A stretch of 64,000 nucleotides of DNA from Pelomonas caseinilytica (lineage in GTDB: Bacteria > Pseudomonadota > Gammaproteobacteria > Burkholderiales > Burkholderiaceae_C). The stretch covers positions 124,001 through 188,000 of the forward strand of contig NZ_JAJTWT010000001.1 in the NCBI RefSeq assembly GCF_021353235.1. Reading direction: 5' to 3'. The notes under the pieces are model-generated. The model was not told the DNA's origin and did not search any database. It saw only the letters and a program-made list of their open reading frames with translations. Below, piece by piece: positions 1 through 64,000 of the stretch. Made by a program: the position numbers and the translations under genes. Each line of letters begins with the position of its first letter. The first letter of the stretch is position 1.

Positions 1-506
1 GCGTTGGGGAGCGACACCGCCGCGCCATCCAGCTTGCCCGACGGCCAGTCGTGAGCCTCGACGCAGTTGGCGCCAGCGACAAGAAGGTGGTCATGCTTCA
101 GTGCGACGGAGACCGGCTTGGTGCAGCCTGATGCAAGGCCGATGCTGCGGCCGACGTAGACGAAGTCGCCCAGGCGCACCAGTTGGGTCACCGTGTTCGA
201 CCCGTAGTTGGCAACCGCCCCGACCCCGTCGTGGAACTGCACCAGGCCGGCATTGCCGCCGGCACCACCAGCGCCGCCGGTGGCGAGTGAGGTCACGTAT
301 TGCAGCGAGGGCGCAGCGCCGGTGTCCAGCCGGAAGACGACGATGTTGTTGGAGGTCGCGTTGTTGGTGCTCGTCACCAGCAAGGTGGCGCGGCCCAGGC
401 CGTGATCGCGGTCGTCGTGCGCGGCGGCGAGGGAAGGGCCGGTGGCGAGTGCGGTGGCGAACAACGCGCCGACGACGGTGGAGACGAAAGACTTCTGCAT
501 GTCCAT
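1..506 (-). CDS. Secreted protein of unknown function, N-terminal part (cut by window start)
   Basis: The reading frame opens at an ATG preceded by GAGGA about 8 nt upstream and runs off the left edge without a stop. The first 30 or so residues form a clear Sec signal peptide (basic start, alanine-rich core, AAA-HD cleavage region). The mature part reads ATLLVTSTNN, IVVFRLDTGA, a glycine-rich GGAGGAGGNAG stretch, then VQFHDGVGAVANYGSNTV. That alternation of short strands is compatible with a YVTN/lactonase-like beta-propeller, but no diagnostic motif is visible. Function is not assigned. Plus-strand frames over the same bases are arginine-rich shadows. Confidence 0.72.
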   Translation of the reverse strand, partial: MDMQKSFVSTVVGALFATALATGPSLAAAHDDRDHGLGRATLLVTSTNNATSNNIVVFRLDTGAAPSLQYVTSLATGGAGGAGGNAGLVQFHDGVGAVANYGSNTVTQLVRLGDFVYVGRSIGLASGCTKPVSVALKHDHLLVAGANCVEAHDWPSGKLDGAAVSLPN

Positions 507-825
507 GAGAGTTCCTCGGTGAGCAATGGGCCAGGCCCGGTGGATGCGCGCGCTTTCGAGTCCTGTGGCCGAAGGCGCTGGGCTTGGTCTGCCGACGGGC
601 CTGGTCCTTACGAGGCGCGTCGCCCCCTGAACCGGTGACGCACGTCGATGTAAGGCGCCAGCACCTCTGGCGACCACGTGGGCGCCCGTTGGGACGAGCT
701 CGCAGGCGCGGGGCTTCCGCGCGGCCCGCGCAGGCCGCAGGTCCGGCCGCTACGGCCGCCTGCGCCTTTGCATGCCCCAGGGCCTGTTCCCACGACGGCA
801 GGGGTCGCCGTCGTGTGAACAGGCC
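507..825. other. Intergenic stretch without a recognised gene
   Basis: About 320 bp separate the truncated secreted gene from the anti-sigma gene. Short frames exist on both strands but have no ribosome binding site and look like GC-rich noise. The only clear structure is the long hairpin at its right end, listed separately. Confidence 0.6.
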
Positions 826-827
826 CT
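779..827 (-). terminator. Long perfect hairpin at the 3' end of the sigma/anti-sigma operon
   Basis: The arms AGGGCCTGTTC-c-CACGACGGC and GCCGTCGTG-t-GAACAGGCCCT pair over 20 bp with one C/T mismatch and a 7-nt loop. The structure overlaps the stop codon of the anti-sigma gene. No T-tract follows on the minus strand, so it may act as a 3'-end stabiliser or a weak terminator rather than a canonical intrinsic terminator. Confidence 0.6.
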
Positions 828-1041
828 AGTCGGGGAAGGCCTCGTCATCTGCGGTCTCGCTGTGCTTGCGCCAGGCTCGTGTCGCGCGGCGCATGAGGTT
901 CAGCTGAGAAACGAAGCGCTGGCAGGCGAAGCAGATCTTCACGTGGACTTGCAGCGCCAGGCGCTCCGCGGTCGGCAGTTCGTGGTCTTCGTCTTCGAGC
1001 AGCAGGCGCGCGGCCTCGCGACAGGTCAGGGTGTTCTTCAT
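826..1041 (-). CDS. Small zinc-finger anti-sigma factor (zf-HC2-like)
   Basis: This 71-residue protein carries the H-x3-C-x2-C motif (HVKICFAC, about residues 33-40) typical of zinc-containing anti-sigma factors of the zf-HC2 type. No transmembrane helix is visible, so it would be a soluble cytoplasmic anti-sigma factor. The chosen ATG overlaps the stop of the upstream ECF sigma gene by 4 nt (ATGA), which implies translational coupling and near-equal production of the pair. Its family role is to bind the sigma factor and release it on a redox or metal stress signal. The signal here is not evident from sequence. A longer in-frame upstream extension is rejected because it would lie deep inside the sigma gene. 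Confidence 0.85.
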   Translation of the reverse strand: MKNTLTCREAARLLLEDEDHELPTAERLALQVHVKICFACQRFVSQLNLMRRATRAWRKHSETADDEAFPD

Positions 1042-1604
1042 GAGGCGGCTGCCTCCGCCTTGTCGAACCAGCGCAGCTGCAGGCAATCCCGCAGCCTCAG
1101 GCGCGCACGATGCAGCAGCACCCACAGGTTGGCCGACGTGATGGCCAGCTCGCGGCAGATCTCATCGGACTCCAGTTCCAGCCACTCGCGCATCATGAAG
1201 ACGCGGGCCTGCGTGGGCGGCAAGTGCTCGCAGCAGAGCTGCAGCACCTCGAAGAACTGCTTCTGGCAACAGGCGGCGTCGGGGTCGCCCCAGTCGCGCG
1301 GCGCCTCGCGCCAGTGGCCATCGGCTTGAAACAGGTCGTCGAAGAGGTCTTCGCCGTCCTCGCCGACGAGCACGGTCGCCTCGCGGGTGTTGCGACGCAG
1401 CTGGTCCACGAGCTTGTGCTTCAGGATGCCGATGAGCCAGGTCTTGAGCTGGGACTGGCCGCTGAAGGACTGCGGGCGCTCCAGCGCGGCGAGCAGGCAT
1501 TCGGACACGGCGTCCTCGGCCCATGCATCGTTCCTCAACTGAGCCCGCGCAAACCTCATCAAGTGGGGGCGCAAGCCTTCGACCTGGCGCGCAAAGTCGG
1601 TCAT
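1038..1604 (-). CDS. ECF-family RNA polymerase sigma factor
   Basis: A 188-residue protein with the two ECF domains. Region 2 lies around residues 10-75 (DAWAEDAVSECLLAALE, then a KTWLIGILKHKLVDQLRR core/-10 recognition segment). Region 4 lies around residues 120-180 (LPPTQARVFMMREWLELESDEICRELAIT with a helix-turn-helix, then LLHRARLRLRDCL). It is followed by the overlapping zinc-finger anti-sigma gene, the arrangement of betaproteobacterial oxidative-stress ECF pairs. It would direct RNA polymerase to a small regulon, usually including its own promoter. No confident autoregulatory promoter could be picked in the 100 bp upstream. Confidence 0.92.
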   Translation of the reverse strand: MTDFARQVEGLRPHLMRFARAQLRNDAWAEDAVSECLLAALERPQSFSGQSQLKTWLIGILKHKLVDQLRRNTREATVLVGEDGEDLFDDLFQADGHWREAPRDWGDPDAACCQKQFFEVLQLCCEHLPPTQARVFMMREWLELESDEICRELAITSANLWVLLHRARLRLRDCLQLRWFDKAEAAAS

Positions 1605-1703
1605 GGTGTCCCATGGCAGTCGCGATGGCCCAGTTTACAAAGCGCCAGCTTGCCGGCAGCTTGCCCAGCGATCAAGCAGCAGCCGATGGCTGGCTCCAGG
1701 GGG

Positions 1704-2594
1704 TCACCCCGGCAGGCCCTCGTCCCAGCCGTGGTTCACCAGTGAGTCGATGACGGCCTGCTGGGCCGCACTGGTGGGCCGCTCGGCCTGGGTCAGCACG
1801 CTGACCTCCCGCACGATGGGCACGTCCGACATGGTCACATACGCCAGCCGGGCGGCCCGGGCGATGGAGATGGGCATGAAGGCCACGCCGAAATTGGCGC
1901 GCACCAGGGCCTGTATCCAGTCCTCGCGGGAGGACTGCTGCACCACCTCCAGCCGCACGCCGCGGTCGCGCAGCAGCCGCTCGATGTAGGTCGAGAACTC
2001 GCACATCACGCGCTCGCAATAGCGCTCGCGGTTGAGTTCGGCCATCTCCACGCTGGTGCGGCCGCTGAAGCGGTGGTCGTCGCCGATGGCCAGCACATAG
2101 TCTTCGCGGAACAGGGGCGTGGCGGCGAAGCGCTTGGGCATCTCGTAGGGCGAGCACATGATGCCCAGGTCGACGTCGCCCTGGTCCAGCGCATCGGTCA
2201 GCGCCTCCAGGTTGCCCTCCCGAAAGCTCAATTCCACCTCGGTGCGGCCCTCCTGGCTTTCGACAAAGCCCGGCAGGACCTGGTGGAAGTCGATGGTGCA
2301 CATGACGCCCACGCGCACCACCTTGCGCTGCATGCGCATGAGGCGCCGGGCCTCTTCTCGGGCGTGGTTGGCCGTCTCGTAGATGTGGCGGAAGTTGGGC
2401 AGCATGCCCAGGCCCAGTTCGGTGAGCTGCACCGAGTTCTTGGTGCGGTCGAACAGCCGCCCGCCGATCGCCTCCTCCAGCCGCTGTATGGCTTTGGTCA
2501 GCGCGGGCTGAGACACGAAGGACCGCTCCGATGCGCGCGTGAAGTTCAGCGTGTCGGCCACGGCCAGGAAATAGCGGATCTGGTAGAGCTCCAT
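1704..2594 (-). CDS. LysR-family transcriptional regulator
   Basis: A 296-residue protein. The N-terminal winged helix-turn-helix (MELYQIRYFLAVADTLNFTRASERSFVSQPALTKAI is the signature region, residues 1-36) is followed by the linker helix and a LysR substrate-binding domain (about 90-290). The start at MELYQ is preferred over a 9-residue longer version because LysR proteins normally begin within a few residues of this helix. It is divergent from the NDH-2 gene across about 140 bp, the usual geometry for a LysR protein acting on its neighbour. The inducer is unknown. Confidence 0.92.
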   Translation of the reverse strand: MELYQIRYFLAVADTLNFTRASERSFVSQPALTKAIQRLEEAIGGRLFDRTKNSVQLTELGLGMLPNFRHIYETANHAREEARRLMRMQRKVVRVGVMCTIDFHQVLPGFVESQEGRTEVELSFREGNLEALTDALDQGDVDLGIMCSPYEMPKRFAATPLFREDYVLAIGDDHRFSGRTSVEMAELNRERYCERVMCEFSTYIERLLRDRGVRLEVVQQSSREDWIQALVRANFGVAFMPISIARAARLAYVTMSDVPIVREVSVLTQAERPTSAAQQAVIDSLVNHGWDEGLPG

Positions 2595-2737
2595 GCGCAC
2601 CTGCGTCGCGGCCGGAGGCAAAACCTTTCAGTGAAAAAGCACGCCGCCGATAACCGCCGCCGATGGCGCGATGAATTGTTGCGATTTCCGCGTTGGAGGC
2701 CCGATTCCTAAGCTTCTCCCCATTGCCGAGAAGCCCA

Positions 2738-4057
2738 ATGAACACCTCCACCCCGCCCTCCACGCCGCCGCTGAAGACCATCGTGATCGCCGGCGGCGGC
2801 TTTGCCGGCACCACCCTGGCCCGCGCGCTGGAAGCGCCGCTGCCGCCGGGCTGGCAACTCGTGTTGCTGAGTGAGGAGAGCTACACCACCTTCAACCCCA
2901 TGCTGGCCGAGGTGGTGGGCGCGGCCGTGTTCCCCGAGCACGTCATCGCCCCCATCCGCGAGATGCTGGCGGTCACGCGCTTCATCATGGGCCGGCTGGA
3001 GCGGGTCGACCACGAGGCCAGGACGCTGAGCTGCTCCACGTTGGCCGGGCCGCTCGAGATGCGCTTCGACCACCTGGTGCTGGCCTTCGGCCAACGCGCC
3101 AACCTCGACATCATCCCGGGCCTGGCAGATCACGCGCTGCCGCTGAAGCTGGTGGGCGACGCGATGCACATCCGCAACCGGCTGCTGCAACGCCTGGCCC
3201 ACATCGAGCTGAGCGCCGACAAGGCGCAACGGCGCACGCTGGGTCACTTCGTCGTCATCGGCGGCGGCTTCTCCGGCGTGGAAGTGGCCGGTGCGGTCAT
3301 CGACTTCATCCGCAGCGCGCACCGCTGCTACCCCCGTGTGAAGGCTCGCGAGCTGCGCGTCACGCTGCTGCACGACGGCGAGCGCCTGCTGCCCGAGTTG
3401 CCTGCGGCCCTGGGCGCCGCCGCCGCGAAGTCCCTGGCCGAGCGCGGCGTGGACGTGCGCCTGGGTGCCCGCGCCGCCCGGGTGCACGCCGACGGCGTGG
3501 ACCTGGCCGACGGCACTCGCGTGGCCTCGGCCACCGTGGTCTGCACCATCGGTGCGCGCGCCAATCCGCTGGTGGAGCGCCTGGGCGTGCAGACGCTGCG
3601 AGGCCGCATCGTGACCGACCCCGATGGCCAGGTATCCGGGCGCCCCGGCCTGTGGGCCCTCGGCGACTGCGCCGCCACGCTCAATCTGGCGAGCGGCCAG
3701 CCGAGTCCGCCTACCGCGCAGTTCGCGGTGGCCCAGGCTCGGCAGCTGGCGCGCAACCTGCTGCGCCACATCGCGGGCGAATCCACCCGCCCCTTCCACC
3801 ATGTGTCGCGCGGAATGATGGCCACGACCGGCCACCACCGCGGCGTGGCCCAGGTCTTCGGCATCAAGCTCGCCGGGCTGCCGGCCTGGCTGCTGTGGCG
3901 CGCCTACTACCTGATGCGCATGCCCACCTTGGGCCGCAAGGTGCGCATCTGGGTGGAGTGGACCTGGAGCCTCTTCTTTCCCGCCGACGTCACCCACCTG
4001 CGCTTCACGCGCACGACGGACGTTGAAACGCCGCCGGCCCGACCCACGCAACCCTAG
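2738..4057 (+). CDS. Type II NADH dehydrogenase-like FAD oxidoreductase
   Basis: A 439-residue pyridine-nucleotide disulfide oxidoreductase-family flavoprotein without redox cysteines. The FAD-binding GGGFAG motif is at residues 19-24 and the NADH-binding VIGGGFSGVEVAG motif near residues 170-182. ALGDCA near residue 308 marks the second FAD contact. The C-terminal hydrophobic/amphipathic region (LAGLPAWLLWRAYYLMRMP) fits the membrane anchor of NDH-2, which passes electrons from NADH to quinone without proton pumping. The start at MNTSTPP is chosen over an upstream TTG. The gene is followed 12 nt later by bdhA with an AGGAG site, suggesting one transcript that oxidises 3-hydroxybutyrate and recycles NADH. 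Confidence 0.88.
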   Translation: MNTSTPPSTPPLKTIVIAGGGFAGTTLARALEAPLPPGWQLVLLSEESYTTFNPMLAEVVGAAVFPEHVIAPIREMLAVTRFIMGRLERVDHEARTLSCSTLAGPLEMRFDHLVLAFGQRANLDIIPGLADHALPLKLVGDAMHIRNRLLQRLAHIELSADKAQRRTLGHFVVIGGGFSGVEVAGAVIDFIRSAHRCYPRVKARELRVTLLHDGERLLPELPAALGAAAAKSLAERGVDVRLGARAARVHADGVDLADGTRVASATVVCTIGARANPLVERLGVQTLRGRIVTDPDGQVSGRPGLWALGDCAATLNLASGQPSPPTAQFAVAQARQLARNLLRHIAGESTRPFHHVSRGMMATTGHHRGVAQVFGIKLAGLPAWLLWRAYYLMRMPTLGRKVRIWVEWTWSLFFPADVTHLRFTRTTDVETPPARPTQP

Positions 4058-4069
4058 GAGCACCCCACC

Positions 4070-4852
4070 ATGTTCATCGGCAAGACCGCCCTCGTCACGG
4101 GCTCGACCTCAGGCATCGGCCTGGGCATCGCGCGCACGCTGGCCGCTCAGGGCGCCAACATCATCCTCAACGGCTTTGGCGACGCAGCCGCGATCGCACG
4201 GTTGCGCGACGAACTCGCCGAGCAATACGACGTGCAGGTGCGCTACGACGGCGCCGACATGAGCCGCCCGGAAGCCATCGAGGACATGATGGGCAAGGCC
4301 CTGTCCGAGTTCGGCTGCATCGACCTGCTCGTCAACAACGCCGGCATCCAGCACGTCGCGCCGGTGGACGAGTTCCCCGTCGACAAGTGGTACGCCATCC
4401 TGGCCATCAACCTGTCGGCGAGCTTCCACACCACGCGGCTGGCACTGCCGGCGATGAAGAAGAAGGGGTTCGGGCGCATCGTCAACATCGCCTCGGCCCA
4501 CGCGCTGGTGGCCAGCCCCTACAAGTCCGCCTACGTGACGGCCAAGCACGGCGTGGCCGGCTTCACCAAGACCGTGGCGCTGGAGGTGGCCGAAGGCGGC
4601 ATCACCGTCAACGCCGTCTGCCCCGGCTACGTGCTGACACCGCTGGTGGAACAGCAGATCCCCGACACCGCCAAGGCCCGCGGCATCACGCCCGACGAGG
4701 TGGTGCGCAACGTGCTGCTGGCGGCGCAGCCCACCAAGAAGTTCGTCACCGTGGAGCAGGTGGCGGCCCTCACCGCCTTCCTCTGCTCCGACGACGCCGC
4801 GTCCATCACCGGCGCCATCCTGCCCCTCGAAGGCGGCTGGACGGCGCAGTGA
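4070..4852 (+). CDS. bdhA: 3-hydroxybutyrate dehydrogenase
   Basis: A 260-residue short-chain dehydrogenase. It has TGSTSGIG (10-17) for NAD binding, NNAG (89-92), catalytic Ser142, Tyr155 and Lys159 in the SPYKSAYVTAKHG segment, and a C-terminal LEGGW. Length and the AHALVASPYKSAYV active-site sequence match bacterial D-3-hydroxybutyrate dehydrogenases, which convert 3-hydroxybutyrate to acetoacetate during turnover of polyhydroxybutyrate. The neighbouring NDH-2 and patatin genes, and a phasin at 16.1 kb, fit a PHB-storing organism. Confidence 0.93.
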   Translation: MFIGKTALVTGSTSGIGLGIARTLAAQGANIILNGFGDAAAIARLRDELAEQYDVQVRYDGADMSRPEAIEDMMGKALSEFGCIDLLVNNAGIQHVAPVDEFPVDKWYAILAINLSASFHTTRLALPAMKKKGFGRIVNIASAHALVASPYKSAYVTAKHGVAGFTKTVALEVAEGGITVNAVCPGYVLTPLVEQQIPDTAKARGITPDEVVRNVLLAAQPTKKFVTVEQVAALTAFLCSDDAASITGAILPLEGGWTAQ

Positions 4853-4946
4853 ACCCGGGCCCAGCCCACCCACGACGGAAAAGATGATGTAAGGCCACGG
4901 CCATCATCCACGACCCTTGCCTCACCGAACCCGAACGAGACAGCCG

Positions 4947-6077
4947 ATGAATACCACCGCCACCTCCGCTCGCAAAGCCCGCACTGCATCGCCCCCGGGC
5001 CTGCCCGGCCAGGTGGTGCTGGTGCTGCAAGGCGGCGGGGCGCTGGGCGCCTACCAGGTGGGCGTGTACGAGGCGCTGCACGACGCCGGCATCGAGCCCG
5101 ACTGGGTCATCGGCACGTCCATCGGTGCCATCAACGCGGCCCTGATCGCCGGCAACCCACCCGAGCGCCGCATGGACAGGCTCAACGCCTTCTGGCGGCA
5201 TGTGGAGCAGCCGGTCACCACCGCCGGCCCGCTGGACTGGCTGGGCATGGGCAACTGGGTGGCCAACATGACGACGGTGATGCGCGGCATCCCGGCCTTC
5301 TTCGAGCCCAGCATGGCGGCGCTTCGCGGCATGCGGGCCAACCTGGGCGTGGAATCCGCCGCCTACTACAGCACCGAGCCGCTGCGCGGGACACTGGCTG
5401 AACTCGTCGACTTCGAGAGCCTGCAAGACGGCCCCACGCGTCTGACCGTGGGCGCCGTCAACGCCTGCAGCGGTGCCATGCGCTACTTCGACAGCCAGTA
5501 CGAGCCCCTGTGCGTGGAGCACGTGATGGCCTCGGGCGCCCTGCCGCCGGCTTTCCCGGCGGTGCGCATCGAAGGCGAGCCGTACTGGGACGGGGGCCTG
5601 TACTCCAACACACCCATCGAGGCCGTGCTGGACGACCGGCGCCGCCGCGACTCGCTGATCTTCGCCGTCAACGTGTGGCACCAGACGGCGCCCGAGCCCG
5701 AGTCCATCTGGCAGGTGCTGGGCCGGCAAAAGGACATCCAGTACGCCAGCCGCGCCGACAGCCATATCGCGCGGCAGAAGCAGATCCACCGCCTGCGCCA
5801 CGTCATCCGCCAGCTCACGCAGCAGCTGCCGGCGAGCAAGCAGGCCGACCCGGCCATCAAGGAACTCGCCTCCTGGGGCTGCGGCACCACCATGCACGTG
5901 GCCCACCTGCTCGCCCCCCGCCTGGAGGGGGAAGACCACACCAAGGACATCGACTTCACGCCGGCCGGCGTCAAGGCGCGCCGCGAGGCCGGCTATGCCG
6001 ACACGCTGCGCATGATCGAACGCTCGCCCTGGCGCGAACCCACCGACCCCATTGAGGGTGTCGTCGAGCACGTATGA
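4947..6077 (+). CDS. Patatin-like phospholipase (DUF3734-type C-terminus)
   Basis: A 376-residue protein with a patatin domain: oxyanion-hole GGGALGAYQVG (about 29-39), nucleophile Ser58 in GTSIG, and catalytic Asp215 in DGG. The C-terminal 130 residues (RQKQIHRLRHVIRQL...DFTPAGVKARREAGYADTLRMI) resemble the DUF3734 extension found in betaproteobacterial patatins next to bdhA. Start MNTTATS is taken in place of a 10-residue longer frame. It probably hydrolyses acyl esters; the substrate is unknown. Its stop overlaps the next start by 4 nt (ATGA). Confidence 0.88.
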   Translation: MNTTATSARKARTASPPGLPGQVVLVLQGGGALGAYQVGVYEALHDAGIEPDWVIGTSIGAINAALIAGNPPERRMDRLNAFWRHVEQPVTTAGPLDWLGMGNWVANMTTVMRGIPAFFEPSMAALRGMRANLGVESAAYYSTEPLRGTLAELVDFESLQDGPTRLTVGAVNACSGAMRYFDSQYEPLCVEHVMASGALPPAFPAVRIEGEPYWDGGLYSNTPIEAVLDDRRRRDSLIFAVNVWHQTAPEPESIWQVLGRQKDIQYASRADSHIARQKQIHRLRHVIRQLTQQLPASKQADPAIKELASWGCGTTMHVAHLLAPRLEGEDHTKDIDFTPAGVKARREAGYADTLRMIERSPWREPTDPIEGVVEHV

Positions 6078-7051
6078 CGGCCGCCTGGTTCACCGCCCTG
6101 GTGTGTGTGGGCGCCATGGGCTACGCCATCCAGCGCGGCGGCACCTGCATGGTGGCCGCGGTGGAAGAGGTGCTCAACGCCAGACGTGCCCACCGCCTGG
6201 CCGCCATGCTGGAGGCTTCGCTGTGGGTCGCCGGTGGCCTGTCCCTGGCGCAGCTTTTCCATCTGGCGGGCAGCATGCCGCCCGGCTTCGCGGCAAGCGC
6301 ATGGTCGGTGGTGGGCGGAGCCTTGCTGGGCCTGGGTGCCTGGGTCAACCAGGCCTGTGTGTTCGGTGCCATCGCCCGTCTGGGCTCGGGCGACTGGGCC
6401 TACATCGCCACGCCCATCGGCTTCTATGCCGGCTGCCTCAGCGCGCAGGCCCTGTTCGCCCGGCCGGCTGCGATGGCATTGGCCCACGCCTCGCCAGTGG
6501 AAGGTAGCGCCGCCCTGCTGGCGCCGCTGTTCGTGGCCTACGCCTGCTGGCGGCTGTGGCCGGCGCTCGCACTCCTGCGGCAGCCAGGCCGGCTGCAGGT
6601 CCTGGCGCAGAAAGTCTGGTCGCCCCATGCGGCGACCATCGTCATCGGCGCCACCTTCGTCATCACGCTGTTGTCCGCCGGCCCCTGGGCCTACACCGAT
6701 GTGCTGGCCAACCTGGCAAGGGCGCAGGACCGGCCGGGATGGCTGCCACTCTTCCTTCTGGCGACGCTGTACCTTGGGGCTCTGCTCGGCGGTCTCACCG
6801 CCGGACGTTGGCGCTCGACACGGCCCGCGTCCGCAAAACTGCTGCGTTGCCTCGGGGGTGGCGTATTGATGGCCTGGGGCAGCCTGCTGATCCCCGGCTC
6901 CAACGACGGCCTCATCCTCATCGGCATTCCCACCTTGCGTCCCTATGCATGGTTGGCCTTCGTGAGCATGTTCCTCGTCATCGCCTTGGCCATGGTCATG
7001 GCGGGCGTCAGGCCGCGGTCACGCCGCCGGCCGGCTCCTGCAGGGCCGTGA
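6074..7051 (+). CDS. YeeE/YedE-family sulfur-compound transporter
   Basis: A polytopic membrane protein of 325 residues with two related halves. The signature segments are QRGGTCMVAAVEE (19-31) and NQACVFGAIARLGSGDW, plus LIPGSNDGLILIGIP near residue 275. The conserved cysteines of this family carry thiosulfate or related sulfur compounds through the membrane in TsuA. Here Cys25 and the Cys of NQACVFG are present. It is translationally coupled to the patatin gene (ATGA). Its 3' end overlaps the convergent histidine kinase gene by 44 bp. Confidence 0.82.
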   Translation: MTAAWFTALVCVGAMGYAIQRGGTCMVAAVEEVLNARRAHRLAAMLEASLWVAGGLSLAQLFHLAGSMPPGFAASAWSVVGGALLGLGAWVNQACVFGAIARLGSGDWAYIATPIGFYAGCLSAQALFARPAAMALAHASPVEGSAALLAPLFVAYACWRLWPALALLRQPGRLQVLAQKVWSPHAATIVIGATFVITLLSAGPWAYTDVLANLARAQDRPGWLPLFLLATLYLGALLGGLTAGRWRSTRPASAKLLRCLGGGVLMAWGSLLIPGSNDGLILIGIPTLRPYAWLAFVSMFLVIALAMVMAGVRPRSRRRPAPAGP

Positions 7052-9023
7052 GCAGCCGGGCCGACTCGTAGGGCTTGCGCAGCACCGTGAAACCCTGCGC
7101 GCGGGCATCCGCTGCCGCCGAGCTGTAGCCCGTGGCCAGCACGATGCGCAGCGACGGCAGGCGCTGGCGGGCCAGCTGCGCCAGGCCCAGGCCGTCCATG
7201 CCGCCCGGCATGACGATGTCGGACACCAGCATGTCGGGGCGCAGGCCGCCGTCGAGCAGGGCCACGGCCTGAGCCGCGCTGGCCGCCGTGCGCGCCGCGA
7301 GGCCGGCCTGCTGCAGCAGGGCCGAAGTGGCCTCCAGCACGTCCGGGTTGTCGTCCACCAGCAGCACCACGCTGCCCGGCGAGGGCGCCGTGGCGGCCGA
7401 CGGCTCGTCGGGCCCGGACTCGGTGGCGACGGCATGGCGGGGGAAGCTCATGCGCACCGTCGTCCCGCGGCCCACCAGGCTGTCGATGACGATCTCGCCG
7501 CCGCTGCCGCGCACGAAGGCATAGACCTGGGACAGCCCCAGCCCGCTGCCCTTGCCCGGCTCCTTGGTGGTGAAGAAAGGCTCGAACACCCGTTCGAGGG
7601 TCGCCGCCGGGATGCCCTGGCCTTCATCCTGGATTTCCACGCACACCTGCTCGCCCCGGACGCCCTCGGCCGCCTGGTTGGCGACGCGCACCGTCACGCG
7701 CCCGCCGGGCGGCGTGGCGTCGCGGGCATTGGTGAGCAGGTTGGCCAGGGCGATGTCGAGTTCGGTCGGGTCGACAAACACCGGCCAGGCGGCGGCGGGC
7801 AGGTCCAGCCGCACCTCCAGCCGGTCTCCCAGTACGGGCTTGAAGCCTTCCAGGAAGGCCGGCAGGCTGCGCTGCAGCCAGACGGTGCGCGACTGCAGCT
7901 GGCGGCGGCCGGAGAACAGCAGCAGCTGGCGCGTCAGGTTCTCGGCCTTGCGGACGTTGCGCTGGATGACGGCCACGTCCGCCTCGACGACGTCGCCCAC
8001 ACGGCGGCGCATCAGCTCGGCGCGGATGCCCACGACCTGCATGAAGTTGTTGATGTCGTGGGCCAGGCCCGCCGCCAGCTGGCCCACGGCCTCGAGCTTC
8101 TGCGACTGCACCAGCATGCGCTCGGCCCGCTCGCGGTGCTGGATCTCGGCCTGCAGGGCGTCGGTGCGTTCGCTCAGCTCGACGACGGCGGTGCTCAGGC
8201 GCGACTGCAGCTCGCGGATGTGCGAGGCCAGCAGCACCAGCACGATGGCGCTGGCCAGCAGCCCCTCGGCCCGCGCGCCGTACCAGGCCACCGTGTAGCG
8301 ACCGCCGCTGTAGGTGCTCAGCCAGATGCCCGCCGTCTCCGACACCAGCACCAGCATCAGCCACACGTACAGGGCCCGCCAGGTCAGGCCGTGCCGATAG
8401 ATCAGGGCCAGGGTGACACCCGACACGACGGCACCCGCGTAGGCACCCGCCGAACTGAGCAGGCTGAACTGCGGGCCGAGCGGCCCGGGCACCAGAGACG
8501 GCACCTCCGCGGCCGCCAACGCCGCCAGCAGGCTGACCGCCGCCACGCCCACCGCCATCAGGGCCGGCGGCGCCTCGCGCCTGGCGGCCCCTGCCGCCGC
8601 CGATCCGGGCACGCGGATCTCGCAGCACACCGCCCAGAGGATGAAGGCGGGGAAGCCGGTGCGCCAGGCGATGAACAGCCAGCTCGCGACGTTGCCGTTG
8701 CCCAGGATCGACTCCTCCTGGAGAAGCGCGCCCGGGAAGGTCAGCACGTGCAGCACTGCCATGAGCCCCGCGTAGAGGTAGGCCGCCGCCACGACGCGCA
8801 AGGGCCGCGACGGCCGCTGCGAGGACAGCAGCAGCCAGAAGGTGGCCAGGTCGATCATGGCGGCGCTGGCACCGTAGATGCCCGCGATGTGGGGCATGGA
8901 CTCCAGGCGCCGCGAGGCCACCGGCAGGGCCAGCAGCACCGACAGGCCGACACCCAGGCACAGCAGCGCCACGGTGCGCCGCTGACGTGCCGTGGCCTCC
9001 TGGTGGGCGACGTCGAAGATCAT
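7008..9023 (-). CDS. Membrane hybrid histidine kinase with C-terminal receiver
   Basis: A 671-residue protein. The N-terminal 240 residues hold about seven hydrophobic helices of MASE-like character, followed by a coiled coil (ELQSRLSTAVVELSERTDALQAEI region). The dimerisation/phosphoacceptor helix has His322 in LAAGLAHDINN. The ATPase domain shows an N box (LANLLTNARDA) and G boxes (DEGQGIP, GSGLGLSQVYAF). A receiver follows with phospho-acceptor Asp602 in SDIVMPGG and Lys in RKPYES. No separate output regulator lies next to it, so the phosphorelay partner is elsewhere. The 3' end overlaps the convergent YeeE gene. Confidence 0.9.
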   Translation of the reverse strand: MIFDVAHQEATARQRRTVALLCLGVGLSVLLALPVASRRLESMPHIAGIYGASAAMIDLATFWLLLSSQRPSRPLRVVAAAYLYAGLMAVLHVLTFPGALLQEESILGNGNVASWLFIAWRTGFPAFILWAVCCEIRVPGSAAAGAARREAPPALMAVGVAAVSLLAALAAAEVPSLVPGPLGPQFSLLSSAGAYAGAVVSGVTLALIYRHGLTWRALYVWLMLVLVSETAGIWLSTYSGGRYTVAWYGARAEGLLASAIVLVLLASHIRELQSRLSTAVVELSERTDALQAEIQHRERAERMLVQSQKLEAVGQLAAGLAHDINNFMQVVGIRAELMRRRVGDVVEADVAVIQRNVRKAENLTRQLLLFSGRRQLQSRTVWLQRSLPAFLEGFKPVLGDRLEVRLDLPAAAWPVFVDPTELDIALANLLTNARDATPPGGRVTVRVANQAAEGVRGEQVCVEIQDEGQGIPAATLERVFEPFFTTKEPGKGSGLGLSQVYAFVRGSGGEIVIDSLVGRGTTVRMSFPRHAVATESGPDEPSAATAPSPGSVVLLVDDNPDVLEATSALLQQAGLAARTAASAAQAVALLDGGLRPDMLVSDIVMPGGMDGLGLAQLARQRLPSLRIVLATGYSSAAADARAQGFTVLRKPYESARLLTALQEPAGGVTAA

Positions 9024-9090
9024 GTCTTGCCTCTCGGGGCGTGTGGCTCGGTCAGTCCGATTGTGCGGTCAGCGGCGAGTGCTGAAACGG

Positions 9091-9135
9091 CGGCATTGCG
9101 GGCCGCGTCCAGCGCGCGAGGCTGGGCCAGGGGCA
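9091..9135 (-). repeat. Deleted copy of the ~145-bp post-stop repeat family
   Basis: Only the two ends of the element remain: the GGCATTGCGGGCC end joined directly to the GCGTCCAGCGCGCGAG-GCTGGGCC end, with about 100 bp missing between them. Like the three full copies (30218-30364, 37312-37457, 61692-61836), it begins a few bases after a stop codon, here that of the MFS gene, and in the same orientation relative to that gene. Confidence 0.7.
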
Positions 9136-9138
9136 CAC

Positions 9139-10302
9139 TCAGAGCTTACGAGCCGGCGCCTGCGCCACCAGCAGCAGCGAGGCCATCAGCCACATCGGCG
9201 CGGCCAGGGCGGTGGCGGCGGCGAGCAGGCCGAAGCCGACGGGCATGGCCATCGTCGCGCCGTTCACGAAGAGCATGCGCAGGCCTAGCGCCTGGCCGTG
9301 GCGCTCCGGCGGCGTCACGCGGTGCAGCATGGCCAGCACCATGGGCTGCACCGAACCCAGGGCCAGGCCCAGCACGGCCGAACCCGCCATCAGGCCGGCT
9401 GTGCCGGGCAGCCAGGCATAGGCCAGGAAGGTCAGCATGGCCACCACCATGGCGGCGCGCAGGGCCTTGACCTCGTGCAGGTCGTCGGCGAAGCGCACGA
9501 TGGCCAGGCGCACGCAGGTCGCCGCGACGGCGAAGCTGCCGAGCACGATGCCGATGCTGGACGCCGACAGCCCGCGCGCATGGCCGACGACGGGCACGAC
9601 GAAGCTGTGCGCGTCCCAGCAGGCCGACATGACGAGGTTGACCAGCATCAGCCGCCGGAAGGCCGGCATGCGAAAGAGCTGCCAGGCCGCCGGCTCGCGG
9701 AAGCTGCGCGTGACGGGCTCGGGCCGGTGGCGCGGCACCTTCAGCGCCAGCGCCCAGGCCAGCAGCGGCAACGCCGTCGCGAAGCCGAAGGCCGCACTCA
9801 TGCCGACGTGGTCGATGAGCAGGCCGGCGATGACCGGGGCCAGGGCGTTGGACAGGGCCGGGCCGAGGGCCATCCAGCTGAACACGCGCTTGAGCTGGCC
9901 GGGCTCTTCGGCCATCAGCCCCGCCTCGCGCTGCATGGCCACGGCCGCCACGGCGATGGCGCCGCCGCACAGCAGGCAGCCGATGGCGATGGCCCACAGC
10001 TGCTGCACGGCCAGGGCCAGCAGCGCACCGGCACCCGCCAGCAGCACCCCCACGCCGACCGGGCGGTGGAAGCCATGCCGGTCGGCCAGCCGGCCGGCCC
10101 ACAGCGACAGCACGATGGGGGCGACGGCGAAGAGGCTGAGCAGCAGCCCGACCGAGGCCTCGCCGTAGCCGCGGTTGAGCACCCACAGGCTGGCCGTGAC
10201 GCGCGTGACGGCCATGCAGGCATGCACGCAGATCAGCGTGGCGATCAGCCACACGAAGGCGTGGCGCAGGTTCTGCTTGGGGGCCGGCGGGCCGTCGCTC
10301 AC
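9139..10302 (-). CDS. Major facilitator superfamily transporter
   Basis: A 387-residue protein with about 12 hydrophobic helices. It has the MFS loop 2-3 motif (AGRLADRHGFHRPVG, about residues 68-82) and a long central hydrophilic loop (about 190-215). Substrate cannot be inferred; the fold is that of drug/metabolite:proton antiporters. It overlaps the rmuC stop by 4 nt, so it is co-translated with rmuC. Confidence 0.87.
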   Translation of the reverse strand: MSDGPPAPKQNLRHAFVWLIATLICVHACMAVTRVTASLWVLNRGYGEASVGLLLSLFAVAPIVLSLWAGRLADRHGFHRPVGVGVLLAGAGALLALAVQQLWAIAIGCLLCGGAIAVAAVAMQREAGLMAEEPGQLKRVFSWMALGPALSNALAPVIAGLLIDHVGMSAAFGFATALPLLAWALALKVPRHRPEPVTRSFREPAAWQLFRMPAFRRLMLVNLVMSACWDAHSFVVPVVGHARGLSASSIGIVLGSFAVAATCVRLAIVRFADDLHEVKALRAAMVVAMLTFLAYAWLPGTAGLMAGSAVLGLALGSVQPMVLAMLHRVTPPERHGQALGLRMLFVNGATMAMPVGFGLLAAATALAAPMWLMASLLLVAQAPARKL

Positions 10303-11678
10303 TCGACGTCCTCGCCCGCGCCCAGCTGCAGCATGCGCTGGGTTGCATCGTCAGGCAGGGCCTCGACGGTCTTGAGCTTGCGCGTCATGGCGCGGGTACG
10401 GACCTCGGCGGCGTCCAGCGTGTTGCCGGCCTCCTCGAGCTTCTTCTTGGCCTTGGCCAGCACGTCGCCGAACTTGCCGAACTCGGTCTTGACGGCGCCC
10501 AGCACCTCCCAGACCTCGGCCGAGCGCTTCTCCAGGGCCAGGGTGCGAAAGCCCATCTGCAGGCTGGTCAGCGTGGCCAGCAGCGTGGTCGGGCCGCAGA
10601 GCATGACCTTGAACTCGCGCTGCAGGCCCTCCACCAGCCCGGGGCGGCGCAGGGCCTCGGCGTACAGGCCCTCGGTGGGCACGAAGAGGATGCCGAAGTC
10701 GGTGGTGTGGGGCGGCGCGATGTACTTCTCGCGCAGGGTGCGCGCCTCGATGCGCAGCCGCGCCTCGATGGCCTTGCCCGAGGCCTCGGCCGCGGGCGCA
10801 TCGGCGCGCTCCTGGGCGTCGAGCAGGCGCTCATAGTCCTCGCGGGGGAACTTGGCATCGATGGGCAGCCACAGCGGCTTGCCGTCGTCACGCTGGCCCG
10901 GCAGGGAGATGGCGTACTCCACCCGCTCGTTGGAGCCCGGCAGCGTGGCGACGTTGCAGGCGTACTGCTCGGGCGTGAACACCTGCTCCAGCAGGCCGGC
11001 CAGCTGCACCTCGCCGAAGACGCCGCGCGTCTTGACGTTGGTGAGCACGCGGTTGAGGGAGCCGACGTCGCGGGCGAGGTTCTGCATCTCGCCCAGGCCC
11101 TTGTGCACCTGCTCCAGCCGCTCGGCCACCTGCTTGAAGCTCTCGCCCAGCCGCTGCTCCAGCGTGGCGTGCAGCTTCTCGTCGACGGTGGCGCGCATCT
11201 GCTCGAGCTTCTTCTCGTTGTCCTGCTGGATGCTGGTCAGGCGCTGTTCGACGGTCTGGCGCATCTCGGCCAGGCGCTGCTCGTGGCTGGCCGACATGGC
11301 CTGCAGCTGCTGGCGCATGGACTCTGTCAGGCGCTGCAGGCCCTCGGCCTGGGCCTGCGCGTTGCGCAGCGCGGCGGCGTCCTGGGCCTCGCGGGCGGCC
11401 AGGGCCTGCTGGGCGAGGGACTGGTTGCTGCCCTGCAGTCCCTGCGTCAGCACCTGCTGGAACTGGGCCAGGCCCTGCACCAGTTCCTGGCGGGTGGAGC
11501 TGGCGCTGCGGCCCAACTCGTCGCGCAGTTCGCGCTCCAGCCGCTCGTTGCCCTGCTGCAGCGGCAGGAAGAGTTCGGGCGGCAGCACCGCCTGGGTTTT
11601 CTGCCGCGCCCAGATGAGGGCCAGCAGGACGAGGATGAGGGCCAGCAGGGCCAGCAGCAGGAGGTCGAACAGGGTCAT
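10299..11678 (-). CDS. rmuC: DNA recombination protein RmuC homologue
   Basis: A 459-residue protein. It has an N-terminal membrane anchor (residues 3-24), then a long coiled coil (about 40-215, rich in Q, E and R heptads), then the RmuC nuclease-like core (GVFGEVQLAGLLEQVF...NVATLPGSNERVEYAI...PIDAKFPREDYERLL). It also has TTDFGILFVPTEGLYAEAL and the terminal ALEKRSAEVWEVLGAVKTEFGKF helix, all hallmarks of RmuC. The family limits inversions at short repeats and is thought to be a nuclease. It heads a two-gene unit with the MFS transporter. Confidence 0.94.
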   Translation of the reverse strand: MTLFDLLLLALLALILVLLALIWARQKTQAVLPPELFLPLQQGNERLERELRDELGRSASSTRQELVQGLAQFQQVLTQGLQGSNQSLAQQALAAREAQDAAALRNAQAQAEGLQRLTESMRQQLQAMSASHEQRLAEMRQTVEQRLTSIQQDNEKKLEQMRATVDEKLHATLEQRLGESFKQVAERLEQVHKGLGEMQNLARDVGSLNRVLTNVKTRGVFGEVQLAGLLEQVFTPEQYACNVATLPGSNERVEYAISLPGQRDDGKPLWLPIDAKFPREDYERLLDAQERADAPAAEASGKAIEARLRIEARTLREKYIAPPHTTDFGILFVPTEGLYAEALRRPGLVEGLQREFKVMLCGPTTLLATLTSLQMGFRTLALEKRSAEVWEVLGAVKTEFGKFGDVLAKAKKKLEEAGNTLDAAEVRTRAMTRKLKTVEALPDDATQRMLQLGAGEDVE

Positions 11679-11708
11679 GCCGGAGATTGTCCCGCGCGGG
11701 GCAATGGC

Positions 11709-12524
11709 CTAGGGCGCCACCAGAGACTTCACGGCCTTGGGTAGCTCGGCCTCGATGAGGGCTTCGAGGGCCTTCACGCGCTGCTCGGCCGTCGTCGCCG
11801 CCCAGGGGTTGGCCGCGGCCTCGGGCGTCACCGGCAGGCGGCCGGCGACGGCCAGGGACTGCTCGCGCTTGAGCCTGAGGTCGGCCAGGTCCACCAGCGC
11901 CACGCGGATGGACACGAAGGGCGCGAGCACCGGCAGCCCGGGTTGGCCGTCGAAGCCGATCTGCCCCGCGGGGCGCTGGTCCAGCACGAAGCCGGGGCCT
12001 TCCAGGCTGGCGAGGATGCGCGCCGGCAGGGCCGCGGCGAGCGCCGCCTCCTGCCGGCTGCGCGTGACCAGCAACAGCCGCGCCGCGCCGCTCTGGCGCA
12101 CGGCCTCGCCGAGCTTGCCGGGCAGGCTGAGCTTGCCGTCGACGAAGAGGTTGGCAGGGTCGCCGAAGAGGCTGCGCGTCGACGAGGTGTAGAGCTTGAT
12201 CTCGCGTCCAGTGCCGGAGGCGGTGACCGCGGCGTTCAGGGCCTGCAGCACGGCGTTGTCCAGGCCGCCGGCGGGAGAAGCCGTCCACTCGCCCGACTGG
12301 GCCGTGTCGCCGCGCGCCGGGGTCAGGTTGATGAGCTGCACGCTGTCGCCCAACACCGACAGCGCGGCGAACTTCTTCGGATCACGCGCCGTCTTGTCTT
12401 CGACCACCGGTTCGGGATCGGGCTGCACTTGCGGTGGCTTGGGGCGCTTCGGCCCCGACTGGGCCGCGGCGAGCGCGGGGAGCAGGCACAACACGGAAAG
12501 GAGGGTGAGCAGGCGGCGTTTCAT
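11709..12524 (-). CDS. Exported protein of unknown function
   Basis: A 271-residue protein with a signal peptide (MKRRLLTLLSVLCLLPALAAA, cleavage near residue 21). A proline-rich linker follows (GPKRPKPPQVQPDPEP), then a mixed alpha/beta domain (FAALSVLGDSVQLI...RLLLVTRSRQEAALA). The sequence suggests a periplasmic protein; I do not recognise the family. Its start overlaps the upstream dehydrogenase stop by 4 nt, so it belongs to the run of minus-strand genes 11.7-15.9 kb. Confidence 0.78.
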   Translation of the reverse strand: MKRRLLTLLSVLCLLPALAAAQSGPKRPKPPQVQPDPEPVVEDKTARDPKKFAALSVLGDSVQLINLTPARGDTAQSGEWTASPAGGLDNAVLQALNAAVTASGTGREIKLYTSSTRSLFGDPANLFVDGKLSLPGKLGEAVRQSGAARLLLVTRSRQEAALAAALPARILASLEGPGFVLDQRPAGQIGFDGQPGLPVLAPFVSIRVALVDLADLRLKREQSLAVAGRLPVTPEAAANPWAATTAEQRVKALEALIEAELPKAVKSLVAP

Positions 12525-13510
12525 GCGGACAGGACTTGGGGGTTCAACGGCGTCGGCGGCACGGCGCCGGTCAGGGCGGCGACGAGGTTGTCGGCCGCGA
12601 GCAGGGCCATGGCCTGCCGCGTGGGCAGCGTGGCGCTGGCGATGTGGGGCGTGAGCACGACGTTGGACAGGGTGAGCAGCGCCGGGTTGACGCGCGGCTC
12701 GCCCTCGAAAACGTCCAGGCCCGCCGCGGCGATGAGGCGCTTGCGCAGGGCCGCGGCCAGGGCGTCCTCGTCGACGATGCCGCCGCGGGCGATGTTGACG
12801 AGGGTGGCCGTGGGCTTCATCAGCGCGATCTCGGCCGCGCCGATGCAGTGGTGGGCCTCGGCCGAATAGGGCAGCACGAGGACGAGGTGGTCGGCCTGGC
12901 GCAGCAGCTCGTCCTTGGCCAGGTAGCGGGCGCCGAGTTCCGCCTCGGTGTCGGCCGCCAGCCGCGAGCGGTTGTGATAGACGACCTGCATGCCGAAGCC
13001 GAAGCGCCCGCGCCGGGCGATGGCCTGGCCGATGCGGCCCATGCCCAGGATGCCAAGGGTCGTGCCGTGCACCTCGGCGCCGGCGAGGAAGTCCCAGGCC
13101 CAGCTCTTCCAGCCGCCGTCGCGCAGCAGCCGCTCGCCCTCGCTCATGCGCCGGGCCGTGGCCATCAGCAGGGCGAAGCCGAAGTCGGCCGTGGTCTCGG
13201 TCAGCACGTCCGGCGTGTTGGTGACCAGCACGCCGCGCGCGGTGCAGGCGGCCAGGTCGATGTGGTTGTAGCCGACGCTCATCGTGCAGACGGCGCGCAG
13301 GTCCGGGCAGGCGTCGAGCAGCTCGGCGGTGATGCGCTCGGTGCCGGTGATGTAGGCGCCGGCCTTGCCCTGCAGCCGCGCACGCAGCTCGTCGGGCGGC
13401 AGGACGCGGTCGTCCGGCACGGCGTCGATCTCGAAATGAGCCGCCAGCCGCTCGATCACGGCGGCAGGCGCCCGCCGGGCCACCAGCACCTTCTTCTTCA
13501 ACGCATCCAT
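12521..13510 (-). CDS. D-2-hydroxyacid dehydrogenase (glyoxylate/hydroxypyruvate reductase-like)
   Basis: A 329-residue NAD(P)-dependent dehydrogenase. The Rossmann motif GMGRIGQAIARRGRFGFGM is near residues 152-170. The catalytic Arg lies in NIARGGIVDE, the Glu in DVFEGEP and the His in TPHIASAT. VGYNHIDL and NTPDVLTETTADF match the glyoxylate reductase/2-ketogluconate reductase branch. It would reduce glyoxylate, hydroxypyruvate or a related 2-oxo acid. Start MDALKKK is chosen over a 16-residue longer frame. It begins 13 bp inside the end of the antiporter remnant. Confidence 0.88.
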   Translation of the reverse strand: MDALKKKVLVARRAPAAVIERLAAHFEIDAVPDDRVLPPDELRARLQGKAGAYITGTERITAELLDACPDLRAVCTMSVGYNHIDLAACTARGVLVTNTPDVLTETTADFGFALLMATARRMSEGERLLRDGGWKSWAWDFLAGAEVHGTTLGILGMGRIGQAIARRGRFGFGMQVVYHNRSRLAADTEAELGARYLAKDELLRQADHLVLVLPYSAEAHHCIGAAEIALMKPTATLVNIARGGIVDEDALAAALRKRLIAAAGLDVFEGEPRVNPALLTLSNVVLTPHIASATLPTRQAMALLAADNLVAALTGAVPPTPLNPQVLSA

Positions 13511-13851
13511 ATCCACGCCATCACGAAAAGCAGGGGCAGCAGCACGGCGCCCGACCACGGCACATGGCCGCCGAAGCTCGGCATCCTGAGCCCGCGCTCC
13601 TCGGCAATGGCCTTGACCATGAAATTGGGCGCGTTGCCGATGTAGGTCATGGCGCCCATGAAGACGGCCCTGCCCGAAATGGCCGCCAGCACGGCGGCGC
13701 CCTCGCCCATCAGCCGCTGGGCGTCGCCGCCCGCGAGGTTGAAGAAGGCGAGGTAGGTGGGCGCGTTGTCGAGCACCGAGGACAGGCCGCCGAGCAGGCC
13801 CGCGAAGGGCGGGACCCAGGCGAGGCCGAGGTCGGAACCGGCCAAGGCCAT
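13498..13851 (-). pseudogene. C-terminal fragment of a NhaD-like sodium:proton antiporter
   Basis: The frame of 117 residues reads as the last quarter of a polytopic Na+/H+ antiporter: GGLSSVLDNAPTYLAFFNLAGGD, AISGRAVFMGAMTYIGNAPNFMVKAIAEERGLRMPSF, then a closing hydrophobic helix. Full-length members are about 450-480 residues, so the transport core is missing. The fragment starts at an ATG that overlaps the nitroreductase stop by one base (TGATG), so it would still be translated by coupling. It is either a deletion remnant in a busy operon or a retained small membrane protein. Confidence 0.72.
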
Positions 13852-14560
13852 CAGTCCTCCAGGAAGCGAGCGAACTCGCTCACCGGCGCGCGCTCGGTGA
13901 CGAGGCTGTTCTCCACCGCGGCCGGGTCGGCCCAGCCGAGCGACATGCCGCAGACCAGCATCTGCTCCTCGCCCAGCTGCAGCTCCTCGGCGATGAGGCG
14001 GTGGAACTGCGTGAAGGCCGCCTGCGGGCAGGTGTGCAGGCCCCGGGCGCGGGCGGCGACCATGATGTTCTGCAGGAACATGCCGTAGTCCAGCCACGAG
14101 CCCTGCTGCATCACGCGGTCGATGGTGAAGATGAGGCCGACCGGCGCGTCGAAGAAGATGAAGTTGCGGCCATGCTGGTGCTGCATGCGGGCCTTGTCGG
14201 TCTTGGCGATGCCGAGCAGGCCGTACAGGTCCCAGCCAACCTTGCGGCGACGGTCGATGTAGGGGCTGCGCCACTCGGTGGGGTAGTAGGCGTACTCCTC
14301 CCGGTGGGCGGCGTTCTGCTCGGGATCCAGGTAGGCGGCCTGCACGCGGCTGGACAGCCGCTTGAGCGCCGCGCCCGTGAGCACGTGCACCTGCCAGGGC
14401 TGGGTGTTGGTGCCCGAGGGGGCCCAGGAGGCGACCTCGAGGATGTCCTCCAACGTCTGGCGCGGCACGGGCGTGGGCAGGAAGGCGCGCAGCGAATGCC
14501 GGCTCTTGATGGCGGCGTCGACCGCGGCGGTCTGCTCGGGCGTCGGGGTGTCGAATCGGC

Positions 14561-14564
<4 letters not shown>
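13851..14564 (-). CDS. Nitroreductase-family FMN oxidoreductase
   Basis: A 237-residue protein of the nitroreductase fold. [14 protein letters not shown] near residue 18 holds the FMN-binding RxSxR-type start of the family, [20 protein letters not shown] is the classical flavin-phosphate loop, and LHTCPQAAF and [10 protein letters not shown] are the C-terminal FMN contacts. It would reduce nitro compounds or quinones with NAD(P)H. The start at MSRFDTP overlaps the upstream thioesterase stop by 4 nt, and its own stop overlaps the antiporter-remnant start. Confidence 0.9.
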
Positions 14565-15004
<440 letters not shown>

Positions 15005-15017
15005 CCGGCACATTCTT

Positions 15018-15947
15018 TCACGCGGCCCGGCCCGGCCATGTCGCCCAGGCTTCAGCGGCGAGGTTCAGCGTGTTGACCTGGACGGCAACCGTCGTGGCCA
15101 GGTCGTGCCCGTAGCCGCCGGCCATGCTCAGCGCCACCGGGATGCGGCGCTCGCGCAGCGCGGCCAGCACGCGGCGGTCGCGCTCCGCCAGCCCCGCCTG
15201 CGACAGCTTGAGCCGGCCGAGGCGGTCGCCCTCGTGGGGGTCGGCTCCGGCCAGATAGAAGGCCAGGCCCGGCTCGAAGCGGCGCCAGATCTGCGCCAGC
15301 GCGAGGTCGAGGGCGGCGAGGTAATCGGCGTCGCCGCAGCCGTCGGGCAGGTCCACGTCCAGGTCGCTCGGCTCCTTGCGGAAGGGGAAGTTGCGGGCAC
15401 CGTGCATGGAGAAGGTGAAGACGGTGTCGTCGTCGCGGAAGATGGCCGCCGTGCCGTTGCCCTGGTGCACGTCGAGGTCGATGACCACGACCTTGAGCAG
15501 GCTGCGGTGGCGCCGGCCCCATTCGGCCTGCATCAGGCGCGCGGCGACGGCCACGTCGTTGAAGACGCAGTAGCCCGAGCCCTTGTCGGCATAGGCGTGG
15601 TGGGTGCCGCCGGCCATGTTGGCCGCCACGCCCTCCTCCAGCGCCGCCCGCGCCGCGGCGATGCTGGCTCCGACAGAGCGCCGCGAGCGCTCCGCCATGG
15701 AGGGGCTCCACGGGAAGCCGATCTCGCGCTGCTGGGCTGCGCTCAGCCGGCCCAGCAGCACCGCGTCGACGTAGTCCGGCGTGTGCGCCAGGGCCAGTTC
15801 ACCCTCGGTGGCGGCCGGCGCCGGGCGCATGCGCAGCCGGCCCGGCTCGCGCTCGAAATGCTCGCGCAGCAGCCGGTACTTGGACTGCGGGAAGCGATGG
15901 CCCGGCGGGAGGGCCAGGCTGTGGGCGTCGGAATGGAAGGCGAGCAT
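15018..15947 (-). CDS. Histone deacetylase-family (acetoin-utilisation/acetylpolyamine-type) hydrolase
   Basis: A 309-residue zinc hydrolase. The charge-relay and metal motifs are visible in order: [28 protein letters not shown] with the His-His pair, [18 protein letters not shown] with the Asp-x-His zinc ligands, [30 protein letters not shown], and SMAGGYG. Bacterial members deacetylate small acetylated amines or lysines; the substrate here is unknown. It is the first gene of the nitroreductase/thioesterase run and is divergent from the phasin gene. Confidence 0.9.
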
Positions 15948-15997
15948 CGGGCCGGCAACGATAGCGGGACCGGCTTGACTCCGCGGCCTCCCCTAAT

Positions 15998-16013
15998 TTG
16001 TTGCAGTGCACAA
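15998..16013 (+). promoter_or_regulatory. Candidate PhaR operator, upstream copy
   Basis: TTGTTGCAGTGCACAA is an imperfect palindrome of the TGCA-rich type bound by the PHB-responsive repressor PhaR. It lies just before the -35 box of the phasin promoter. A near copy lies downstream of the -10 box. Confidence 0.5.
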
Positions 16014-16021
16014 AAAAGTGC

Positions 16022-16049
16022 TTGCAATCTGCCGGACGTCCCCTATCAT
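16022..16049 (+). promoter_or_regulatory. Phasin promoter (-35 TTGCAA, -10 TATCAT)
   Basis: TTGCAA and TATCAT are separated by 16 nt, about 70 nt before the phasin start codon. The promoter is bracketed by two TGTTGCAGTGCA-type palindromes. Confidence 0.6.
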
Positions 16050-16058
16050 TCAGGTCAT

Positions 16059-16074
16059 GTTGCAGTGCAGCAAA
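16059..16074 (+). promoter_or_regulatory. Candidate PhaR operator, downstream copy
   Basis: TGTTGCAGTGCAGCAA repeats the upstream palindrome and would cover the transcription start (predicted near 16056), a position expected to block initiation. Confidence 0.5.
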
Positions 16075-16117
16075 ACAGCACGGCAATCGGTCCCCCCCCT
16101 GAAATCGGAGTTCCACC

Positions 16118-16675
16118 ATGCTGACCGCTGAACAAGTCCTGGCCGCCCACAAGGCCAACGTCGAAACCCTCTTCGGCCTGACCAACAAGGCTTTCGAAGG
16201 CGTCGAGAAGCTCGTCGAGCTGAACCTGCAAGTCGCCAAGACGGCGCTGAGCGAAGCCGCCGACACCACGGCTGCCGCCCTGTCCGTCAAGGACGCGCAG
16301 GAGCTGCTGTCCCTGCAGGCCGCCCTGCTGCAACCCACCGCAGAGAAGGCCGCTTCCTACAGCCGCCACCTCTACGACATCGCCTCCAGCACCGGCTCCG
16401 AAGTCGTGCGCGTTGCCGAAGGCCAGTTCGCCGAAGCCCAGCGCACGCTGAGCAGCCTGGTGGACAGCGCCGCCAAGAACGCCCCGGCCGGCACCGAGAA
16501 CGCCGTCGCCCTGGTGAAGTCCGCCGTCGCCGCGGCCAACAACGCCTTCGAGTCGGTCCAGAAGGCCACCAAGCAGGCCGTCGAGGTCGCCGAAGCCAAC
16601 TTCCAGGCCGCCACCTCGCAAGCCGTCAAGGCGACCCAGACGGCCACCCGCGGCGCCAAGCGCGCGGCCGCCTGA
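16118..16675 (+). CDS. phaP: Phasin (polyhydroxyalkanoate granule-associated protein)
   Basis: A 185-residue, alanine-rich, all-helical protein of the phasin_2 family. The start [36 protein letters not shown] is typical of betaproteobacterial PhaP, followed by amphipathic repeats and a basic AKR-rich tail. Phasins coat the surface of PHB granules and limit their size. The gene is monocistronic: its own promoter with two PhaR-like sites lies upstream and a strong terminator follows. Expression should rise when PHB titrates the repressor. Confidence 0.94.
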
Positions 16676-16695
16676 TCGAGCCTCAATCCTGAAAG

Positions 16696-16724
16696 GCCCG
16701 GTGCACCCGCACCGGGCTTTTTTT
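16696..16724 (+). terminator. Rho-independent terminator of phaP
   Basis: GCCCGGTGC and GCACCGGGC pair over 9 bp around an ACCC loop, followed immediately by seven T residues. Confidence 0.93.
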
Positions 16725-16841
16725 CGTCAGCCCGCCATCGAGCAGCGAACGCCAATTTCCAGCTGACTCAATTGCGGCGGCTGTCAGGACCGCAGGTCCT
16801 GGACCTCAGGCATGTCTTCGCAGCTGGCGCAGCGGTGGGCA

Positions 16842-17864
16842 TCACCTCTGGCGCTGCACGATCAGCACGACGCTGCGGTTCTGCGCGGAATCGACGTTGG
16901 CAGCGGTGATCACCGGCAAGTCATCCAGGCCCAGTGCTGCCACGAAGATGCGGTTGGTGGCGATGCCGCCGCTTTTCGCCAGTTCACGTGCCACCGCCTC
17001 ACTGCGTTCCTTGGCCAGCTTTGCATTCCTCCGCGAGGTGCCGCGCGTATCCGTGTTCGCGCGGACCAGCACCACGGAGTCCGGCCACGTCTGGAGCTGG
17101 AGGCGAGCCCCTGAGAGGACCTTGCGCGCCGCTTCGTCCAGGTCGGATTTGTCTGAGGCAAACAGCATGGGGCCGAAACTGATCTGTCCTGCTTCAAGGG
17201 GCGGCTTCGTGGCCCCTTCGTAGACGATGACCGGGGGCTTCTCCTCGGCGCCGGCCTTGGGCGGGTTGGCCGCCCATGCGAAGGTGAGGATGGCAGCGAG
17301 CACCACCATGCCCGCAAGCACGGTCCGATTGAGCGCCTTCGACACCAGTTGCTGGAGCGTGACGAACGCTGCCCAGACGTTCAGCCCCTCGAGCATTGCC
17401 AGGTTCTTTTCGTAGCGTTCCTTGTGCTCCGGGCGAGGGTGCCCCGCGACCGGGTCCCAGTCCTGGCCAATCTGCTCGACAAGCGCATCGACGCTAGGAA
17501 GCCCGTCTGGCAGGCGCCTGGTTCGCTCATCGGCGAACACGCGTCTGAGGTCGGCGATGGCCCTACGGCGTCGCGGCTCCTTGATGCCGTCCAGATCGAG
17601 CGAGTCCAGCAGGTCCTCGAAACCCACCAACATGGGTTCGAGCGTCTTCAGCAGTCGCCAGAAGATCAGGCACAACAAACAGAAGGCCAGGCCGATCGAA
17701 AACAGTGCCACCCCAAGACGCCAGTCCACCGGCAGGCTGCCCAGTCCCGAGAACGGAGTCCCGGCAAGCAGGAGGCTGGCCACACCTGCCAGTGCCGACA
17801 GCACGAGTTTGACGTTGTCCCTCAGCGCGGTCTTCGCGGTCGCGTAGATGTCGGGAGCGTCCAT
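16842..17864 (-). CDS. Membrane protein with C-terminal OmpA-like domain
   Basis: A 340-residue protein. Two hydrophobic helices lie near residues 17-35 and 48-70. A cytoplasmic-looking charged middle (about 75-175) precedes a third helix near 185-205 (LAGMVVLAAILTFAWAA). The C-terminal 120 residues resemble an OmpA/MotB peptidoglycan-binding domain: FGPMLFASDKSDLDEAARKVL, VLVRANTDTRGTSRRNAKLAKERSEAVARELAKSGG, and ALGLDDLP. This layout resembles an inner-membrane anchor reaching the cell wall. It follows the 17868-18524 gene by 3 nt; the pair forms an operon. The partner and role are unknown. Confidence 0.78.
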   Translation of the reverse strand: MDAPDIYATAKTALRDNVKLVLSALAGVASLLLAGTPFSGLGSLPVDWRLGVALFSIGLAFCLLCLIFWRLLKTLEPMLVGFEDLLDSLDLDGIKEPRRRRAIADLRRVFADERTRRLPDGLPSVDALVEQIGQDWDPVAGHPRPEHKERYEKNLAMLEGLNVWAAFVTLQQLVSKALNRTVLAGMVVLAAILTFAWAANPPKAGAEEKPPVIVYEGATKPPLEAGQISFGPMLFASDKSDLDEAARKVLSGARLQLQTWPDSVVLVRANTDTRGTSRRNAKLAKERSEAVARELAKSGGIATNRIFVAALGLDDLPVITAANVDSAQNRSVVLIVQRQR

Positions 17865-17867
17865 GGT

Positions 17868-18524
17868 TCAGTCCGGTGTGAAAGGACCACCAGCCTGCGG
17901 GAAGACAAACTGCAGCTTGTCCAGCACCCGCGTTCCCTTGTCTTGAACGCTGGCGTCGATGGCCCGCACGACTTGCTGGAACTTCAAGGGATCAAGGGGC
18001 AGCGCGAGCGAGAGGCGCCCCAGAGGGCGAGGACCCCGATGGAGTGTTGCGACAATTTCCTCGGCCAATCGTTCGACGTTCAAGTTTGATTGATCGATCA
18101 GGTCAGCCAGCGCCTGGTTGCCTGGCTTGGAGAGATCCGCCGCGTCCGCCATCTCGCCGAACTCGAGTTGCACGATCGTCGTCGGTGGCCCACTGGGATC
18201 CGATGGCAACTGGCTGACAAACGCCGTGGCCCTCGGCCACGGCTTTTGCCAACCACTGACCGGGTTAGCCCCCTTGACCGGCGCGGGCGATAGCGCCGGC
18301 GTGATCGCGGAGGCTGGAGCTGGGGCGCCCGCCGGCGATGAGGCGGGCGAAGGCGCCGCCTGCGCGTCCGATTGCTTCATCTGGATCTCGACAGCCACGT
18401 CGCGGAAGGCACACCCGATGAGCTTCGCCATGCTCATGTGGGCCGCCAGAGGCCAGATCCGGGATTCGCTCCCACAGGTGATCAGCAGATCTCCTTCGCT
18501 GGTGTAGGTGATGTCGATGGCCAC
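17868..18524 (-). CDS. Protein of unknown function, first gene of an OmpA-tail pair
   Basis: A 218-residue protein starting at GTG with a strong GGGGAGG site 6 nt upstream. There is no signal peptide or membrane helix. An N-terminal domain of about 50 residues (ITYTSEGDLLITCGSESRIWPL) is joined by a Pro/Ala/Ser-rich linker (about 55-95) to a C-terminal alpha/beta domain (ATAFVSQLPSDPSGPPTTIVQLEFGEM...NVERLAEEIVATLHRG). I do not recognise the family. The immediate downstream membrane/OmpA-like gene is its likely partner. Confidence 0.72.
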   Translation of the reverse strand: MAIDITYTSEGDLLITCGSESRIWPLAAHMSMAKLIGCAFRDVAVEIQMKQSDAQAAPSPASSPAGAPAPASAITPALSPAPVKGANPVSGWQKPWPRATAFVSQLPSDPSGPPTTIVQLEFGEMADAADLSKPGNQALADLIDQSNLNVERLAEEIVATLHRGPRPLGRLSLALPLDPLKFQQVVRAIDASVQDKGTRVLDKLQFVFPQAGGPFTPD

Positions 18525-18903
18525 GGATGCCTCCCCGATGATGGATCGGCCTTCAAGGTAGCGTCATTGCGTCAAGCTGTGCTCCTCAAGGTTGGGGACG
18601 GCGGCATTCCTGTGTCGACGCGTGAATTGCCCAGGGTCTCGCGTCGTTCTTGACACGGACGTACACGAGGCTGGCTGCGTGACGGCGATGGACTTCGCGC
18701 GTTGGCCGGCGATTCAGTGCGGCATGAATCCGGACCGCCAAAATCCACCGGGCCGGTCCTGCATGACGGGCGTCGGCTACACGATAGCCCGTCGGCCTCG
18801 CGCGGCGTCGATTCGTCGGTGCGAGGCGTCGATTCGCCGCCGGGCTACAGCGTCGGGGCCGAGGTCGAGGTCTACTGCAGGCTCCAAGTTCCCGGAGCCT
18901 CCC
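18525..18903. other. Intergenic region between divergent operons
   Basis: About 380 bp without a convincing gene; the plus-strand frame through it lacks a ribosome binding site. It contains a 7-bp inverted repeat (GACGGGC at 18765 with GCCCGTC at 18787) and, nearer the signalling operon, the 21-bp-spaced direct repeat listed separately. Confidence 0.6.
18804..18836 (+). promoter_or_regulatory. Candidate LytTR operator: perfect 12-bp direct repeat with 21-bp period
   Basis: GGCGTCGATTCG occurs at 18804-18815 and again at 18825-18836. The period is two helical turns, the spacing used by LytTR-domain regulators that bind direct repeats as dimers. It sits 68 bp before the operon whose last gene encodes a LytTR response regulator, so autoregulation is the natural reading. 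Confidence 0.5.
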
Positions 18904-19647
18904 ATGCACCGCATGCGCCTTCGCCACGCGCGCCGCTTCCACCACCCCCACCACGCCGGCCGCCGCATCCTTTTCGGCCTGGGCGTCATCGGCGTGGGTG
19001 TGCTGGCGCTGCTGGACAACCTGCAGGTCTTCGGCCTGCCGCTGCTGCGCACCTTCTGGCCGCTGGCCCTGGTGCTGTTGGGACTGGCCCGCCTCATCTG
19101 GCCCCGCCATGCCGGCAGCTGGCTCTTCGGCACGGCGCTGATCGCCGTCGGCGCCCTGTTGACGGCGCAGAACCTCGGCTACACGCGGCTGGAGCTGCGC
19201 GACTGGTGGCCGGTGCTGGTGATCCTGGCGGGCCTGTCCATCCTGCTGCGCGGCCTGCTCCCGAACCGACAGCACCACGCCCTCGGCATGGCACGCGACA
19301 CCTCCACGCTGGAACATGGCGAACAGGTCAGCATCGACGCGAGCTTCGCATCCATCGAGCAGCAGAACGATTCGCGCAGCTTCAAGGGCGGACGCATCGA
19401 CGTGAACTTCGGCGGCGTGGAACTGGACCTGCACCGGGCAGCCATGGACGGGCCGGAGGCGACGCTGGACATCTCGGCCCGCTTCAGCGGCGTCGAGTTG
19501 CGCGTGCCGCGTGACTGGCTCGTCGTCGTGCAGATCACGGCCACGCTGGGCAGCGTCGAGGACCAGACCCTGCCACCGATGAACCCCACCCAACGCCTGG
19601 TACTGCGCGGCGACGCGACGTTCAGCGGCGTCGAGATCAAGAACTGA
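18904..19647 (+). CDS. LiaF-like membrane protein (DUF5668 plus cell-wall-active response domain)
   Basis: A 247-residue protein starting at MHRMRLRHARRF, a His/Arg-rich cytoplasmic head. Three or four short helices follow (ILFGLGVIGVGVLALLDNL, FWPLALVLLGLARLIWP, WLFGTALIAVGALLTA, WWPVLVILAGLSILL), each flanked by Trp or Arg as in DUF5668. The soluble C-terminal domain (SIDASFASIEQQNDSRSFKGG, VNFGGVELDLHRA, RFSGVELRVPRDW) has the repeated FxGVE strand motif of LiaF/YvqF-type sensors. It is the first gene of an operon with a LytS-type kinase and LytTR regulator, and probably modulates that kinase. Confidence 0.85.
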   Translation: MHRMRLRHARRFHHPHHAGRRILFGLGVIGVGVLALLDNLQVFGLPLLRTFWPLALVLLGLARLIWPRHAGSWLFGTALIAVGALLTAQNLGYTRLELRDWWPVLVILAGLSILLRGLLPNRQHHALGMARDTSTLEHGEQVSIDASFASIEQQNDSRSFKGGRIDVNFGGVELDLHRAAMDGPEATLDISARFSGVELRVPRDWLVVVQITATLGSVEDQTLPPMNPTQRLVLRGDATFSGVEIKN

Positions 19648-19656
19648 CCCGCCGGC

Positions 19657-20727
19657 GTGCATCCGCTGCTGACCCACCGGCACGTCCTGGCGGCCTATCT
19701 GCTGACGGCCGCCCTGGCCGGCATGGCCCTGGCGGCTCTGCCGGCCGCCCAGGGCCTGGCGTCCTACGGCTGGGCCCTGGCCTGGGTGTTGCCGCTGGCC
19801 CTGCTGCACGCCGTGGCGGCGCTGCCGGCCTACTACGTCTGCCGGGGCCAGCCCCTGGCCGTGCGGCGCTGGCAGCGGGCGCTGGCCGCACGGGCGGCGG
19901 CGGTCGGCGTACTGTCGGGCACGGGCCTGGCGGTGGCCGCGGCCTGGAACGCGGTCGGCCTGGCCGCCGGCCGCCCGGCCGGGCTGGTGGCCATGACGCC
20001 GCCGGCCTGGGCACTGACGCTGGCGCTGGTGGCCGGCTTCTTCGTGCTGGCCGTGCTGGCCCACGACCTGCTCATCGCCGTGCAGGGCGCCCAGGCCGCG
20101 ACCGCCCGCGAGGTCGAGGCGCGCCTGCTCGCCCGCGACATGGAGTTGCAGCTGCTGCGCCTGCAGATCGACCCGCACTTCCTCTTCAACAGCCTGAACT
20201 CCATCAGCGCGCTGACCCACTTCGACCCCGCCGGAGCCCGCGCCATGGCCATCGACCTGGCGGAGTTCTTCCGCCAGACCCTGGCCCTCGCCGGCCGCGG
20301 GCGCATCCGCCTCGAGGAAGAACTCGGACTGGTGCGGCATTACCTCGCCATCGAGCAGCAACGCCTGGGCGACAAGCTCGACCTCGCCATCCAGGCGCCA
20401 GACGACAGCCTGACCGCCCTGCTGCCGCCGCTGACCCTGCAGCCGCTCACGGAGAACGCCCTCAAGCACGGCCTGCGCCCGCGCGAGGACGGCGGCCGGC
20501 TCGACATCGAGGTGATGGCCCGAGACGGCTGGCTTCACCTGACGGTGCGCAACCCCGTGCCCGCCCAGGCCGCCGCGCAGAGCGGCCTGGGCCATGGCCT
20601 GCGCAACCTGCGAGAGCGGCTGGCGGCCCAGTACGGCAGCCGGGCGCGCGTGCACTGGGGGCCGACGCCCGCGGGCTTCGCCGTCGAGATCACCCTTCCC
20701 TTGGAAACCTCCGAGGCCCCACCATGA
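19657..20727 (+). CDS. LytS/YehU-type sensor histidine kinase
   Basis: A 356-residue protein starting at GTG, 9 nt after the LiaF-like gene. The N-terminal 140 residues contain about four membrane helices. The His_kinase domain has phospho-acceptor His174 in LQIDPHFLFNSLNSISAL, the diagnostic motif of the LytS group. The ATPase half (PPLTLQPLTENALKHGL, GHGLRNLRERLAAQYG) is present. It would phosphorylate the coupled LytTR regulator; the stop and next start overlap by 4 nt. Confidence 0.92.
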   Translation: MHPLLTHRHVLAAYLLTAALAGMALAALPAAQGLASYGWALAWVLPLALLHAVAALPAYYVCRGQPLAVRRWQRALAARAAAVGVLSGTGLAVAAAWNAVGLAAGRPAGLVAMTPPAWALTLALVAGFFVLAVLAHDLLIAVQGAQAATAREVEARLLARDMELQLLRLQIDPHFLFNSLNSISALTHFDPAGARAMAIDLAEFFRQTLALAGRGRIRLEEELGLVRHYLAIEQQRLGDKLDLAIQAPDDSLTALLPPLTLQPLTENALKHGLRPREDGGRLDIEVMARDGWLHLTVRNPVPAQAAAQSGLGHGLRNLRERLAAQYGSRARVHWGPTPAGFAVEITLPLETSEAPP

Positions 20728-21461
20728 CCCAGCCCTCGCCCTTGCGGGCCCTGATCGCCGACGACGAGATCCTGGCCCGCCGCCTGCTGCGCGAATACCT
20801 CGCCGCCCACGCCGACATCGAGGTCGTCGCCGAGGCCGACAACGGCCTGGAGGCCGCCCGCGCCCTTACCGAACTCAAGCCCGATCTCGTCTTCCTCGAC
20901 ATCCAGATGCCGCGCCTCACAGGCCTCGAAGTGCTGGAGCTGACGGGCCGGCGCGAGGGCGTCGTCTTCACCACCGCCTACGACCAGCATGCCCTGCGCG
21001 CCTTCGAGCTGCATGCCGTGGACTACCTGCTCAAGCCCTTCACCCAGGCGCGCTTCGACGCCGCGCTGGACCGCGCCCGGCGGCTGCTGGGCCAGCCGGC
21101 GCCGGGCCTGGACCACCTCGTCGCGCCGGCGCCGACCCTCGCCCGGGTGCTGGTGCGCGACGGCAGCGGCGGCATGCAAGTGCTGGCCGTGGACGCCATC
21201 GACTACATCGAGGCCCAGGCCGACAACGTCGCCTTCCACAGCGCCGGCCGCGAACACCTGAAGGCCCAACGCATCTCCGAGCTGGAGGCCGCCCTCGACC
21301 CCCGCCGCTTCGTGCGCGTGCACCGCTCCTTCATCATCAACCTGGCCGCCCTGGCCGGGCTGGAGAAGACCGACAGCGACGCCCACCTGGCGCGCATGAA
21401 GAGCGGCAAGCGCATCCCCGTCAGCCGCAGCGGCTATGAGCGGCTGCGCGCGGTGCTCTAA
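20724..21461 (+). CDS. LytTR-family response regulator
   Basis: A 245-residue protein. The receiver domain has acidic IADDE at 11-15, phospho-acceptor Asp59 in LVFLDIQMP, and KPF near residue 105. The C-terminal LytTR DNA-binding domain (about 140-245) shows DAIDYIEAQADNVAFH, RRFVRVHRSFIINLAALAGLEK and GKRIPVSRSGYERLRAVL. LytTR domains bind direct repeats about 21 bp apart; such a repeat lies at 18804-18836 upstream of the operon. Confidence 0.94.
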   Translation: MTQPSPLRALIADDEILARRLLREYLAAHADIEVVAEADNGLEAARALTELKPDLVFLDIQMPRLTGLEVLELTGRREGVVFTTAYDQHALRAFELHAVDYLLKPFTQARFDAALDRARRLLGQPAPGLDHLVAPAPTLARVLVRDGSGGMQVLAVDAIDYIEAQADNVAFHSAGREHLKAQRISELEAALDPRRFVRVHRSFIINLAALAGLEKTDSDAHLARMKSGKRIPVSRSGYERLRAVL

Positions 21462-21529
21462 GCGCGCCGGGGCGGTACGGCCTGTTTCGGCGGGAAAACA
21501 CGGAGCGGCGCTTCGGCGCGCGGCAGTTA

Positions 21530-21543
21530 GGATAGCGCTATCC
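21530..21543 (+). promoter_or_regulatory. LacI-type operator upstream of gluconokinase
   Basis: GGATAGCGCTATCC is a perfect 14-bp palindrome with the central CG typical of LacI/GntR-family operators. It is 66 bp before the gluconokinase start codon. Identical or near-identical copies lie before the lacI-family gene and the TonB receptor gene. Confidence 0.8.
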
Positions 21544-21609
21544 AGCTTGGGCGATGCATCCCGCGCGCCTCGCCAGCCACCCTTCCCGCCCGCCCTCGCC
21601 TCCCGCTCC

Positions 21610-22134
21610 ATGAGTCCTCTTGCGCCCGATTCCGTCGTCGTCATGGGTGTGGCCGGCAGCGGCAAGTCCACGCTGGCGGCGGCCGTGGCCGCCGACGTCG
21701 CGCGGCCCTGGGTGGATGCGGACGATTTCCACAGCGAGTCCAACCGCCGCAAGATGGCCGAGGGCCAGCCGCTGGACGACCTCGACCGCGCCGCCTGGCT
21801 CGCCAGCCTGGGCACCCAGCTGCAGCTCCACCCCGGCGGCCTGGTGCTGGCCTGCTCGGCCCTCAAGCGCGGCTACCGCGACCAGTTGCGCCGTGCCTCG
21901 CCAGGGCTGCGCTTCGCCTTCCTGGACATCGGCAAGGCCGAGGCCGCCCGCCGGGTGGCGACGCGCGGCACCCATTTCTTCAGCGCCAGCCTCATCGACA
22001 GCCAGTTCGCGACGCTGGAGTCGCCCCTCGGCGAACCGGGCGTGCTGCGCCTGGACGCCCAGCGCCCACTGCACGAGCTGCGCCAGCAGGTGAGCCAGTG
22101 GCTGCGGCAACCCCTGGGTTCGGTCCTTGGCTGA
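21610..22134 (+). CDS. gntK: Gluconokinase
   Basis: A 174-residue kinase of the GntK family. The P-loop GVAGSGKS is at residues 13-20, DADDFHSESNRRKMAEGQPLDDLDRAAWL is the family substrate signature, and LACSALKRGYRDQLR follows. It phosphorylates D-gluconate to 6-phosphogluconate. The start codon is placed at MSPLAPD; the longer frame upstream runs through the operator and is not coding. It is the first gene of the operon gntK-GPH symporter-GH94 phosphorylase and lies under the GGATAGCGCTATCC operator. Gluconate is exactly the second product expected from cellobionate phosphorolysis. Confidence 0.93.
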   Translation: MSPLAPDSVVVMGVAGSGKSTLAAAVAADVARPWVDADDFHSESNRRKMAEGQPLDDLDRAAWLASLGTQLQLHPGGLVLACSALKRGYRDQLRRASPGLRFAFLDIGKAEAARRVATRGTHFFSASLIDSQFATLESPLGEPGVLRLDAQRPLHELRQQVSQWLRQPLGSVLG

Positions 22135-22138
22135 AGCC

Positions 22139-23503
22139 ATGACGCCCGCCCGCCCTGCGCCCCTCACGCGGCGCGAGATCGTCGGCTACGGCCTGGGCGA
22201 CATGGGGTTCAACTTCTACTGGACCAACATCTCCACCTTCCTGCTGATCTTCTACACCGACGTGTTCGGCATCACCGCGGCGGCGGCGGCCAGCATGCTC
22301 TTCGTCGTGAAGATCTTCAACGCCTTCACCGACCCCATGATCGGGGCCCTGGCCGACCGCACGCGCACGCGCTGGGGCAAGTTCCGGCCCTACCTGCTCG
22401 TGCTGCCGCTGCCGCTGGCCGTCGTCGGCGTGGCGGCCTACTCGACGCCGGACTTCGGCCCCACCGGCAAGCTGGCCTGGGCCGGCGTCACCTACCTGCT
22501 GCTGATGACGCTCTACACCGGCGCCAACCTCCCCTACAGCGCCTTGTCGGGCGTGCTGTCGGGCGACGCGCGCGAGCGCAACGCCATCAACGCCTCGCGC
22601 TTCGTGTGCGGCTTCGCCGGCGGCACCCTCGTCACGGCGGCATCGCCCCGCCTGGTCGCCTGGCTCGGCGGCAGCGACCCTGCCCTGGGCTGGACGCTGA
22701 CCATGGCGTTCTGGGGCCTCGCGGCCGCCCTCATCTTCGCCTTCACCTTCACCAGCACCACCGAGCGCGTGCAGCCGCCACCGGCCCAGCCGTCCAGCGT
22801 GAGGCAGGACCTGGCCGACCTGCGCAACAACCGGCCGTGGATCCTGCTGTTCTTCCTGGCCCTCATCATCATGGGCGGCATCACGCTGCGCATGACCAGC
22901 GCCGCCTACTACTTCAAGTACGTCGTCAACCGCCCCGAGCTGCTGGGCAGCTTCGTGCCGGCCTATCTGCTGGCCGCCGCGGCCGGCACGGCCTTCACGC
23001 CGCTGCTCACGCGCTTCATCGACAAGCGCAGGCTGATGATCGGCCTGATGCTCGCGTCCACGGTGCTGTCGACGGCCTTCCTCTTCGTGCCGAGCGACCA
23101 GATCCTGCTGATGTACGTGCTGCAGGTCGCCCTCGGCCTGGCCCTCGGCCCGAAGTCGCCGCTGTCCTTCGCCATGCTGGCCGACACGGCCGACTACAAC
23201 GAATGGCGCCACGCCCGGCGCGCCACCGGCCTGACCTTCGCGGCCAGCTCCTTCGCGCAGAAGCTCGGCACCGCCATGGCCGTGGCCGTCATCGGCGCGC
23301 TGTTCTCGGCCCTGGGCTATGTGCCCAATGCCACGCAGTCGGCGCAGTCGCAGAGCGGCATCGTCTGGCTGATGTCCGTCATTCCGGCCGCCTTCACGCT
23401 GCTGGCCGCGGTCATCATGGTCTTCTACAGCCTCGACAACCCGACCATGGCGCGCATCCAGGCCGACCTGGCCGCGCGCAAATCCTCCACCTCGACCTCC
23501 TGA
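22139..23503 (+). CDS. GPH-family sugar:cation symporter
   Basis: A 454-residue, 12-helix transporter of the glycoside-pentoside-hexuronide family. [12 protein letters not shown] near residue 16 and the loop motif [28 protein letters not shown] (the MelB/GusB-type signature) are clear. [22 protein letters not shown] corresponds to the second conserved loop. It starts 5 nt after gntK and ends 4 nt before the GH94 gene. Context suggests uptake of a glucosyl-aldonic acid such as cellobionate across the inner membrane. Confidence 0.9.
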
Positions 23504-23507
23504 CACC

Positions 23508-25859
23508 ATGTTCGGTCCCATCGACGGCGGCGAGCGCTACGAACTCGCCAGCCCCACCGCCCTGCCCCAGGCCGGCGGCTTCCTCTGGAACCGCCGGATG
23601 ATGATCCAGGTGACCTGCCGCGGCTACGCCACCGCGCAGTTCATGCAGCCCGAACCGGCCAAGTACGCGCATGCGCCCAACCTGGAGGCCAAGACCTTCA
23701 TGCAGCCGGAGCAGGCCTACTACGCCCACCACCCCGGCCGCTTCGTCTACGTGAAGGACGAGGACACGGGCGAGCTGTTCTCGGCCCCCTACGAGCCGGT
23801 GCGCGCACCGCTGGCGTCCTTCGCCTTCCGCGCCGGGCGGCACGACCTCGGCTGGACCGTGGAGCACCTGGGCGTGCGCGTGGAGCTGCAGCTCGGCCTG
23901 CCCACGGATGACGTCGTCGAGCTGTGGACGCTCAAGGTCACCAACCTGTCGGGCCGGCCGCGGCGCCTCAGCGTGGTGCCCTACTTCCCGATCGGCTACA
24001 TGTCGTGGATGAACCAGTCCGCCGAGTGGCGCGACGACCTCGGCGGCATCGTGGCCAGCTCCGTGACGCCCTACCAGAAGGTGGCCGACTACTTCAAGAA
24101 CCTGCACCTCAAGGACAAGACCTATTTCCTCTGCGAGCGCCGGCCCGATGCCTGGGAGGCCTGCCAGGCGGCCTTCGAGGGCGAGGGCGGCCTGCACCGC
24201 CCGAGCGCGCTGCAGGCCGAGCGCCTGGCCGGCGGCGACGCCCGCTACGAGACCCCCGCCGCCTGCGTGCAATACCGCCTCGCGCTCGGGGCCGGGCAGG
24301 CCGAGACCTGCCGCTTCCTGTTCGGCCCCGCGCTGGACGACGCCGAGATCGCGCGGCTGCGAACCGCCTACCTGAGCGAAGCCGGCTTCGCCCGCGCCGC
24401 CCAGGCCTATGCCGCCTACATCGACCGCGGCCGGGGCTGCCTGCGCATCCGCACACCCGACGCGGCCTTCGACAACTTCGTCAACCACTGGCTGCCGCGC
24501 CAGGTCTTCTATCACGGCGACGTCAACCGCCTCAGCACCGACCCGCAGACGCGCAACTACCTGCAGGACAGCCTCGGCATGGCCTACATCGCCCCGCAGG
24601 TGACGCGCGGCGCGCTGCTGCATGCCCTGGGCCAGCAGTCGGCCAACGGCTCCATGCCTGACGGCATCCTCCTCGTCGAGGGTGCCGAGCTGAAGTACAT
24701 CAACCAGGTGCCGCACACCGACCACTGCGTCTGGCTGCCGGTCTGCCTGCAGGCCTACCTCGACGAGACCGCCGACTTCGCCCTGCTCGACCAGTCCGTG
24801 CGCGACACCGCGGGTGCCGAGCTAACGGTGGCCGAGCGCATCGACCGCGCCATGGCCTGGCTGGAGCAGGACCGCGACGCCCGCGGCCTGAGCTTCATCG
24901 CCCAGGGCGACTGGTGCGATCCGATGAACATGGTGGGCTACAAGGGCCGCGGCGTGTCGGGCTGGCTGACCGTGGCCGCGGCGCATGCGATGCGGCTGTG
25001 GGCCGGCATCTGCGACGACACGGGCCGCGCCGCCGCGTCCGCCCGCTGGCATGCGGCGGCGGCGGCCCTGAACGACGCCGCCAACCGCCACCTCTGGGAC
25101 GGCCGCTGGTTCGCCCGCGGCATCACCGACGACGGCGTCGCCTTCGGCGTCGCGGCGGACGCCGAAGGCCGCATCTACCTCAACCCCCAGGCCTGGGCCA
25201 TGCTCAGCGGCGCCGCCAGCGATGCCCAACGCCAGCTGATGGTGCAGGCCATCGAGGAGGAACTGGAGACGCCCCACGGCGTGGCCATGTTCGCCCCGCC
25301 CTACTCGCGCATGCGCGACGACGTCGGCCGCGTCACGCAGAAGCATCCCGGCTCGGCCGAGAACGGCGCCGTCTACAACCATGCGGCCAGCTTCTACGTC
25401 CATGCCCTGTACGAGACCGGCGACGGCGACCGCGCCTTCCGGCTGCTGCGCCAGATGATTCCCGGCCCCGACGCCGCCGATTTGCTGCAGCGCGGCCAGT
25501 TGCCGGTGTTCATCCCCAACTACTACCGCGGTGCCCACAGGCAGTACCCGCGCACGGCCGGCCGCTCCAGCCAGCTGTTCAACACCGGCACGGCGGCCTG
25601 GGCCTACCGCTGCGTCATCGAGGGCCTGTGCGGCCTGCGCGGCGATGCCGAGGGCCTGCGGGTGCAGCCGCAGTTGCCGACGGGCTGGGACGGGCTGGAG
25701 GCGGAGCGCGAGTTCCGCGGCGCGCATTTCCGGCTGCAGGTGCGGCGCACCGGCGTGCCGGCCATGCAGGTGCGGCTCGACGGCCAGCCCCTGCCTGACG
25801 GCCGGGTGCGTGGCATCGAGGCCGGGCGCGAATACCGGCTGGAGGTGGAGCTCCCCTGA
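23508..25859 (+). CDS. GH94 phosphorylase, probable cellobionic acid phosphorylase
   Basis: A 783-residue protein, cytoplasmic (no signal peptide), with the four-part GH94 layout: N-terminal beta-sandwich (about 1-270), helical linker, (alpha/alpha)6 barrel (about 320-710) and a short C-terminal beta-sheet. The general-acid Asp is Asp471 in GDWCDPMN, equivalent to the DWND motif of cellobiose phosphorylase. The segment [20 protein letters not shown] places Arg608 and Lys612 four residues apart; from memory, the Saccharophagus enzyme uses an Arg/Lys pair with that spacing to bind the gluconate carboxylate. The length matches the Xanthomonas cellobionic acid phosphorylase rather than cellobiose or chitobiose phosphorylases. 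The predicted reaction is cellobionate + Pi to glucose-1-phosphate + gluconate, with gluconate passed to the co-transcribed GntK. Substrate is inferred from context, not proven. Confidence 0.82.
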
Positions 25860-25870
25860 ACTGAAACCTC

Positions 25871-25942
25871 AAAGGCAACCACAGAGGCACAGAGAAGGCG
25901 GGATGACGCCCCCTCTGTGTCTCTGTGCCTCTGTGGCTGTGT
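25871..25942. repeat. CCACAGAGGCAC palindromic repeat, copy A
   Basis: The left arm CCACAGAGGCACAGAG (25879-25894) and right arm CTCTGTGCCTCTGTGG (25921-25936) are perfect reverse complements. An extra CTCTGTGT lies before the right arm, and the GGCAACC/GGTTGCC edge is shared with the other copies. The element lies between the convergent GH94 and lacI-family genes and could terminate both. Confidence 0.85.
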
Positions 25943-25952
25943 TCTCTTGCAC

Positions 25953-26996
25953 TCAGGCGCTCGCGCGCCTGACGATCTCGAAGCCCAGGTCCAGCTGGGG
26001 CCGGGCCACGGGCTGGCCGCGCATCAGTTGTATGAGCATCTGCGCGGCCTGCTCGCCGATCTCGCAGCGCGGTGTGGCCACGGTGGTCAGTGGCGGCAGC
26101 ATCTGGTCGCTGCCGGGCAGGTCGTTGAAGCCGGCGATGGCCACCTGCTCGGGCACCTTCACGCCCAGGCGCAGGGCGGCCAGCAAGGCGCCCTGGGCCA
26201 GGTCGTCGTTGCAGAAGAAGACGGCATCGGCGTCCGGCGCCTCGCGCAGCAGCTGCTCCAGCATCTCGCCGCCCAGCGCCATCGACGACGGCTCGGACCG
26301 CAGCAGCTTGCGGACCTGCCCCTCCAGCCCCGCCTGCTGCATCGCCGCCTCGTAGCCTTCGCCACGCTGCAGGGTGCGGGGGTCGAGCTGGGCCGCGGCA
26401 TAGACGACGTGGCGGCGCCCGGCGTCCAGCAGATGGCGGGTGATGGCGCGGCCGGCCTCGCGCTGCGAGAAGCCGACGCTGTAGCAGCCCGGGTCGTCCG
26501 CCAGCTCCATGAGATGCACGCAGGGCACGCCGCTGTTCTGGATCAGCGCCATGGCGGCGGGGCTGTGGTCCAGCCCCGTGACGATGAGCCCCGCCGGGCG
26601 GTGGGCCAGGAAGCTGCGCAGCACCGCCTCCTCCTCGGCCGGGTCGTAGTGCGTCACCCCGATCAGTGTCTGGTAGCCGGCGGCCGTCAGGCAGCGCTGC
26701 AGCGCGTCCAGCAGCTCGACGAAGAGCGTGTTGCTGAGCTTGGGGATAAGCACCGCCACGTGAGAGCTGCGGCTGGAGGCCAGGGCGCGGGCGGCGGGGT
26801 CGGGCACGTAGCCCAGAGCGGCGGCGGCGGCGTGCACGCGCTCGCACAGCTCGGCCGCCACGGCCCGCTCGCCGCGCAGGGCACGCGACACGGTGATGGG
26901 ACTGACACCGGCCTCGCGGGCCACGTCGGCGAGGGTCACGCGGCCGGTGGCGCGGGGTCGACGGGCAGGCGCGGCAGCGGCTTTCGAGTTGGGCAT
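25953..26996 (-). CDS. LacI-family repressor of the sugar-acid locus (GntR-like)
   Basis: A 347-residue regulator. The N-terminal helix-turn-helix is VTLADVAREAGVSPITVSRALRGE (about residues 20-43) with the hinge ALGYVPDPAARALASSR. The periplasmic-binding-protein-like domain has HVAVLIPKLSNTLFVELLDALQ, VFFCNDDLAQGALLA and VAIAGFNDLPGSDQMLPPLTTV, closest in style to the gluconate repressor GntR branch. An imperfect GGATAGCG operator 45 bp upstream suggests autoregulation, and two perfect copies flank the target operon and TonB gene. The effector is likely gluconate or a related aldonate. Confidence 0.9.
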   Translation of the reverse strand: MPNSKAAAAPARRPRATGRVTLADVAREAGVSPITVSRALRGERAVAAELCERVHAAAAALGYVPDPAARALASSRSSHVAVLIPKLSNTLFVELLDALQRCLTAAGYQTLIGVTHYDPAEEEAVLRSFLAHRPAGLIVTGLDHSPAAMALIQNSGVPCVHLMELADDPGCYSVGFSQREAGRAITRHLLDAGRRHVVYAAAQLDPRTLQRGEGYEAAMQQAGLEGQVRKLLRSEPSSMALGGEMLEQLLREAPDADAVFFCNDDLAQGALLAALRLGVKVPEQVAIAGFNDLPGSDQMLPPLTTVATPRCEIGEQAAQMLIQLMRGQPVARPQLDLGFEIVRRASA

Positions 26997-27040
26997 GGCT
27001 CCATGTTATCCCCCATATCGCGGGGTTCGGCCAAGCTCTA

Positions 27041-27054
27041 GGATAGCGCAATCC
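27041..27054 (-). promoter_or_regulatory. Imperfect LacI-type operator upstream of the repressor gene
   Basis: GGATAGCGCAATCC differs from the perfect palindrome GGATAGCGCTATCC at one base and lies 45 bp upstream of the repressor start codon. A weaker site before the repressor gene would fit mild autoregulation. Confidence 0.65.
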
Positions 27055-27158
27055 ACCCATGAAACCGGCCCACTCATCCGGGCCTCGCCGGGGTGGGGAG
27101 CGCCCTTGCCGGGGGCGGTGCCCGGGGGTGCCCTGACCCCTCTTTTTTTGGATTTTTC

Positions 27159-27172
27159 GGATAGCGCTATCC
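27159..27172 (+). promoter_or_regulatory. LacI-type operator upstream of the TonB receptor
   Basis: GGATAGCGCTATCC, identical to the gntK copy, lies 79 bp before the receptor start and just after a T-rich promoter-like stretch. Confidence 0.8.
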
Positions 27173-27250
27173 AATTCCAACGCCATCCGGACCGGCTTCA
27201 TCGTTGACAGCAAAAAGCGGCGCAGCAGCCGCCACACCAGGAGACTTCTG

Positions 27251-30217
27251 ATGCACCCCTCCCGTCGCCCGACCCTGATCCACCTCGCCGCCCTGGCGGC
27301 CTGCGCCGGCCTGGCCCTCGGGGCGCGCGCCCAGACGGCGGCGCCCGGACAGCCGGCCTCCGACCCGCCGCAGGAGGTCGGTTCCAACGTGCTGAGCCCG
27401 GTCGTCGTGACGGGTTCGCGCATCAACGCCCGCGGCTTCACCCAGCCGACGCCAACGACCCGCATCGATGCCGTCGACATGGAGAAGGCCGCCAAGCCCA
27501 ATCTCTTCAACGCCCTGGCCGAGCTGCCCGCCCTGCAGGGCAGCACCGGCCGCACGACCAGCACCAACAGCACCAGCAGCGGCATCCAGGGCCTGAGTTC
27601 GCTGAGCCTGCGCGGCCTCACCCCCATCCGCACGCTGACGCTGATCGACGGCCAGCGCGTCATCGGCGCCAACGTCACCGGCGTCACCGACGTGAGCCAG
27701 TTCCCGCAACTGCTGATCAAGCAGGTCGACGTGGTGACCGGCGGCGCCTCGGCGTCCTATGGCTCGGACGCCGTCGGCGGCGTGGTGAACTTCGTCACCG
27801 ACAAGCGCTTCACCGGCTTCAAGGCCAACGTCGAGGCCGGCGAGACCAACTACCACGACGACCGCAACCACACCTTGCAGGCGGCCTGGGGCGGCGGCTT
27901 CCTGGACGGGCGCGCCCACCTCACGGCCAGCGTCGAATACAGCCGCGAGGGCGGCGTGCCCTCGCCCCGCTTCGGCGGTGCCGGCGCCAACGGCCGCACC
28001 TGGTTCAAGAACCCGGCCTTCCAGGTCCGCCCCATCGGCCAGACCAACGACGGCAAGCCGCAGTACATCCCCATCGAGAACGCCCAGCAGTTCCAGTACG
28101 CCAAGTACGGCCTCATCACCAACGGCCCGCTGCAGGGCACGGCCTTCGGCAAGGACGGCGTGCCCTTCAAGTTCGTCTACGGCTCCAACGGCGTGCCCAC
28201 GGGCACGGGCGCCGTCACGGGCTGCATCACGCCCTTCTGCGTCGGCGGCGACCTCAGCGGCACCGTGGGCGGCGGCACCACCCTCGGCATGAACATGACC
28301 CGCCAGGTGGCCTACACGCGCGGCAGCCTGGAGCTCACGCCTGACCACGAGGTCTTCTTCACCTTCAACTACGGCCGCGTCGACTCGCGCTTCACGCCCA
28401 ACCCCGGCGCCTTCAAGAACGACAACCTCACCATCCAGTGCGACAACCCCTTCGTGCCGGCGTCCATCCAGGCGGCCTGCGCGACGAACGGCATCACGAG
28501 CTTCAAGTTCGGCACCTCCAACGCCAACTTCCCCAAGGACATCGAGGTCAACCCGGTGCGCACCCAGGCTCGCCTGGTGCTGGGCGCCAATGGCCGCTTC
28601 GACGCCTTCGGCAAGGACTGGACCTATGACGCCTACGCCACGCACGGCCAGAACACCATCGACATCAACGTGGCCAACATGTCGCTGAACAGCCGCTACA
28701 ACGCCGCCATCGACGCCGTGCGCCTGGCCGACGGCCGCATCGTCTGCCGCAACCCGGTGGCCGCGGCCTCGGGCTGCGTGCCGCTCAACGTCATCGGCGA
28801 CGTGCCGGCCGACCCCGCCGCCATGTCCTACATCGAGCCGGCGAACGGGCCGCACCAGCATTCGCGCCAGCGCCAGTCCGTCGCCAGCTTCAGCGTCAAC
28901 GGCGAGCCCTTCTCGCTGTGGGCCGGCCCCGTGGCCATGGCCTTCGGCGCCGAGGCCCGTCGCGAGCAGTACTACGTCACCGGCGACCCCTACGGCAACG
29001 GCGTCTCGGCCGACAGCCCCAACACGCCCGAGTACCCGGCCGACCCGCTGCTCAACACCGCCATCGGCAACAACTGGTACGCCGGCAACTACCACAACGC
29101 CCGTGGCAGCTATCACGTGAAGGAGGGTTTCCTGGAGTTCAACGTGCCGCTGTTCAAGGGCACGCCCCTGGGCGAAGCCAACCTCAACGTCGCCGGCCGC
29201 CACACCAGCTACAGCACCTCGGGCGGCGTGGACAGCTGGAAGCTCGGCTCGACCTGGAAGACCGGCGTCGACGGCCTGCGCCTGCGCGCCGTCACCTCCA
29301 GGGACGTGCGCGCTCCCAACCTCAGCGAGCTGTACGCCGCGCCGCTGGTGGTCAACAACACGGTCAACTACCAAGGCTCCACGGTCACCATCCAGCAGCG
29401 CACCATCGGCAACACCAATCTGCGCCCCGAGACGGCCCGCAACTCCACCTTCGGCGTCGTGCTCACGCAGCCCAGCTGGGCGCCGGGCTTCAGTGCCTCG
29501 GTCGACTACTTCGACATCAAGGTCAAGGGCGTGATCTCCACGCTGACGCCCCAGCAGGAGGTGGACCTGTGCGTGGCCGGCAACCAGGAGATCTGCGCCG
29601 CCATGGACCTCACCAGCGCCACCAAGTACGTCACGGTGCAGGCCTTCAACCTCGCTTCCATGCGCAACAAGGGCTTCGACCTGGAGGGCGTCTACCGCTT
29701 CGACCTCGGCGGCGCGGGCCTGCCCGGCAAGCTGACGCTGCGCGCCCTGGCCACGCGCACGATCAGCTTCCTCATCGACTCGGGCGTGGTGGGCACCATC
29801 CCGACCGAGGCCGCGGGCGTCAACGTCGCCAACGTGCCCAACGCCGGCAGCACGCCGAGGTGGAAGGGCCAGTTCTCGCAGTCCTGGGATACCGACAAGT
29901 TCAACCTGACCCTGGCCCAGCGCTGGATCAGCGACGGCGTCTACAGCAACGAGTACATCGAGTGCCAGTCCAACTGCGCGGTGTCCACGGCCATCCACCC
30001 GACCATCGCGAACAACCAGATGAAGGGCGCCTTCTACTGGGACCTCGGCGGCTCCTACAAGTACTCGAAGAACCTGACCCTCTACTTCAAGATCGACAAC
30101 CTCACCAACGTCGACCCCGTGGCCGCGCCGCAGACGGGCACGGGCTACGGCATCAACCCCTTCCTCTACGACGTGCTGGGCCGCCAGTACCGGATGGGCG
30201 CGCGGCTGTTGTTCTGA
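27251..30217 (+). CDS. TonB-dependent outer-membrane receptor of the sugar-acid locus
   Basis: A 988-residue receptor. It has a signal peptide (cleavage near ARAQ, residue 28), then a TonB-box-like SPVVVTGSRI, a plug domain (FNALAELPALQGSTG...VDVVTGGASASYGSDAVGGVVNFVTDKRF) and a large beta-barrel ending in aromatic Phe (GARLLF). The form is that of CarA/SusC-like oligosaccharide receptors of Xanthomonadales and Burkholderiales. The same operator as gntK precedes it, so the substrate is probably a cello-oligosaccharide aldonate such as cellobionate. The 3' end is followed immediately by a post-stop repeat. The opposite-strand open frame covering the gene is a GC artefact. Confidence 0.9.
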   Translation: MHPSRRPTLIHLAALAACAGLALGARAQTAAPGQPASDPPQEVGSNVLSPVVVTGSRINARGFTQPTPTTRIDAVDMEKAAKPNLFNALAELPALQGSTGRTTSTNSTSSGIQGLSSLSLRGLTPIRTLTLIDGQRVIGANVTGVTDVSQFPQLLIKQVDVVTGGASASYGSDAVGGVVNFVTDKRFTGFKANVEAGETNYHDDRNHTLQAAWGGGFLDGRAHLTASVEYSREGGVPSPRFGGAGANGRTWFKNPAFQVRPIGQTNDGKPQYIPIENAQQFQYAKYGLITNGPLQGTAFGKDGVPFKFVYGSNGVPTGTGAVTGCITPFCVGGDLSGTVGGGTTLGMNMTRQVAYTRGSLELTPDHEVFFTFNYGRVDSRFTPNPGAFKNDNLTIQCDNPFVPASIQAACATNGITSFKFGTSNANFPKDIEVNPVRTQARLVLGANGRFDAFGKDWTYDAYATHGQNTIDINVANMSLNSRYNAAIDAVRLADGRIVCRNPVAAASGCVPLNVIGDVPADPAAMSYIEPANGPHQHSRQRQSVASFSVNGEPFSLWAGPVAMAFGAEARREQYYVTGDPYGNGVSADSPNTPEYPADPLLNTAIGNNWYAGNYHNARGSYHVKEGFLEFNVPLFKGTPLGEANLNVAGRHTSYSTSGGVDSWKLGSTWKTGVDGLRLRAVTSRDVRAPNLSELYAAPLVVNNTVNYQGSTVTIQQRTIGNTNLRPETARNSTFGVVLTQPSWAPGFSASVDYFDIKVKGVISTLTPQQEVDLCVAGNQEICAAMDLTSATKYVTVQAFNLASMRNKGFDLEGVYRFDLGGAGLPGKLTLRALATRTISFLIDSGVVGTIPTEAAGVNVANVPNAGSTPRWKGQFSQSWDTDKFNLTLAQRWISDGVYSNEYIECQSNCAVSTAIHPTIANNQMKGAFYWDLGGSYKYSKNLTLYFKIDNLTNVDPVAAPQTGTGYGINPFLYDVLGRQYRMGARLLF

Positions 30218-30364
30218 CTGCCCCTCGCCCAACCTCGCATCGCTGAACGCGAGCGAGTCCGGTCGGTCCCCCGAGGGGACGACGATGCTTGCGGCATCAA
30301 GCCGCAAGCACATCGCCAGCGCGGGCCCGCTCGGGAGCGGCCCAGCGCTCGGCCCGCAATACGC
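30218..30364 (+). repeat. ~145-bp post-stop repeat, copy 1
   Basis: It begins at the base after the TonB receptor stop with CTGCCCCTCGCCCAACC and ends at CGGCCCGCAATAC. It contains the invariant hairpin TGCTTGCGGC-loop-GCCGCAAGCA. The other full copies lie at 37312-37457 and 61692-61836 in the opposite strand, again downstream of a stop codon. Confidence 0.85.
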
Positions 30365-30454
30365 CGGCCTCACGGGCTACATGGATAGCAGAGGCCAGGC
30401 CGCGCTGCCTGCCGTCCTACAGCGGCAGGCCGTGCCAACCGCCAGACTGCGTGG

Positions 30455-31345
30455 ATGCACCGGCTGGCACCGCTTCAACCGCTGGGCCGCGTGCTGCGGC
30501 TGACGGTCGAAGGCTTCCTGGACGACCGGGGCCCGCGCATGGGCGCGGCCCTGGCCTACTACACGCTGTTCTCGCTGGCGCCGCTGCTGCTCATCGTCGT
30601 CTCGGTGGCCGGCCTGGTCTGGGGTGGCGAGGCCGTGCGCGGCGAACTCGTCGACCAGCTGCAGGCCCTGCTCGGCAGGGCCGCGGCCACCACCATCGAG
30701 CAGATGCTCAGGACGGTGTCCTGGCCGGCCGGCGGCTGGCTCAGCACCCTGCTCGGCCTGGGGCTGATGCTGGTGGGCGCGACCACCATGCTGGCCGAGC
30801 TGCAGGACGCCCTCGACACCATCTGGCGCGTGCCGGCGCGGCCGGTACAGGGCTGGTTGAACTGGCTGCGCGCCCGCATGCTGAGCTTCGGCCTCATCCT
30901 GGGCCTGAGCTTCCTGCTGCTGGTCTCGCTGCTACTGGACGCCATGCTGTCGGCCGCCCAGGCCTTCTGGCAGCCCTGGTTCGGCGACTGGCTGCAAATC
31001 GCCGGCATGGTCAACACGCTGGTGAGCCAGGGCCTGGTCGTGGCCGTCTTCGCGTTGATCTTCAAGTGGATGCCGCGCGCCCGCATCGCCTGGCGCGACG
31101 TGCTGCTGGGCGCCCTGGTCACGGCCGGCCTGTTCGCGCTGGGCCGCTACGCCATCGGCACCTACCTGCAGCGCAGCGGCGTGGTCTCGGGCTTCGGCGC
31201 CGCGGCATCGGTCGTCGCCATGCTGGTGTGGGTGTATTTCTCCGCCCAGATCCTGCTGCTCGGCGCGGAGTTCACCTGGGCCTATGCGCGGGTGCTGGGC
31301 TCGCGGCAGGACACACCCGCCGGCTCCGCCGCGGTCGGGAACTGA
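30455..31345 (+). CDS. YihY/UPF0761-family membrane protein
   Basis: A 296-residue protein with about six membrane helices. The family segments DRGPRMGAALAYYTLFSLAPLLLIVVSVAG, AELQDALDTIWRVP and WRDVLLGALVTAGLFALGRYAIGTYL are all present. YihY/BrkB-like proteins are widespread inner-membrane proteins of poorly defined, probably transport-related function; the old name ribonuclease BN is a mis-annotation. It is monocistronic. Confidence 0.9.
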   Translation: MHRLAPLQPLGRVLRLTVEGFLDDRGPRMGAALAYYTLFSLAPLLLIVVSVAGLVWGGEAVRGELVDQLQALLGRAAATTIEQMLRTVSWPAGGWLSTLLGLGLMLVGATTMLAELQDALDTIWRVPARPVQGWLNWLRARMLSFGLILGLSFLLLVSLLLDAMLSAAQAFWQPWFGDWLQIAGMVNTLVSQGLVVAVFALIFKWMPRARIAWRDVLLGALVTAGLFALGRYAIGTYLQRSGVVSGFGAAASVVAMLVWVYFSAQILLLGAEFTWAYARVLGSRQDTPAGSAAVGN

Positions 31346-31448
31346 GCCGACGACCCCGCGCCCAGCTCTCCTACACGGGGGCATGCCGCACGCGGCCAAA
31401 GTGCGCCACAAGCGGGCGTGAATCCCGACCCGCCAGGAGTTCGCCACC

Positions 31449-31667
31449 ATGCTGACCATCGATCTGAGCCACCCCCCGCCCCTCGACGCCAGCTGGCTGG
31501 GAGCCTTCACCGCCTGCCTGGCCCTCTTTGAACCCCAGCTCACCCTCACCCAGCGCGTGGACCACGGCATGGTCGCCTGGCGCCACACCTGGCTGCTCGA
31601 CCCCGAGGAGGCGGCCACGCTGTGGGTGGCGGCGCTGCGGCGTTGCGACGGGCCCCGGGTGCGCTGA
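31449..31667 (+). CDS. Small protein of unknown function
   Basis: A 72-residue protein with a good CAGGAG site 9 nt before the ATG. The sequence MLTIDLSHPPPLDASWLGAF...WRHTWLLDPEEAATLWVAALRRC has normal amino-acid balance and no signal peptide or membrane helix. The family is not recognised. Confidence 0.6.
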   Translation: MLTIDLSHPPPLDASWLGAFTACLALFEPQLTLTQRVDHGMVAWRHTWLLDPEEAATLWVAALRRCDGPRVR

Positions 31668-31816
31668 GCGTGTCAGGCGTTGCCCGCAGCATGAGTAGGC
31701 ATTGGCTGACGCAGACCGGGGGCGCGGCTGGCCACACTTCTCTGCATCGATGCATGAACGCCATGCCGATGCGCCGATAGAGCCCGAGACATCCGTTCAA
31801 CAACCAGGAGAAACCC

Positions 31817-32131
31817 ATGAAAGCTTCCGCTGTGCTGCTGGCCCTCGCTTCAGCGCTCACCGTCGTGACCACCACCGGCTGCGCCGTGACCCGTGACCAG
31901 GAAAGCGTCGGCGAGTACGTCGACGACGCCACCCTCACCACCCGCGTGAAGGGCAAGTTCGCCGCCGACCCGACGGTCTCGGCCATGTCCATCAGCGTGG
32001 AGACGCTCAAGGGCGTCGTCCAGCTCTCCGGCTTCGCCAAGAGCAGCGACGAGCGCGCCATGGCCGAGAAGCTGGCGCGCAACACCTCCGGCGTGAAGGG
32101 CGTGCGCAACGACATCGCCGTTCGCCCCTAA
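31817..32131 (+). CDS. BON-domain exported (lipo)protein
   Basis: A 104-residue protein with a signal sequence ending TTGCAV, a weak lipobox with Cys at residue 22. A single BON domain follows (DDATLTTRVKGKFAADPTVSAMSISVETLKGVVQLSGFAKS...GVKGVRNDIAVRP). BON proteins bind phospholipid surfaces in the periplasm, as OsmY does, and are often stress-induced. AGGAG lies 7 nt before the start, and a strong terminator follows. Confidence 0.88.
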   Translation: MKASAVLLALASALTVVTTTGCAVTRDQESVGEYVDDATLTTRVKGKFAADPTVSAMSISVETLKGVVQLSGFAKSSDERAMAEKLARNTSGVKGVRNDIAVRP

Positions 32132-32156
32132 CCGCGCGTTCCGATCGGCCGTTCGA

Positions 32157-32181
32157 GCGCCCGCCCCGCCGGGCGCTTTTT
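32157..32181 (+). terminator. Rho-independent terminator after the BON gene
   Basis: GCGCCCG pairs with CGGGCGC around a 6-nt loop, followed by five T residues. Confidence 0.88.
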
Positions 32182-32251
32182 CATGCCCGCCCCGGGAAAG
32201 CCCCGCACCACCCGGCGCCTGCGGCCAGGCGTGCCGCATCAGAATGGCGTC

Positions 32252-33076
32252 ATGACGACGACCACCGACGACGGACTGCCCCTCCACGCCCGCTACTGGC
32301 CCGCTGCCGCATCTGCCCGAGGCCAGGTGCTGCTGGTGCACGGCCTGGGCGAGCATGTGGAGCGTTATGCCCACGTCGCCGCCGCGCTCAACGCCGCCGG
32401 CTGGGACGTTCACGGCTGGGACCACCGCGGCCATGGCCGCAGCCCCGGGCCGCGCGGCGACATCCCCGACCACGACGCCCTGCTGCGCGACACCGCCCGC
32501 GTCATCGACACCGTGCGCCGCCCGGGCGGACGCTTCGTCCTGCTGGGCCACAGCATGGGCGGCGCCGTCGCCGCGCGCTTCGCCGCCGAAGCCCTCTCGC
32601 CCCGGCCGGCCGCCTGTAGCCGGCCGCTGGACGGGCTGGTGCTGTCCTCGCCGGCACTCGATCCCGGCCTGTCGGGAGCGCAGAAGCTGGCCCTGGCCGT
32701 GGCGGAGCGGCTGGCCCCGGGCCTGGCCGTGGGCAACGGCCTGAAGCCCGAGTGGATCAGCCGCGACACGGCCGTGGTGCAGGCCTATGCCGCCGACCCG
32801 CTGGTGCACGACCGCATCACCGCGCGGCTCACCCGCTTCATCGTCGACGCCGGCCACCGCGCCATCGCCGATGCGCCGCGGTGGCAAGTGCCCACGCTGC
32901 TGATGTGGGCGGGCGCCGACCGCTGCGTGGCGCCACGCGGCAGCGAGGCCTTCGCCGCGGCGGCGCCGGCCAACGTCGTCGCCACCCGGCCCTGGGACGG
33001 GCTGTATCACGAGATCTTCAACGAGCCCGAGAAGGCCGAGGTCATCGCGACGCTGATCGCCTGGTTGAATCGTTAG
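32252..33076 (+). CDS. Monoacylglycerol lipase-like alpha/beta hydrolase
   Basis: A 274-residue serine hydrolase of the Hydrolase_4 family. VLLVHGLGEHVERYAHVAAAL is the oxyanion-hole segment, WDHRGHGRSPGPRGD is typical of monoglyceride lipases, and the nucleophile sits in LLGHSMGGAVA. The Asp is in WAGADRCV and the His in GLYHEIFNEPE. It would release fatty acid from monoglycerides or lysophospholipids. The start is the ATG at MTTTTDDG. Its last 35 bp overlap the convergent kinase gene. Confidence 0.9.
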   Translation: MTTTTDDGLPLHARYWPAAASARGQVLLVHGLGEHVERYAHVAAALNAAGWDVHGWDHRGHGRSPGPRGDIPDHDALLRDTARVIDTVRRPGGRFVLLGHSMGGAVAARFAAEALSPRPAACSRPLDGLVLSSPALDPGLSGAQKLALAVAERLAPGLAVGNGLKPEWISRDTAVVQAYAADPLVHDRITARLTRFIVDAGHRAIADAPRWQVPTLLMWAGADRCVAPRGSEAFAAAAPANVVATRPWDGLYHEIFNEPEKAEVIATLIAWLNR

Positions 33077-35564
33077 GCGCCGCGACGGCGTCGGCCGGCA
33101 GGAGCTCGGCGACGCAGTCGCACAGGCGGCGCAGCGACAGCGGCTTGGCGAGGAAGTCGTCCATGCCGGCCTCCTTGGCCCGGGCCCGTTCCTCCACGGA
33201 CACCCCGCCGCTCACGGCCACGATGGGCAGCGTGCCCGCCGGCCCGAGGGCGCGGATGCGGCGGGTGGCCTCCAGGCCGTCCATGACGGGCATGTGCACG
33301 TCCAGCAGCACCAGGTCGAAGGGCTGGCCGCAGCCGAAGGCCTGGCTCACGGCCTCGACCGCCTCGGCGCCGTCGCGCACCGTCGTCGGCTGGGCGCCCT
33401 GGCGGCGCAGCCATCCGTCCATGAGGGTGCGGTTGGACGCCACGTCGTCCGCCACCAGGATGCGTCGGCCCGCCATGCTGCCGCTCGCCTCGCCCTTCAC
33501 CTCGCCCTTCTTCTCGCCCTTCGCCTCGCCCGGCAGGCCGTCTGCAGCCAGGGGCTCCGCGGGGCCGGCGGCGACGGCCTGGGGCAGCGGGAGGTCCACC
33601 CAGAACCGGCTGCCCCGGCCGGGCTCGCTGTACACGCCGACGTCGCCGCCCATCAGCCGCGCCAGCTCCCGGCTGATGGCCAGCCCGAGGCCCGTACCCA
33701 TCGAACGCTCCGCCACGCCGCCGGCCTGCACGTAGGGGCTGAACAGCCTGGCCGTCTCCTGCGCGGACATGCCCTGCCCCGAGTCGCGCACCTCGAAGCG
33801 CCAGAGCTGGGCCTCGTCATGGCTGACGGTCAGCGTGACGTCGCCGGTGTCGGTGAACTTCAGCGCGTTGGAGAGGAAGTTGCCGAGGATCTGCCGCAGC
33901 CGGCCCGGATCGCCGCGGACCCAGCCGCAGGCCGTCGGCGTGGGCGTCAGCCGCAAGTCCAGGCCCTTCTGCCGGGCCAGCGGCAGGTGGACCGCGAACA
34001 CCGAGGCCAGCAGGGCGTCGAGGTCGAAGGGAACGACATCCGCCCGCATCTTGCCGGACTCGATCTTGGAGAAGTCGAGCACCTCGGAGATGGTGTGGGA
34101 CAGGAGGCGGGCGCTGGCCGACAGCATCTGCAGATGCTCGCGGCGGACGCCCTCGGGCAGGTCGGGGTCGCGAGCGAGGTCGGCCAGCCCCATGACCGCG
34201 TGCAGCGGGTTGCGGATCTCGTGGCTCATGTAGGCCAGGAAGGCCGACTTGGCCTCGCTCGCCTCCAGCGCCGCGGCCCGCTGGCGCTCCGCCTCGAGGG
34301 CCTTGGCCTGCAGCAGCTGTCGCTCCCGCATCGCGAGCTGGGTCTGGCGCAGCGCGATGGTGAGGGTGATGCAGGCCGTCACGAACACGGTCGGCATGGT
34401 CGAGAACCGCATGAACAGATAGCCGTGCTCACGCTCGACGAAAGGCATCCAGGGCAGGAAGAACATGCCGTGGAAGACCGCCGAGAAGCCGCCCGCCACC
34501 TTGACGGCCAGGCCGACGATGCGGTCGCCACGGTTGGGCACGAAGACGAGCAGGAAGGACAGCACGACCAGGAAGATGGCCGTGAGGTTGTTGAGCCGCA
34601 GCGCCAGCACCAGCTGGCCGGCAGCCAGCAGCGCCAGGTTGAGCGGCAACGCGGCCATGGCCGCGAGGAAACCGCGCTCCAGCCACTTCGGCGCGCCGAT
34701 GAACTGGCAGAACTGCACGAAGACGGCCGCCGCGAAGAACACCTGGCCGAACACGCCGACGGGATGGAGCTGGTCGAGCAGGCCCTCCGCATGCGGCCAC
34801 ACGAAGCGTGCCGCGAGGCCGCTCTGCAAGGCGACGCTGAGCGTGGTCATCAGGTCGAAGCCCGCGAACACCAGCCAGATCCGCACGCCGGTGACCCACC
34901 ACGCCACCACGGACGTGAGCAGGAGCAAGGGTACGGCGCCGATGAAGGCGGCGAACACGGCCAGCACGAGCTGCTCCTGTGCGACGAGCTGTTCGGGCTG
35001 GACCACCTCCACCGTCGCCACCGGCGTGGGCGTGCGCAGCCGGATGAAGACCGTGGCCTCGGCCTCGGGCCGCACGACCAGCGGAAAGGCCAGGCCCAGA
35101 GAGCCGATGGGCCGGTCGACGTAGGCATGGCGGCTGCCGATGGTGGTGGACTGCCACGGCCCGGCATCGCGGGCCTGGTAGAGGGTGGCCTCGTGGATGA
35201 AAGGCGGCCACAGGGACAGCTGCCAGCGCGTGCCTTCGGGCGCGGCGCGCAGCCTCACCCTCAGCCACACCGGGTGGCTCTGGTTGCCGATGAAGAGGTC
35301 CGGCTTGGCGGGCTGGAAGGCCCGGGCCTGGATCGTCTCGATGGTGGCCGCGTCGCTCTCGTCGATGAAGAGGGCGACGTCTTCCACCCGGTCCTGCGGC
35401 GCGCCGATGTCCGGCCGCGCCGGACCGGCGAAGGCACCGAGCGGTGCCAGCCACAGCAGAAGGAACAGCCACAGGCGCTGCGGCCAGGCCACCAACCGTC
35501 CGGCCACCCAGCCAGCCATCCAGCCCCTCCAACGGCCTGCGATCCCCGCCCGCCTGCCCTGCAT
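33042..35564 (-). CDS. 7TMR-DISM hybrid histidine kinase with receiver
   Basis: An 840-residue protein. It has an N-terminal signal/anchor and a periplasmic 7TMR-DISM sensor (about 55-190). Seven membrane helices follow (about 200-400), then a short coiled coil, a HisKA domain with His448 in YMSHEIRNPLHAVMGLADLA, and an ATPase domain (ILGNFLSNALKFT, DSGQGMS, GTGLGLAISRELARLMGG). A Lys/Glu/Gly repeat linker (KGEKKGEVKGE) leads to a receiver with Asp755 in LLDVHMPVMDG. Start MQGRRAG is chosen because GGAGGGG lies 7 nt upstream. The ligand of the sensor domain is probably a carbohydrate or other small molecule but cannot be named. Confidence 0.92.
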   Translation of the reverse strand: MQGRRAGIAGRWRGWMAGWVAGRLVAWPQRLWLFLLLWLAPLGAFAGPARPDIGAPQDRVEDVALFIDESDAATIETIQARAFQPAKPDLFIGNQSHPVWLRVRLRAAPEGTRWQLSLWPPFIHEATLYQARDAGPWQSTTIGSRHAYVDRPIGSLGLAFPLVVRPEAEATVFIRLRTPTPVATVEVVQPEQLVAQEQLVLAVFAAFIGAVPLLLLTSVVAWWVTGVRIWLVFAGFDLMTTLSVALQSGLAARFVWPHAEGLLDQLHPVGVFGQVFFAAAVFVQFCQFIGAPKWLERGFLAAMAALPLNLALLAAGQLVLALRLNNLTAIFLVVLSFLLVFVPNRGDRIVGLAVKVAGGFSAVFHGMFFLPWMPFVEREHGYLFMRFSTMPTVFVTACITLTIALRQTQLAMRERQLLQAKALEAERQRAAALEASEAKSAFLAYMSHEIRNPLHAVMGLADLARDPDLPEGVRREHLQMLSASARLLSHTISEVLDFSKIESGKMRADVVPFDLDALLASVFAVHLPLARQKGLDLRLTPTPTACGWVRGDPGRLRQILGNFLSNALKFTDTGDVTLTVSHDEAQLWRFEVRDSGQGMSAQETARLFSPYVQAGGVAERSMGTGLGLAISRELARLMGGDVGVYSEPGRGSRFWVDLPLPQAVAAGPAEPLAADGLPGEAKGEKKGEVKGEASGSMAGRRILVADDVASNRTLMDGWLRRQGAQPTTVRDGAEAVEAVSQAFGCGQPFDLVLLDVHMPVMDGLEATRRIRALGPAGTLPIVAVSGGVSVEERARAKEAGMDDFLAKPLSLRRLCDCVAELLPADAVAAPNDSTRRSASR

Positions 35565-35702
35565 CCGTACCCCTCCGCGCAGGGCCGGCTCGCGCGCAGC
35601 CGTGCGGCGCCGCAGGCCCTTGTCAATCTTCGGCGGCACCGTAACCTCCCTCGCCCCCCGGATCAAGGGCCGGGGAGGCACTATGCACGGTCGAGGCAGG
35701 AT

Positions 35703-36332
35703 TCAGCCCGCCGCCCCGAGGGCGTCGAGCCGGTCCACCACCAATTCCAGCCGCAGCAGCGGGCTGTCCAGGGCCATGAGCCGCTGGCGCTGCTCGAGCG
35801 GCATGGGCAGCAGCTCGGCCCAGCGGTTGGCCAGCCAGCCGGCGTCCTCCCAGGCATAAGGCGGCTGCACGGGCAGCTCATGCGGCGCCGCCTCCCGCGC
35901 CCAGCCGGCGAGCAGGTCCTGCAGCTGGCGGGCAGCCAGGCGCAGGTCTTCGGGCACCGGCACGGCCGGGTCCTGCGCCAGGGCCTCGGCCTGCGCCAGC
36001 CACAGCCCATGGCTCAGGCAGCGCGGCTCACGCACGCGGATGCGCTCGGTGCCCGTGGCGCGCAGGTGGATGAGCCCGGGGCCGGCCTGCTCCAGTTCGT
36101 CGATGCGCGCCAGCGTGCCGATCTCGTGGAAGGCCTCGCGGCGAAAGCCCTCGCCCTCGCGCTGCCGTACCTCCTGCCCCGCCGTCAGGGCCACCACGCC
36201 GAAGGGCTGGCCTCGGGCGTGGCAGCGCTGCACCATGTCGAGGTAGCGCGGCTCGAAGACGCGTAGCGCCAGATAGCCGCCGGGGAAGAGCACCGAGCGC
36301 AGCGGGAACAGCGGGGTCTCGGCGGCGTCCAT
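35703..36332 (-). CDS. Lon protease substrate-binding-domain protein
   Basis: A 209-residue stand-alone LON N-terminal (PUA-like) domain protein: PLFPLRSVLFPGGYLALRVFEPRYLDMVQRC at the start, FHEIGTLARIDELEQAGPGLIHLRATGTERIRV in the middle. No ATPase or protease domain follows. The role of such free LON domains is unclear. It follows the patatin-like lipoprotein gene by 3 nt and shares its transcript. Confidence 0.9.
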   Translation of the reverse strand: MDAAETPLFPLRSVLFPGGYLALRVFEPRYLDMVQRCHARGQPFGVVALTAGQEVRQREGEGFRREAFHEIGTLARIDELEQAGPGLIHLRATGTERIRVREPRCLSHGLWLAQAEALAQDPAVPVPEDLRLAARQLQDLLAGWAREAAPHELPVQPPYAWEDAGWLANRWAELLPMPLEQRQRLMALDSPLLRLELVVDRLDALGAAG

Positions 36333-36335
36333 GGC

Positions 36336-37262
36336 CTAACGTGTCTTCTCGGCGATGCGCTGGCGCAGCAGCGGCAGCACCTGCAGCGCGGCCTCGCGGC
36401 CGGCCTGGATGGCGCGGCGGCGGGCGGTGAAGTCGGCGCTGCTGACGCCGTCCAGCCGCGGACGGATGACGACGTCCGCCTCGCGCAGCTCGAAGGTGTT
36501 GATGCTGCGGCCCATGATGGAGAAGGTCTGCATCAGCATGCGGAAGGCGTCCCCCGGCGGGTCCTTCTCGGGCGGCGAGGTGATGTCGACGGCAATGATG
36601 AACTGCGCTCCCATCTCGCGGGCGAAGCGCACGGGCACCGGCGACACCAGTCCCCCGTCCACGTATTCGCGCTGGCCGATGCGCACCGGCTGGAAGACGG
36701 CCGGCACGGCGCTGGAGGCCCGCACGGCCGTGCCGGTGTCGCCGCTGCGAAAGAGGATGGAAGAGCCGTCGGACAGGTCGGTCGCCACGATGCCCAGCGG
36801 CAGGGCCATCTGCTCGATGCCCTTGCCGCCGGTCTTGTCGCGGATGAAGCGGGCCAGGGCCTCGCCGCGGATCAGGCCGCGCAGCGGGAAAGACCAGTCG
36901 GTGATCGCGCCTTCGTCCATGCCCTCGGCCAGGGCCTGCATCTCCTTGCCGGTCTTGCCCGAGGCATAGAGCGAGGCGACGAGGCTGCCCGCCGAGGTGC
37001 CGGCGACGAGGTCGACCTTGATGCCGTTCTCCTCCAGCACCTGGATGACGCCGATGTGGGCGAAGCCGCGCGCCGCGCCGCCGCCCAGCGCCAGGCCAAG
37101 GCGAGGGGGCTTGGGTGCGGGCTTGACCAGCGGCGGCTGGACATCGGGCTGCGGCGTGGTGACGACGGGAGGCTGGGGCGTGGACGTCGGCAGCACCGAG
37201 CAGCCAGCAAGGGCCAGCACGAAGGCAAGGAAGGCAAGGCGGCGAAACATGGCGCGCATCAT
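36336..37262 (-). CDS. Patatin-like phospholipase lipoprotein (RssA-like)
   Basis: A 308-residue protein with a lipoprotein signal peptide ending LALAGCS (lipid on Cys21). A proline-rich tether (residues 27-54) precedes a patatin domain: GGGAARGFAHIGV (60-72), nucleophile Ser90 in GTSAG, and DGGLVSPVPV for the Asp of the dyad. It is probably attached to the membrane facing the periplasm and hydrolyses lipid esters. The first of three close ATGs is used; the ribosome binding site does not decide between them. Confidence 0.88.
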   Translation of the reverse strand: MMRAMFRRLAFLAFVLALAGCSVLPTSTPQPPVVTTPQPDVQPPLVKPAPKPPRLGLALGGGAARGFAHIGVIQVLEENGIKVDLVAGTSAGSLVASLYASGKTGKEMQALAEGMDEGAITDWSFPLRGLIRGEALARFIRDKTGGKGIEQMALPLGIVATDLSDGSSILFRSGDTGTAVRASSAVPAVFQPVRIGQREYVDGGLVSPVPVRFAREMGAQFIIAVDITSPPEKDPPGDAFRMLMQTFSIMGRSINTFELREADVVIRPRLDGVSSADFTARRRAIQAGREAALQVLPLLRQRIAEKTR

Positions 37263-37311
37263 CTCAGTTGTCCATTCCGCGTTCGCGGCACCCGCGACGC
37301 ATGAAACGGAG

Positions 37312-37457
37312 GTATTGCGGGCCGAGCGCTGGGCCGCTCCCGAGCCGGCCCGCCCTGGCGATGTGCTTGCGGCTCAATGCCGCAAGCATCGCCGCCCCCG
37401 CGGGGGGCGGACCAGACACGCGCCGCGTTCAGCGCGCGGGGTTGGGCCGGGGGCAGT
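37312..37457 (-). repeat. ~145-bp post-stop repeat, copy 2
   Basis: Minus-strand orientation: it begins about 8 nt after the stop of the Lrp-family gene (CTGCCCCCGGCCCAACCCC) and ends at CGGCCCGCAATACC. The internal hairpin TGCTTGCGGC/GCCGCAAGCA is intact. A GC-rich hairpin GCCCCCCGCGGGGGC-like segment lies in the first half. Confidence 0.88.
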
Positions 37458-37463
37458 TCCACT

Positions 37464-37889
37464 TCAGCCGAGCTTGTAGCTCTGCAGGTGGATGCTGGTC
37501 TCGGTGCCCGCGATGCCCTTGATGAGGCGCACCCGCTCCAGCACCTCGGCCAGTTCCTGCAGGTTGGAGCTGCGGATCTCGGCCAGCAGGTCCCAGCGGC
37601 CGTTGGTGTCGAAGAGGCCCGTGATGCCGGGCTCGCCGAGCAGCATGGACACGACCTCGCGCGTGCGGTTGCCGTCGACGGTGATGCTCATCCAGGCGGT
37701 GATCTGGTCGGGCACGGCGTCGGGCCGCAGGCGCACGGTGTAGCCCGTGATGACGCCGCCGTCCTCCAGCCGGGCGATGCGGTTGGCGACCGTGCCGCGC
37801 GAGACCTTGAGCTTGGCGGCGAGCGTGGCGACGCTGGCGCGCGCGTTGGCACGCAGCAGGGCGAGGAGTTGCTGGTCGAGGGCGTCCAT
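37464..37889 (-). CDS. Lrp/AsnC-family transcriptional regulator
   Basis: A 141-residue regulator. The helix-turn-helix is LDQQLLALLRANARASVATLAAKLKVSRGTVANRIARLEDGGVITGYTV and the C-terminal RAM/AsnC ligand-binding domain holds EPGITGLFDTNGRWDLLAEIRSSNLQELAEVLERVR. It is divergent from the ornithine cyclodeaminase gene, whose promoter it probably controls in response to an amino acid such as ornithine or proline. Confidence 0.93.
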   Translation of the reverse strand: MDALDQQLLALLRANARASVATLAAKLKVSRGTVANRIARLEDGGVITGYTVRLRPDAVPDQITAWMSITVDGNRTREVVSMLLGEPGITGLFDTNGRWDLLAEIRSSNLQELAEVLERVRLIKGIAGTETSIHLQSYKLG

Positions 37890-38014
37890 TGATCAGATCG
37901 TCAATTTTCATTGCCGTTTTGTCAAACCAGCCCCCATTACTTCGCAGGTTTTGACCTTCTGTTTGGCAGCCCGCCTCGGAAGAATCGGCTGCATACCCTT
38001 CCAGGAGACATCGC

Positions 38015-39064
38015 ATGACCACGCTCTTGACCACCCAGGACGTCGCCGCCCTCGTGCAGCGGGTGGGACTTCCCGATTTACTGCGCCGCCTCGTCGCCTA
38101 CCTCGAAGCCGACTACCTGCGCTGGGCCGAATTCGACAAGACGCCCCGCGTCGCGGCCCACTCGGCCGACGGCGTCATCGAGCTGATGCCCATCGCCGAC
38201 GCCCGCCTCTACAGCTTCAAGTACGTCAACGGCCACCCCAAAAACCACCGCGTCGGCCTGCCGACCGTGATGGCCTTTGGCGTGCTCGCCGACGTGGCCA
38301 CGGGCGCGCCTGCCCTGTTGTCCGAGCTGACCCTGACCACCGCCATGCGCACCGCCGCGACCTCCGTCATGGTGGCCAGGCGGCTGGCCCGCCCCGACAG
38401 CCGCGTCATGGCCCTGATCGGCAACGGCGCTCAGAGCGAGTTCCAGGCCCTGGCCTTCCACCACCTGCTCGGCATCCGCGAGCTGCGCCTCTTCGACATC
38501 GACCCCGCCGCCACCGCCCGCCTGGTGCGTCATCTCGACGGCACGCCGGGCCTCTCGCTGACCGTCTGCACCTCCACCGCCGAGGCCGTGCGCGGCGCCG
38601 ACATCGTCACCACCGTCACCGCGGACAAGGCCCAGGCCACCATCCTGACGCCGGACCTGATCGAGCCCGGCATGCACGTCAACGGCGTCGGCGGCGACTG
38701 CCCCGGCAAGACCGAGCTGCACCGCGGCGTGCTGGAGATGGCCCGCGTCGTCGTCGAGTACGAGCCGCAGTCGCGCGTCGAGGGCGACGTGCAGCAGATG
38801 CCGGCCGACTTCCCCGTCACCGAGTTCTGGCGCGTGCTGGCCGGCGAGGCGCCGGGGCGCGAGTCCGCCGCGCAGGTCACCGTCTTCGACTCGGTCGGCT
38901 TCGCGCTGGAGGACTTCTCCGCCCTACGCCTGCTGCACGACCTCAGCACCCAGCTGGGCCTGGGCGCCCCGCTGGACCTGGTGCCGAGCATGGCCGACCC
39001 CAAGAACCTCTTCGGAGAACTCGGCCTGACGGGCCAGTTGCACGCTGCCCTGAAGGCTGCGTGA
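38015..39064 (+). CDS. Ornithine cyclodeaminase-family protein
   Basis: A 349-residue member of the OCD/mu-crystallin family. The Rossmann motif ALIGNGAQSEFQALAFHHLLGI lies around residues 132-153, FKYVNGHPKNHRVGLPTVMAFGVL carries the substrate lysine, and VNGVGGDCPGKTELHRGVLEMARVVVEYEPQSRVEGD is conserved in the long ornithine cyclodeaminases. The predicted reaction is L-ornithine to L-proline plus ammonia with NAD as cofactor. The neighbouring Lrp-family regulator supports an amino-acid catabolic role. Confidence 0.9.
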   Translation: MTTLLTTQDVAALVQRVGLPDLLRRLVAYLEADYLRWAEFDKTPRVAAHSADGVIELMPIADARLYSFKYVNGHPKNHRVGLPTVMAFGVLADVATGAPALLSELTLTTAMRTAATSVMVARRLARPDSRVMALIGNGAQSEFQALAFHHLLGIRELRLFDIDPAATARLVRHLDGTPGLSLTVCTSTAEAVRGADIVTTVTADKAQATILTPDLIEPGMHVNGVGGDCPGKTELHRGVLEMARVVVEYEPQSRVEGDVQQMPADFPVTEFWRVLAGEAPGRESAAQVTVFDSVGFALEDFSALRLLHDLSTQLGLGAPLDLVPSMADPKNLFGELGLTGQLHAALKAA

Positions 39065-39147
39065 AAGCGGCCCCAAGCAGCCCGCCATCTCACTTGTCCA
39101 TGGCGCTGGGCGCCACCAGAGACGCATGAAGCGAACGCGGAAAAGTG

Positions 39148-39232
39148 CCACCACAGAGGCACGGAGCCACAGAGAGGAAAGCTCTGTGTTTCCTCTGTGC
39201 CTCCGTGCCTCTGTGGTTGCCTTTCAGGTTGC
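39148..39232. repeat. CCACAGAGGCAC palindromic repeat, copy B
   Basis: The arms CCACAGAGGCACGGAG (39151-39166) and CTCCGTGCCTCTGTGG (39201-39216) are perfect reverse complements, including the A-to-G change relative to copy A on both sides, a compensatory pair. The GGTTGCCTTT edge is shared with copies A and C. It lies between convergent genes. Confidence 0.87.
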
Positions 39233-39235
39233 ACT

Positions 39236-42166
39236 TCATGGCCTGTAGGCAGAGACCTCCGCCACGTCCACGTGGCCCGTCGGCATGAAGCGCCGCGCAT
39301 AGGCCAGGCAGACGCCCGAGTCCAGGAAGAGCTGGAACAACTCCGGGTCCAGATGACCCTCGCGGGCCATGCGCTGCATCAGCTCCAGCGCCTCGGACAG
39401 GCGCTTGCCCGGCTTGTAGGGGCGGTCGTCGGCCGTCAGCGCCTCGAAGACGTCGGCGATGGCCATCATCCGGGCCTGGGGGCTCATGCGGTCGCCCGTG
39501 AGCCCGCGCGGGTAGCCGCGGCCGTCCATGCGCTCGTGGTGGCCGCCGGCGATCTCGGGCACCTCGCGCAGGTGCCGCGGGAAGGGCAGCTCGTCCAGCA
39601 TCTTGATGGTCTGGACGATGTGGTCGTTGATCTTGTAGCGCTCCTCGTCCGTCAACGTGCCGCGCGACACCGCCAGGTTGTGCAGTTCGCCGCGGTTGTA
39701 GAGGTGCTCGGGCTGGCGCATGCGCAGGCCCCAGCGGTTGCCTTCGGCCAGCCGGTCGCCAAGCGGCCGGGGCACGACGTGCTCGGGCCGGTCCTGCAGC
39801 AGCGCCTCGGTGGCCGGCAGGGCCGGGCGGGGCCTGGGCTGGCGGCGCAGTTCGTCGGCCGACAGGCCCAGCGAATCGTCCAGCGTGCGCAGCCAGCGGC
39901 GCTCGCCGATGCGGCGCAGCCGCTCCACGGCGGCGGGGTCGAGATGCTCGCCGCCCAGGTTGCTCGCCGCGACGAAGGCGAATTCCTCGTCCAGCTCGGC
40001 CTGGGCCGGCGCGGCATCCTCGCGGGCACGGGCCGCCGCGGCCGCCCCGGCCTCGGCCTCGAGCCGGCTGATCAGCACGTCGCGCTTGAGCACCTCGAAG
40101 CGGGTGCGGATCTCGTGGATGCGGTTGTAGAGGGTCTCCAGCTTGGTGGCCTTGTCGACGACGTATTCGGGCGTCGTGACCTTGCCGCAGTCGTGCAACC
40201 AGGCGGCCACGTGCAGGGCCTCCCACTGGTCGGCATCCATCGTGAAGGCCGCATAGGGGCCTTCGGTGGCGTCGCAGGCGGCGCGGGCCAGCATCTTGGC
40301 CAGTTCGGGGACGCGCTGGCAGTGACTGCCGGTGTAGGGGCTCTTGGCGTCGATGGCGCCGGCCACGAGCTGGATGAAGCTCTCCAGCAGCGCCTTGCGG
40401 CCACGCAGCAGCCGCTGGTGGTCGATGGCCACGGCCGCGGTGCCGGAGAGCGCCCGCACGAAGGCCACGTGGGCCGCGCCCAGGGGCTCGGGCCGGCCCT
40501 GGTCGGGCAGCGCGAAGCTCAGCGTCAGCGTGCCGATGGCCTCGTGCTGGCGGTTCTTCAGCGGCACCGACAGCAGGCGCAGGCGCGCCACGCCGAGGCC
40601 CGAGAACAGCGGCTGGTAGGCGGCGAGGTGGCTCGGGTCCTCCCAGCCCAGCTCCAACTCGACCGCATCGTCGGCCCGCAAGGCCCGCACCGGCGCGCCC
40701 AGGCTGTCGGGCTCGGCCAGGTCCCAGGTGCGGCCAACGTCGGGCGCCAGCCGGCCCTGCAGCCGGGCCGAGGCCGGCTCCAGCGTGCGGCCGTCGTCCG
40801 CCAGCAGGTGCACGGCCCCGCCGCTGGCGCCGGTGACGGCGATGGTCTCGCGCAGGATGAGGTCGATCAGCGCGTCGAAGTCGCGCTCGGCGCTCAGCGC
40901 GCCGCTGATGTCGAGGAAGCGGCGCAGCGAATGCTTCATCGACGTCATGGCGATGGCCAGGCGGTCGACCTCGCGAATGAGGCTGCGCCGCGGGTCGGGG
41001 CCGTCGAACTCGAAACGCTCGATGGCCTCGGCCTGGCGCGCCAGCGCGCGCAAGGGATGTGACACCCGGTCGGCCACCACGTGCACCACAGGCAGCAACA
41101 GCAGCATCAGCGCCAGCGAGATGTAGAAGCCGTGGCGCCGGCTCTCGATCTGGAAGGCCTGGAGCTCGTCGCGCGGCGCCGCCATCAGCAGCACCAGCGG
41201 CGCGCCGGCCTGCACGCCGCTCTCCAGCGGCAGCGCGTGGCCGACCCATTCGCGGCCGTCGACCTCCTGCACCGGCGCGAGATGACCCGCGGCCTCGCGC
41301 CGCTGCCACAGCACCCGCATCAACGGCGACGCCGCCTCGCCGACCCGCGGCAGCGCCTGGCCGTCCTTCAGGGCCAGATCGCCCGGGCGCCTGGCCTCGG
41401 CCAGCACCTCGCCGCCCTGGGTCGCGATCAACAGCTCCGCCGAGCGGCTGATCTGCGGCCGGGCCAGCATCTCGCCGAGGGCGTGCAGGCTGACGTCGGC
41501 CCCCACGACGATGTCGTCATGGGCCTGCGCCAGCGTCACGCCGGGCTCGCCCGTAGTGAAAAAGCGGTAGGGCGCCGACTGCACGACGCGGCCGTCACGG
41601 GCCCGCCGGGCCAGCTCGAACCACGGCCGCGTGCGGGGGTCGAAGTCGTACTCGGGCCGGTCCACGCGCTGCAGCTCACGCAATGCCGCGTCGTAGAAAC
41701 GGTAGCTGCCGTGCACCGCGCCGCCATCGCGGTCCACGCTCTGCAGGGCGTAGGCAGCGCCGGCGGGCGCATCCATGCGGCGCCGGGTGGGCATGTCGTC
41801 GAGCCGGCGCAGCAGCACGAAGGAGCCGTCCGCCGAGCCCACGTAGACCGCCGACACCGAGGCGTTGCCGTGCAGGGCCGCGGCGAGCTGCGGCACGGCC
41901 GCCAGCCGCTCGGCCTCGGTCGAGCCCCTGGCCGGCGCTCGCGCAGCCAGCAGGCCCACGCTGACCCGTGCCGGCCGCAGCTCCGCCTCCACCACGGCCG
42001 CCGCTTCCCGCCCGATGCGCCGGGCCGCCGCGCCGGCCTGCTGCAGCATCAGCGCATCGCTGCGCGAGCGCTCGTGCAGCAGCAGCACGCCGTAGACCAG
42101 CACCACCAGGCCGATCATCAGCAGACTCAGCGTCACGTAGAGCGTCTTGGGCTTGAGGCGCGTCAT
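39236..42166 (-). CDS. Membrane HD-GYP-type phosphodiesterase with sensor and GAF domains
   Basis: A 976-residue protein. Transmembrane helix 1 lies near 9-28, a dCache-like periplasmic sensor at about 35-290, and transmembrane helix 2 near 300-320 with a HAMP-like stretch. A GAF domain follows at about 385-550 (IDLILRETIAVTGASGGAVHLLADDGRTLEPAS), then an HD-GYP domain. HD is His658-Asp659 in AAWLHDCGK and GYP is at 884-886 in HHERMDGRGYP. The HD-to-GYP distance of about 225 residues greatly exceeds the usual 60-70, so a charged insertion (about 690-820) splits the domain. The predicted activity is c-di-GMP hydrolysis. Start MTRLKPK is taken at the first membrane helix. Confidence 0.9.
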   Translation of the reverse strand: MTRLKPKTLYVTLSLLMIGLVVLVYGVLLLHERSRSDALMLQQAGAAARRIGREAAAVVEAELRPARVSVGLLAARAPARGSTEAERLAAVPQLAAALHGNASVSAVYVGSADGSFVLLRRLDDMPTRRRMDAPAGAAYALQSVDRDGGAVHGSYRFYDAALRELQRVDRPEYDFDPRTRPWFELARRARDGRVVQSAPYRFFTTGEPGVTLAQAHDDIVVGADVSLHALGEMLARPQISRSAELLIATQGGEVLAEARRPGDLALKDGQALPRVGEAASPLMRVLWQRREAAGHLAPVQEVDGREWVGHALPLESGVQAGAPLVLLMAAPRDELQAFQIESRRHGFYISLALMLLLLPVVHVVADRVSHPLRALARQAEAIERFEFDGPDPRRSLIREVDRLAIAMTSMKHSLRRFLDISGALSAERDFDALIDLILRETIAVTGASGGAVHLLADDGRTLEPASARLQGRLAPDVGRTWDLAEPDSLGAPVRALRADDAVELELGWEDPSHLAAYQPLFSGLGVARLRLLSVPLKNRQHEAIGTLTLSFALPDQGRPEPLGAAHVAFVRALSGTAAVAIDHQRLLRGRKALLESFIQLVAGAIDAKSPYTGSHCQRVPELAKMLARAACDATEGPYAAFTMDADQWEALHVAAWLHDCGKVTTPEYVVDKATKLETLYNRIHEIRTRFEVLKRDVLISRLEAEAGAAAAARAREDAAPAQAELDEEFAFVAASNLGGEHLDPAAVERLRRIGERRWLRTLDDSLGLSADELRRQPRPRPALPATEALLQDRPEHVVPRPLGDRLAEGNRWGLRMRQPEHLYNRGELHNLAVSRGTLTDEERYKINDHIVQTIKMLDELPFPRHLREVPEIAGGHHERMDGRGYPRGLTGDRMSPQARMMAIADVFEALTADDRPYKPGKRLSEALELMQRMAREGHLDPELFQLFLDSGVCLAYARRFMPTGHVDVAEVSAYRP

Positions 42167-42307
42167 GGGTGGAGTATCTGCGGGCGCGATAACGGTGGGC
42201 ACCCACAGGAGCCCCGGGCGTGAATCCTTACCTTGCCGACTGAACGGCATGTGCGTCACGGCCTTCTCGGCCACGCGCGGTCCTTGTCGTTCCTACACTC
42301 GCGCTCC

Positions 42308-43231
42308 ATGGACTACCCGTCATTGATCAAGGAGCTGGGCCGAGGCGCCCGGGGTGCGCGCGACCTGAGCCGCGAACAGGCCGAGGCCCTGTTCGGCGCC
42401 ATGCTCGACGGCCAGGTGCCCGACATGGAGCTGGGCGCCCTGCTCATCGCCCTGCGCGTCAAGGGCGAAAGCGCCGAGGAGGTGGCCGGCTTCCTGGCGG
42501 CCATGCAGGTGCGCACGGCGCCGCTGCAGGCGCCCGCGGGGCCGCGCACCGTGCTGCTGCCGAGTTTCAACGGCGCCCGCAAGCAGGCCAACCTGATGCC
42601 GCTGGTGGCCCGGCTGCTGGCCCGGGAGGGAGTGCCCGTGCTCGTCTTCGGCCGGCACGACTTCGACAGCCGCGTCAGCCCCTTCGAGCTGCTCGATGCG
42701 CTCGGACTGCCCGCCAGCCCGACGCTGGCCGACGCCGAAGGCCGCCTGCGCGACGAGCGCCTGGCCGTCCTGCCTTTGCGTTTGCTGAACCCAGGCTTGA
42801 ACGATTTGATGGCCCTCAGGCCCCGCCTGGGCGTGCGCAACAGCGCCCACAGCCTGGCCAAGCTGCTCGATCCCTTCCCCCGCAGCCGTGGCGTGCGGGT
42901 CGTGGCCGTCACGCACCCGGAGTACCTCGACAGCATGGCCGAAGCCCTCCCCGCGCTCACCGCCAGTGGCGGCCGGGCGCTGCTGATGCGCGCCAGCGAG
43001 GGCGAGGCCTATGCCCACCTGCGGCGCAAGGCCCACCTGATCGGCTTCCAGGACGGCACCGCCGCGCCCCTGCACCCCGCCGACACGGCGGACCTCGACT
43101 GGCCCCTGTCCCCGGCCTGCGAACCCGCCGACAACGCGGCATGGATTCAGGCCATCCTCGACGGCCGCGAGCCCGTCCCGCCCCGCATCGCCGAGCAGGT
43201 CGCGGCCCTGAAGCTCCTCGCCACAAATTGA
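42308..43231 (+). CDS. ybiB: YbiB/TrpD2-type DNA-binding protein
   Basis: A 307-residue member of the anthranilate phosphoribosyltransferase-like fold. The N-terminal helical domain (LSREQAEALFGAMLDGQVPDMELGALLIALRVKGESAEEVAGFLAAM) matches TrpD. The phosphoribosyl-pyrophosphate site GTGGD is replaced by PSFNGARKQAN, the mark of YbiB-like proteins. These are not tryptophan enzymes; YbiB binds nucleic acid and is LexA-regulated in E. coli. It directly precedes the sulfur-assimilation locus. Confidence 0.85.
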   Translation: MDYPSLIKELGRGARGARDLSREQAEALFGAMLDGQVPDMELGALLIALRVKGESAEEVAGFLAAMQVRTAPLQAPAGPRTVLLPSFNGARKQANLMPLVARLLAREGVPVLVFGRHDFDSRVSPFELLDALGLPASPTLADAEGRLRDERLAVLPLRLLNPGLNDLMALRPRLGVRNSAHSLAKLLDPFPRSRGVRVVAVTHPEYLDSMAEALPALTASGGRALLMRASEGEAYAHLRRKAHLIGFQDGTAAPLHPADTADLDWPLSPACEPADNAAWIQAILDGREPVPPRIAEQVAALKLLATN

Positions 43232-43237
43232 GGTTGC

Positions 43238-43257
43238 TTATTCGGTCTGAGCATATG
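43238..43257 (+). promoter_or_regulatory. Candidate CysB-type control site of the sulfur operon
   Basis: TTATTC-N5-GAGCATATG has the AT-rich half-sites expected for the sulfur regulator CysB and stands out in GC-rich surroundings. It lies about 90 bp before the first gene of the operon. The assignment rests on position and base composition only. Confidence 0.4.
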
Positions 43258-43343
43258 GCCCCAAAAATTCTGTAGTTCTGCGGCACTGCAACATTCCCTA
43301 GAGTCGCGCCCTCGGGTGGCAGGGGCCACCTTTGGGAGCCGGA

Positions 43344-44114
43344 GTGCTGGACGGGATTGCGATTGCGAGTGGAGCGGCCGTGGGCCTGATCGTCGGGATC
43401 ACCGGCGTGGGTGGCGGCTCGCTGATGACGCCGCTGCTGCTGTCCGTCTTCAAGCTCAACCCTGCCGTCGCCATCGGCACGGACCTGTGGTTCGCCTCGC
43501 TGACCAAGGTCAGCGGCTCGGTCGCCCACGCCCGCCACGGCCACGTCAACTGGGCCATCGTGCGGCGCCTGCTTTCGGGCTCGGTGCCGGCGTCCCTGGC
43601 CACCATCGCGCTGATGCATCTCAGCGGCGTCACCAAGGGCTGGGCGCAGGCGCTGACACTGTCCCTGGGCATCGCCCTGCTGCTGACCGCCGCCGTGGTG
43701 GCCTTCAAGCAGAGCTGGCAGGCCCTGGGCCTCAGGCTGGAGCGCTGGATTCCGGAGAACCGCAAGCCGGCCCTGACCGTCGCCTGCGGCGTGCTCCTGG
43801 GCGTGCTGGTGTCGCTCTCCTCCATCGGCGCGGGGGCCATCGGCGCCACGCTCATCCTGCTGATCTACCCGCGCCTGAAGGCCCGCGACATCGTCGGCAC
43901 CGACATCGCCCACGCCGTGCCGCTGACCTTCGTCGCCGGCCTCGGCCACGCCAGTCTCGGCAACGTCGACTGGGCCCTGCTCCTGTCCCTGCTCATCGGC
44001 TCCCTGCCCGGCATCTGGCTGGGCGCGCAGCTCACCCGCCGCCTGCCTGACGGCGTGGTGCGCAGCCTGCTCTGCGCCTCTCTCTTGATGGCCGGCTGGA
44101 AGGTCATCCACTAA
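43344..44114 (+). CDS. TauE/SafE-family sulfite/organosulfonate permease
   Basis: A 256-residue protein with about eight membrane helices. GLIVGITGVGGGSLMTPLLLSVFKLNPAVAIGTDLWFASLTKVSGS and SLSSIGAGAIGATLILLIYPRLKARDIVGTDIAHAVPL are the duplicated TauE motifs. The GTG start is chosen over an upstream TTG because GGGAG lies 5 nt before it. As first gene of the sulfite-reductase operon it probably moves sulfite or sulfate. Confidence 0.88.
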   Translation: MLDGIAIASGAAVGLIVGITGVGGGSLMTPLLLSVFKLNPAVAIGTDLWFASLTKVSGSVAHARHGHVNWAIVRRLLSGSVPASLATIALMHLSGVTKGWAQALTLSLGIALLLTAAVVAFKQSWQALGLRLERWIPENRKPALTVACGVLLGVLVSLSSIGAGAIGATLILLIYPRLKARDIVGTDIAHAVPLTFVAGLGHASLGNVDWALLLSLLIGSLPGIWLGAQLTRRLPDGVVRSLLCASLLMAGWKVIH

Positions 44115-44116
44115 CC

Positions 44117-45838
44117 ATGTATCAGTACACCGACTTCGACCGCCGCTTCGTCCATGCCCGCGCCGCGCAATATCGCGACCAGCTGGAACGCCACCTGAAC
44201 GGCCAGCTCGGCACCGACGAGTTCCGCGCCCTGCGCCTGCAGAACGGCTGGTACATCCAGCGCCACGCGCCCATGCTGCGCGTGGCCGTGCCCTATGGCG
44301 AACTCTCCAGCCGCCAGCTGCGCCAGCTGGCCCGCATCGCCCGCGAGTACGACGTGGTCTCCGAAGGCCCCTTCAAGGGCCAGGGCGGCTACGGCCACTT
44401 CACCACACGCCAGAACCTGCAATACAACTGGATCCCGCTCGACAAGAGCGCCGACGTGATGGAGCTGCTGGCCGAGGTCGACATGCACGGCATCCAGACC
44501 AGCGGCAACTGCATCCGCAACATCACGAGCGACGCCTTCGCCGGCATCGCCCCCGACGAGATCGTCGACCCGCGGCCTTACTGCGAGATCCTGCGGCAGT
44601 GGAGCACCCTGCATCCCGAGTTCGCCCACCTGCCGCGCAAGTTCAAGATCGCCGTCAGCGGCGCCACCGAAGACCGCGCCGCCATCGGCTGGCACGACAT
44701 CGGCCTGCAGCTGAAGAGGAACGCCGCCGGCGAGGTGGGCTTCCAGGTGTTCGTCGGCGGTGGCATGGGCCGCACGCCCATCCCGGGCGTGGAGATCAAC
44801 GCCTTCGTGCCCTGGCAGCAGATCCTCGTCTACATCGAGGCCATCGTACGCTGCTACAACCTCGCCGGCCGGCGCGACAACCTCTACAAGGCCCGCATCA
44901 AGATCCTCGTCAAGGCCGAGGGCCGCAAGTTCTTCGACGCCGTCAACGCAGAGTTCGCCCGCATCCTGGCCGACGACCCGGCCGGCCATGAGCAGATCAT
45001 CCCGCAGGCCGAGCTCGACCGCGTCAAGGCCAGCTTCGTCGACCCCGAGGGCATCACCGCCCTGGCCGAACCGTCGCTGGACAGCACCGACCCGGCCTTC
45101 ACCCGCTGGCTGGAGCGCAACGTGCACGGCCACCGCGTCGCCGGCCACCGCGCCGTCACGCTCAGCCTCAAGCGCGTCGGCATCCCGCCGGGCGACACCA
45201 GCGCCGACGTCATGGACACGGCCGCGGCCCTGGCCGACCGCTTCAGCCACGGCGAGCTGCGCGTCACGCACCGCCAGAACCTCGTGCTGCCCTGGGTCAA
45301 GGCCTCGGACCTGCCCGAGCTCTTCCAGGCCGCCCGCGCCGCCGGCTTCGCCACCGCCAACGCCGGCCTGCTGACCGACCAGATCGCCTGCCCCGGCGGC
45401 GACTACTGCGCCCTGGCCAACGCCCGCTCCCTGCCGCTGGCGGCCGAGATCGCCGAGCGCTACCAGGACCCCGACGAGCTGGAAGACCTCGGCGAGCTGG
45501 ACCTGCACATCAGCGGCTGCATCAACTCCTGCGGCCACCACCACAGCGGCCACATCGGCATCCTTGGCGTCGACAAGGACGGTGCCGAGTGGTATCAGCT
45601 CACCCTCGGCGGCAGCGACGGCTCCACGCTCTCGGGCCCCACGGTGGCCGGCAAGGTCATCGGCCCCAGCTTCGCGGCCGACGAGATCGCCGACGCCATC
45701 GACGCCGTCATCGAGACCTACAAGCGCGAGCGCCAGGCCGGCGAGCGTTTCGTCGACGCCGTCAAGCGCCTGGGCCTCGACCCGTTCAAGACCGCCGCCA
45801 ACGCCGTGCGCACGTCCACCGCCAAGGCCCAAGCATGA
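44117..45838 (+). CDS. cysI: Assimilatory sulfite reductase hemoprotein (nitrite/sulfite reductase family)
   Basis: A 573-residue siroheme enzyme with the duplicated ferredoxin-like/siroheme domains. FKGQGGYGHFTTRQNLQYNWIPL and SGNCIRNITSDAFAGIAPDEI contact siroheme. The [4Fe-4S] cysteines are Cys425, Cys431, Cys468 and Cys472 (C-x5-C and C-x3-C in ISGCINSCG). It reduces sulfite to sulfide. No CysJ flavoprotein is present, but ferredoxin and ferredoxin reductase genes close the same cluster and could supply electrons. It overlaps the DUF934 gene by 4 nt. Confidence 0.93.
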   Translation: MYQYTDFDRRFVHARAAQYRDQLERHLNGQLGTDEFRALRLQNGWYIQRHAPMLRVAVPYGELSSRQLRQLARIAREYDVVSEGPFKGQGGYGHFTTRQNLQYNWIPLDKSADVMELLAEVDMHGIQTSGNCIRNITSDAFAGIAPDEIVDPRPYCEILRQWSTLHPEFAHLPRKFKIAVSGATEDRAAIGWHDIGLQLKRNAAGEVGFQVFVGGGMGRTPIPGVEINAFVPWQQILVYIEAIVRCYNLAGRRDNLYKARIKILVKAEGRKFFDAVNAEFARILADDPAGHEQIIPQAELDRVKASFVDPEGITALAEPSLDSTDPAFTRWLERNVHGHRVAGHRAVTLSLKRVGIPPGDTSADVMDTAAALADRFSHGELRVTHRQNLVLPWVKASDLPELFQAARAAGFATANAGLLTDQIACPGGDYCALANARSLPLAAEIAERYQDPDELEDLGELDLHISGCINSCGHHHSGHIGILGVDKDGAEWYQLTLGGSDGSTLSGPTVAGKVIGPSFAADEIADAIDAVIETYKRERQAGERFVDAVKRLGLDPFKTAANAVRTSTAKAQA

Positions 45839-46329
45839 AGTTCATCAACGCCACCACCTGCCCCTGGAAGCACGCCATCGGCGAAGACGGCCCCAAGCCC
45901 GACCCCGATCCGGCGCCCCACCGCCTGCTCAGCCTGGAGCAGTGGCATGCCGTCCGCGCGCATTGGCCGCAGGACGTGAAGGTCGCCATCGAGTTCCCCA
46001 ACGACGCCGACATCCACCAGCTGGTACCCGACCTGCACCGCATCGCGATGGTCGTGCTCGACTTCCCCAAGTGGACCGACGGCCGCGCCTACAGCCAGGC
46101 CCACCTGCTGCGCACCCGCCACAAGTTCACCGGCGCCATCCGCGCCCGCGGCGAGGTGCTGGTGGACATGATGCAACTGCTGGCCCGCACCGGCTTCGAC
46201 GAAGTCGTGCTGCGCGGCGACCAGTCTCAGGCCGCGGCGCAGAAGGCGCTGGACCTGTTCGCGCCGGTGGGCTTCTACCAGGGCGACGTGGCCGAGACGC
46301 GGCCGTGGTTCCTGCGGAGCGCGGCCTGA
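45835..46329 (+). CDS. DUF934 protein associated with sulfite reduction
   Basis: A 164-residue protein of the DUF934 family (WPQDVKVAIEFPNDADIHQLVPDLHRIAMVVLDFPKWTDGRAYSQAHLLR; RHKFTGAIRARGEVLVDMMQLLARTGFDEVVLR). It almost always follows a cysI-type gene in Proteobacteria. The molecular role is unknown; an accessory role in sulfite reductase maturation or electron delivery is the usual guess. Its start overlaps the cysI stop (ATGA), and its stop overlaps the next start by one base. Confidence 0.9.
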   Translation: MKFINATTCPWKHAIGEDGPKPDPDPAPHRLLSLEQWHAVRAHWPQDVKVAIEFPNDADIHQLVPDLHRIAMVVLDFPKWTDGRAYSQAHLLRTRHKFTGAIRARGEVLVDMMQLLARTGFDEVVLRGDQSQAAAQKALDLFAPVGFYQGDVAETRPWFLRSAA

Positions 46330-46943
46330 TGAAGCTCTACGTCGACCGCGAATACGCCTCGCCCTGGGCGATGGCCGTCTTCGTCGGCCTGCGCGAAAAG
46401 GGCCTGGGCTTCGATGTCGAGGTGCTCGACCTCGCCGCCGGCGACCAGCGCCAGGCCGGCTTTGCCCGCCAGTCGCTGACGCAACGCGTGCCGACGCTGG
46501 TGGATGGCGACTTCAGCCTCTCCGAGTCCACGGCCATCCTCGAATACCTCGACGACACCCAGGCCGGCCCCGACCTGCTGCCCCGCGAGCCCCGCCAACG
46601 TGCTCGCGCCCGCCAGCTGCAGGCCTGGCTGCGCAGCGACCTTGGCGCGCTGCGCGCCGAGCGCTCGACCGAGGTCGTCTTCTACCGGCCGACCGACAAG
46701 CCCCTGACCGCAGCAGGCCAGGCCGCGGCAAGCAAGCTGATCGCCGCCGCAACCCAGTTGCTTGACGGCCGCGACTATCTTTTTGGCACATGGAGCGTGG
46801 CCGACGTCGATCTGGCCGTCATGCTCAACCGCTTGATCCTGAACGGCGACCCCGTGCCTGATGCACTGAAGCAATACGCCGCCCGGCAATGGCAGCGCCC
46901 CTCGGTTCAGGCCTGGGTGCAGCTCGAAAGGCCCCCGCTATGA
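46329..46943 (+). CDS. Glutathione S-transferase (YfcF-like) within the cys operon
   Basis: A 204-residue GST. The thioredoxin-like N-domain (MKLYVDREYASPWAMAVFVGLREKGLGFDVEVLDL) contains Ser11 in the catalytic position, GDFSLSESTAILEYLDD is the glutathione-binding SE-[S/T] turn, and an all-helical C-domain ends in DYLFGTWSVADVDLAVMLNRLI. It is translationally coupled on both sides (one-base overlap with DUF934, ATGA with cysH). Its place in the middle of the sulfate-reduction operon is unusual and suggests glutathione-linked handling of a sulfur intermediate. Confidence 0.88.
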   Translation: MKLYVDREYASPWAMAVFVGLREKGLGFDVEVLDLAAGDQRQAGFARQSLTQRVPTLVDGDFSLSESTAILEYLDDTQAGPDLLPREPRQRARARQLQAWLRSDLGALRAERSTEVVFYRPTDKPLTAAGQAAASKLIAAATQLLDGRDYLFGTWSVADVDLAVMLNRLILNGDPVPDALKQYAARQWQRPSVQAWVQLERPPL

Positions 46944-47695
46944 CCACGGTCTCGACCCTGCCCTGGGCCGCCGCCCCCGCGGCAGGCAACGCCATCGGCC
47001 TCTACGCCAAGTGGACGCCCGCCCTCGACGCCAAGATCGAGGCCGCCCTGCAGCGCCTGCGCGAGGTCAGCATCGCCCATGGCGACGGCCTGGTGCAGAG
47101 CAGCAGCCTGGGCGCGGAGGACATGGTCATCACCGACCTGATCGCCCGCACCCAGCTGCCCATCGCCATCTCGACGCTGGACACCGGCAAGCTCCACCCC
47201 GAGACGCTGGCCCTGCTGCCGCGCATCGAGGAGCGCTACGGCCGCACGGTCGAGGTCTTCAAGCCCCGGTTCGACGCCGTCGTCGAGTTCGTCGCCCGCG
47301 AGGGCGAGGACGCCATGTACAAGAGCATCGAGCTGCGCAAGGCCTGCTGCGGCATCCGCAAGATGGAGCCGCTCGGCCGCATGCTGGCCGGCCGCAGCGC
47401 CTGGATCACCGGCCTGCGCCGCGAGCAGAGCGGGGCCCGCTCGGACGTGGCGTTCGACGAGGACGACGGCAACGGCCGCCGCAAGATCAGCCCCATCGCC
47501 GACTGGACCTGGGCCGAGGTGTGGGCCTACGTTCAGAAATACGACGTGCCCTACAACCCGCTTCACGACCAGTTCATGCCCAGCATCGGCTGCGCGCCCT
47601 GCACGCGCGCCATCGCCGTGGGCGAGGACTTCCGCGCCGGAAGGTGGTGGTGGGAGGAGTCCTCGAAGGAATGTGGCCTGCACGCGAAAGACTGA
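46940..47695 (+). CDS. cysH: Adenylylsulfate (APS/PAPS) reductase
   Basis: A 251-residue enzyme. SSSLGAEDMVITDL is the PP-loop-like nucleotide segment. The iron-sulfur cysteines Cys136-Cys137 (KACCGIRK) and Cys218/Cys221 (CAPC) are all present, which marks the [4Fe-4S] APS-reductase type rather than the cluster-free PAPS type of enterobacteria. Catalytic Cys245 is in the C-terminal KECGLH. It converts APS to sulfite and AMP with thioredoxin or glutathione. No cysC gene is seen, consistent with direct use of APS. Confidence 0.93.
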   Translation: MTTVSTLPWAAAPAAGNAIGLYAKWTPALDAKIEAALQRLREVSIAHGDGLVQSSSLGAEDMVITDLIARTQLPIAISTLDTGKLHPETLALLPRIEERYGRTVEVFKPRFDAVVEFVAREGEDAMYKSIELRKACCGIRKMEPLGRMLAGRSAWITGLRREQSGARSDVAFDEDDGNGRRKISPIADWTWAEVWAYVQKYDVPYNPLHDQFMPSIGCAPCTRAIAVGEDFRAGRWWWEESSKECGLHAKD

Positions 47696-47702
47696 AGGAA
47701 AT

Positions 47703-47778
47703 GCAACCACAGAGCCACGGAGGCACAGAGAAAAGTGCGCACTGAATTCCTCTGTGGCTCTGTGCCTCTGTGGTTGCC
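47703..47778. repeat. CCACAGAGGCAC palindromic repeat, copy C, inside the cys operon
   Basis: The left arm (47703-47730) starts GCAACCACAGAG and the right arm (47749-47777) ends CTCTGTGGTTGC, with the repeated CACGGAGGCACAGAG and CTCTGTGGCTCTGTG blocks between. It separates cysH from cysD and ends 12 nt before the cysD start codon, so it will form a stem-loop in the operon mRNA close to the cysD ribosome binding site. Confidence 0.87.
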
Positions 47779-47790
47779 TTTGAAATTGAT

Positions 47791-48756
47791 ATGAACGCTG
47801 CCGTGAAACCCGAACAACTCATCGCCGACGTCGACCACGCCCATCTCGATGCGCTGGAAGAAGAAGCCATCTTCATCCTGCGCGAGGTGGCTGCCAGCTT
47901 CGAGCGCCCCGCCCTGCTCTTCTCGGGCGGCAAGGACAGCTGCGTCGTGCTGCGCCTGGCCGAGAAGGCCTTCAAGATGAAGAACGCGGCCCACCCGAGC
48001 GGCTACTCGGGCCAGCTGCCTTTCCCGCTGGTGCACATCGACACCGGCCACAACTTCCCCGAGGTCATCGCCTTCCGCGACCAGCGCGTGTCCGAGATGG
48101 GCGAACGCCTGGTCGTCGGCCACCTCGAAGACTCCATCGCCAAGGGCACCATCCGCCTGGCCCATCCGCTGGAGAGCCGCAACGGCCACCAGACCGTGAC
48201 GCTGCTGGAGACCATCGAGGAGCACCGCTTCGACGCCCTCATCGGCGGCGCCCGCCGCGACGAGGAGAAGGCGCGTGCCAAGGAGCGCATCTTCAGCCAC
48301 CGCGACAGCTTCGGCCAATGGCAGCCCAAGGAGCAGCGCCCCGAGCTGTGGACACTGTTCAACACGCGCATCCGCCCGGGCGAGCACTTCCGCTGCTTCC
48401 CCATCAGCAACTGGACGGAGCTGGACGTGTGGCTCTACATCGCCCGCGAGAACATCCCGCTGCCGCAGATGTACTTCGCGCACCAGCGCCAGGTCATCCG
48501 CCGCAAGGGCCTGTTGGTGCCTCTGACCGAGGTCACGCCGCCCGAGGCCGGCGAGAAGGTCGAGACCGCCACCGTGCGCTTCCGCACCGTGGGCGACATG
48601 ACCTGCACCTGCCCCGTCGAGAGCCCAGCGGCCAACGCCACCGAGGTGGTCGCCGAGACGCTCACCGTCACCATCAGCGAACGCGGCGCCACGCGCATGG
48701 ACGACCGCACCAGCGACGCCTCCATGGAGCGCCGCAAGAAGGAGGGCTATTTCTGA
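47791..48756 (+). CDS. cysD: Sulfate adenylyltransferase subunit 2
   Basis: A 321-residue PP-loop enzyme. LLFSGGKDSCVVLRLAEKAF is the pyrophosphate-binding loop, HIDTGHNFPEVIAFRD and GGARRDEEKARAKERIFSHRD are family hallmarks, and GDMTCTCPVES lies near the end. With CysN it forms APS from sulfate and ATP. The ATG at MNAAVK is chosen; an in-frame upstream codon would start inside the palindromic repeat. The stop overlaps the cysN start by one base. Confidence 0.94.
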   Translation: MNAAVKPEQLIADVDHAHLDALEEEAIFILREVAASFERPALLFSGGKDSCVVLRLAEKAFKMKNAAHPSGYSGQLPFPLVHIDTGHNFPEVIAFRDQRVSEMGERLVVGHLEDSIAKGTIRLAHPLESRNGHQTVTLLETIEEHRFDALIGGARRDEEKARAKERIFSHRDSFGQWQPKEQRPELWTLFNTRIRPGEHFRCFPISNWTELDVWLYIARENIPLPQMYFAHQRQVIRRKGLLVPLTEVTPPEAGEKVETATVRFRTVGDMTCTCPVESPAANATEVVAETLTVTISERGATRMDDRTSDASMERRKKEGYF

Positions 48757-50042
48757 TGAAAGCACTGCGATTCCTGACCGCCGGTTCGGTGGACGACGGC
48801 AAGAGCACGCTGATCGGCCGCCTGCTGTTCGACAGCAAGGCCATCCTGGCCGACCAGCTCGACACCCTGGAGCGCCGCGCCGCCGGCAGCCCCATCGACC
48901 TCTCGCTGCTGACCGACGGCCTGGAGGCCGAGCGCGAGCAGGGCATCACCATCGACGTGGCCTACCGCTACTTCGCCACCAAGACGCGCAAGTTCATCAT
49001 TGCCGACGCCCCGGGCCACGAGCAGTACACGCGCAACATGGTCACGGCCGCGGCCGGCAGCGATGCCGCCGTCGTGCTGGTGGACATCACCAAGCTCGAC
49101 CTGACCCAGCCCGAGGTGGCCCTGCTGCCGCAGACGCGCCGCCACTCGCTGCTGGCCCAGCTGCTGCGCGTGCCCAGCATCGTCTTCGCCATCAACAAGA
49201 TCGACGCCCTTGCCGAACCGGCCCAAGGCTTCGCCAAGGTCAAGGCCGCCCTCGACAAGTTCGCCGCCGCGGCCGGCCTGGACGTGGCCGCCACCGTGCC
49301 GGTGAGCGCCCTGCGTGGCGACAACGTCACCCAGCCCCTGGCCTCGGACTGGTGGAGCGGCGAGTCCCTGCTGCAGGTGCTGGAGCGCCTGCCCACCAGC
49401 AGCGAACGCGTCGACGCCCCGCTCTCCCTGCCCGTGCAGTACGTGCAGAAAGACGCCTACCAGTCCGCCGGCACCGGCTTCCAGCCCCGCGTGCTCTGGG
49501 GCCGCATCGCCCACGGCGCCGTCAAGGCCGGCGACACCATCGAGGTGCTGCCGTCCCGCCAGACGGCCGTCGTGGCCGAGGTGCGCCGGGCCGGCGAGAC
49601 CGTGCCCAGCGCCGAGGCGGGCGACTCCGCCGGCCTGGTGCTGGACCGCCAGCTCGACGTGAGCCGCGGCGACTGGATCGTCACGCCCGGCACGGCCCAC
49701 TCCGCCAAGAGCTTCCACGCCACCCTGGCCTGGCTGGATACCGAGGCCGCCAAGCCCGGCCGCAAGTACTGGGTGCGCCACGGCAACCGCTGGGTGCAGG
49801 CCCGCATCCAGGCCATCGACTCCGTGCTCGACATCCACACCCTGCAACCGCAGGACGCCCACGAGCTGCCGGTCAACGCCATCGGCCGCGTGCGCATGGA
49901 GGTCCAGCACGAGCTGCCGGTGGAGCCCTTCGCGGCCAACCGCGTCGGCGGCGCGCTCATCGTCGTCGACCCCGCCAGCCACCGCACCAGCGGCGCCCTG
50001 CTCGTCGAACCCCAGCCCGCCACGGCGGACGAGGCCTGGTGA
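48756..50042 (+). CDS. cysN: Sulfate adenylyltransferase subunit 1 (GTPase)
   Basis: A 428-residue elongation-factor-like GTPase. P-loop GSVDDGKS (10-17), switch region EQGITIDVAYRYF, DAPGHEQYTRNM (G3) and NKID (G4) are intact, followed by two beta-barrel domains. GTP hydrolysis drives APS synthesis by CysD. There is no fused CysC kinase domain. It overlaps cysD and cobA by one base each. Confidence 0.94.
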   Translation: MKALRFLTAGSVDDGKSTLIGRLLFDSKAILADQLDTLERRAAGSPIDLSLLTDGLEAEREQGITIDVAYRYFATKTRKFIIADAPGHEQYTRNMVTAAAGSDAAVVLVDITKLDLTQPEVALLPQTRRHSLLAQLLRVPSIVFAINKIDALAEPAQGFAKVKAALDKFAAAAGLDVAATVPVSALRGDNVTQPLASDWWSGESLLQVLERLPTSSERVDAPLSLPVQYVQKDAYQSAGTGFQPRVLWGRIAHGAVKAGDTIEVLPSRQTAVVAEVRRAGETVPSAEAGDSAGLVLDRQLDVSRGDWIVTPGTAHSAKSFHATLAWLDTEAAKPGRKYWVRHGNRWVQARIQAIDSVLDIHTLQPQDAHELPVNAIGRVRMEVQHELPVEPFAANRVGGALIVVDPASHRTSGALLVEPQPATADEAW

Positions 50043-50839
50043 TGGTCGCCGCGGGCAAGGTCGTCTTCGTCAGCGCCGGCCCCGGCGCGGCCGACCTCAT
50101 CACCCTGCGCGGCGCACGCTTCCTGGCCCAGGCCGACGTCGTGCTGGCCGACGCCCTGGCCGACCCGGCCCTGCGCGAGTTGGCACCCGACGCCCGCTGG
50201 ATCGACGTCGGCAAGCGCGGCTTCGAGCATTCGGCCAAGCAGACCGAGATCAACGCCCTGCTCGTCAAGGCGGCCCGTGAACACGCCCTGGTGGTGCGGC
50301 TGAAGGGCGGCGACGCCAGCATCTTCGGCCGCCTCGAGGAGGAGTTGCTGGCCCTGGCCGAGGCCGGCATCGACTGCGAGGTGGTGCCCGGCGTCACCGC
50401 GGCCCTGGCCGCCGCCGCCCAGGCCCGGCGCCCGCTGACGCGCCGCGGTCGTGGCCGCAGCGTCTCGCTCACCACCGCCATGACCGAGGCCGGCGAGCTG
50501 CGCGCCGCCCGCTCGGCCGACACCGAGGTCTTCTACATGGCCGGCCGCCAGCTGGCCGCCCTGGGCCGCCAACTGCTCGCAGCCGGCTGGGCGCCGGACA
50601 CGCCCACGCTGGTGGTCAGCCGCGCCGGCTGCGCCGACGCCATCACCAGCGAGCACGCCCTGGCCGACCTGGCCCGCGCCGCCCTGCTGCACCGTGGCCG
50701 GCCTACCGTTGTCACTGTGGGGACAGGCGCAGGTCTTGTCGCAGATCAGAGCCAGGCCCTTTCGGCGCCCCATAAAATTGCCGTTTCGCCCGAAATCCCT
50801 CCGATGAAGGCGCCCCTCACCGCCAAGAGCTGCCCATGA
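50042..50839 (+). CDS. cobA: Uroporphyrinogen-III C-methyltransferase
   Basis: A 265-residue [41 protein letters not shown] at the start, [43 protein letters not shown] with the SAM-binding GGD, and [11 protein letters not shown]. It makes precorrin-2, the first step from uroporphyrinogen III towards siroheme for CysI. The N-terminal CysG dehydrogenase/chelatase domain is absent and must be supplied elsewhere. It is coupled to cysN and fdxA. Confidence 0.92.
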
Positions 50840-51159
50840 CCCACGTCGTCACCGAATCCTGCATCCGCTGCAAGTACACCGACTGCGTCGATGTCTGTCC
50901 GGTCGACTGCTTCCGCGAAGGCCCCAACTTCCTGGCCATCGACCCCGACGAGTGCATCGACTGCGCCGTCTGCATCCCCGAGTGCCCGGTCAATGCCATC
51001 CTGCCCGAGGAAGACGTTCCCGGCGATCAGGTCCACATGATCAAGATCAACGCAGACCTGGCCAAGAAGTGGCCCAGTATCACCAAGCGCAAGCCCGCGC
51101 TGCCCGACGCCGAGGAGTGGAAGGACAAGACGGGCAAGCTCAACGAACTGATCAAATAA
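50836..51159 (+). CDS. fdxA: Seven-iron ferredoxin FdxA
   Basis: A 107-residue ferredoxin. The cysteines at 9, 12, 17, 21, 25, 40, 43, 46 and 50 reproduce the Azotobacter ferredoxin I pattern shifted by one, giving one [3Fe-4S] and one [4Fe-4S] cluster. The C-terminal extension [23 protein letters not shown] is typical. The ATGA overlap with cobA ties its synthesis to the sulfur operon, where it could feed electrons to CysI. Confidence 0.95.
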
Positions 51160-51195
51160 ACGGCGCCAACGGCCCACCCCCTACGCGCTTCGCGC

Positions 51196-51211
51196 GCCCC
51201 CTCGAGGGGGC
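51196..51211. repeat. GC palindrome in the fdxA-FNR gap
   Basis: GCCCCCTCGAGGGGGC is a perfect 16-bp palindrome preceded by ACGCGCTTCGCGCG. This CGCGCTTCGCGCGCCCCCTCGAGG-type unit is a common intergenic repeat in Burkholderiales genomes. The rest of the 143-bp gap is GC-rich with no other feature seen. Confidence 0.65.
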
Positions 51212-51302
51212 ACTCCCGGCCGCCCGGCGAAGCCGGATCGGCGGGAGTCGCTGGAGGAGGCGCGGCGCAGGGCGCGCGCCAAGACCCAACAGCGACAACG
51301 CC

Positions 51303-52391
51303 ATGCCCAACAGCAGCCCTTCGATCATCGAGACCGACGCCGTCATCGTCGGCGCCGGCCCGGTCGGTCTCTTCCAGGTCTTCGAGCTCGGCCTCCTCGA
51401 GATCAAGGCCCACATCATCGACAGCCTGGCCTACCCCGGTGGCCAGTGCATCGAGCTCTACCCCGACAAGCCCATCTACGACATCCCGGCCGTGCCCATG
51501 TGCACCGGCAAGGAGCTGACCGACAACCTGCTCAAGCAGATCGAGCCCTTCGGCGCGACCTTCCACCTGGGCGAGGAGGTCACCACCGTGCAGAAGCAGG
51601 GCGAGGGCCCCGACGCCCGCTTCTTCGTCGAGACGAGCAAGGGCACGCAACTCCTGGCCAAGGCCGTCTTCATCGCCGGCGGCGTGGGCAGCTTCCAGGC
51701 GCGAACGCTCAAGGTCGACGGCATCGAGGCCTACGAAGGCGAGCAGGTGCACTACCGGGTGAAGGACCCCTCCCGCTTCGCCGGCAAGAACCTCATCGTC
51801 ATGGGCGGTGGCGACTCGGCGCTGGACTGGGCGCTCAACTTCTGCGCCGGCAACGCCGACGGCAACCCGCACAAGGCCGAGAGCGTCATCCTCGTGCACC
51901 GCCGCGACGGCTTCCGCGCCGCGCCGGCCAGCGTGGCCAAGATGCGCGAACTCTGCGATGCGATGGAGATGCAGTTCATCGTCGGCCAGGCCACCGGCCT
52001 GGAGGAGTCGGGCGGCCGCCTCACCGGCCTCAAGATCACCGGCAGCGACGGCATCACCCGCATCGTGCCCTGCGACGAAGTGCTGGCCTTCTTCGGCCTC
52101 AGCCCCAAGCTCGGCCCCATCGCCGAATGGGGCCTGGCCCTGGAGCGCAAGCAGATCGTCGTCGACACCGAGAAGTTCGAGACCAGCGTGCCGGGCATCT
52201 TCGCCGTCGGCGACGTGAACACCTACCCGGGCAAGAAGAAGCTCATCCTCAGCGGCTTCCACGAATGCGCGCTGGCGGCCTTCGGGGCCGCACCCTACGT
52301 CTTCCCGGAGAAGCGCATCCTGCTGCAGTACACGACCACCAGCCCCAAGCTGCACAAGGTACTCGGCGTGGAATCCCCCGTTTTTGATTGA
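51303..52391 (+). CDS. Ferredoxin--NADP reductase, thioredoxin-reductase-like
   Basis: A 362-residue FAD protein. The FAD motif [19 protein letters not shown] is near residues 15-33, [25 protein letters not shown] follows without the thioredoxin-reductase CxxC, the NADP motif is [16 protein letters not shown], and [29 protein letters not shown] lies near the end. This is the YumC-type ferredoxin/flavodoxin-NADP reductase. Directly after fdxA, it would complete an NADPH-ferredoxin-CysI chain. Confidence 0.92.
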
Positions 52392-52409
52392 CGGGTGGTG
52401 GCCCGCGAA

Positions 52410-52487
52410 ATGGCGCCACAGCGGCGTTGCAAGGGCTTGCCGTGGCGCTGCCACTGTCTGCGCCCTTGCGCCTTGCTGTGACGCCAT
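52410..52487. repeat. Large imperfect inverted repeat with nested hairpin after the FNR gene
   Basis: The arms ATGGCGCCACAGC...GCAAGGGC (52410-52436) and GCCCTTGCGCC...CTGTGACGCCAT (52462-52487) match over most of 26 positions. The loop contains its own hairpin, GTGGC-GCT-GCCAC. It starts 19 nt after the FNR stop. It may be a processed 3' end or a dispersed element. The gap to the riboswitch holds nothing else but a TAGAAT -10-like box at 52523. Confidence 0.6.
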
Positions 52488-52559
52488 TGCGCAGGCCTGG
52501 CGAGGTCCGCAAAGCCAGCGCTTAGAATTCAAGCCGACGCGTCGCTTTCCGTGACGCGT

Positions 52560-52645
52560 TTTCGCTAGGGGTGTTGATGGCCCGCCGCCATCGACTGAGA
52601 CAGTCCCTTTGAACCTGATTGAGGTAATCCTCGCGCAGGGAAGCA
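52560..52645 (+). promoter_or_regulatory. TPP (thiamine pyrophosphate) riboswitch
   Basis: The conserved core elements appear in order: CTAGGGGTG, then CTGAGA (pyrimidine-sensing arm), CCCTTTGAACCTGAT (the invariant TPP-box segment), GGTAATCCTCGCGCAGGGAAG. A GGCCCC/GGGGCC stem (52657-52662 with 52681-52686) downstream could form the expression platform. A short hairpin (ACGCGTC/GACGCGT, 52537-52559) precedes it. It lies 85 nt upstream of a TonB receptor start. Confidence 0.93.
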
Positions 52646-52730
52646 GCCGGAACCGCGGCCCCCTTTCGTTTCAAGTCTCCGGGGCCTGGCGTCTTCAGTG
52701 TTTGCCGACCTGCCATCGCTTTGCATTCCG

Positions 52731-54866
52731 ATGGCACGACCTTCTCTTTCCCTCCTCGGCGCCGCCACGGCGCTGCTCGCCGTTCAGCTCGCCGCCGCCC
52801 AGACCCTCCCCCAGGTCAGCGTCAGCGGCAAGTCTGCCGAAGCCGCCCCGGGCCTGGCCGGCTTCTCCGACCCGCCCGCCCGCCTGCCCATGCAGGCCGT
52901 CAGCCTCTCGGCCGAGCGGCTGTCCGAAGCCGGCATCGAACAGCTCTCCGGCCTCACCAAGCTCGACGCCTCCGTCTCCGACAGCTACAACGCCGTCGGC
53001 TACTGGTCGCAGCTCAAGGTGCGCGGCTTCGACCTCGACAACCGCTACAACCTGCGCCGCGACGGCCTGCCCATCAACGGCGAGACGGCGCTCTCGCTGG
53101 CCAACAAGGCCGCCGTCGAGGTGCTCAAGGGCAGCTCCGGCATGCAAGCGGGCACCAGTGCCCCGGCGGGCCTCGTCAACCTCGTCGTCAAGCGCCCGCT
53201 GGCTGACGACGCCACGACGCTGACCCTGGGCGCCATCCAGGGCGGCACCGTGGAAGCCAGCGTCGACCACTCCCAGCGCTTCGGCGCCCAGCGCGAGTTC
53301 GGCCTGCGCGTGAACCTGGCCGCCGCCCACCTGGCCCCCCAACTGCACAGCAGCCGCGGCAGCGCCCACACCGCCGCCCTGGCCGGCGACTGGCGCGTCA
53401 GCCCCGACACCCTGGTCGAAGCCGAGGTCGAGTTCAGCCGCCAGAGCCAGCCCAGCCAGGACGGCTTCAGCCTGCTCGGCGACACCCTGCCCGACGCGAA
53501 GCGCATCGACCCCAGGCTCAACCTCAACAACCAGCCCTGGACCCTGCCCGTCGTCTTCGACAACACCCACGCCTCGCTGCGCCTGCAGCAAAAGCTCGCC
53601 GGCGACTGGCGCGCCCAGGCCCACCTCGGCATCCAGCGCCTGCGCACCGACGACCGCAACGCCTTCGGCTTCGGCCTGGACTGCAACGAGACCAGCACTT
53701 TCGAGGGCGTCTACTACTGCGACCGCTACGGCCCCGACGGCCGCTTCGACCTCTACGACTACCGCAGCGAGAACGAGCACCGCGACACCACGGCGCTGGA
53801 CCTGTCCGCCAGCGGCCCCGTGCAGCTCGCCGGCCTGCGCCACGACCTGACCGTGGGCGGCCTGGCCAGCCGCTTCAAGGCCCGCTTCCAGCGCCAGGCC
53901 TACAACTTCACCGGCGTGGACACCATCGACGGCAACGTCGTCACCGCCCCGCAGCCCGCCCTGACCGGCGAGAACACCAACCGCGACGAGCGCAGCCGCG
54001 AGCTCTACCTGCGCGACCGCGTGGCCCTGGGCGCCGACACCAGCGCCTGGCTGGGCCTGCGCCACACGCGCCTGCACCGCGAGAGCGTGCGCACCGACGG
54101 CAGCCGCGCGACCGACTACTCCCAGAGCGTGACCACGCCCTGGATGGCCCTGAGCCACGACATCGCGGCCGACTGGCTGGTCTACGCCAGCTGGGGTCAG
54201 GGCGTGGAGAGCGAGGTCACGCCCAACCGCCCGCGCTACGTCAACGCCGGCCAGGCCCTGCCTGCCCTCAAGAGCCGCCAGACCGAGATCGGCCTCAAGA
54301 CCGGCACCCAGCGCGTGGAAGGCTCGCTCACCGTCTTCGACATCCGCCGCCCGCTGTGGCGCGACATCGGCAGCTGCGACGTGGACCTGAGCTGCGAGCA
54401 CCGCACCGACGGCCATGCCCGCCACCGCGGCATCGAGGCCAGCGCCGACCTGAAGTGGAGCGGCGGCGGCCTCTTCGCCAGCGCCCAGCGCCTGCGCGCC
54501 CGCCGCGAGGGCAGCGCCGACGCCAGCCTGAACGGCCTGGTGCCGCCCAACGTGCCGCAGACCACCGTCAAGGCCCAGGTCCGGCACGACCTGCTGCCGG
54601 GCCTGCAAGCCCAGCTCGGCGTGCAATACGAAGGCCGCCGCTTCGCCACGCCCGACAACGGCATCGCCGTGCCCGCCTGGACCGTGGCCGACGCCGGCCT
54701 GCGCTACATGCAGACCACAGGCCAGCAGACCTGGATCTGGCGCGCCGCCGTGGACAACCTCACCAACCGCCGCGCCTGGCGCGAGGCGCCCTGGCAGTTC
54801 GAGCACAGCTACCTCTACCCCCTGGCGCCGAGAACTTTGCGCGCTTCCCTGGAGGTCCGCCTGTAA
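52731..54866 (+). CDS. TPP-regulated TonB-dependent receptor, probable thiamine/thiamine-precursor receptor
   Basis: A 711-residue siderophore-receptor-type TonB receptor. Signal peptide MARPSLSLLGAATALLAVQLAAAQ, then TLPQVSVSG (TonB-box region). The plug domain contains YNAVGYWSQLKVRGFDLDNRYNLRRDGLPINGE and GSSGMQAGTSAPAGLVNLVVKRP, and a 22-strand-type barrel ends LRASLEVRL. The riboswitch upstream shows control by intracellular TPP, so the ligand is probably thiamine or a precursor rather than iron. The start codon lacks a strong ribosome binding site, compatible with riboswitch control of translation. Transcription of the tRNA-Asn genes begins just after its stop. Confidence 0.9.
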   Translation: MARPSLSLLGAATALLAVQLAAAQTLPQVSVSGKSAEAAPGLAGFSDPPARLPMQAVSLSAERLSEAGIEQLSGLTKLDASVSDSYNAVGYWSQLKVRGFDLDNRYNLRRDGLPINGETALSLANKAAVEVLKGSSGMQAGTSAPAGLVNLVVKRPLADDATTLTLGAIQGGTVEASVDHSQRFGAQREFGLRVNLAAAHLAPQLHSSRGSAHTAALAGDWRVSPDTLVEAEVEFSRQSQPSQDGFSLLGDTLPDAKRIDPRLNLNNQPWTLPVVFDNTHASLRLQQKLAGDWRAQAHLGIQRLRTDDRNAFGFGLDCNETSTFEGVYYCDRYGPDGRFDLYDYRSENEHRDTTALDLSASGPVQLAGLRHDLTVGGLASRFKARFQRQAYNFTGVDTIDGNVVTAPQPALTGENTNRDERSRELYLRDRVALGADTSAWLGLRHTRLHRESVRTDGSRATDYSQSVTTPWMALSHDIAADWLVYASWGQGVESEVTPNRPRYVNAGQALPALKSRQTEIGLKTGTQRVEGSLTVFDIRRPLWRDIGSCDVDLSCEHRTDGHARHRGIEASADLKWSGGGLFASAQRLRARREGSADASLNGLVPPNVPQTTVKAQVRHDLLPGLQAQLGVQYEGRRFATPDNGIAVPAWTVADAGLRYMQTTGQQTWIWRAAVDNLTNRRAWREAPWQFEHSYLYPLAPRTLRASLEVRL

Positions 54867-54871
54867 GCTGC

Positions 54872-54901
54872 TTGTGAACGGCCCGAAAAAGTCTCTATAA
54901 T
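54872..54901 (+). promoter_or_regulatory. Promoter of the tRNA-Asn genes
   Basis: TTGTGA and a perfect TATAAT are separated by 18 nt. The region ends 12 nt before the first tRNA and is AT-rich against the GC-rich background. Confidence 0.75.
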
Positions 54902-54913
54902 CGCGGGCTCTGT

Positions 54914-54989
54914 TCCTCGATAGCTCAGTCGGTAGAGCGCCGGACTGTTAATCCGTAGGTCCCTGGTTCGAGCCCAGGTCGGGGAGCCA
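54914..54989 (+). tRNA. tRNA-Asn (GTT), copy 1
   Basis: A 76-nt cloverleaf with encoded CCA. Acceptor TCCTCGA pairs with TCGGGGA (one G-T pair). D arm AGCTCAGTCGGTAGAGC, anticodon loop CTGTTAA with anticodon GTT, T arm CTGGTTCGAGCCCAG. Confidence 0.98.
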
Positions 54990-55072
54990 AGAACTCCGAG
55001 CCGCCCGCGTCACGCGGGCGGTTCAGCAGAGAGCCCGCAGCAACCGCACTGCGGGCACCCATACCGAACAAT

Positions 55073-55148
55073 TCCTCGATAGCTCAGTCGGTAGAGCGCC
55101 GGACTGTTAATCCGTAGGTCCCTGGTTCGAGCCCAGGTCGGGGAGCCA
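55073..55148 (+). tRNA. tRNA-Asn (GTT), copy 2
   Basis: Identical to the first copy over all 76 nt. The 83-nt spacer carries CCGCCCGCGTCACGCGGGCGG and GCCCGCAG/CTGCGGGC hairpins that could direct processing. Confidence 0.98.
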
Positions 55149-55154
55149 CTCAAG

Positions 55155-55187
55155 AAGCCTCATTCGCGAAAGCGGGTGGGGCTTTTT
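55155..55187 (+). terminator. Terminator of the tRNA-Asn transcript
   Basis: AAGCCTCATTCGC pairs with GCGGGTGGGGCTT around a GAAA loop, followed by a TTTTTCTT tract. Confidence 0.85.
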
Positions 55188-55254
55188 CTTTGTCCGCCTC
55201 GCGGCGACGTTGCGGTGGTGGAACAGTTTCGAATCCGACCGCCCCGCTCAAACT

Positions 55255-56220
55255 TTATGCCCGCTTTGCGACTTGGTCCTTATATCCCAAATGTCCTCGA
55301 ACCACGGAAATAGATTCAGCCCTTATCTTTCCGGCAGCCAATAGGTGCTCATACGCGCGCAACCGATTTCTGTACCCTTTCGTTAGCCGCAACTGATCTC
55401 CATGAACAAGCAGCCCATGAACTTTCAATCGCTGAGGCCAAACGGCCAATTTAATCTTCTGATTGGACAATGCCCAAGGGCCAGAGGCAAAAATCCCTAA
55501 CACTTCTTCCTTCAGCGCGACTGGGAAATCATCTTGTCCTGAGAACACTATGTCGTCGGCATACCTGGTCAGCCGAGCACCGTACCTGTCAGCAATTGCC
55601 TTGAGCCGCTGGTCATAAGATGCAAAGCACATATTCGAAAGAATAGGACTCGAAGGCGCGCCTTGGGCCAATGCATTTTCAAAGCAGCAAAGCCGAGAAA
55701 TTAATACCGCACCCAATTCATGGTAGCCGATGTCAAGTAGCGCTCTTGCAACCACATCGATGGGCGTTGTGGGAAAGAAGTTCTGAATATCGACACCAAA
55801 CACCCAGGTAGCCCGACAGTGAATCCGCGCGGCATCTATGTGCGAACGCCCTTCAACGAAGCCGCATACATGCTCAGGCGGTAAGTAGGCTTTAGCCAAC
55901 TGAAACCCAATCCATTTCTGAACAATCTTCAGGGCGACCCGTGGAGCATCTATCCTCCGAACATCTTTTCCCTTGGGAATATAGAACGTCCGGTAGTGTC
56001 TGCCTGGCCTTGCCTCAAACGACCAGATCAACCCTTCATTTATCCCCAACATCGCCGCCAAGGCTGCCCGGGACGAAATAGGCGGAAGCCCTTTGCCTGA
56101 GAGCTGCAGCATCAACTCGCGCTCTGACTCAGACAGCGCGCGCTCAGTCGCCTTCAATAGCTCCGAAAGAGATGCGTATTGAAAAAACTGAGAATTAAGG
56201 AGAGGGTGCGGGAGCCTCAT
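55255..56220 (-). CDS. Retron-type reverse transcriptase
   Basis: A 321-residue RT with finger-palm motifs in the retron order: YRTFYIPKGKDVRRIDAPRVALKIVQKWI, VCGFVEGRSHIDAARIHC (variant of the retron NAxxH motif), WVFGVDIQNFFPTTP, LPQGAPSSP-like LAQGAPSSPILSNMCF, catalytic YADD at 220-223 in RYADDIVFSG, and KVHGLLV where retron RTs carry a VTG motif. No maturase, endonuclease or CRISPR-associated domain is attached, which argues against a group II intron or Cas1-RT. It would prime from the structured RNA just upstream and make msDNA. The start codon lies inside the right inverted repeat of that RNA. Confidence 0.88.
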   Translation of the reverse strand: MRLPHPLLNSQFFQYASLSELLKATERALSESERELMLQLSGKGLPPISSRAALAAMLGINEGLIWSFEARPGRHYRTFYIPKGKDVRRIDAPRVALKIVQKWIGFQLAKAYLPPEHVCGFVEGRSHIDAARIHCRATWVFGVDIQNFFPTTPIDVVARALLDIGYHELGAVLISRLCCFENALAQGAPSSPILSNMCFASYDQRLKAIADRYGARLTRYADDIVFSGQDDFPVALKEEVLGIFASGPWALSNQKIKLAVWPQRLKVHGLLVHGDQLRLTKGYRNRLRAYEHLLAAGKIRAESISVVRGHLGYKDQVAKRA

Positions 56221-56356
56221 TCAGCAAAGCTTAGCTTTCGTATTGCAGCCGGATAAACGACTGTGGCTTCGAAGGAGACGCGGGCGTTTATCCGGCTCCT
56301 TCTATGCAAGGTCTTGGCAAGCGGGCATGATTCATACCCTCGCCTGAGGCTCCCGC
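56208..56356 (-). ncRNA. Candidate retron msr-msd RNA
   Basis: Read on the minus strand, GCGGGAGCCTCA (a1, 56356-56345) and TGAGGCTCCCGC (a2, 56219-56208) are perfect 12-bp inverted repeats bounding about 125 nt. A G follows a1 directly (56344), the place of the branching guanosine. An msr-like hairpin GGCGAGGGTATG/CATGCCCGCTTGCC (56344-56316) comes next. The msd-like part is a long hairpin with a perfect 13-bp stem AGCCGGATAAACG/CGTTTATCCGGCT (56297-56247) and a 25-nt loop. Order, sizes and position before the RT match known retrons. Confidence 0.78.
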
Positions 56357-56365
56357 AAGACAAGC

Positions 56366-57094
56366 TTACCGGCCCTTTCTTGCCAACGCAAGTAGTCTTG
56401 CGATGTCTGGACTACCACGCCCCTTAATAGTTCCCAGCGCTCGTGTTGCAACCAGAGAGCAGGCGAACTTACCTTCCGCAATCCAAACAACTTTACCGGC
56501 CTTCCGCAAAGCATCCAGGCGACGTTTCATCCAGTCATCTGAAGGCACATCAAACCGACGACCAAGCATTCTCTTAACTTCGCCCTCTGTAGCAGGAGCT
56601 ATTTGGCGCAAAGTTTTAAGAATAACCAAGTCGGACGGTACATTTTCGTTGGTTGTGAGTGTGAAGCCACTTAGCGTGATAGAAAGATCAGCCAAATATA
56701 GCACGGCGCGCGTCTTAATTGCGCCTAACGCAGACTCATCGAGGCGCCTCTTGGCCTCCAGCCAAACATTCGCAGAGCGCTCGTTAAGTGACAAAAAGAC
56801 ATTTCTGACATCAGATCCAAAGGCATGCATAAGCGTCGCCCTCAGCCCTCCTTCCATATCAATTCCGTGAGGGTCAGATAGCAAAAACTCAACAGAGTAG
56901 CCCACATTACGCAACTCTTCTTTAATTTCCGAGAGCAGTCGATTGCTGGGCCTCTGTTTATTCTCGCCATCCCGTACCACTGCAATCCGCACGAATATTA
57001 CGCCTTGAGGGCCACTGTCCTTAACAATTGATCCAAGAATATCCAGCCCCCTACTCATAAGCAGAGAAAGAAGCTGCGAATAGTCACCAGACAT
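56366..57094 (-). CDS. Retron-associated protein of unknown function
   Basis: A 242-residue protein. The N-terminal half (IFVRIAVVRDGENKQRPSNRLLSEIKEELRNVGYSVEFLLSDPHGIDMEGGLRATLMHAFG) looks like an alpha/beta fold. The C-terminal 90 residues (SDLVILKTLRQIAPATEGEVKRMLGRRFDVPSDDWMKRRLDALRKAGKVVWIAEGKFAC) resemble a winged helix. It overlaps the upstream gene by 11 nt and ends 10 nt before the a1 repeat of the retron RNA. I recognise no family. Position suggests an effector or regulator of the retron. Base composition is unlike the host genes. Confidence 0.75.
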   Translation of the reverse strand: MSGDYSQLLSLLMSRGLDILGSIVKDSGPQGVIFVRIAVVRDGENKQRPSNRLLSEIKEELRNVGYSVEFLLSDPHGIDMEGGLRATLMHAFGSDVRNVFLSLNERSANVWLEAKRRLDESALGAIKTRAVLYLADLSITLSGFTLTTNENVPSDLVILKTLRQIAPATEGEVKRMLGRRFDVPSDDWMKRRLDALRKAGKVVWIAEGKFACSLVATRALGTIKGRGSPDIARLLALARKGR

Positions 57095-57581
57095 AAACTT
57101 GTCTCCAGACCCCGGAAATCACCTGCATAAAAACCCTCGCTCGGTAAGGCCAGCTACTCGCAGAGAGTACGGCAACCGAGTTCAGTTCGAAATCTGGCGC
57201 ACGGGCAAAATTTACAAGTACTTCCGGATAATAGTCGGCAGTAACGCGCACCTGCCGGCCTTCATCTAGCAGTTTCGCTAGATCCATAGCGGCCGATGCG
57301 GCACTTGCACACTGCGCAGCCAACTGATGGTCATCGGCTTTAAGAGCCTTAGCTCGCCCTTTCGTCAGTTCTTTTTTAACGGTTCCACGAAGGATTTCCG
57401 GAATCATTGCGTGCGGCATTTCCCCAGTCCACTCCGCCTTCATCTTTGATAGGCCGCTACGCACCTCCAAGTACGTGGCGTAGTAGAAACGATTGAAGGC
57501 CGTTCGACCGAAAAGGTCGGCTTCTGCTTGAGGAAGCAAGCGAACCGCCTCTTGCCTTAAATAGCTGCCCACCCGCTCCAT
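57084..57581 (-). CDS. HEPN-like small protein, first gene of the retron unit
   Basis: A 165-residue, mostly helical protein. ADLFGRTAFNRFYYATYLEVRSGLSKMKAEW resembles the first helices of HEPN-domain proteins, and a second helical pair covers LKADDHQLAAQCASAASAAMDLAKLLDEGRQVRVTADYYPE. The R-x4-6-H ribonuclease motif of active HEPN toxins is not seen, so catalytic activity is uncertain. It is co-transcribed with and overlaps the 242-residue gene. Confidence 0.7.
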   Translation of the reverse strand: MERVGSYLRQEAVRLLPQAEADLFGRTAFNRFYYATYLEVRSGLSKMKAEWTGEMPHAMIPEILRGTVKKELTKGRAKALKADDHQLAAQCASAASAAMDLAKLLDEGRQVRVTADYYPEVLVNFARAPDFELNSVAVLSASSWPYRARVFMQVISGVWRQVYVW

Positions 57582-57761
57582 ATTCGCTTAGGCGTGTTTC
57601 CGCTGCCTTTGATCGACCTGCTCCACTTGCTGCCACCCCTGCTACGCTGCCAGTCGAATTGCTTGGTCAACATAGTCAACGCGTCTTCTTAGCAGATCGC
57701 AAACGCTAGCAACAGCGCGAGTTCCCTCGGGCGTACCACGCAGCGTCGACAGATCACTGCT

Positions 57762-57808
57762 CGGACTGCATGCCGAATCTGTAGGTCTGTGGTTCGAGAC
57801 AGGTGGCA
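57762..57808 (+). other. Degenerate 3' half of tRNA-Asn, probable attachment-site remnant
   Basis: CGGACTG, then AATCTGTAGGTC, TGGTTCGAG, CAGGT and GGCACA follow the order and spacing of the tRNA-Asn 3' half (CGGACTGTTAATCCGTAGGTCCCTGG...). The 5' half (acceptor, D arm) is missing. This is the pattern left when an element integrates into a tRNA 3' end, marking the right edge of the island. Confidence 0.65.
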
Positions 57809-57814
57809 CATGTA

Positions 57815-58051
57815 TCAAGACACCAACATCCGCATCCGCCGCTCGACATCCTTGAGCATCTCCGACGGCGCGACGTCGAGCGCATCGCAAAGTTTGAAAA
57901 GCATCCGCACGCTGGGACTGTTGCGTCCCAGTTCGACCAGCGAGATGTAGTTGCGGTCGACGTCGGCCCGCAGTGCGAGGTCCGTCTGCGTCCATTTGCG
58001 CTTTGTACGCAGGCTGCGGAGTGCCTGTCCGAGTGCTTGATCCGGTTCCAC
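57815..58051 (-). CDS. Small XRE-family regulator
   Basis: A 78-residue helix-turn-helix protein: ALGQALRSLRTKRKWTQTDLALRADVDRNYISLVELGRNSPSVRMLFKLCDALDVAPSEMLKDVE. The GTG start is chosen because AAGG lies 7 nt upstream and homologues begin at this helix. An ATG 69 nt further upstream is possible but lies in the likely promoter. It begins just outside the retron island and diverges from the NYN gene. Confidence 0.82.
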   Translation of the reverse strand: MEPDQALGQALRSLRTKRKWTQTDLALRADVDRNYISLVELGRNSPSVRMLFKLCDALDVAPSEMLKDVERRMRMLVS

Positions 58052-58222
58052 GAGCTGGCCTTGTGAGGAACGGCAAGAGTCCCGTGACGGCCCCTGAAGT
58101 TTTCCGCATATATGCTGCAAAATGTGAGGGGAAGGCGCTCAGCCAGAGCCGCGCGGCGGCGCCCGACCAGCCCGCCCTCAGCGTCGCCAAGACCGCCCCT
58201 GCCCTGCCCTCTCGACGGGAAC

Positions 58223-59062
58223 ATGACCTTTCTTCTGCTGGACCGTCCAGACTTCCCTCGCGACAGTGGCGCTAACGCCCAGCGAGAAGCCACGCCCCTC
58301 ACTGATGCCGGCCCAGACGCCCGCGTCGCCGTCCTCGTCGACTGCGACAACACCTCGCCCGAGATCGTCGAACACGCCCTCAGCGTGGCGGCGCAGTTCG
58401 GCCGGGTCGTGCTGCGCCGGGGTTACGGCAACCACGCCACGCTGGCCAACCGGTGGCAGGAGGCCCTGGTGCGCCTGGCCTTCACGCCCTGCCTGCAGTA
58501 CCAGTACGCCGCCGGCAAGAACACCTCCGACATCGTCCTGGCCCTCGACGCGATGGAAGCCCTGTTCGACCGGCGCGCCGACACCTTCTGCCTCGTCACC
58601 AGCGACTCGGACTTCGCCCACCTCTGCCGCAAGCTGCGCGAGCGCGGCGCGACGGTGCACCTCGTCGGCGAGGCCAAGTCGCCGGACGCGCTGCGCAACG
58701 CCAGTGACCAGTTCTTCGAGTGGACTCCGGCCGACCCGCCGCCCGTGGCCGATGCCGCGCCATCCCAGGCCAAGCCCGCCGCCGTGCCCAAATCCAAGCC
58801 CAGGCAGCGCCCGAAGTCGGTGGTGAACGCCGTGCGCCTGCTGGCCGCCGATACCGCCGACGGGCGCGTTGCCGTCGCCGCGCTCGGCTCCTATCTGCGG
58901 CGCACCGACCCCGCGTTCTCGCCGCAGACGCATGGGCACTCCGGCCTGCTCAGCATGTTGAAGACCTACGACCTCCTCAGCCTGCGCCAGGAGGCCGGCG
59001 GGCACTGGACGGTGGCGCTGGCGGCACGCGCGGAAGGGGCCGAATCGCCCCAGCACGCCTGA
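58223..59062 (+). CDS. NYN-domain protein with C-terminal OST-HTH/LOTUS-like domain
   Basis: A 279-residue protein. The LabA-like NYN (PIN-fold) domain spans about residues 30-165: [19 protein letters not shown] with acidic residues of the nuclease pocket, [46 protein letters not shown] Pro/Lys linker (about 180-205) joins a C-terminal winged-helix region resembling OST-HTH ([47 protein letters not shown]). Such proteins are predicted RNases that bind RNA. The start is at MTFLLLD after GACGGGAAC. Confidence 0.88.
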
Positions 59063-59124
59063 GCGAAGCCGCCGCAGCCGGGCGCCCGCGGGCCGGCCCT
59101 CCCGTCCCGGGGACAATGCACCCC

Positions 59125-59469
59125 ATGACGACGACCCTGCCTGCCTGCCCCCAATGCCAGTCCACCTACACCTACGCGGACGGCGCCCAGTTGATCTGCC
59201 CGGAATGCGGCCACGAATGGCCGGCCCAGGCCGCGGAGCCCGCGGCTGAAGAGGCGCGCGTCATCCGCGACGCCGTGGGCAATGTGCTGCAGGACGGCGA
59301 CACGGTCACGGTCGTCAAGGACCTCAAGGTCAAGGGCTCGTCCCTGGTGGTCAAGGTGGGCACCAAGGTCAAGAACATCCGCCTGACCGACGGCGACCAC
59401 GACATCGACTGCAAGATCGACGGCGTCGGCGCCATGGGGTTGAAGTCGGCCTTCGTGAAGAAGGTGTGA
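59125..59469 (+). CDS. yjdM: YjdM/PhnA-family zinc-ribbon protein
   Basis: A 114-residue protein. The N-terminal zinc ribbon has C-x2-C...C-x2-C ([26 protein letters not shown]). The C-terminal domain [66 protein letters not shown] matches PhnA/YjdM over its full length. The historical link to alkylphosphonate use is unsupported; the function is unknown. An ATG 9 nt upstream is rejected because it sits only 2 nt from the GGGGA site. Confidence 0.92.
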
Positions 59470-59566
59470 GCGCGGCACGCGCCTGAGCGGCCTGCCCCCT
59501 GGCCCTGCCCCGCGATCCTGTCCTGGGCGCGCGATCGCAGAATGGCCATCAAACAGGACAAAAATG

Positions 59567-59598
59567 GTTCATTTGACTAATATTATGGACAAATGAAC
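59567..59598 (+). promoter_or_regulatory. Inverted repeat operator at the start of the XRE/nucleotidyltransferase pair
   Basis: GTTCATTTG (59567-59575) and CAAATGAAC (59590-59598) are perfect 9-bp inverted repeats separated by an AT-rich TATTAT-containing spacer. The right half includes the start codon of the XRE gene. An operator in this place is typical of autoregulated toxin-antitoxin pairs. Confidence 0.7.
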
Positions 59599-60270
59599 AT
59601 GCCCGACGGTACCGTGGTCCTCGAACGCCAGTTGCTGCTGCAGCTCGGCGATCGGCTCAAACGTCTGCGCAAGGCACAGGGCCTCGGCACGGTAGAGATG
59701 GCCAAGCGGGCCGGCATCTCCCGCACCACGCTGAGTTCGGTCGAATCGGGCGATCCGGGGCCGGCCATCGGGACCTACCTGCGCGTGATGTCGGTGCTGG
59801 GCATCAGCGGTGAATTGGCCTTGTTGGCCGGCGACGCATTGCAGCCCGGGCCGCCTGGAACGGCGGCGGCAAGGTCGAAGCGCGCCCGCCCGGTCGTACA
59901 GGTCACCGTCTCAACCGACGACACCCGACATCAAGCTCAAGACCTTCAAAGCCTGGCACTGCACGAGGCGGCCATCCGGCTGGCTCGCTCCGACCCTGAG
60001 CTTCTCCTCCAGGCCCAGCACACGCTGGATCGCTGGTTGGCGTCGGGCAACTCGCGCTCGATGGGCTTGTGGCATGAGTGGCAGGAGATTCTTCGCGGCG
60101 CGAAGTGGCGCAAGGTGCTGGCGCGAACACGGCGGGCGCAGGAGCTTCGCCAGGCATCGCCACTGACGGCGGTGCTCCCTGCGCAGGTTCGTCAAGGCGT
60201 GCTGGACCAGGTCGCCAAGCTGCGAACGGGCGTCGTGCTGGGTGATGCCGAACCACAGGCACGGACATGA
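59593..60270 (+). CDS. XRE-family regulator, putative antitoxin partner
   Basis: A 225-residue protein. The N-terminal helix-turn-helix (LGDRLKRLRKAQGLGTVEMAKRAGISRTTLSSVESGDPGPAIGTYLRVMSVLGI) is followed by a linker and a helical C-terminal domain (SLALHEAAIRLARSDPELLLQAQHTLDRWLASGNSRSMGLWHEWQEILR) of unknown function. The start codon lies inside the operator, and there is an alternative ATG two codons later. The last 4 nt overlap the nucleotidyltransferase gene. The pair is organised like a type II or IV toxin-antitoxin module with the regulator first. Confidence 0.85.
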   Translation: MNMPDGTVVLERQLLLQLGDRLKRLRKAQGLGTVEMAKRAGISRTTLSSVESGDPGPAIGTYLRVMSVLGISGELALLAGDALQPGPPGTAAARSKRARPVVQVTVSTDDTRHQAQDLQSLALHEAAIRLARSDPELLLQAQHTLDRWLASGNSRSMGLWHEWQEILRGAKWRKVLARTRRAQELRQASPLTAVLPAQVRQGVLDQVAKLRTGVVLGDAEPQART

Positions 60271-60803
60271 CCCGCGACGAACTCGAACACATCATCCGCG
60301 CAAGCGCCGACGTGACGGACCAGTACGAGTTCATCATCGTCGGCAGCCAGTCGATCCTGGGCCCGATTCCGAATCCGCCCGAGGTTTTCACGATGTCGGC
60401 CGAAGCGGACATCTATCCGCTGCAGGCACCCGAGCTGGCCGACAGGATCGATGGCGCCATCGGTGAAGGCTCGCAATTTCACCTGACCTACGGCTACTAC
60501 GCCCAAGGCGTTGGTCCCGAAACCGCCGTACTGCCGCGGGGCTGGATCGACCGCGTCCACAGGGTGCAGAGCGCCGCGACCAACCAGCGCGTGGGCTACT
60601 GCCTCGATTTGCCTGACCTGTTCATGTCGAAGGCCGCGGCGGGGCGCGACAAGGACCGCGAGTTCTGCATGGCGATGCTCGCGCATCGCTACGTGAATCG
60701 TGGCGGCGATGCCGCTGGACGATGCCGCGCAACGTCGCTTGAAGGCGGCCATCCGCCGGTGGGCCAAAACCGTCGAGGGGCAAGACGACAACCTGCCGAA
60801 TGA
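60267..60803 (+). CDS. Nucleotidyltransferase-like protein (DUF6036-type), C-terminus probably frameshifted
   Basis: The first 145 residues are a minimal nucleotidyltransferase-like domain: YEFIIVGSQSILGPIPNPPE with the GS motif, SAEADIYPL with acidic residues, RVGYCLDLPDLFMSKAAAGRDKDREFCMAML. After HRYVNRGG the annotated frame turns into low-quality GC sequence, while the frame shifted by one reads AAMPLDDAAQRRLKAAIRRWAK and ends at 60806. That reads like the genuine family tail. A one- or two-base indel near 60700 is likely. It is the putative toxin partner of the preceding gene. Confidence 0.78.
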   Translation: MTRDELEHIIRASADVTDQYEFIIVGSQSILGPIPNPPEVFTMSAEADIYPLQAPELADRIDGAIGEGSQFHLTYGYYAQGVGPETAVLPRGWIDRVHRVQSAATNQRVGYCLDLPDLFMSKAAAGRDKDREFCMAMLAHRYVNRGGDAAGRCRATSLEGGHPPVGQNRRGARRQPAE

Positions 60804-60816
60804 GTGAGCCGGGGCT

Positions 60817-61029
60817 TCAACGCCGCTTGAGCCGCACCACCTTGGGCGGTGGTGGAGCATGGCCCCCGCCCTTGGACTTGGCGGCCGTGAATGGCGCCAG
60901 GGCCGCCCTCAGGCGCCTGAGGCTGCTGCGGATCAACTGCACCTGCTGGGCGCCCGGGAAGGGCAGGCGCTCGATGTCCGGACTCTGCGCGATCTCGGCC
61001 AGGCGGGACCATGGAAATGCTCGCGTCAT
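60817..61029 (-). CDS. Small basic protein of unknown function
   Basis: A 70-residue protein with CAGGAGA 6 nt before the ATG. MTRAFPWSRLAEIAQSPDIERLPFPGAQQVQLIRSSLRRLRAALAPF forms helices and the tail is Lys/Pro/Arg-rich. No family is recognised. It converges on the nucleotidyltransferase gene with 13 bp between stops. Confidence 0.6.
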   Translation of the reverse strand: MTRAFPWSRLAEIAQSPDIERLPFPGAQQVQLIRSSLRRLRAALAPFTAAKSKGGGHAPPPPKVVRLKRR

Positions 61030-61224
61030 GGCGGGTCTCCTGACGTAACAACTCACCGCCATGATGGGCCGGCGCTTCGCCCCGGCTTGTAGGACACCGA
61101 CCCGACCCGGCCCAGCGCCGTCAAGCTAGGGGCACCGGCCACGGCCGGCCTGACGAAGGTCACCGTCCAGTCGCGTCATTAGACTTTCCGGCTCCCTGAC
61201 CCCGCCGCCCGCCGGATTTCGTCG

Positions 61225-61673
61225 ATGCGATCGCTCGCCCACCTCTCCCGCGCCCTGGCCGCCGCCAGCCTGCTGCTGCCCTCGCTGCTGTGGGCCGCCA
61301 GGCCCGACCCCGAAGTCCTCAACGCCATCCGCGACCAGGGCTTCAACCACTCGCAGGTGATGCAGACCCTGCAGCACCTCACCGATCGCATCGGCCCGCG
61401 CCTGACCAACTCGCCGCAGATTACGGCACCCGGCTGCACCACACCCACGTGGACTCCTTCGACCACGCCCTGCCCGAGGACATGAAGCAGGCCGCCGTCG
61501 TGCTCGCCACGCTGGCCTACGACGCCGCCATCGCCGACGCCCGGCTGCCGCGCAAGCCCATGCCGGCCGAGCCGAGCGCCGAGGAGCAGGCGCAGGCCCG
61601 GCAGCAGGCCGACAAGCGCCAGCGCATCAAGGACCGCAAGGCCCTGGGCGAGCTGTCCGCACCGCCGCGCTGA
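61225..61673 (+). pseudogene. Internally deleted M28-family peptidase
   Basis: The 5' part encodes a signal peptide and the start of an M28 aminopeptidase-like protein (PEVLNAIRDQGFNHSQVMQTLQHLTDRIGPRLTNSPQ). It then jumps, out of frame, near 61422 to the family C-terminus (YGTRLHHTHVDSFDHALPEDMKQAAVVLATLAYDAA...LPRKPMPAEPS), which stays open to 61673. Some 350-400 residues including most zinc ligands are missing. The frame that starts at the signal peptide stops at 61485. Confidence 0.8.
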
Positions 61674-61691
61674 GCGGCGCATGCAACCGGG

Positions 61692-61836
61692 GTCTTGCGG
61701 GCCGAGCGCTGGGCCGCTCCCGAGCCGGCCCGCGCTGGCGACGTGCTTGCGGCTCGATGCCGCAAGCATCGCCGCCCCCTCGGGGGGCGGACCAGACACG
61801 CGCCGCGTCCAGCGCGCGGGGTTGGGCCGGGGGTCG
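61692..61836 (-). repeat. ~145-bp post-stop repeat, copy 3
   Basis: Minus orientation, starting 2-3 nt after the amidohydrolase stop. It is very close to copy 2, with hairpin TGCTTGCGGC/GCCGCAAGCA intact and loop bases differing. It ends at CGGCCCGCAAGAC. Confidence 0.88.
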
Positions 61837-61838
61837 TT

Positions 61839-62777
61839 TCACCTCAGCCGGTAGAACCTGACGGCGTTGTTGTAGAGGATGTCGCGCTGCTGTTCCTTGG
61901 TCAGGAAGGCGGCGGAGCGGATGCGGTCGATGGCCAGGCCGATGGCGTCGGGCCAGAACATCTGGTCGGTGCCGAACATGATGCGCTTGCCGAAGCCGGC
62001 CTTCACCAGGGCCTGCAGGTAGTCGTTGAACGCGGCCTGGGGCAGCAGCCAGTCGATGGCCCCGGTGTCAGCGTAGACGTTGGGGTAGAGCATCAGCATG
62101 GCCAGGGTGTCGTCGAGGTAGGGCCAGCCGCAGTGCATGAGGTTCAGGCGCAGCCTGGGGTGGCGGTTCAGCGCCTCCTCGACGAGTTCCGGGTTGCCGT
62201 GCCGGGCGCGGGCGGTGCGGCAGCAGGGGTCGAAGGTCGTGCCCTCGGGCATGGTGCCGGTGTGCAGGGCCACGGGCACGTCCAGCTCCTCGGCCAGCGA
62301 CAGCAGGGCGTCGTAGTGCGGGTCGCTGAGCGAGCGGCCGGCGTACTGCGCGCTCAGCTCGCCGATGACCTGCAGCCGCCCGGCGGCGTGCAGGCGGCGC
62401 AACTCGTCCAGCGGCGGCAGCGGCGTGTCCTCGGAGCCGCGCACGCCGGCGCCGACGAGGATGCGCGCCGGGTCACGCTGCTGCCAGGCGACGGCCGCGC
62501 CGAGCCGGTCGCCCGAGCCGCCGCTGACGATGCCGCGCGTCACGTTCAGCCGTTTCATCTCGGCCAGGCAGGCCGCGAGGTGCTCGGCGCCGTTGCGGAT
62601 GGCCAGGGTCTGGCCGGTGATGGGGTTGCGCAGCGGCTGGTCGAGGGCCATGTCGGCCGGGTAGGCGTGCAGGTGCACGTCGATGACCGGCTCGGCCCCC
62701 TCCGCCATGGCCGGCGCGGCGAGCAGCGCCAGCGAGGTGCCCCCCAGCTTCAAGAGGTCGCGGCGTGAAGGGCGCAT
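61839..62777 (-). CDS. Tat-exported amidohydrolase (amidohydrolase_2 family)
   Basis: A 312-residue protein. The twin-arginine signal is MRPSRRDLLKLGGTSLALLAAPAMA. The metal-dependent hydrolase has the N-terminal IDVHLHAYP (H-x-H) motif, VALHTGTMPEGTTFDPC, NLMHCGWPYLDD and a C-terminal MFGTDQMFWPDAIGLAIDRI with the catalytic Asp. GGGAGA lies 6 nt before the ATG. It probably acts in the periplasm on an unknown ester, lactone or carboxylate, as do other exported members of this family. Confidence 0.88.
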   Translation of the reverse strand: MRPSRRDLLKLGGTSLALLAAPAMAEGAEPVIDVHLHAYPADMALDQPLRNPITGQTLAIRNGAEHLAACLAEMKRLNVTRGIVSGGSGDRLGAAVAWQQRDPARILVGAGVRGSEDTPLPPLDELRRLHAAGRLQVIGELSAQYAGRSLSDPHYDALLSLAEELDVPVALHTGTMPEGTTFDPCCRTARARHGNPELVEEALNRHPRLRLNLMHCGWPYLDDTLAMLMLYPNVYADTGAIDWLLPQAAFNDYLQALVKAGFGKRIMFGTDQMFWPDAIGLAIDRIRSAAFLTKEQQRDILYNNAVRFYRLR

Positions 62778-62919
62778 GGTGGGTTCTCCCGGTGTGAGCT
62801 GTGAGGCGGGACCGACCATAGGGGCGCCGGTCAGGGCGAACTGGAAGTCATGGCGCGACCGTTGAACCTGCCGTGCCTGCCGCGGGACACACGTGCCAAT
62901 TCCCTCCCGAGGAGATGGC

Positions 62920-64000
62920 GTGCTTTCCATCCTGGTCGGCCACAGTTTTTTCCTGCGCTTCGACACCAAGCAGTTCCAGCGTGCCAAGCCCTATCCGCCG
63001 CTGGCCACGCTGCAGGTGGCGGCGCTGCTGCGCAGGCTCGGCCACGACGTCGCCCTCTTCGACGCCATGCTCGCCGAGGACACGACGCAGTTCGCCGAGC
63101 GGCTGGCCGCGACGCGGCCCCAGGTCGTCCTGCTCTATGAGGACAACTACAACTACCTGAGCAAGATGTGCCTGGCCCGGATGCGCGAGGCCGCCTGCGC
63201 CATGATCGCCATGGCCCGAGGCCATGGCGCGCGGGTCATCGTGGCCGGCTCCGACGCCAGCGACGCACCCGAGGCCTATCTCGATGCCGGCGCCGACGTC
63301 GCCCTGCGGGGCGAGGGGCTGGAGGCCCTGCCCGTGCTGCTGCGGCGCCTGTCGGCATGCCCGTCCCTGCAGGGGCCGGCCCTGGTTCAGGGGCTGGAAG
63401 ACGCCGTCACGACCTTCGAGGGCCGGCGCGTGAAGGGCGAAGCGGCGGCCCCGGTCGTCCGCCTGCCGCGACCGCAGGCCGACACCGCCGACCTCGACGC
63501 CCCGACGGCCTGGGATCTCGTCGAGATCGAGCGCTACCGCAGCACCTGGATGCGGGCCCACGGCCGCTTCAGCCTCAACATGGCGGCGTCCAAGGGCTGC
63601 TCCTTCCGCTGCGCCTGGTGCGCCAAGCCGATCTGGGGCCAGCGCTACCAGCAGCGCAGCCCGACCGCCGTCGCGGTGGAGATGGCCGAACTCAAGGCGC
63701 GCTTCGCGCCGGACCACATCTGGTTCGCCGACGACATCTTCGGCTTCCGCGCCGACTGGGTGCAGCGGTTCGCCGCCGAGGTGGACCAGCGCGGCGCGCG
63801 CATTCCCTTCGCCATCCAGACCCGCGCCGACCTCGTCAGCGAGGCCATGGCTCGGGCGCTGGCCGACGCCGGCTGCGAGGAAGCCTGGCTGGGCGCCGAG
63901 AGCGGCAGCCAGCAGGTGCTCGACGCCATGAACAAGGGCACCACCGTGCCGGAGATCCTGCAGGCGCGCCGTCGGCTGCAGGCGGTGGGCATCCGCGTCG
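62920..64000 (+). CDS. B12-binding-domain radical SAM protein, cut by window end
   Basis: At least 360 residues, open at the right edge. It starts at GTG with GAGGAG 6 nt upstream: VLSILVGHSFFLRFDTKQFQRAKPYPPLATLQVAALLRRLGH. The N-terminal Rossmann domain (about 1-190) resembles cobalamin-binding domains but lacks the DxHxxG motif. The radical SAM cluster cysteines are Cys227, Cys231 and Cys234 in GCSFRCAWC. AGCEEAWLGAESGSQQVLDAMNKGTT is the SAM-contact strand. Members of this class methylate or rearrange unactivated carbons, often in specialised metabolism. The opposite-strand frame here is a shadow. Confidence 0.85.
   Translation, partial: MLSILVGHSFFLRFDTKQFQRAKPYPPLATLQVAALLRRLGHDVALFDAMLAEDTTQFAERLAATRPQVVLLYEDNYNYLSKMCLARMREAACAMIAMARGHGARVIVAGSDASDAPEAYLDAGADVALRGEGLEALPVLLRRLSACPSLQGPALVQGLEDAVTTFEGRRVKGEAAAPVVRLPRPQADTADLDAPTAWDLVEIERYRSTWMRAHGRFSLNMAASKGCSFRCAWCAKPIWGQRYQQRSPTAVAVEMAELKARFAPDHIWFADDIFGFRADWVQRFAAEVDQRGARIPFAIQTRADLVSEAMARALADAGCEEAWLGAESGSQQVLDAMNKGTTVPEILQARRRLQAVGIRV

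Follow-up and report, generated by a model that had tools for sequence, protein, structure and literature searches.

A type IX retron locus of Pelomonas caseinilytica with the a2 arm of its msr-msd RNA overlapping the start of the reverse transcriptase gene

Results

Organization of the retron locus

The window analyzed here, a 64,000-nucleotide stretch of Pelomonas caseinilytica DNA, contains a retron locus made up of three genes and an RNA on the minus strand at positions 55255 to 57581. The genes, all on that strand, encode a HEPN effector of 165 aa (57084 to 57581), a winged-helix (WH/HTH) protein of 242 aa (56366 to 57094), and a retron reverse transcriptase (RT) of 321 aa with a YADD motif (55255 to 56220); the HEPN and WH genes are adjacent and overlap. 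Their top PADLOC calls were HEPN_IX (2.7e-48), HTH_IX (2.5e-62), and RT_IX (6.1e-127), respectively, the second match of the RT being RT_III-A at 7.5e-61. The same proteins matched chains of PDB 36ht (36ht_I at 5.3e-13, 36ht_B at 2.3e-11, and 36ht_A at 2.6e-61), which is the cryo-EM structure of retron-Kva2, a type IX retron of Klebsiella variicola, according to PMC13405049.

The locus thus contains an RT of the RT_IX subfamily, HEPN and WH genes alongside it, the His and Arg of the HEPN active site, and, between the WH and RT genes, an msr-msd RNA with inverted repeats. From these sequence features, we assign it to type IX, with the layout HEPN - WH - msr/msd - RT. Searching the whole window against Rfam at the gathering score returned no retron family, the matches being two tRNAs and a TPP riboswitch located elsewhere, and a search of positions 56100 to 56450 with E values up to 1 also returned no retron family, with one subthreshold, non-retron chance match. 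To our knowledge, few retron types are covered by Rfam, and for that reason the miss says little against a retron.

Relatives of the locus

A scan of a genome collection with a four-sequence RT alignment yielded 61 loci, and further loci came from whole-genome searches, plasmids, and one viral contig. We dropped from the 61 those 18 whose RTs had ≤35% identity (L047, L049 to L052, L054, and L056 to L067), L046, for which the best PADLOC profile was RT_II-A, and six with the 5' part of the RT missing or absent from the data (L025, L041, L042, L044, L048, and L055); of these six, five were inspected and L042 was scanned by motif. The remaining 36, together with the window, L002, L004, L006, L068, and L101, made 42 loci, which became 39 distinct type IX loci on removal of L013, L023, and L053 as copies with an identical noncoding RNA (ncRNA) region. 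Eight of the 39 RTs were typed with PADLOC, all with RT_IX as the best profile, and the other 31 were placed by tree and neighbors.

In a tree of the 39 type IX and three type III-A RTs, the window fell in an 18-member clade (clade A) with a support of 99/100. The other 21 loci are labeled B, a remainder that is not necessarily one clade. L012 belongs to clade A but has a2 at +8 to +19 and is excluded from the 17-row counts below; L101 stands outside the counts of in-frame stops, wobble pairs, next starts and 5-base Shine-Dalgarno matches, ribosomes on the WH stop, HEPN residues, and CTTC[GA].

The WH family is rare: with the window's own genome left out, HTH_IX had a match in a single genome out of 299 from the order and in two out of 397 sampled from the phylum, one of these two being weak (E value of 1.8e-5). 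A search of viral contigs with the WH alignment gave 38 pattern matches with no relatives among them, and the WH protein had no match in phage records. Three of the type IX RT remnants without a 5' part have, by eye, a tRNA gene (L041), an integrase-like open reading frame (ORF) (L044), or a transposase-like ORF (L055) in front of them, which suggests that mobile elements sometimes break retrons of this kind. Outside the window, the same genome (G000) has a second retron-like RT match on contig C37 (327286 to 328158), inside a 769-aa open frame.

Structure of the msr-msd RNA

On the minus strand, the a1 sequence GCGGGAGCCTCA (56356 to 56345) is perfectly complementary to the a2 sequence TGAGGCTCCCGC (56219 to 56208). 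These are the perfect 12-bp inverted repeats that a first-pass annotation had reported at the ends of 56208 to 56356, and they can be read directly from the DNA; a thirteenth pair, T-A at 56357/56207, is present in the MFE fold too and brings each arm to 13 nt (a1, 56345 to 56357; a2, 56207 to 56219). The a1 arm starts 8 nt past the WH stop codon, and a2 covers the last two bases (UG) of RT codon 1 and extends into codon 5. Directly after a1 stands a G (56344, minus strand), as annotated, which known retrons suggest as the candidate branch G; it is invariant in 17/17 rows of the clade A alignment (A5), with the caveat that the base counted as pair 12 in L002, L008, L011, and L024 may be the branch-G homologue.

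Two further elements of the annotation, the bulged 12-bp msr hairpin (56316 to 56344) and the 13-bp msd stem (56247 to 56297; strands 56297 to 56285 and 56259 to 56247), were recovered both in the sequence and in the MFE fold. The 25-nt loop of the msd stem contains CUUCG, which is CGAAG in the DNA copy, and a small hairpin, AAAGC/GCUUU (56226 to 56238, minus strand), lies just upstream of the RT start. The MFE fold has an energy of -75.2 kcal/mol (z = -3.42), which 1 of 200 shuffles equaled. The a1/a2 pairing is the best long-range helix near the window RT start and was equaled in 0 of 60 shuffles.

The RT ORF starts with the ATG at 56220 to 56218. The annotation had this codon inside a2, which holds for its U and G; the A lies outside the helix. 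Since an in-frame TGA abuts the ATG on its 5' side, the window RT cannot start further upstream in that frame.

Covariation

Covariation was assessed as pair counts on alignments. When a1 and a2 were read without gaps from fixed points, with G-U counted as a pair, all 204 cells (12 pairs in 17 distinct clade A sequences, the window included) were paired. Compensatory changes, which the annotation had proposed to look for in homologues, are present: both sides changed at 6 of the 12 a1/a2 pairs (2, 5, 6, 7, 8, and 9), each in at least one sequence, and at 10 of 13 pairs of the msd stem, the most of all helices, with 90.0% of the stem's cells paired. The msr hairpin (helices 2 and 3, 10 pairs) and the small hairpin (helix 5, 4 pairs) had 100% of cells paired, with 4/10 and 2/4 pairs doubly changed, the latter in one sequence each.

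A MAFFT alignment, which misplaces the a1/a2 arms in at least two rows, still had 96.2% of a1/a2 cells (11 pairs) paired. Across the 38-pair structure on this alignment, 95.5% of cells were paired versus 81.5% after shuffling, 20 pairs versus 12.3 were doubly changed, 94 cells versus 25.8 were doubly changed, and the covariation score was 0.441 versus 0.167; for each measure, 0 of 500 shuffles were as high. The number of further pair types, one of the five measures, was weakly raised (51 versus 46.1; 30 of 500 shuffles as high). Sliding the pairing partner lowered the paired cells to 37 to 46%.

Exchanging a1 arms among loci gave 0 of 5,000 permutations that matched the true total fit, in clade A and B alike. 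A locus's own a1 arm was strictly the best in 3/18 loci of clade A and 10/21 of B; because the arms of clade A are alike, swapping one of them within the clade often gave an equal fit. Shared descent alone would find the permutation result hard to explain, and we conclude from the alignments that the msr-msd RNA is under selection. Together with the HEPN_IX, HTH_IX, and RT_IX neighbors, the covariation of a1/a2 and the msd stem in homologues upholds the retron identity that the annotation had given this RNA.

Position of a2 over the first RT codons

For each RT start, positions -80 to +90 were searched for the best helix that has its other arm 90 to 260 nt upstream. In 37 of the 39 type IX loci, the helix so found has an a2 that overlaps RT codons 1 to 9, and in none of the 37 did more than 3 of 60 shuffles do as well. 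The exceptions are L004, where a perfect 12-bp a1/a2 helix at +1 scores 32 and the top helix 32.5, and L021, where a2 (8 bp at +12) is not the top helix. Within clade A, a2 begins at +1, the U of AUG, in 17/18 loci (L012, at +8, is the other), while the spacing between a1 and a2 varies from 121 to 144 nt. The overlap of a2 with the start codon that was first noticed in the window is therefore real and conserved. In the 21 B loci, a2 begins at +2 to +12, mostly over Pro-Pro-Leu codons. In L032 and L033, its first base is the final base of the start codon; in the other 19, the entire start codon lies 5' of a2, and direct masking of the AUG is thus characteristic of clade A.

The start itself is secure in most of clade A, where an in-frame stop abuts the ATG on the 5' side in 14/18 loci. 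The next in-frame RT start codon is at least 17 codons downstream in 29/37 loci, at a position that is not shared.

We tabulated the third bases of the overlapped codons against a1 in 21 rows outside clade A (L046 included; 20 without it), using the best-found helix register of each locus, which biases the table toward pairing and for which the arm-exchange permutation serves as the control. The first Pro codon had C-G in 10, U-A in 9, U-G in 1, and no pair in 1; the second Pro codon had U-A in 10, C-G in 4, A-U in 2, U-G in 2, and no pair in 3; and the Leu codon had G-C in 12, A-U in 4, U-A in 2, G-U in 1, and no pair in 2. On these alignments, protein constraint alone cannot explain a noncoding a1 that tracks synonymous changes in a2. 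The conserved overlap and the wobble covariation together indicate that a2 is dual-coding and that the overlap is conserved beyond the window's genome.

Modeled accessibility of the RT start

In a folding model, unpairedness from -3 to +15 was 0.31 at the RT starts of the 18 clade A loci and 0.30 at those of the 21 B loci, compared with 0.41 at 32 HEPN starts from the same set of loci. Blocking a1 raised the RT values to 0.54 in clade A (a rise of >0.1 in 16/18) and 0.46 in B (12/21). For the start codon alone, the values were 0.45 (A) and 0.60 (B) at RT starts versus 0.37 at HEPN starts. The modeled masking of the RT start by a1/a2 pairing is therefore moderate, and the start codon itself is predicted to be freer than that of HEPN. 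That folding hides the start codon enough to matter and could couple RT translation to RNA processing, as the first-pass annotation suggested, is conjectural.

Shine-Dalgarno complementarity averaged -1.28 kcal/mol at RT starts (6/39 at -4 or lower) and -4.05 kcal/mol at HEPN starts, which were chosen by motif (15/32 at -4 or lower); a match of at least five bases occurred at 1/37 RT starts. We also modeled a ribosome on the WH stop in 17 clade A and 19 B loci (L012, L014, and L101 left out). Unpairedness from -3 to +12 changed from 0.24 to 0.39 in clade A, with a rise of >0.1 in 14/17, and from 0.33 to 0.35 in B, with such a rise in 1/19.

Genes around the retron

Just past the RT, at 54913 to 55148, are two identical tRNA-Asn (GTT) genes, a 77-nt exact repeat 159 bases apart. 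As for tRNA-Asn as an integration site, the tRNA was absent in the loci of four relatives that share the gene upstream of the retron. A TPP riboswitch (52557 to 52658, plus strand; 58.6 bits) lies directly 5' of an ORF (52698 to 54866) that looks by eye like a TonB-dependent receptor, an arrangement suggestive of thiamin-controlled uptake. On the other side, a small HTH_3 regulator gene (57818 to 58120) separates the retron from the following gene; strong matches to 57600 to 59060 in four genomes begin at about 58314, which implies that the HTH_3 gene is missing there too. Also near the retron, an HTH protein (59593 to 60270) is followed by a DUF6036 nucleotidyltransferase-like protein (60267 to 60803), a pair (59593 to 60803) that we read as toxin-antitoxin-like.

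Discussion

Proposed working of the locus

We propose that the locus would be transcribed in the order HEPN-WH-ncRNA-RT and that the RNA from the WH stop to the fifth RT codon would fold with a1/a2 closing it. If known retrons are a guide, the RT would prime on the G after a1 and copy the msd stem into msDNA; if Kva2 is, the WH protein would read the msDNA loop, and the complex would hold the HEPN RNase in an inactive state until disturbed by a phage protein. The a2 arm, being also the start of the RT gene, is under two selections, for pairing with a1 and for coding the RT N terminus. Leaving any regulatory step aside, we hold it very probable that this is a type IX retron RNA closed by a1/a2, with a2 doubling as the start of the RT gene, and that it works as Kva2 does.

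The regulatory step is more speculative. RT synthesis may not readily begin on an RNA with a paired a2, and a ribosome that does begin on the RT would open a1/a2; each transcript could then act as template or as RT message but not as both, which would limit the RT and tie it to the supply of ncRNA. The modeling permits this either/or reading without establishing it, and we put a measurable regulatory role at somewhat less than an even chance. The broader proposition, that a2 acts in type IX retrons, and in some of other types, as a switch between template and RT message, never both, that sets the RT:ncRNA ratio, strikes us as a little more doubtful still.

The most serious competitor, to which we give an even chance, disputes only the regulatory step: the retron would be the same, with the overlap a passive result of compaction and RT translation unaffected by the pairing. 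The locus is compact in just this way. In 38/39 loci, the start of a1 lies close to the end of the WH stop codon, at most 3 nt ahead of it or 12 nt past it (the exception, L014, has an upstream ORF of just 123 aa), and in the window HEPN overlaps WH; the varied a2 offset outside clade A (+2 to +12) and the moderate modeled masking also agree with compaction. Compaction accounts less readily for the +1 phase that 17/18 clade A loci keep despite the variable arm spacing, or for RT starts with little Shine-Dalgarno complementarity. The latter would fit translational coupling, in which a ribosome finishing WH opens a1 and frees a2, keeping the synthesis of WH and RT in proportion. So would the position of a1 in clade A, 7 to 10 nt past the WH stop in 16/17 loci (3 nt in L002), and the unmasking modeled in 14/17 of them. 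However, placing a ribosome on the WH stop is predicted to do little in clade A and almost nothing elsewhere. We set this route aside as weak in A and nearly absent in B, and consider coupling improbable.

A reading that dispenses with the retron RNA altogether would make the inverted repeat a transcription attenuator or operator, since GC-rich palindromes are common at gene starts for such elements. It would leave to chance the covarying msr hairpin, the 13-bp msd stem, the invariant G after a1, and loop motifs that fit the msDNA contacts described for Kva2, all of them upstream of a retron RT. We find it barely credible.

The retron RNA with a dual-coding a2 offers a clear-cut example of an RNA helix kept through synonymous changes within a coding sequence, and the loci add a set of type IX msr-msd RNAs whose structure is backed by covariation. 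If the switch is true, a2 would set the RT:ncRNA ratio needed by a complex that restrains a toxic RNase. This would provide a rule, open to testing, by which retrons might keep template RNA and reverse transcriptase in balance, and retron constructs with a recoded RT start, or with the RT apart from the ncRNA, would lose the pairing or the control.

Comparison with known retrons

The retron is of a known type, and the conserved overlap is a feature for which our search found no description. The a2/RT-start overlap was undescribed in the titles and abstract openings of the literature search, which did not extend to the 2020 classification and the 2024 census, where an earlier description is possible. 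Word searches for "overlap" and "start codon" found them absent or used in other senses in PMC9165427, PMC12405507, and PMC11754653, and both absent in PMC13405049.

A control scan covered 51 loci outside the type IX set, including two type IX remnants. Twenty-four lacked a motif-usable RT; 18 of the 27 scanned had a helix at ≤1 of 40 shuffles. Counted from the first possible start codon, a2 lay within +1 to +24 in eight, upstream in seven, and further in for three, where the true start is unsure. PADLOC typed six of the eight near-start loci as III-A and L071 as XI, with L093 untyped; because the profile match of L071 begins at residue 25, translation of this RT may in truth begin at a later codon. 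The sole typed locus with an upstream a2 is L076 (I-C). Judging from these placements, the position of a2 at the RT start is not special to type IX. The type III-A loci (L049, L054, L060, L094, L097, and L098) resemble type IX in having a2 in RT codons 3 to 9, from the first possible start, but differ from the window in RT subfamily and in having 179 to 220 nt between the arms. Ec86 (Eco1) follows the same a1/a2 and branch-G logic as that seen here, and its a2 stops a few bases short of the RT start. Its RT (PDB 7v9u and 8qbk) is related to the window RT (4.3e-27).

The closest parallel is retron-Kva2, which shares the operon of HEPN, WH, ncRNA, and RT and has homologues of all three proteins. 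In the Kva2 system of PMC13405049, for which phage defense is demonstrated, the complex keeps a HEPN dimer sequestered, the msDNA loop is read by the WH protein, and phage T5 D5 triggers tRNA cleavage. Aligned with the residues given there, H57 and R112 of the window HEPN correspond to the Kva2 active site, H64 and R122, and are kept in 32/32 aligned HEPN sequences, the window included (a HEPN ORF was present in 32 of 38 loci tried). D187, D194, R197, and K198 of the window WH correspond to the Kva2 loop readers D190, D197, R200, and K201; the fifth, N193, is K190 in the window. The DNA loop of the window, with its GAAG and TTCT stretch, fits the Kva2 contacts in that source under a putative mapping. 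Within 110 nt upstream of the RT start, and irrespective of placement in a loop, CTTC[GA] (GAAG in the DNA copy) occurs in 37/38 loci and AGAAG in 36/38. Given that the active site and four of the five loop-reading residues are kept, the likely function of the window locus, by analogy, is the same anti-phage defense as that of Kva2. The N terminus of the Kva2 RT, KTPLPLLFSY, resembles those of the B loci, in which a2 lies in the PPLL codons, whereas a2 of clade A, the window among them, covers the AUG.
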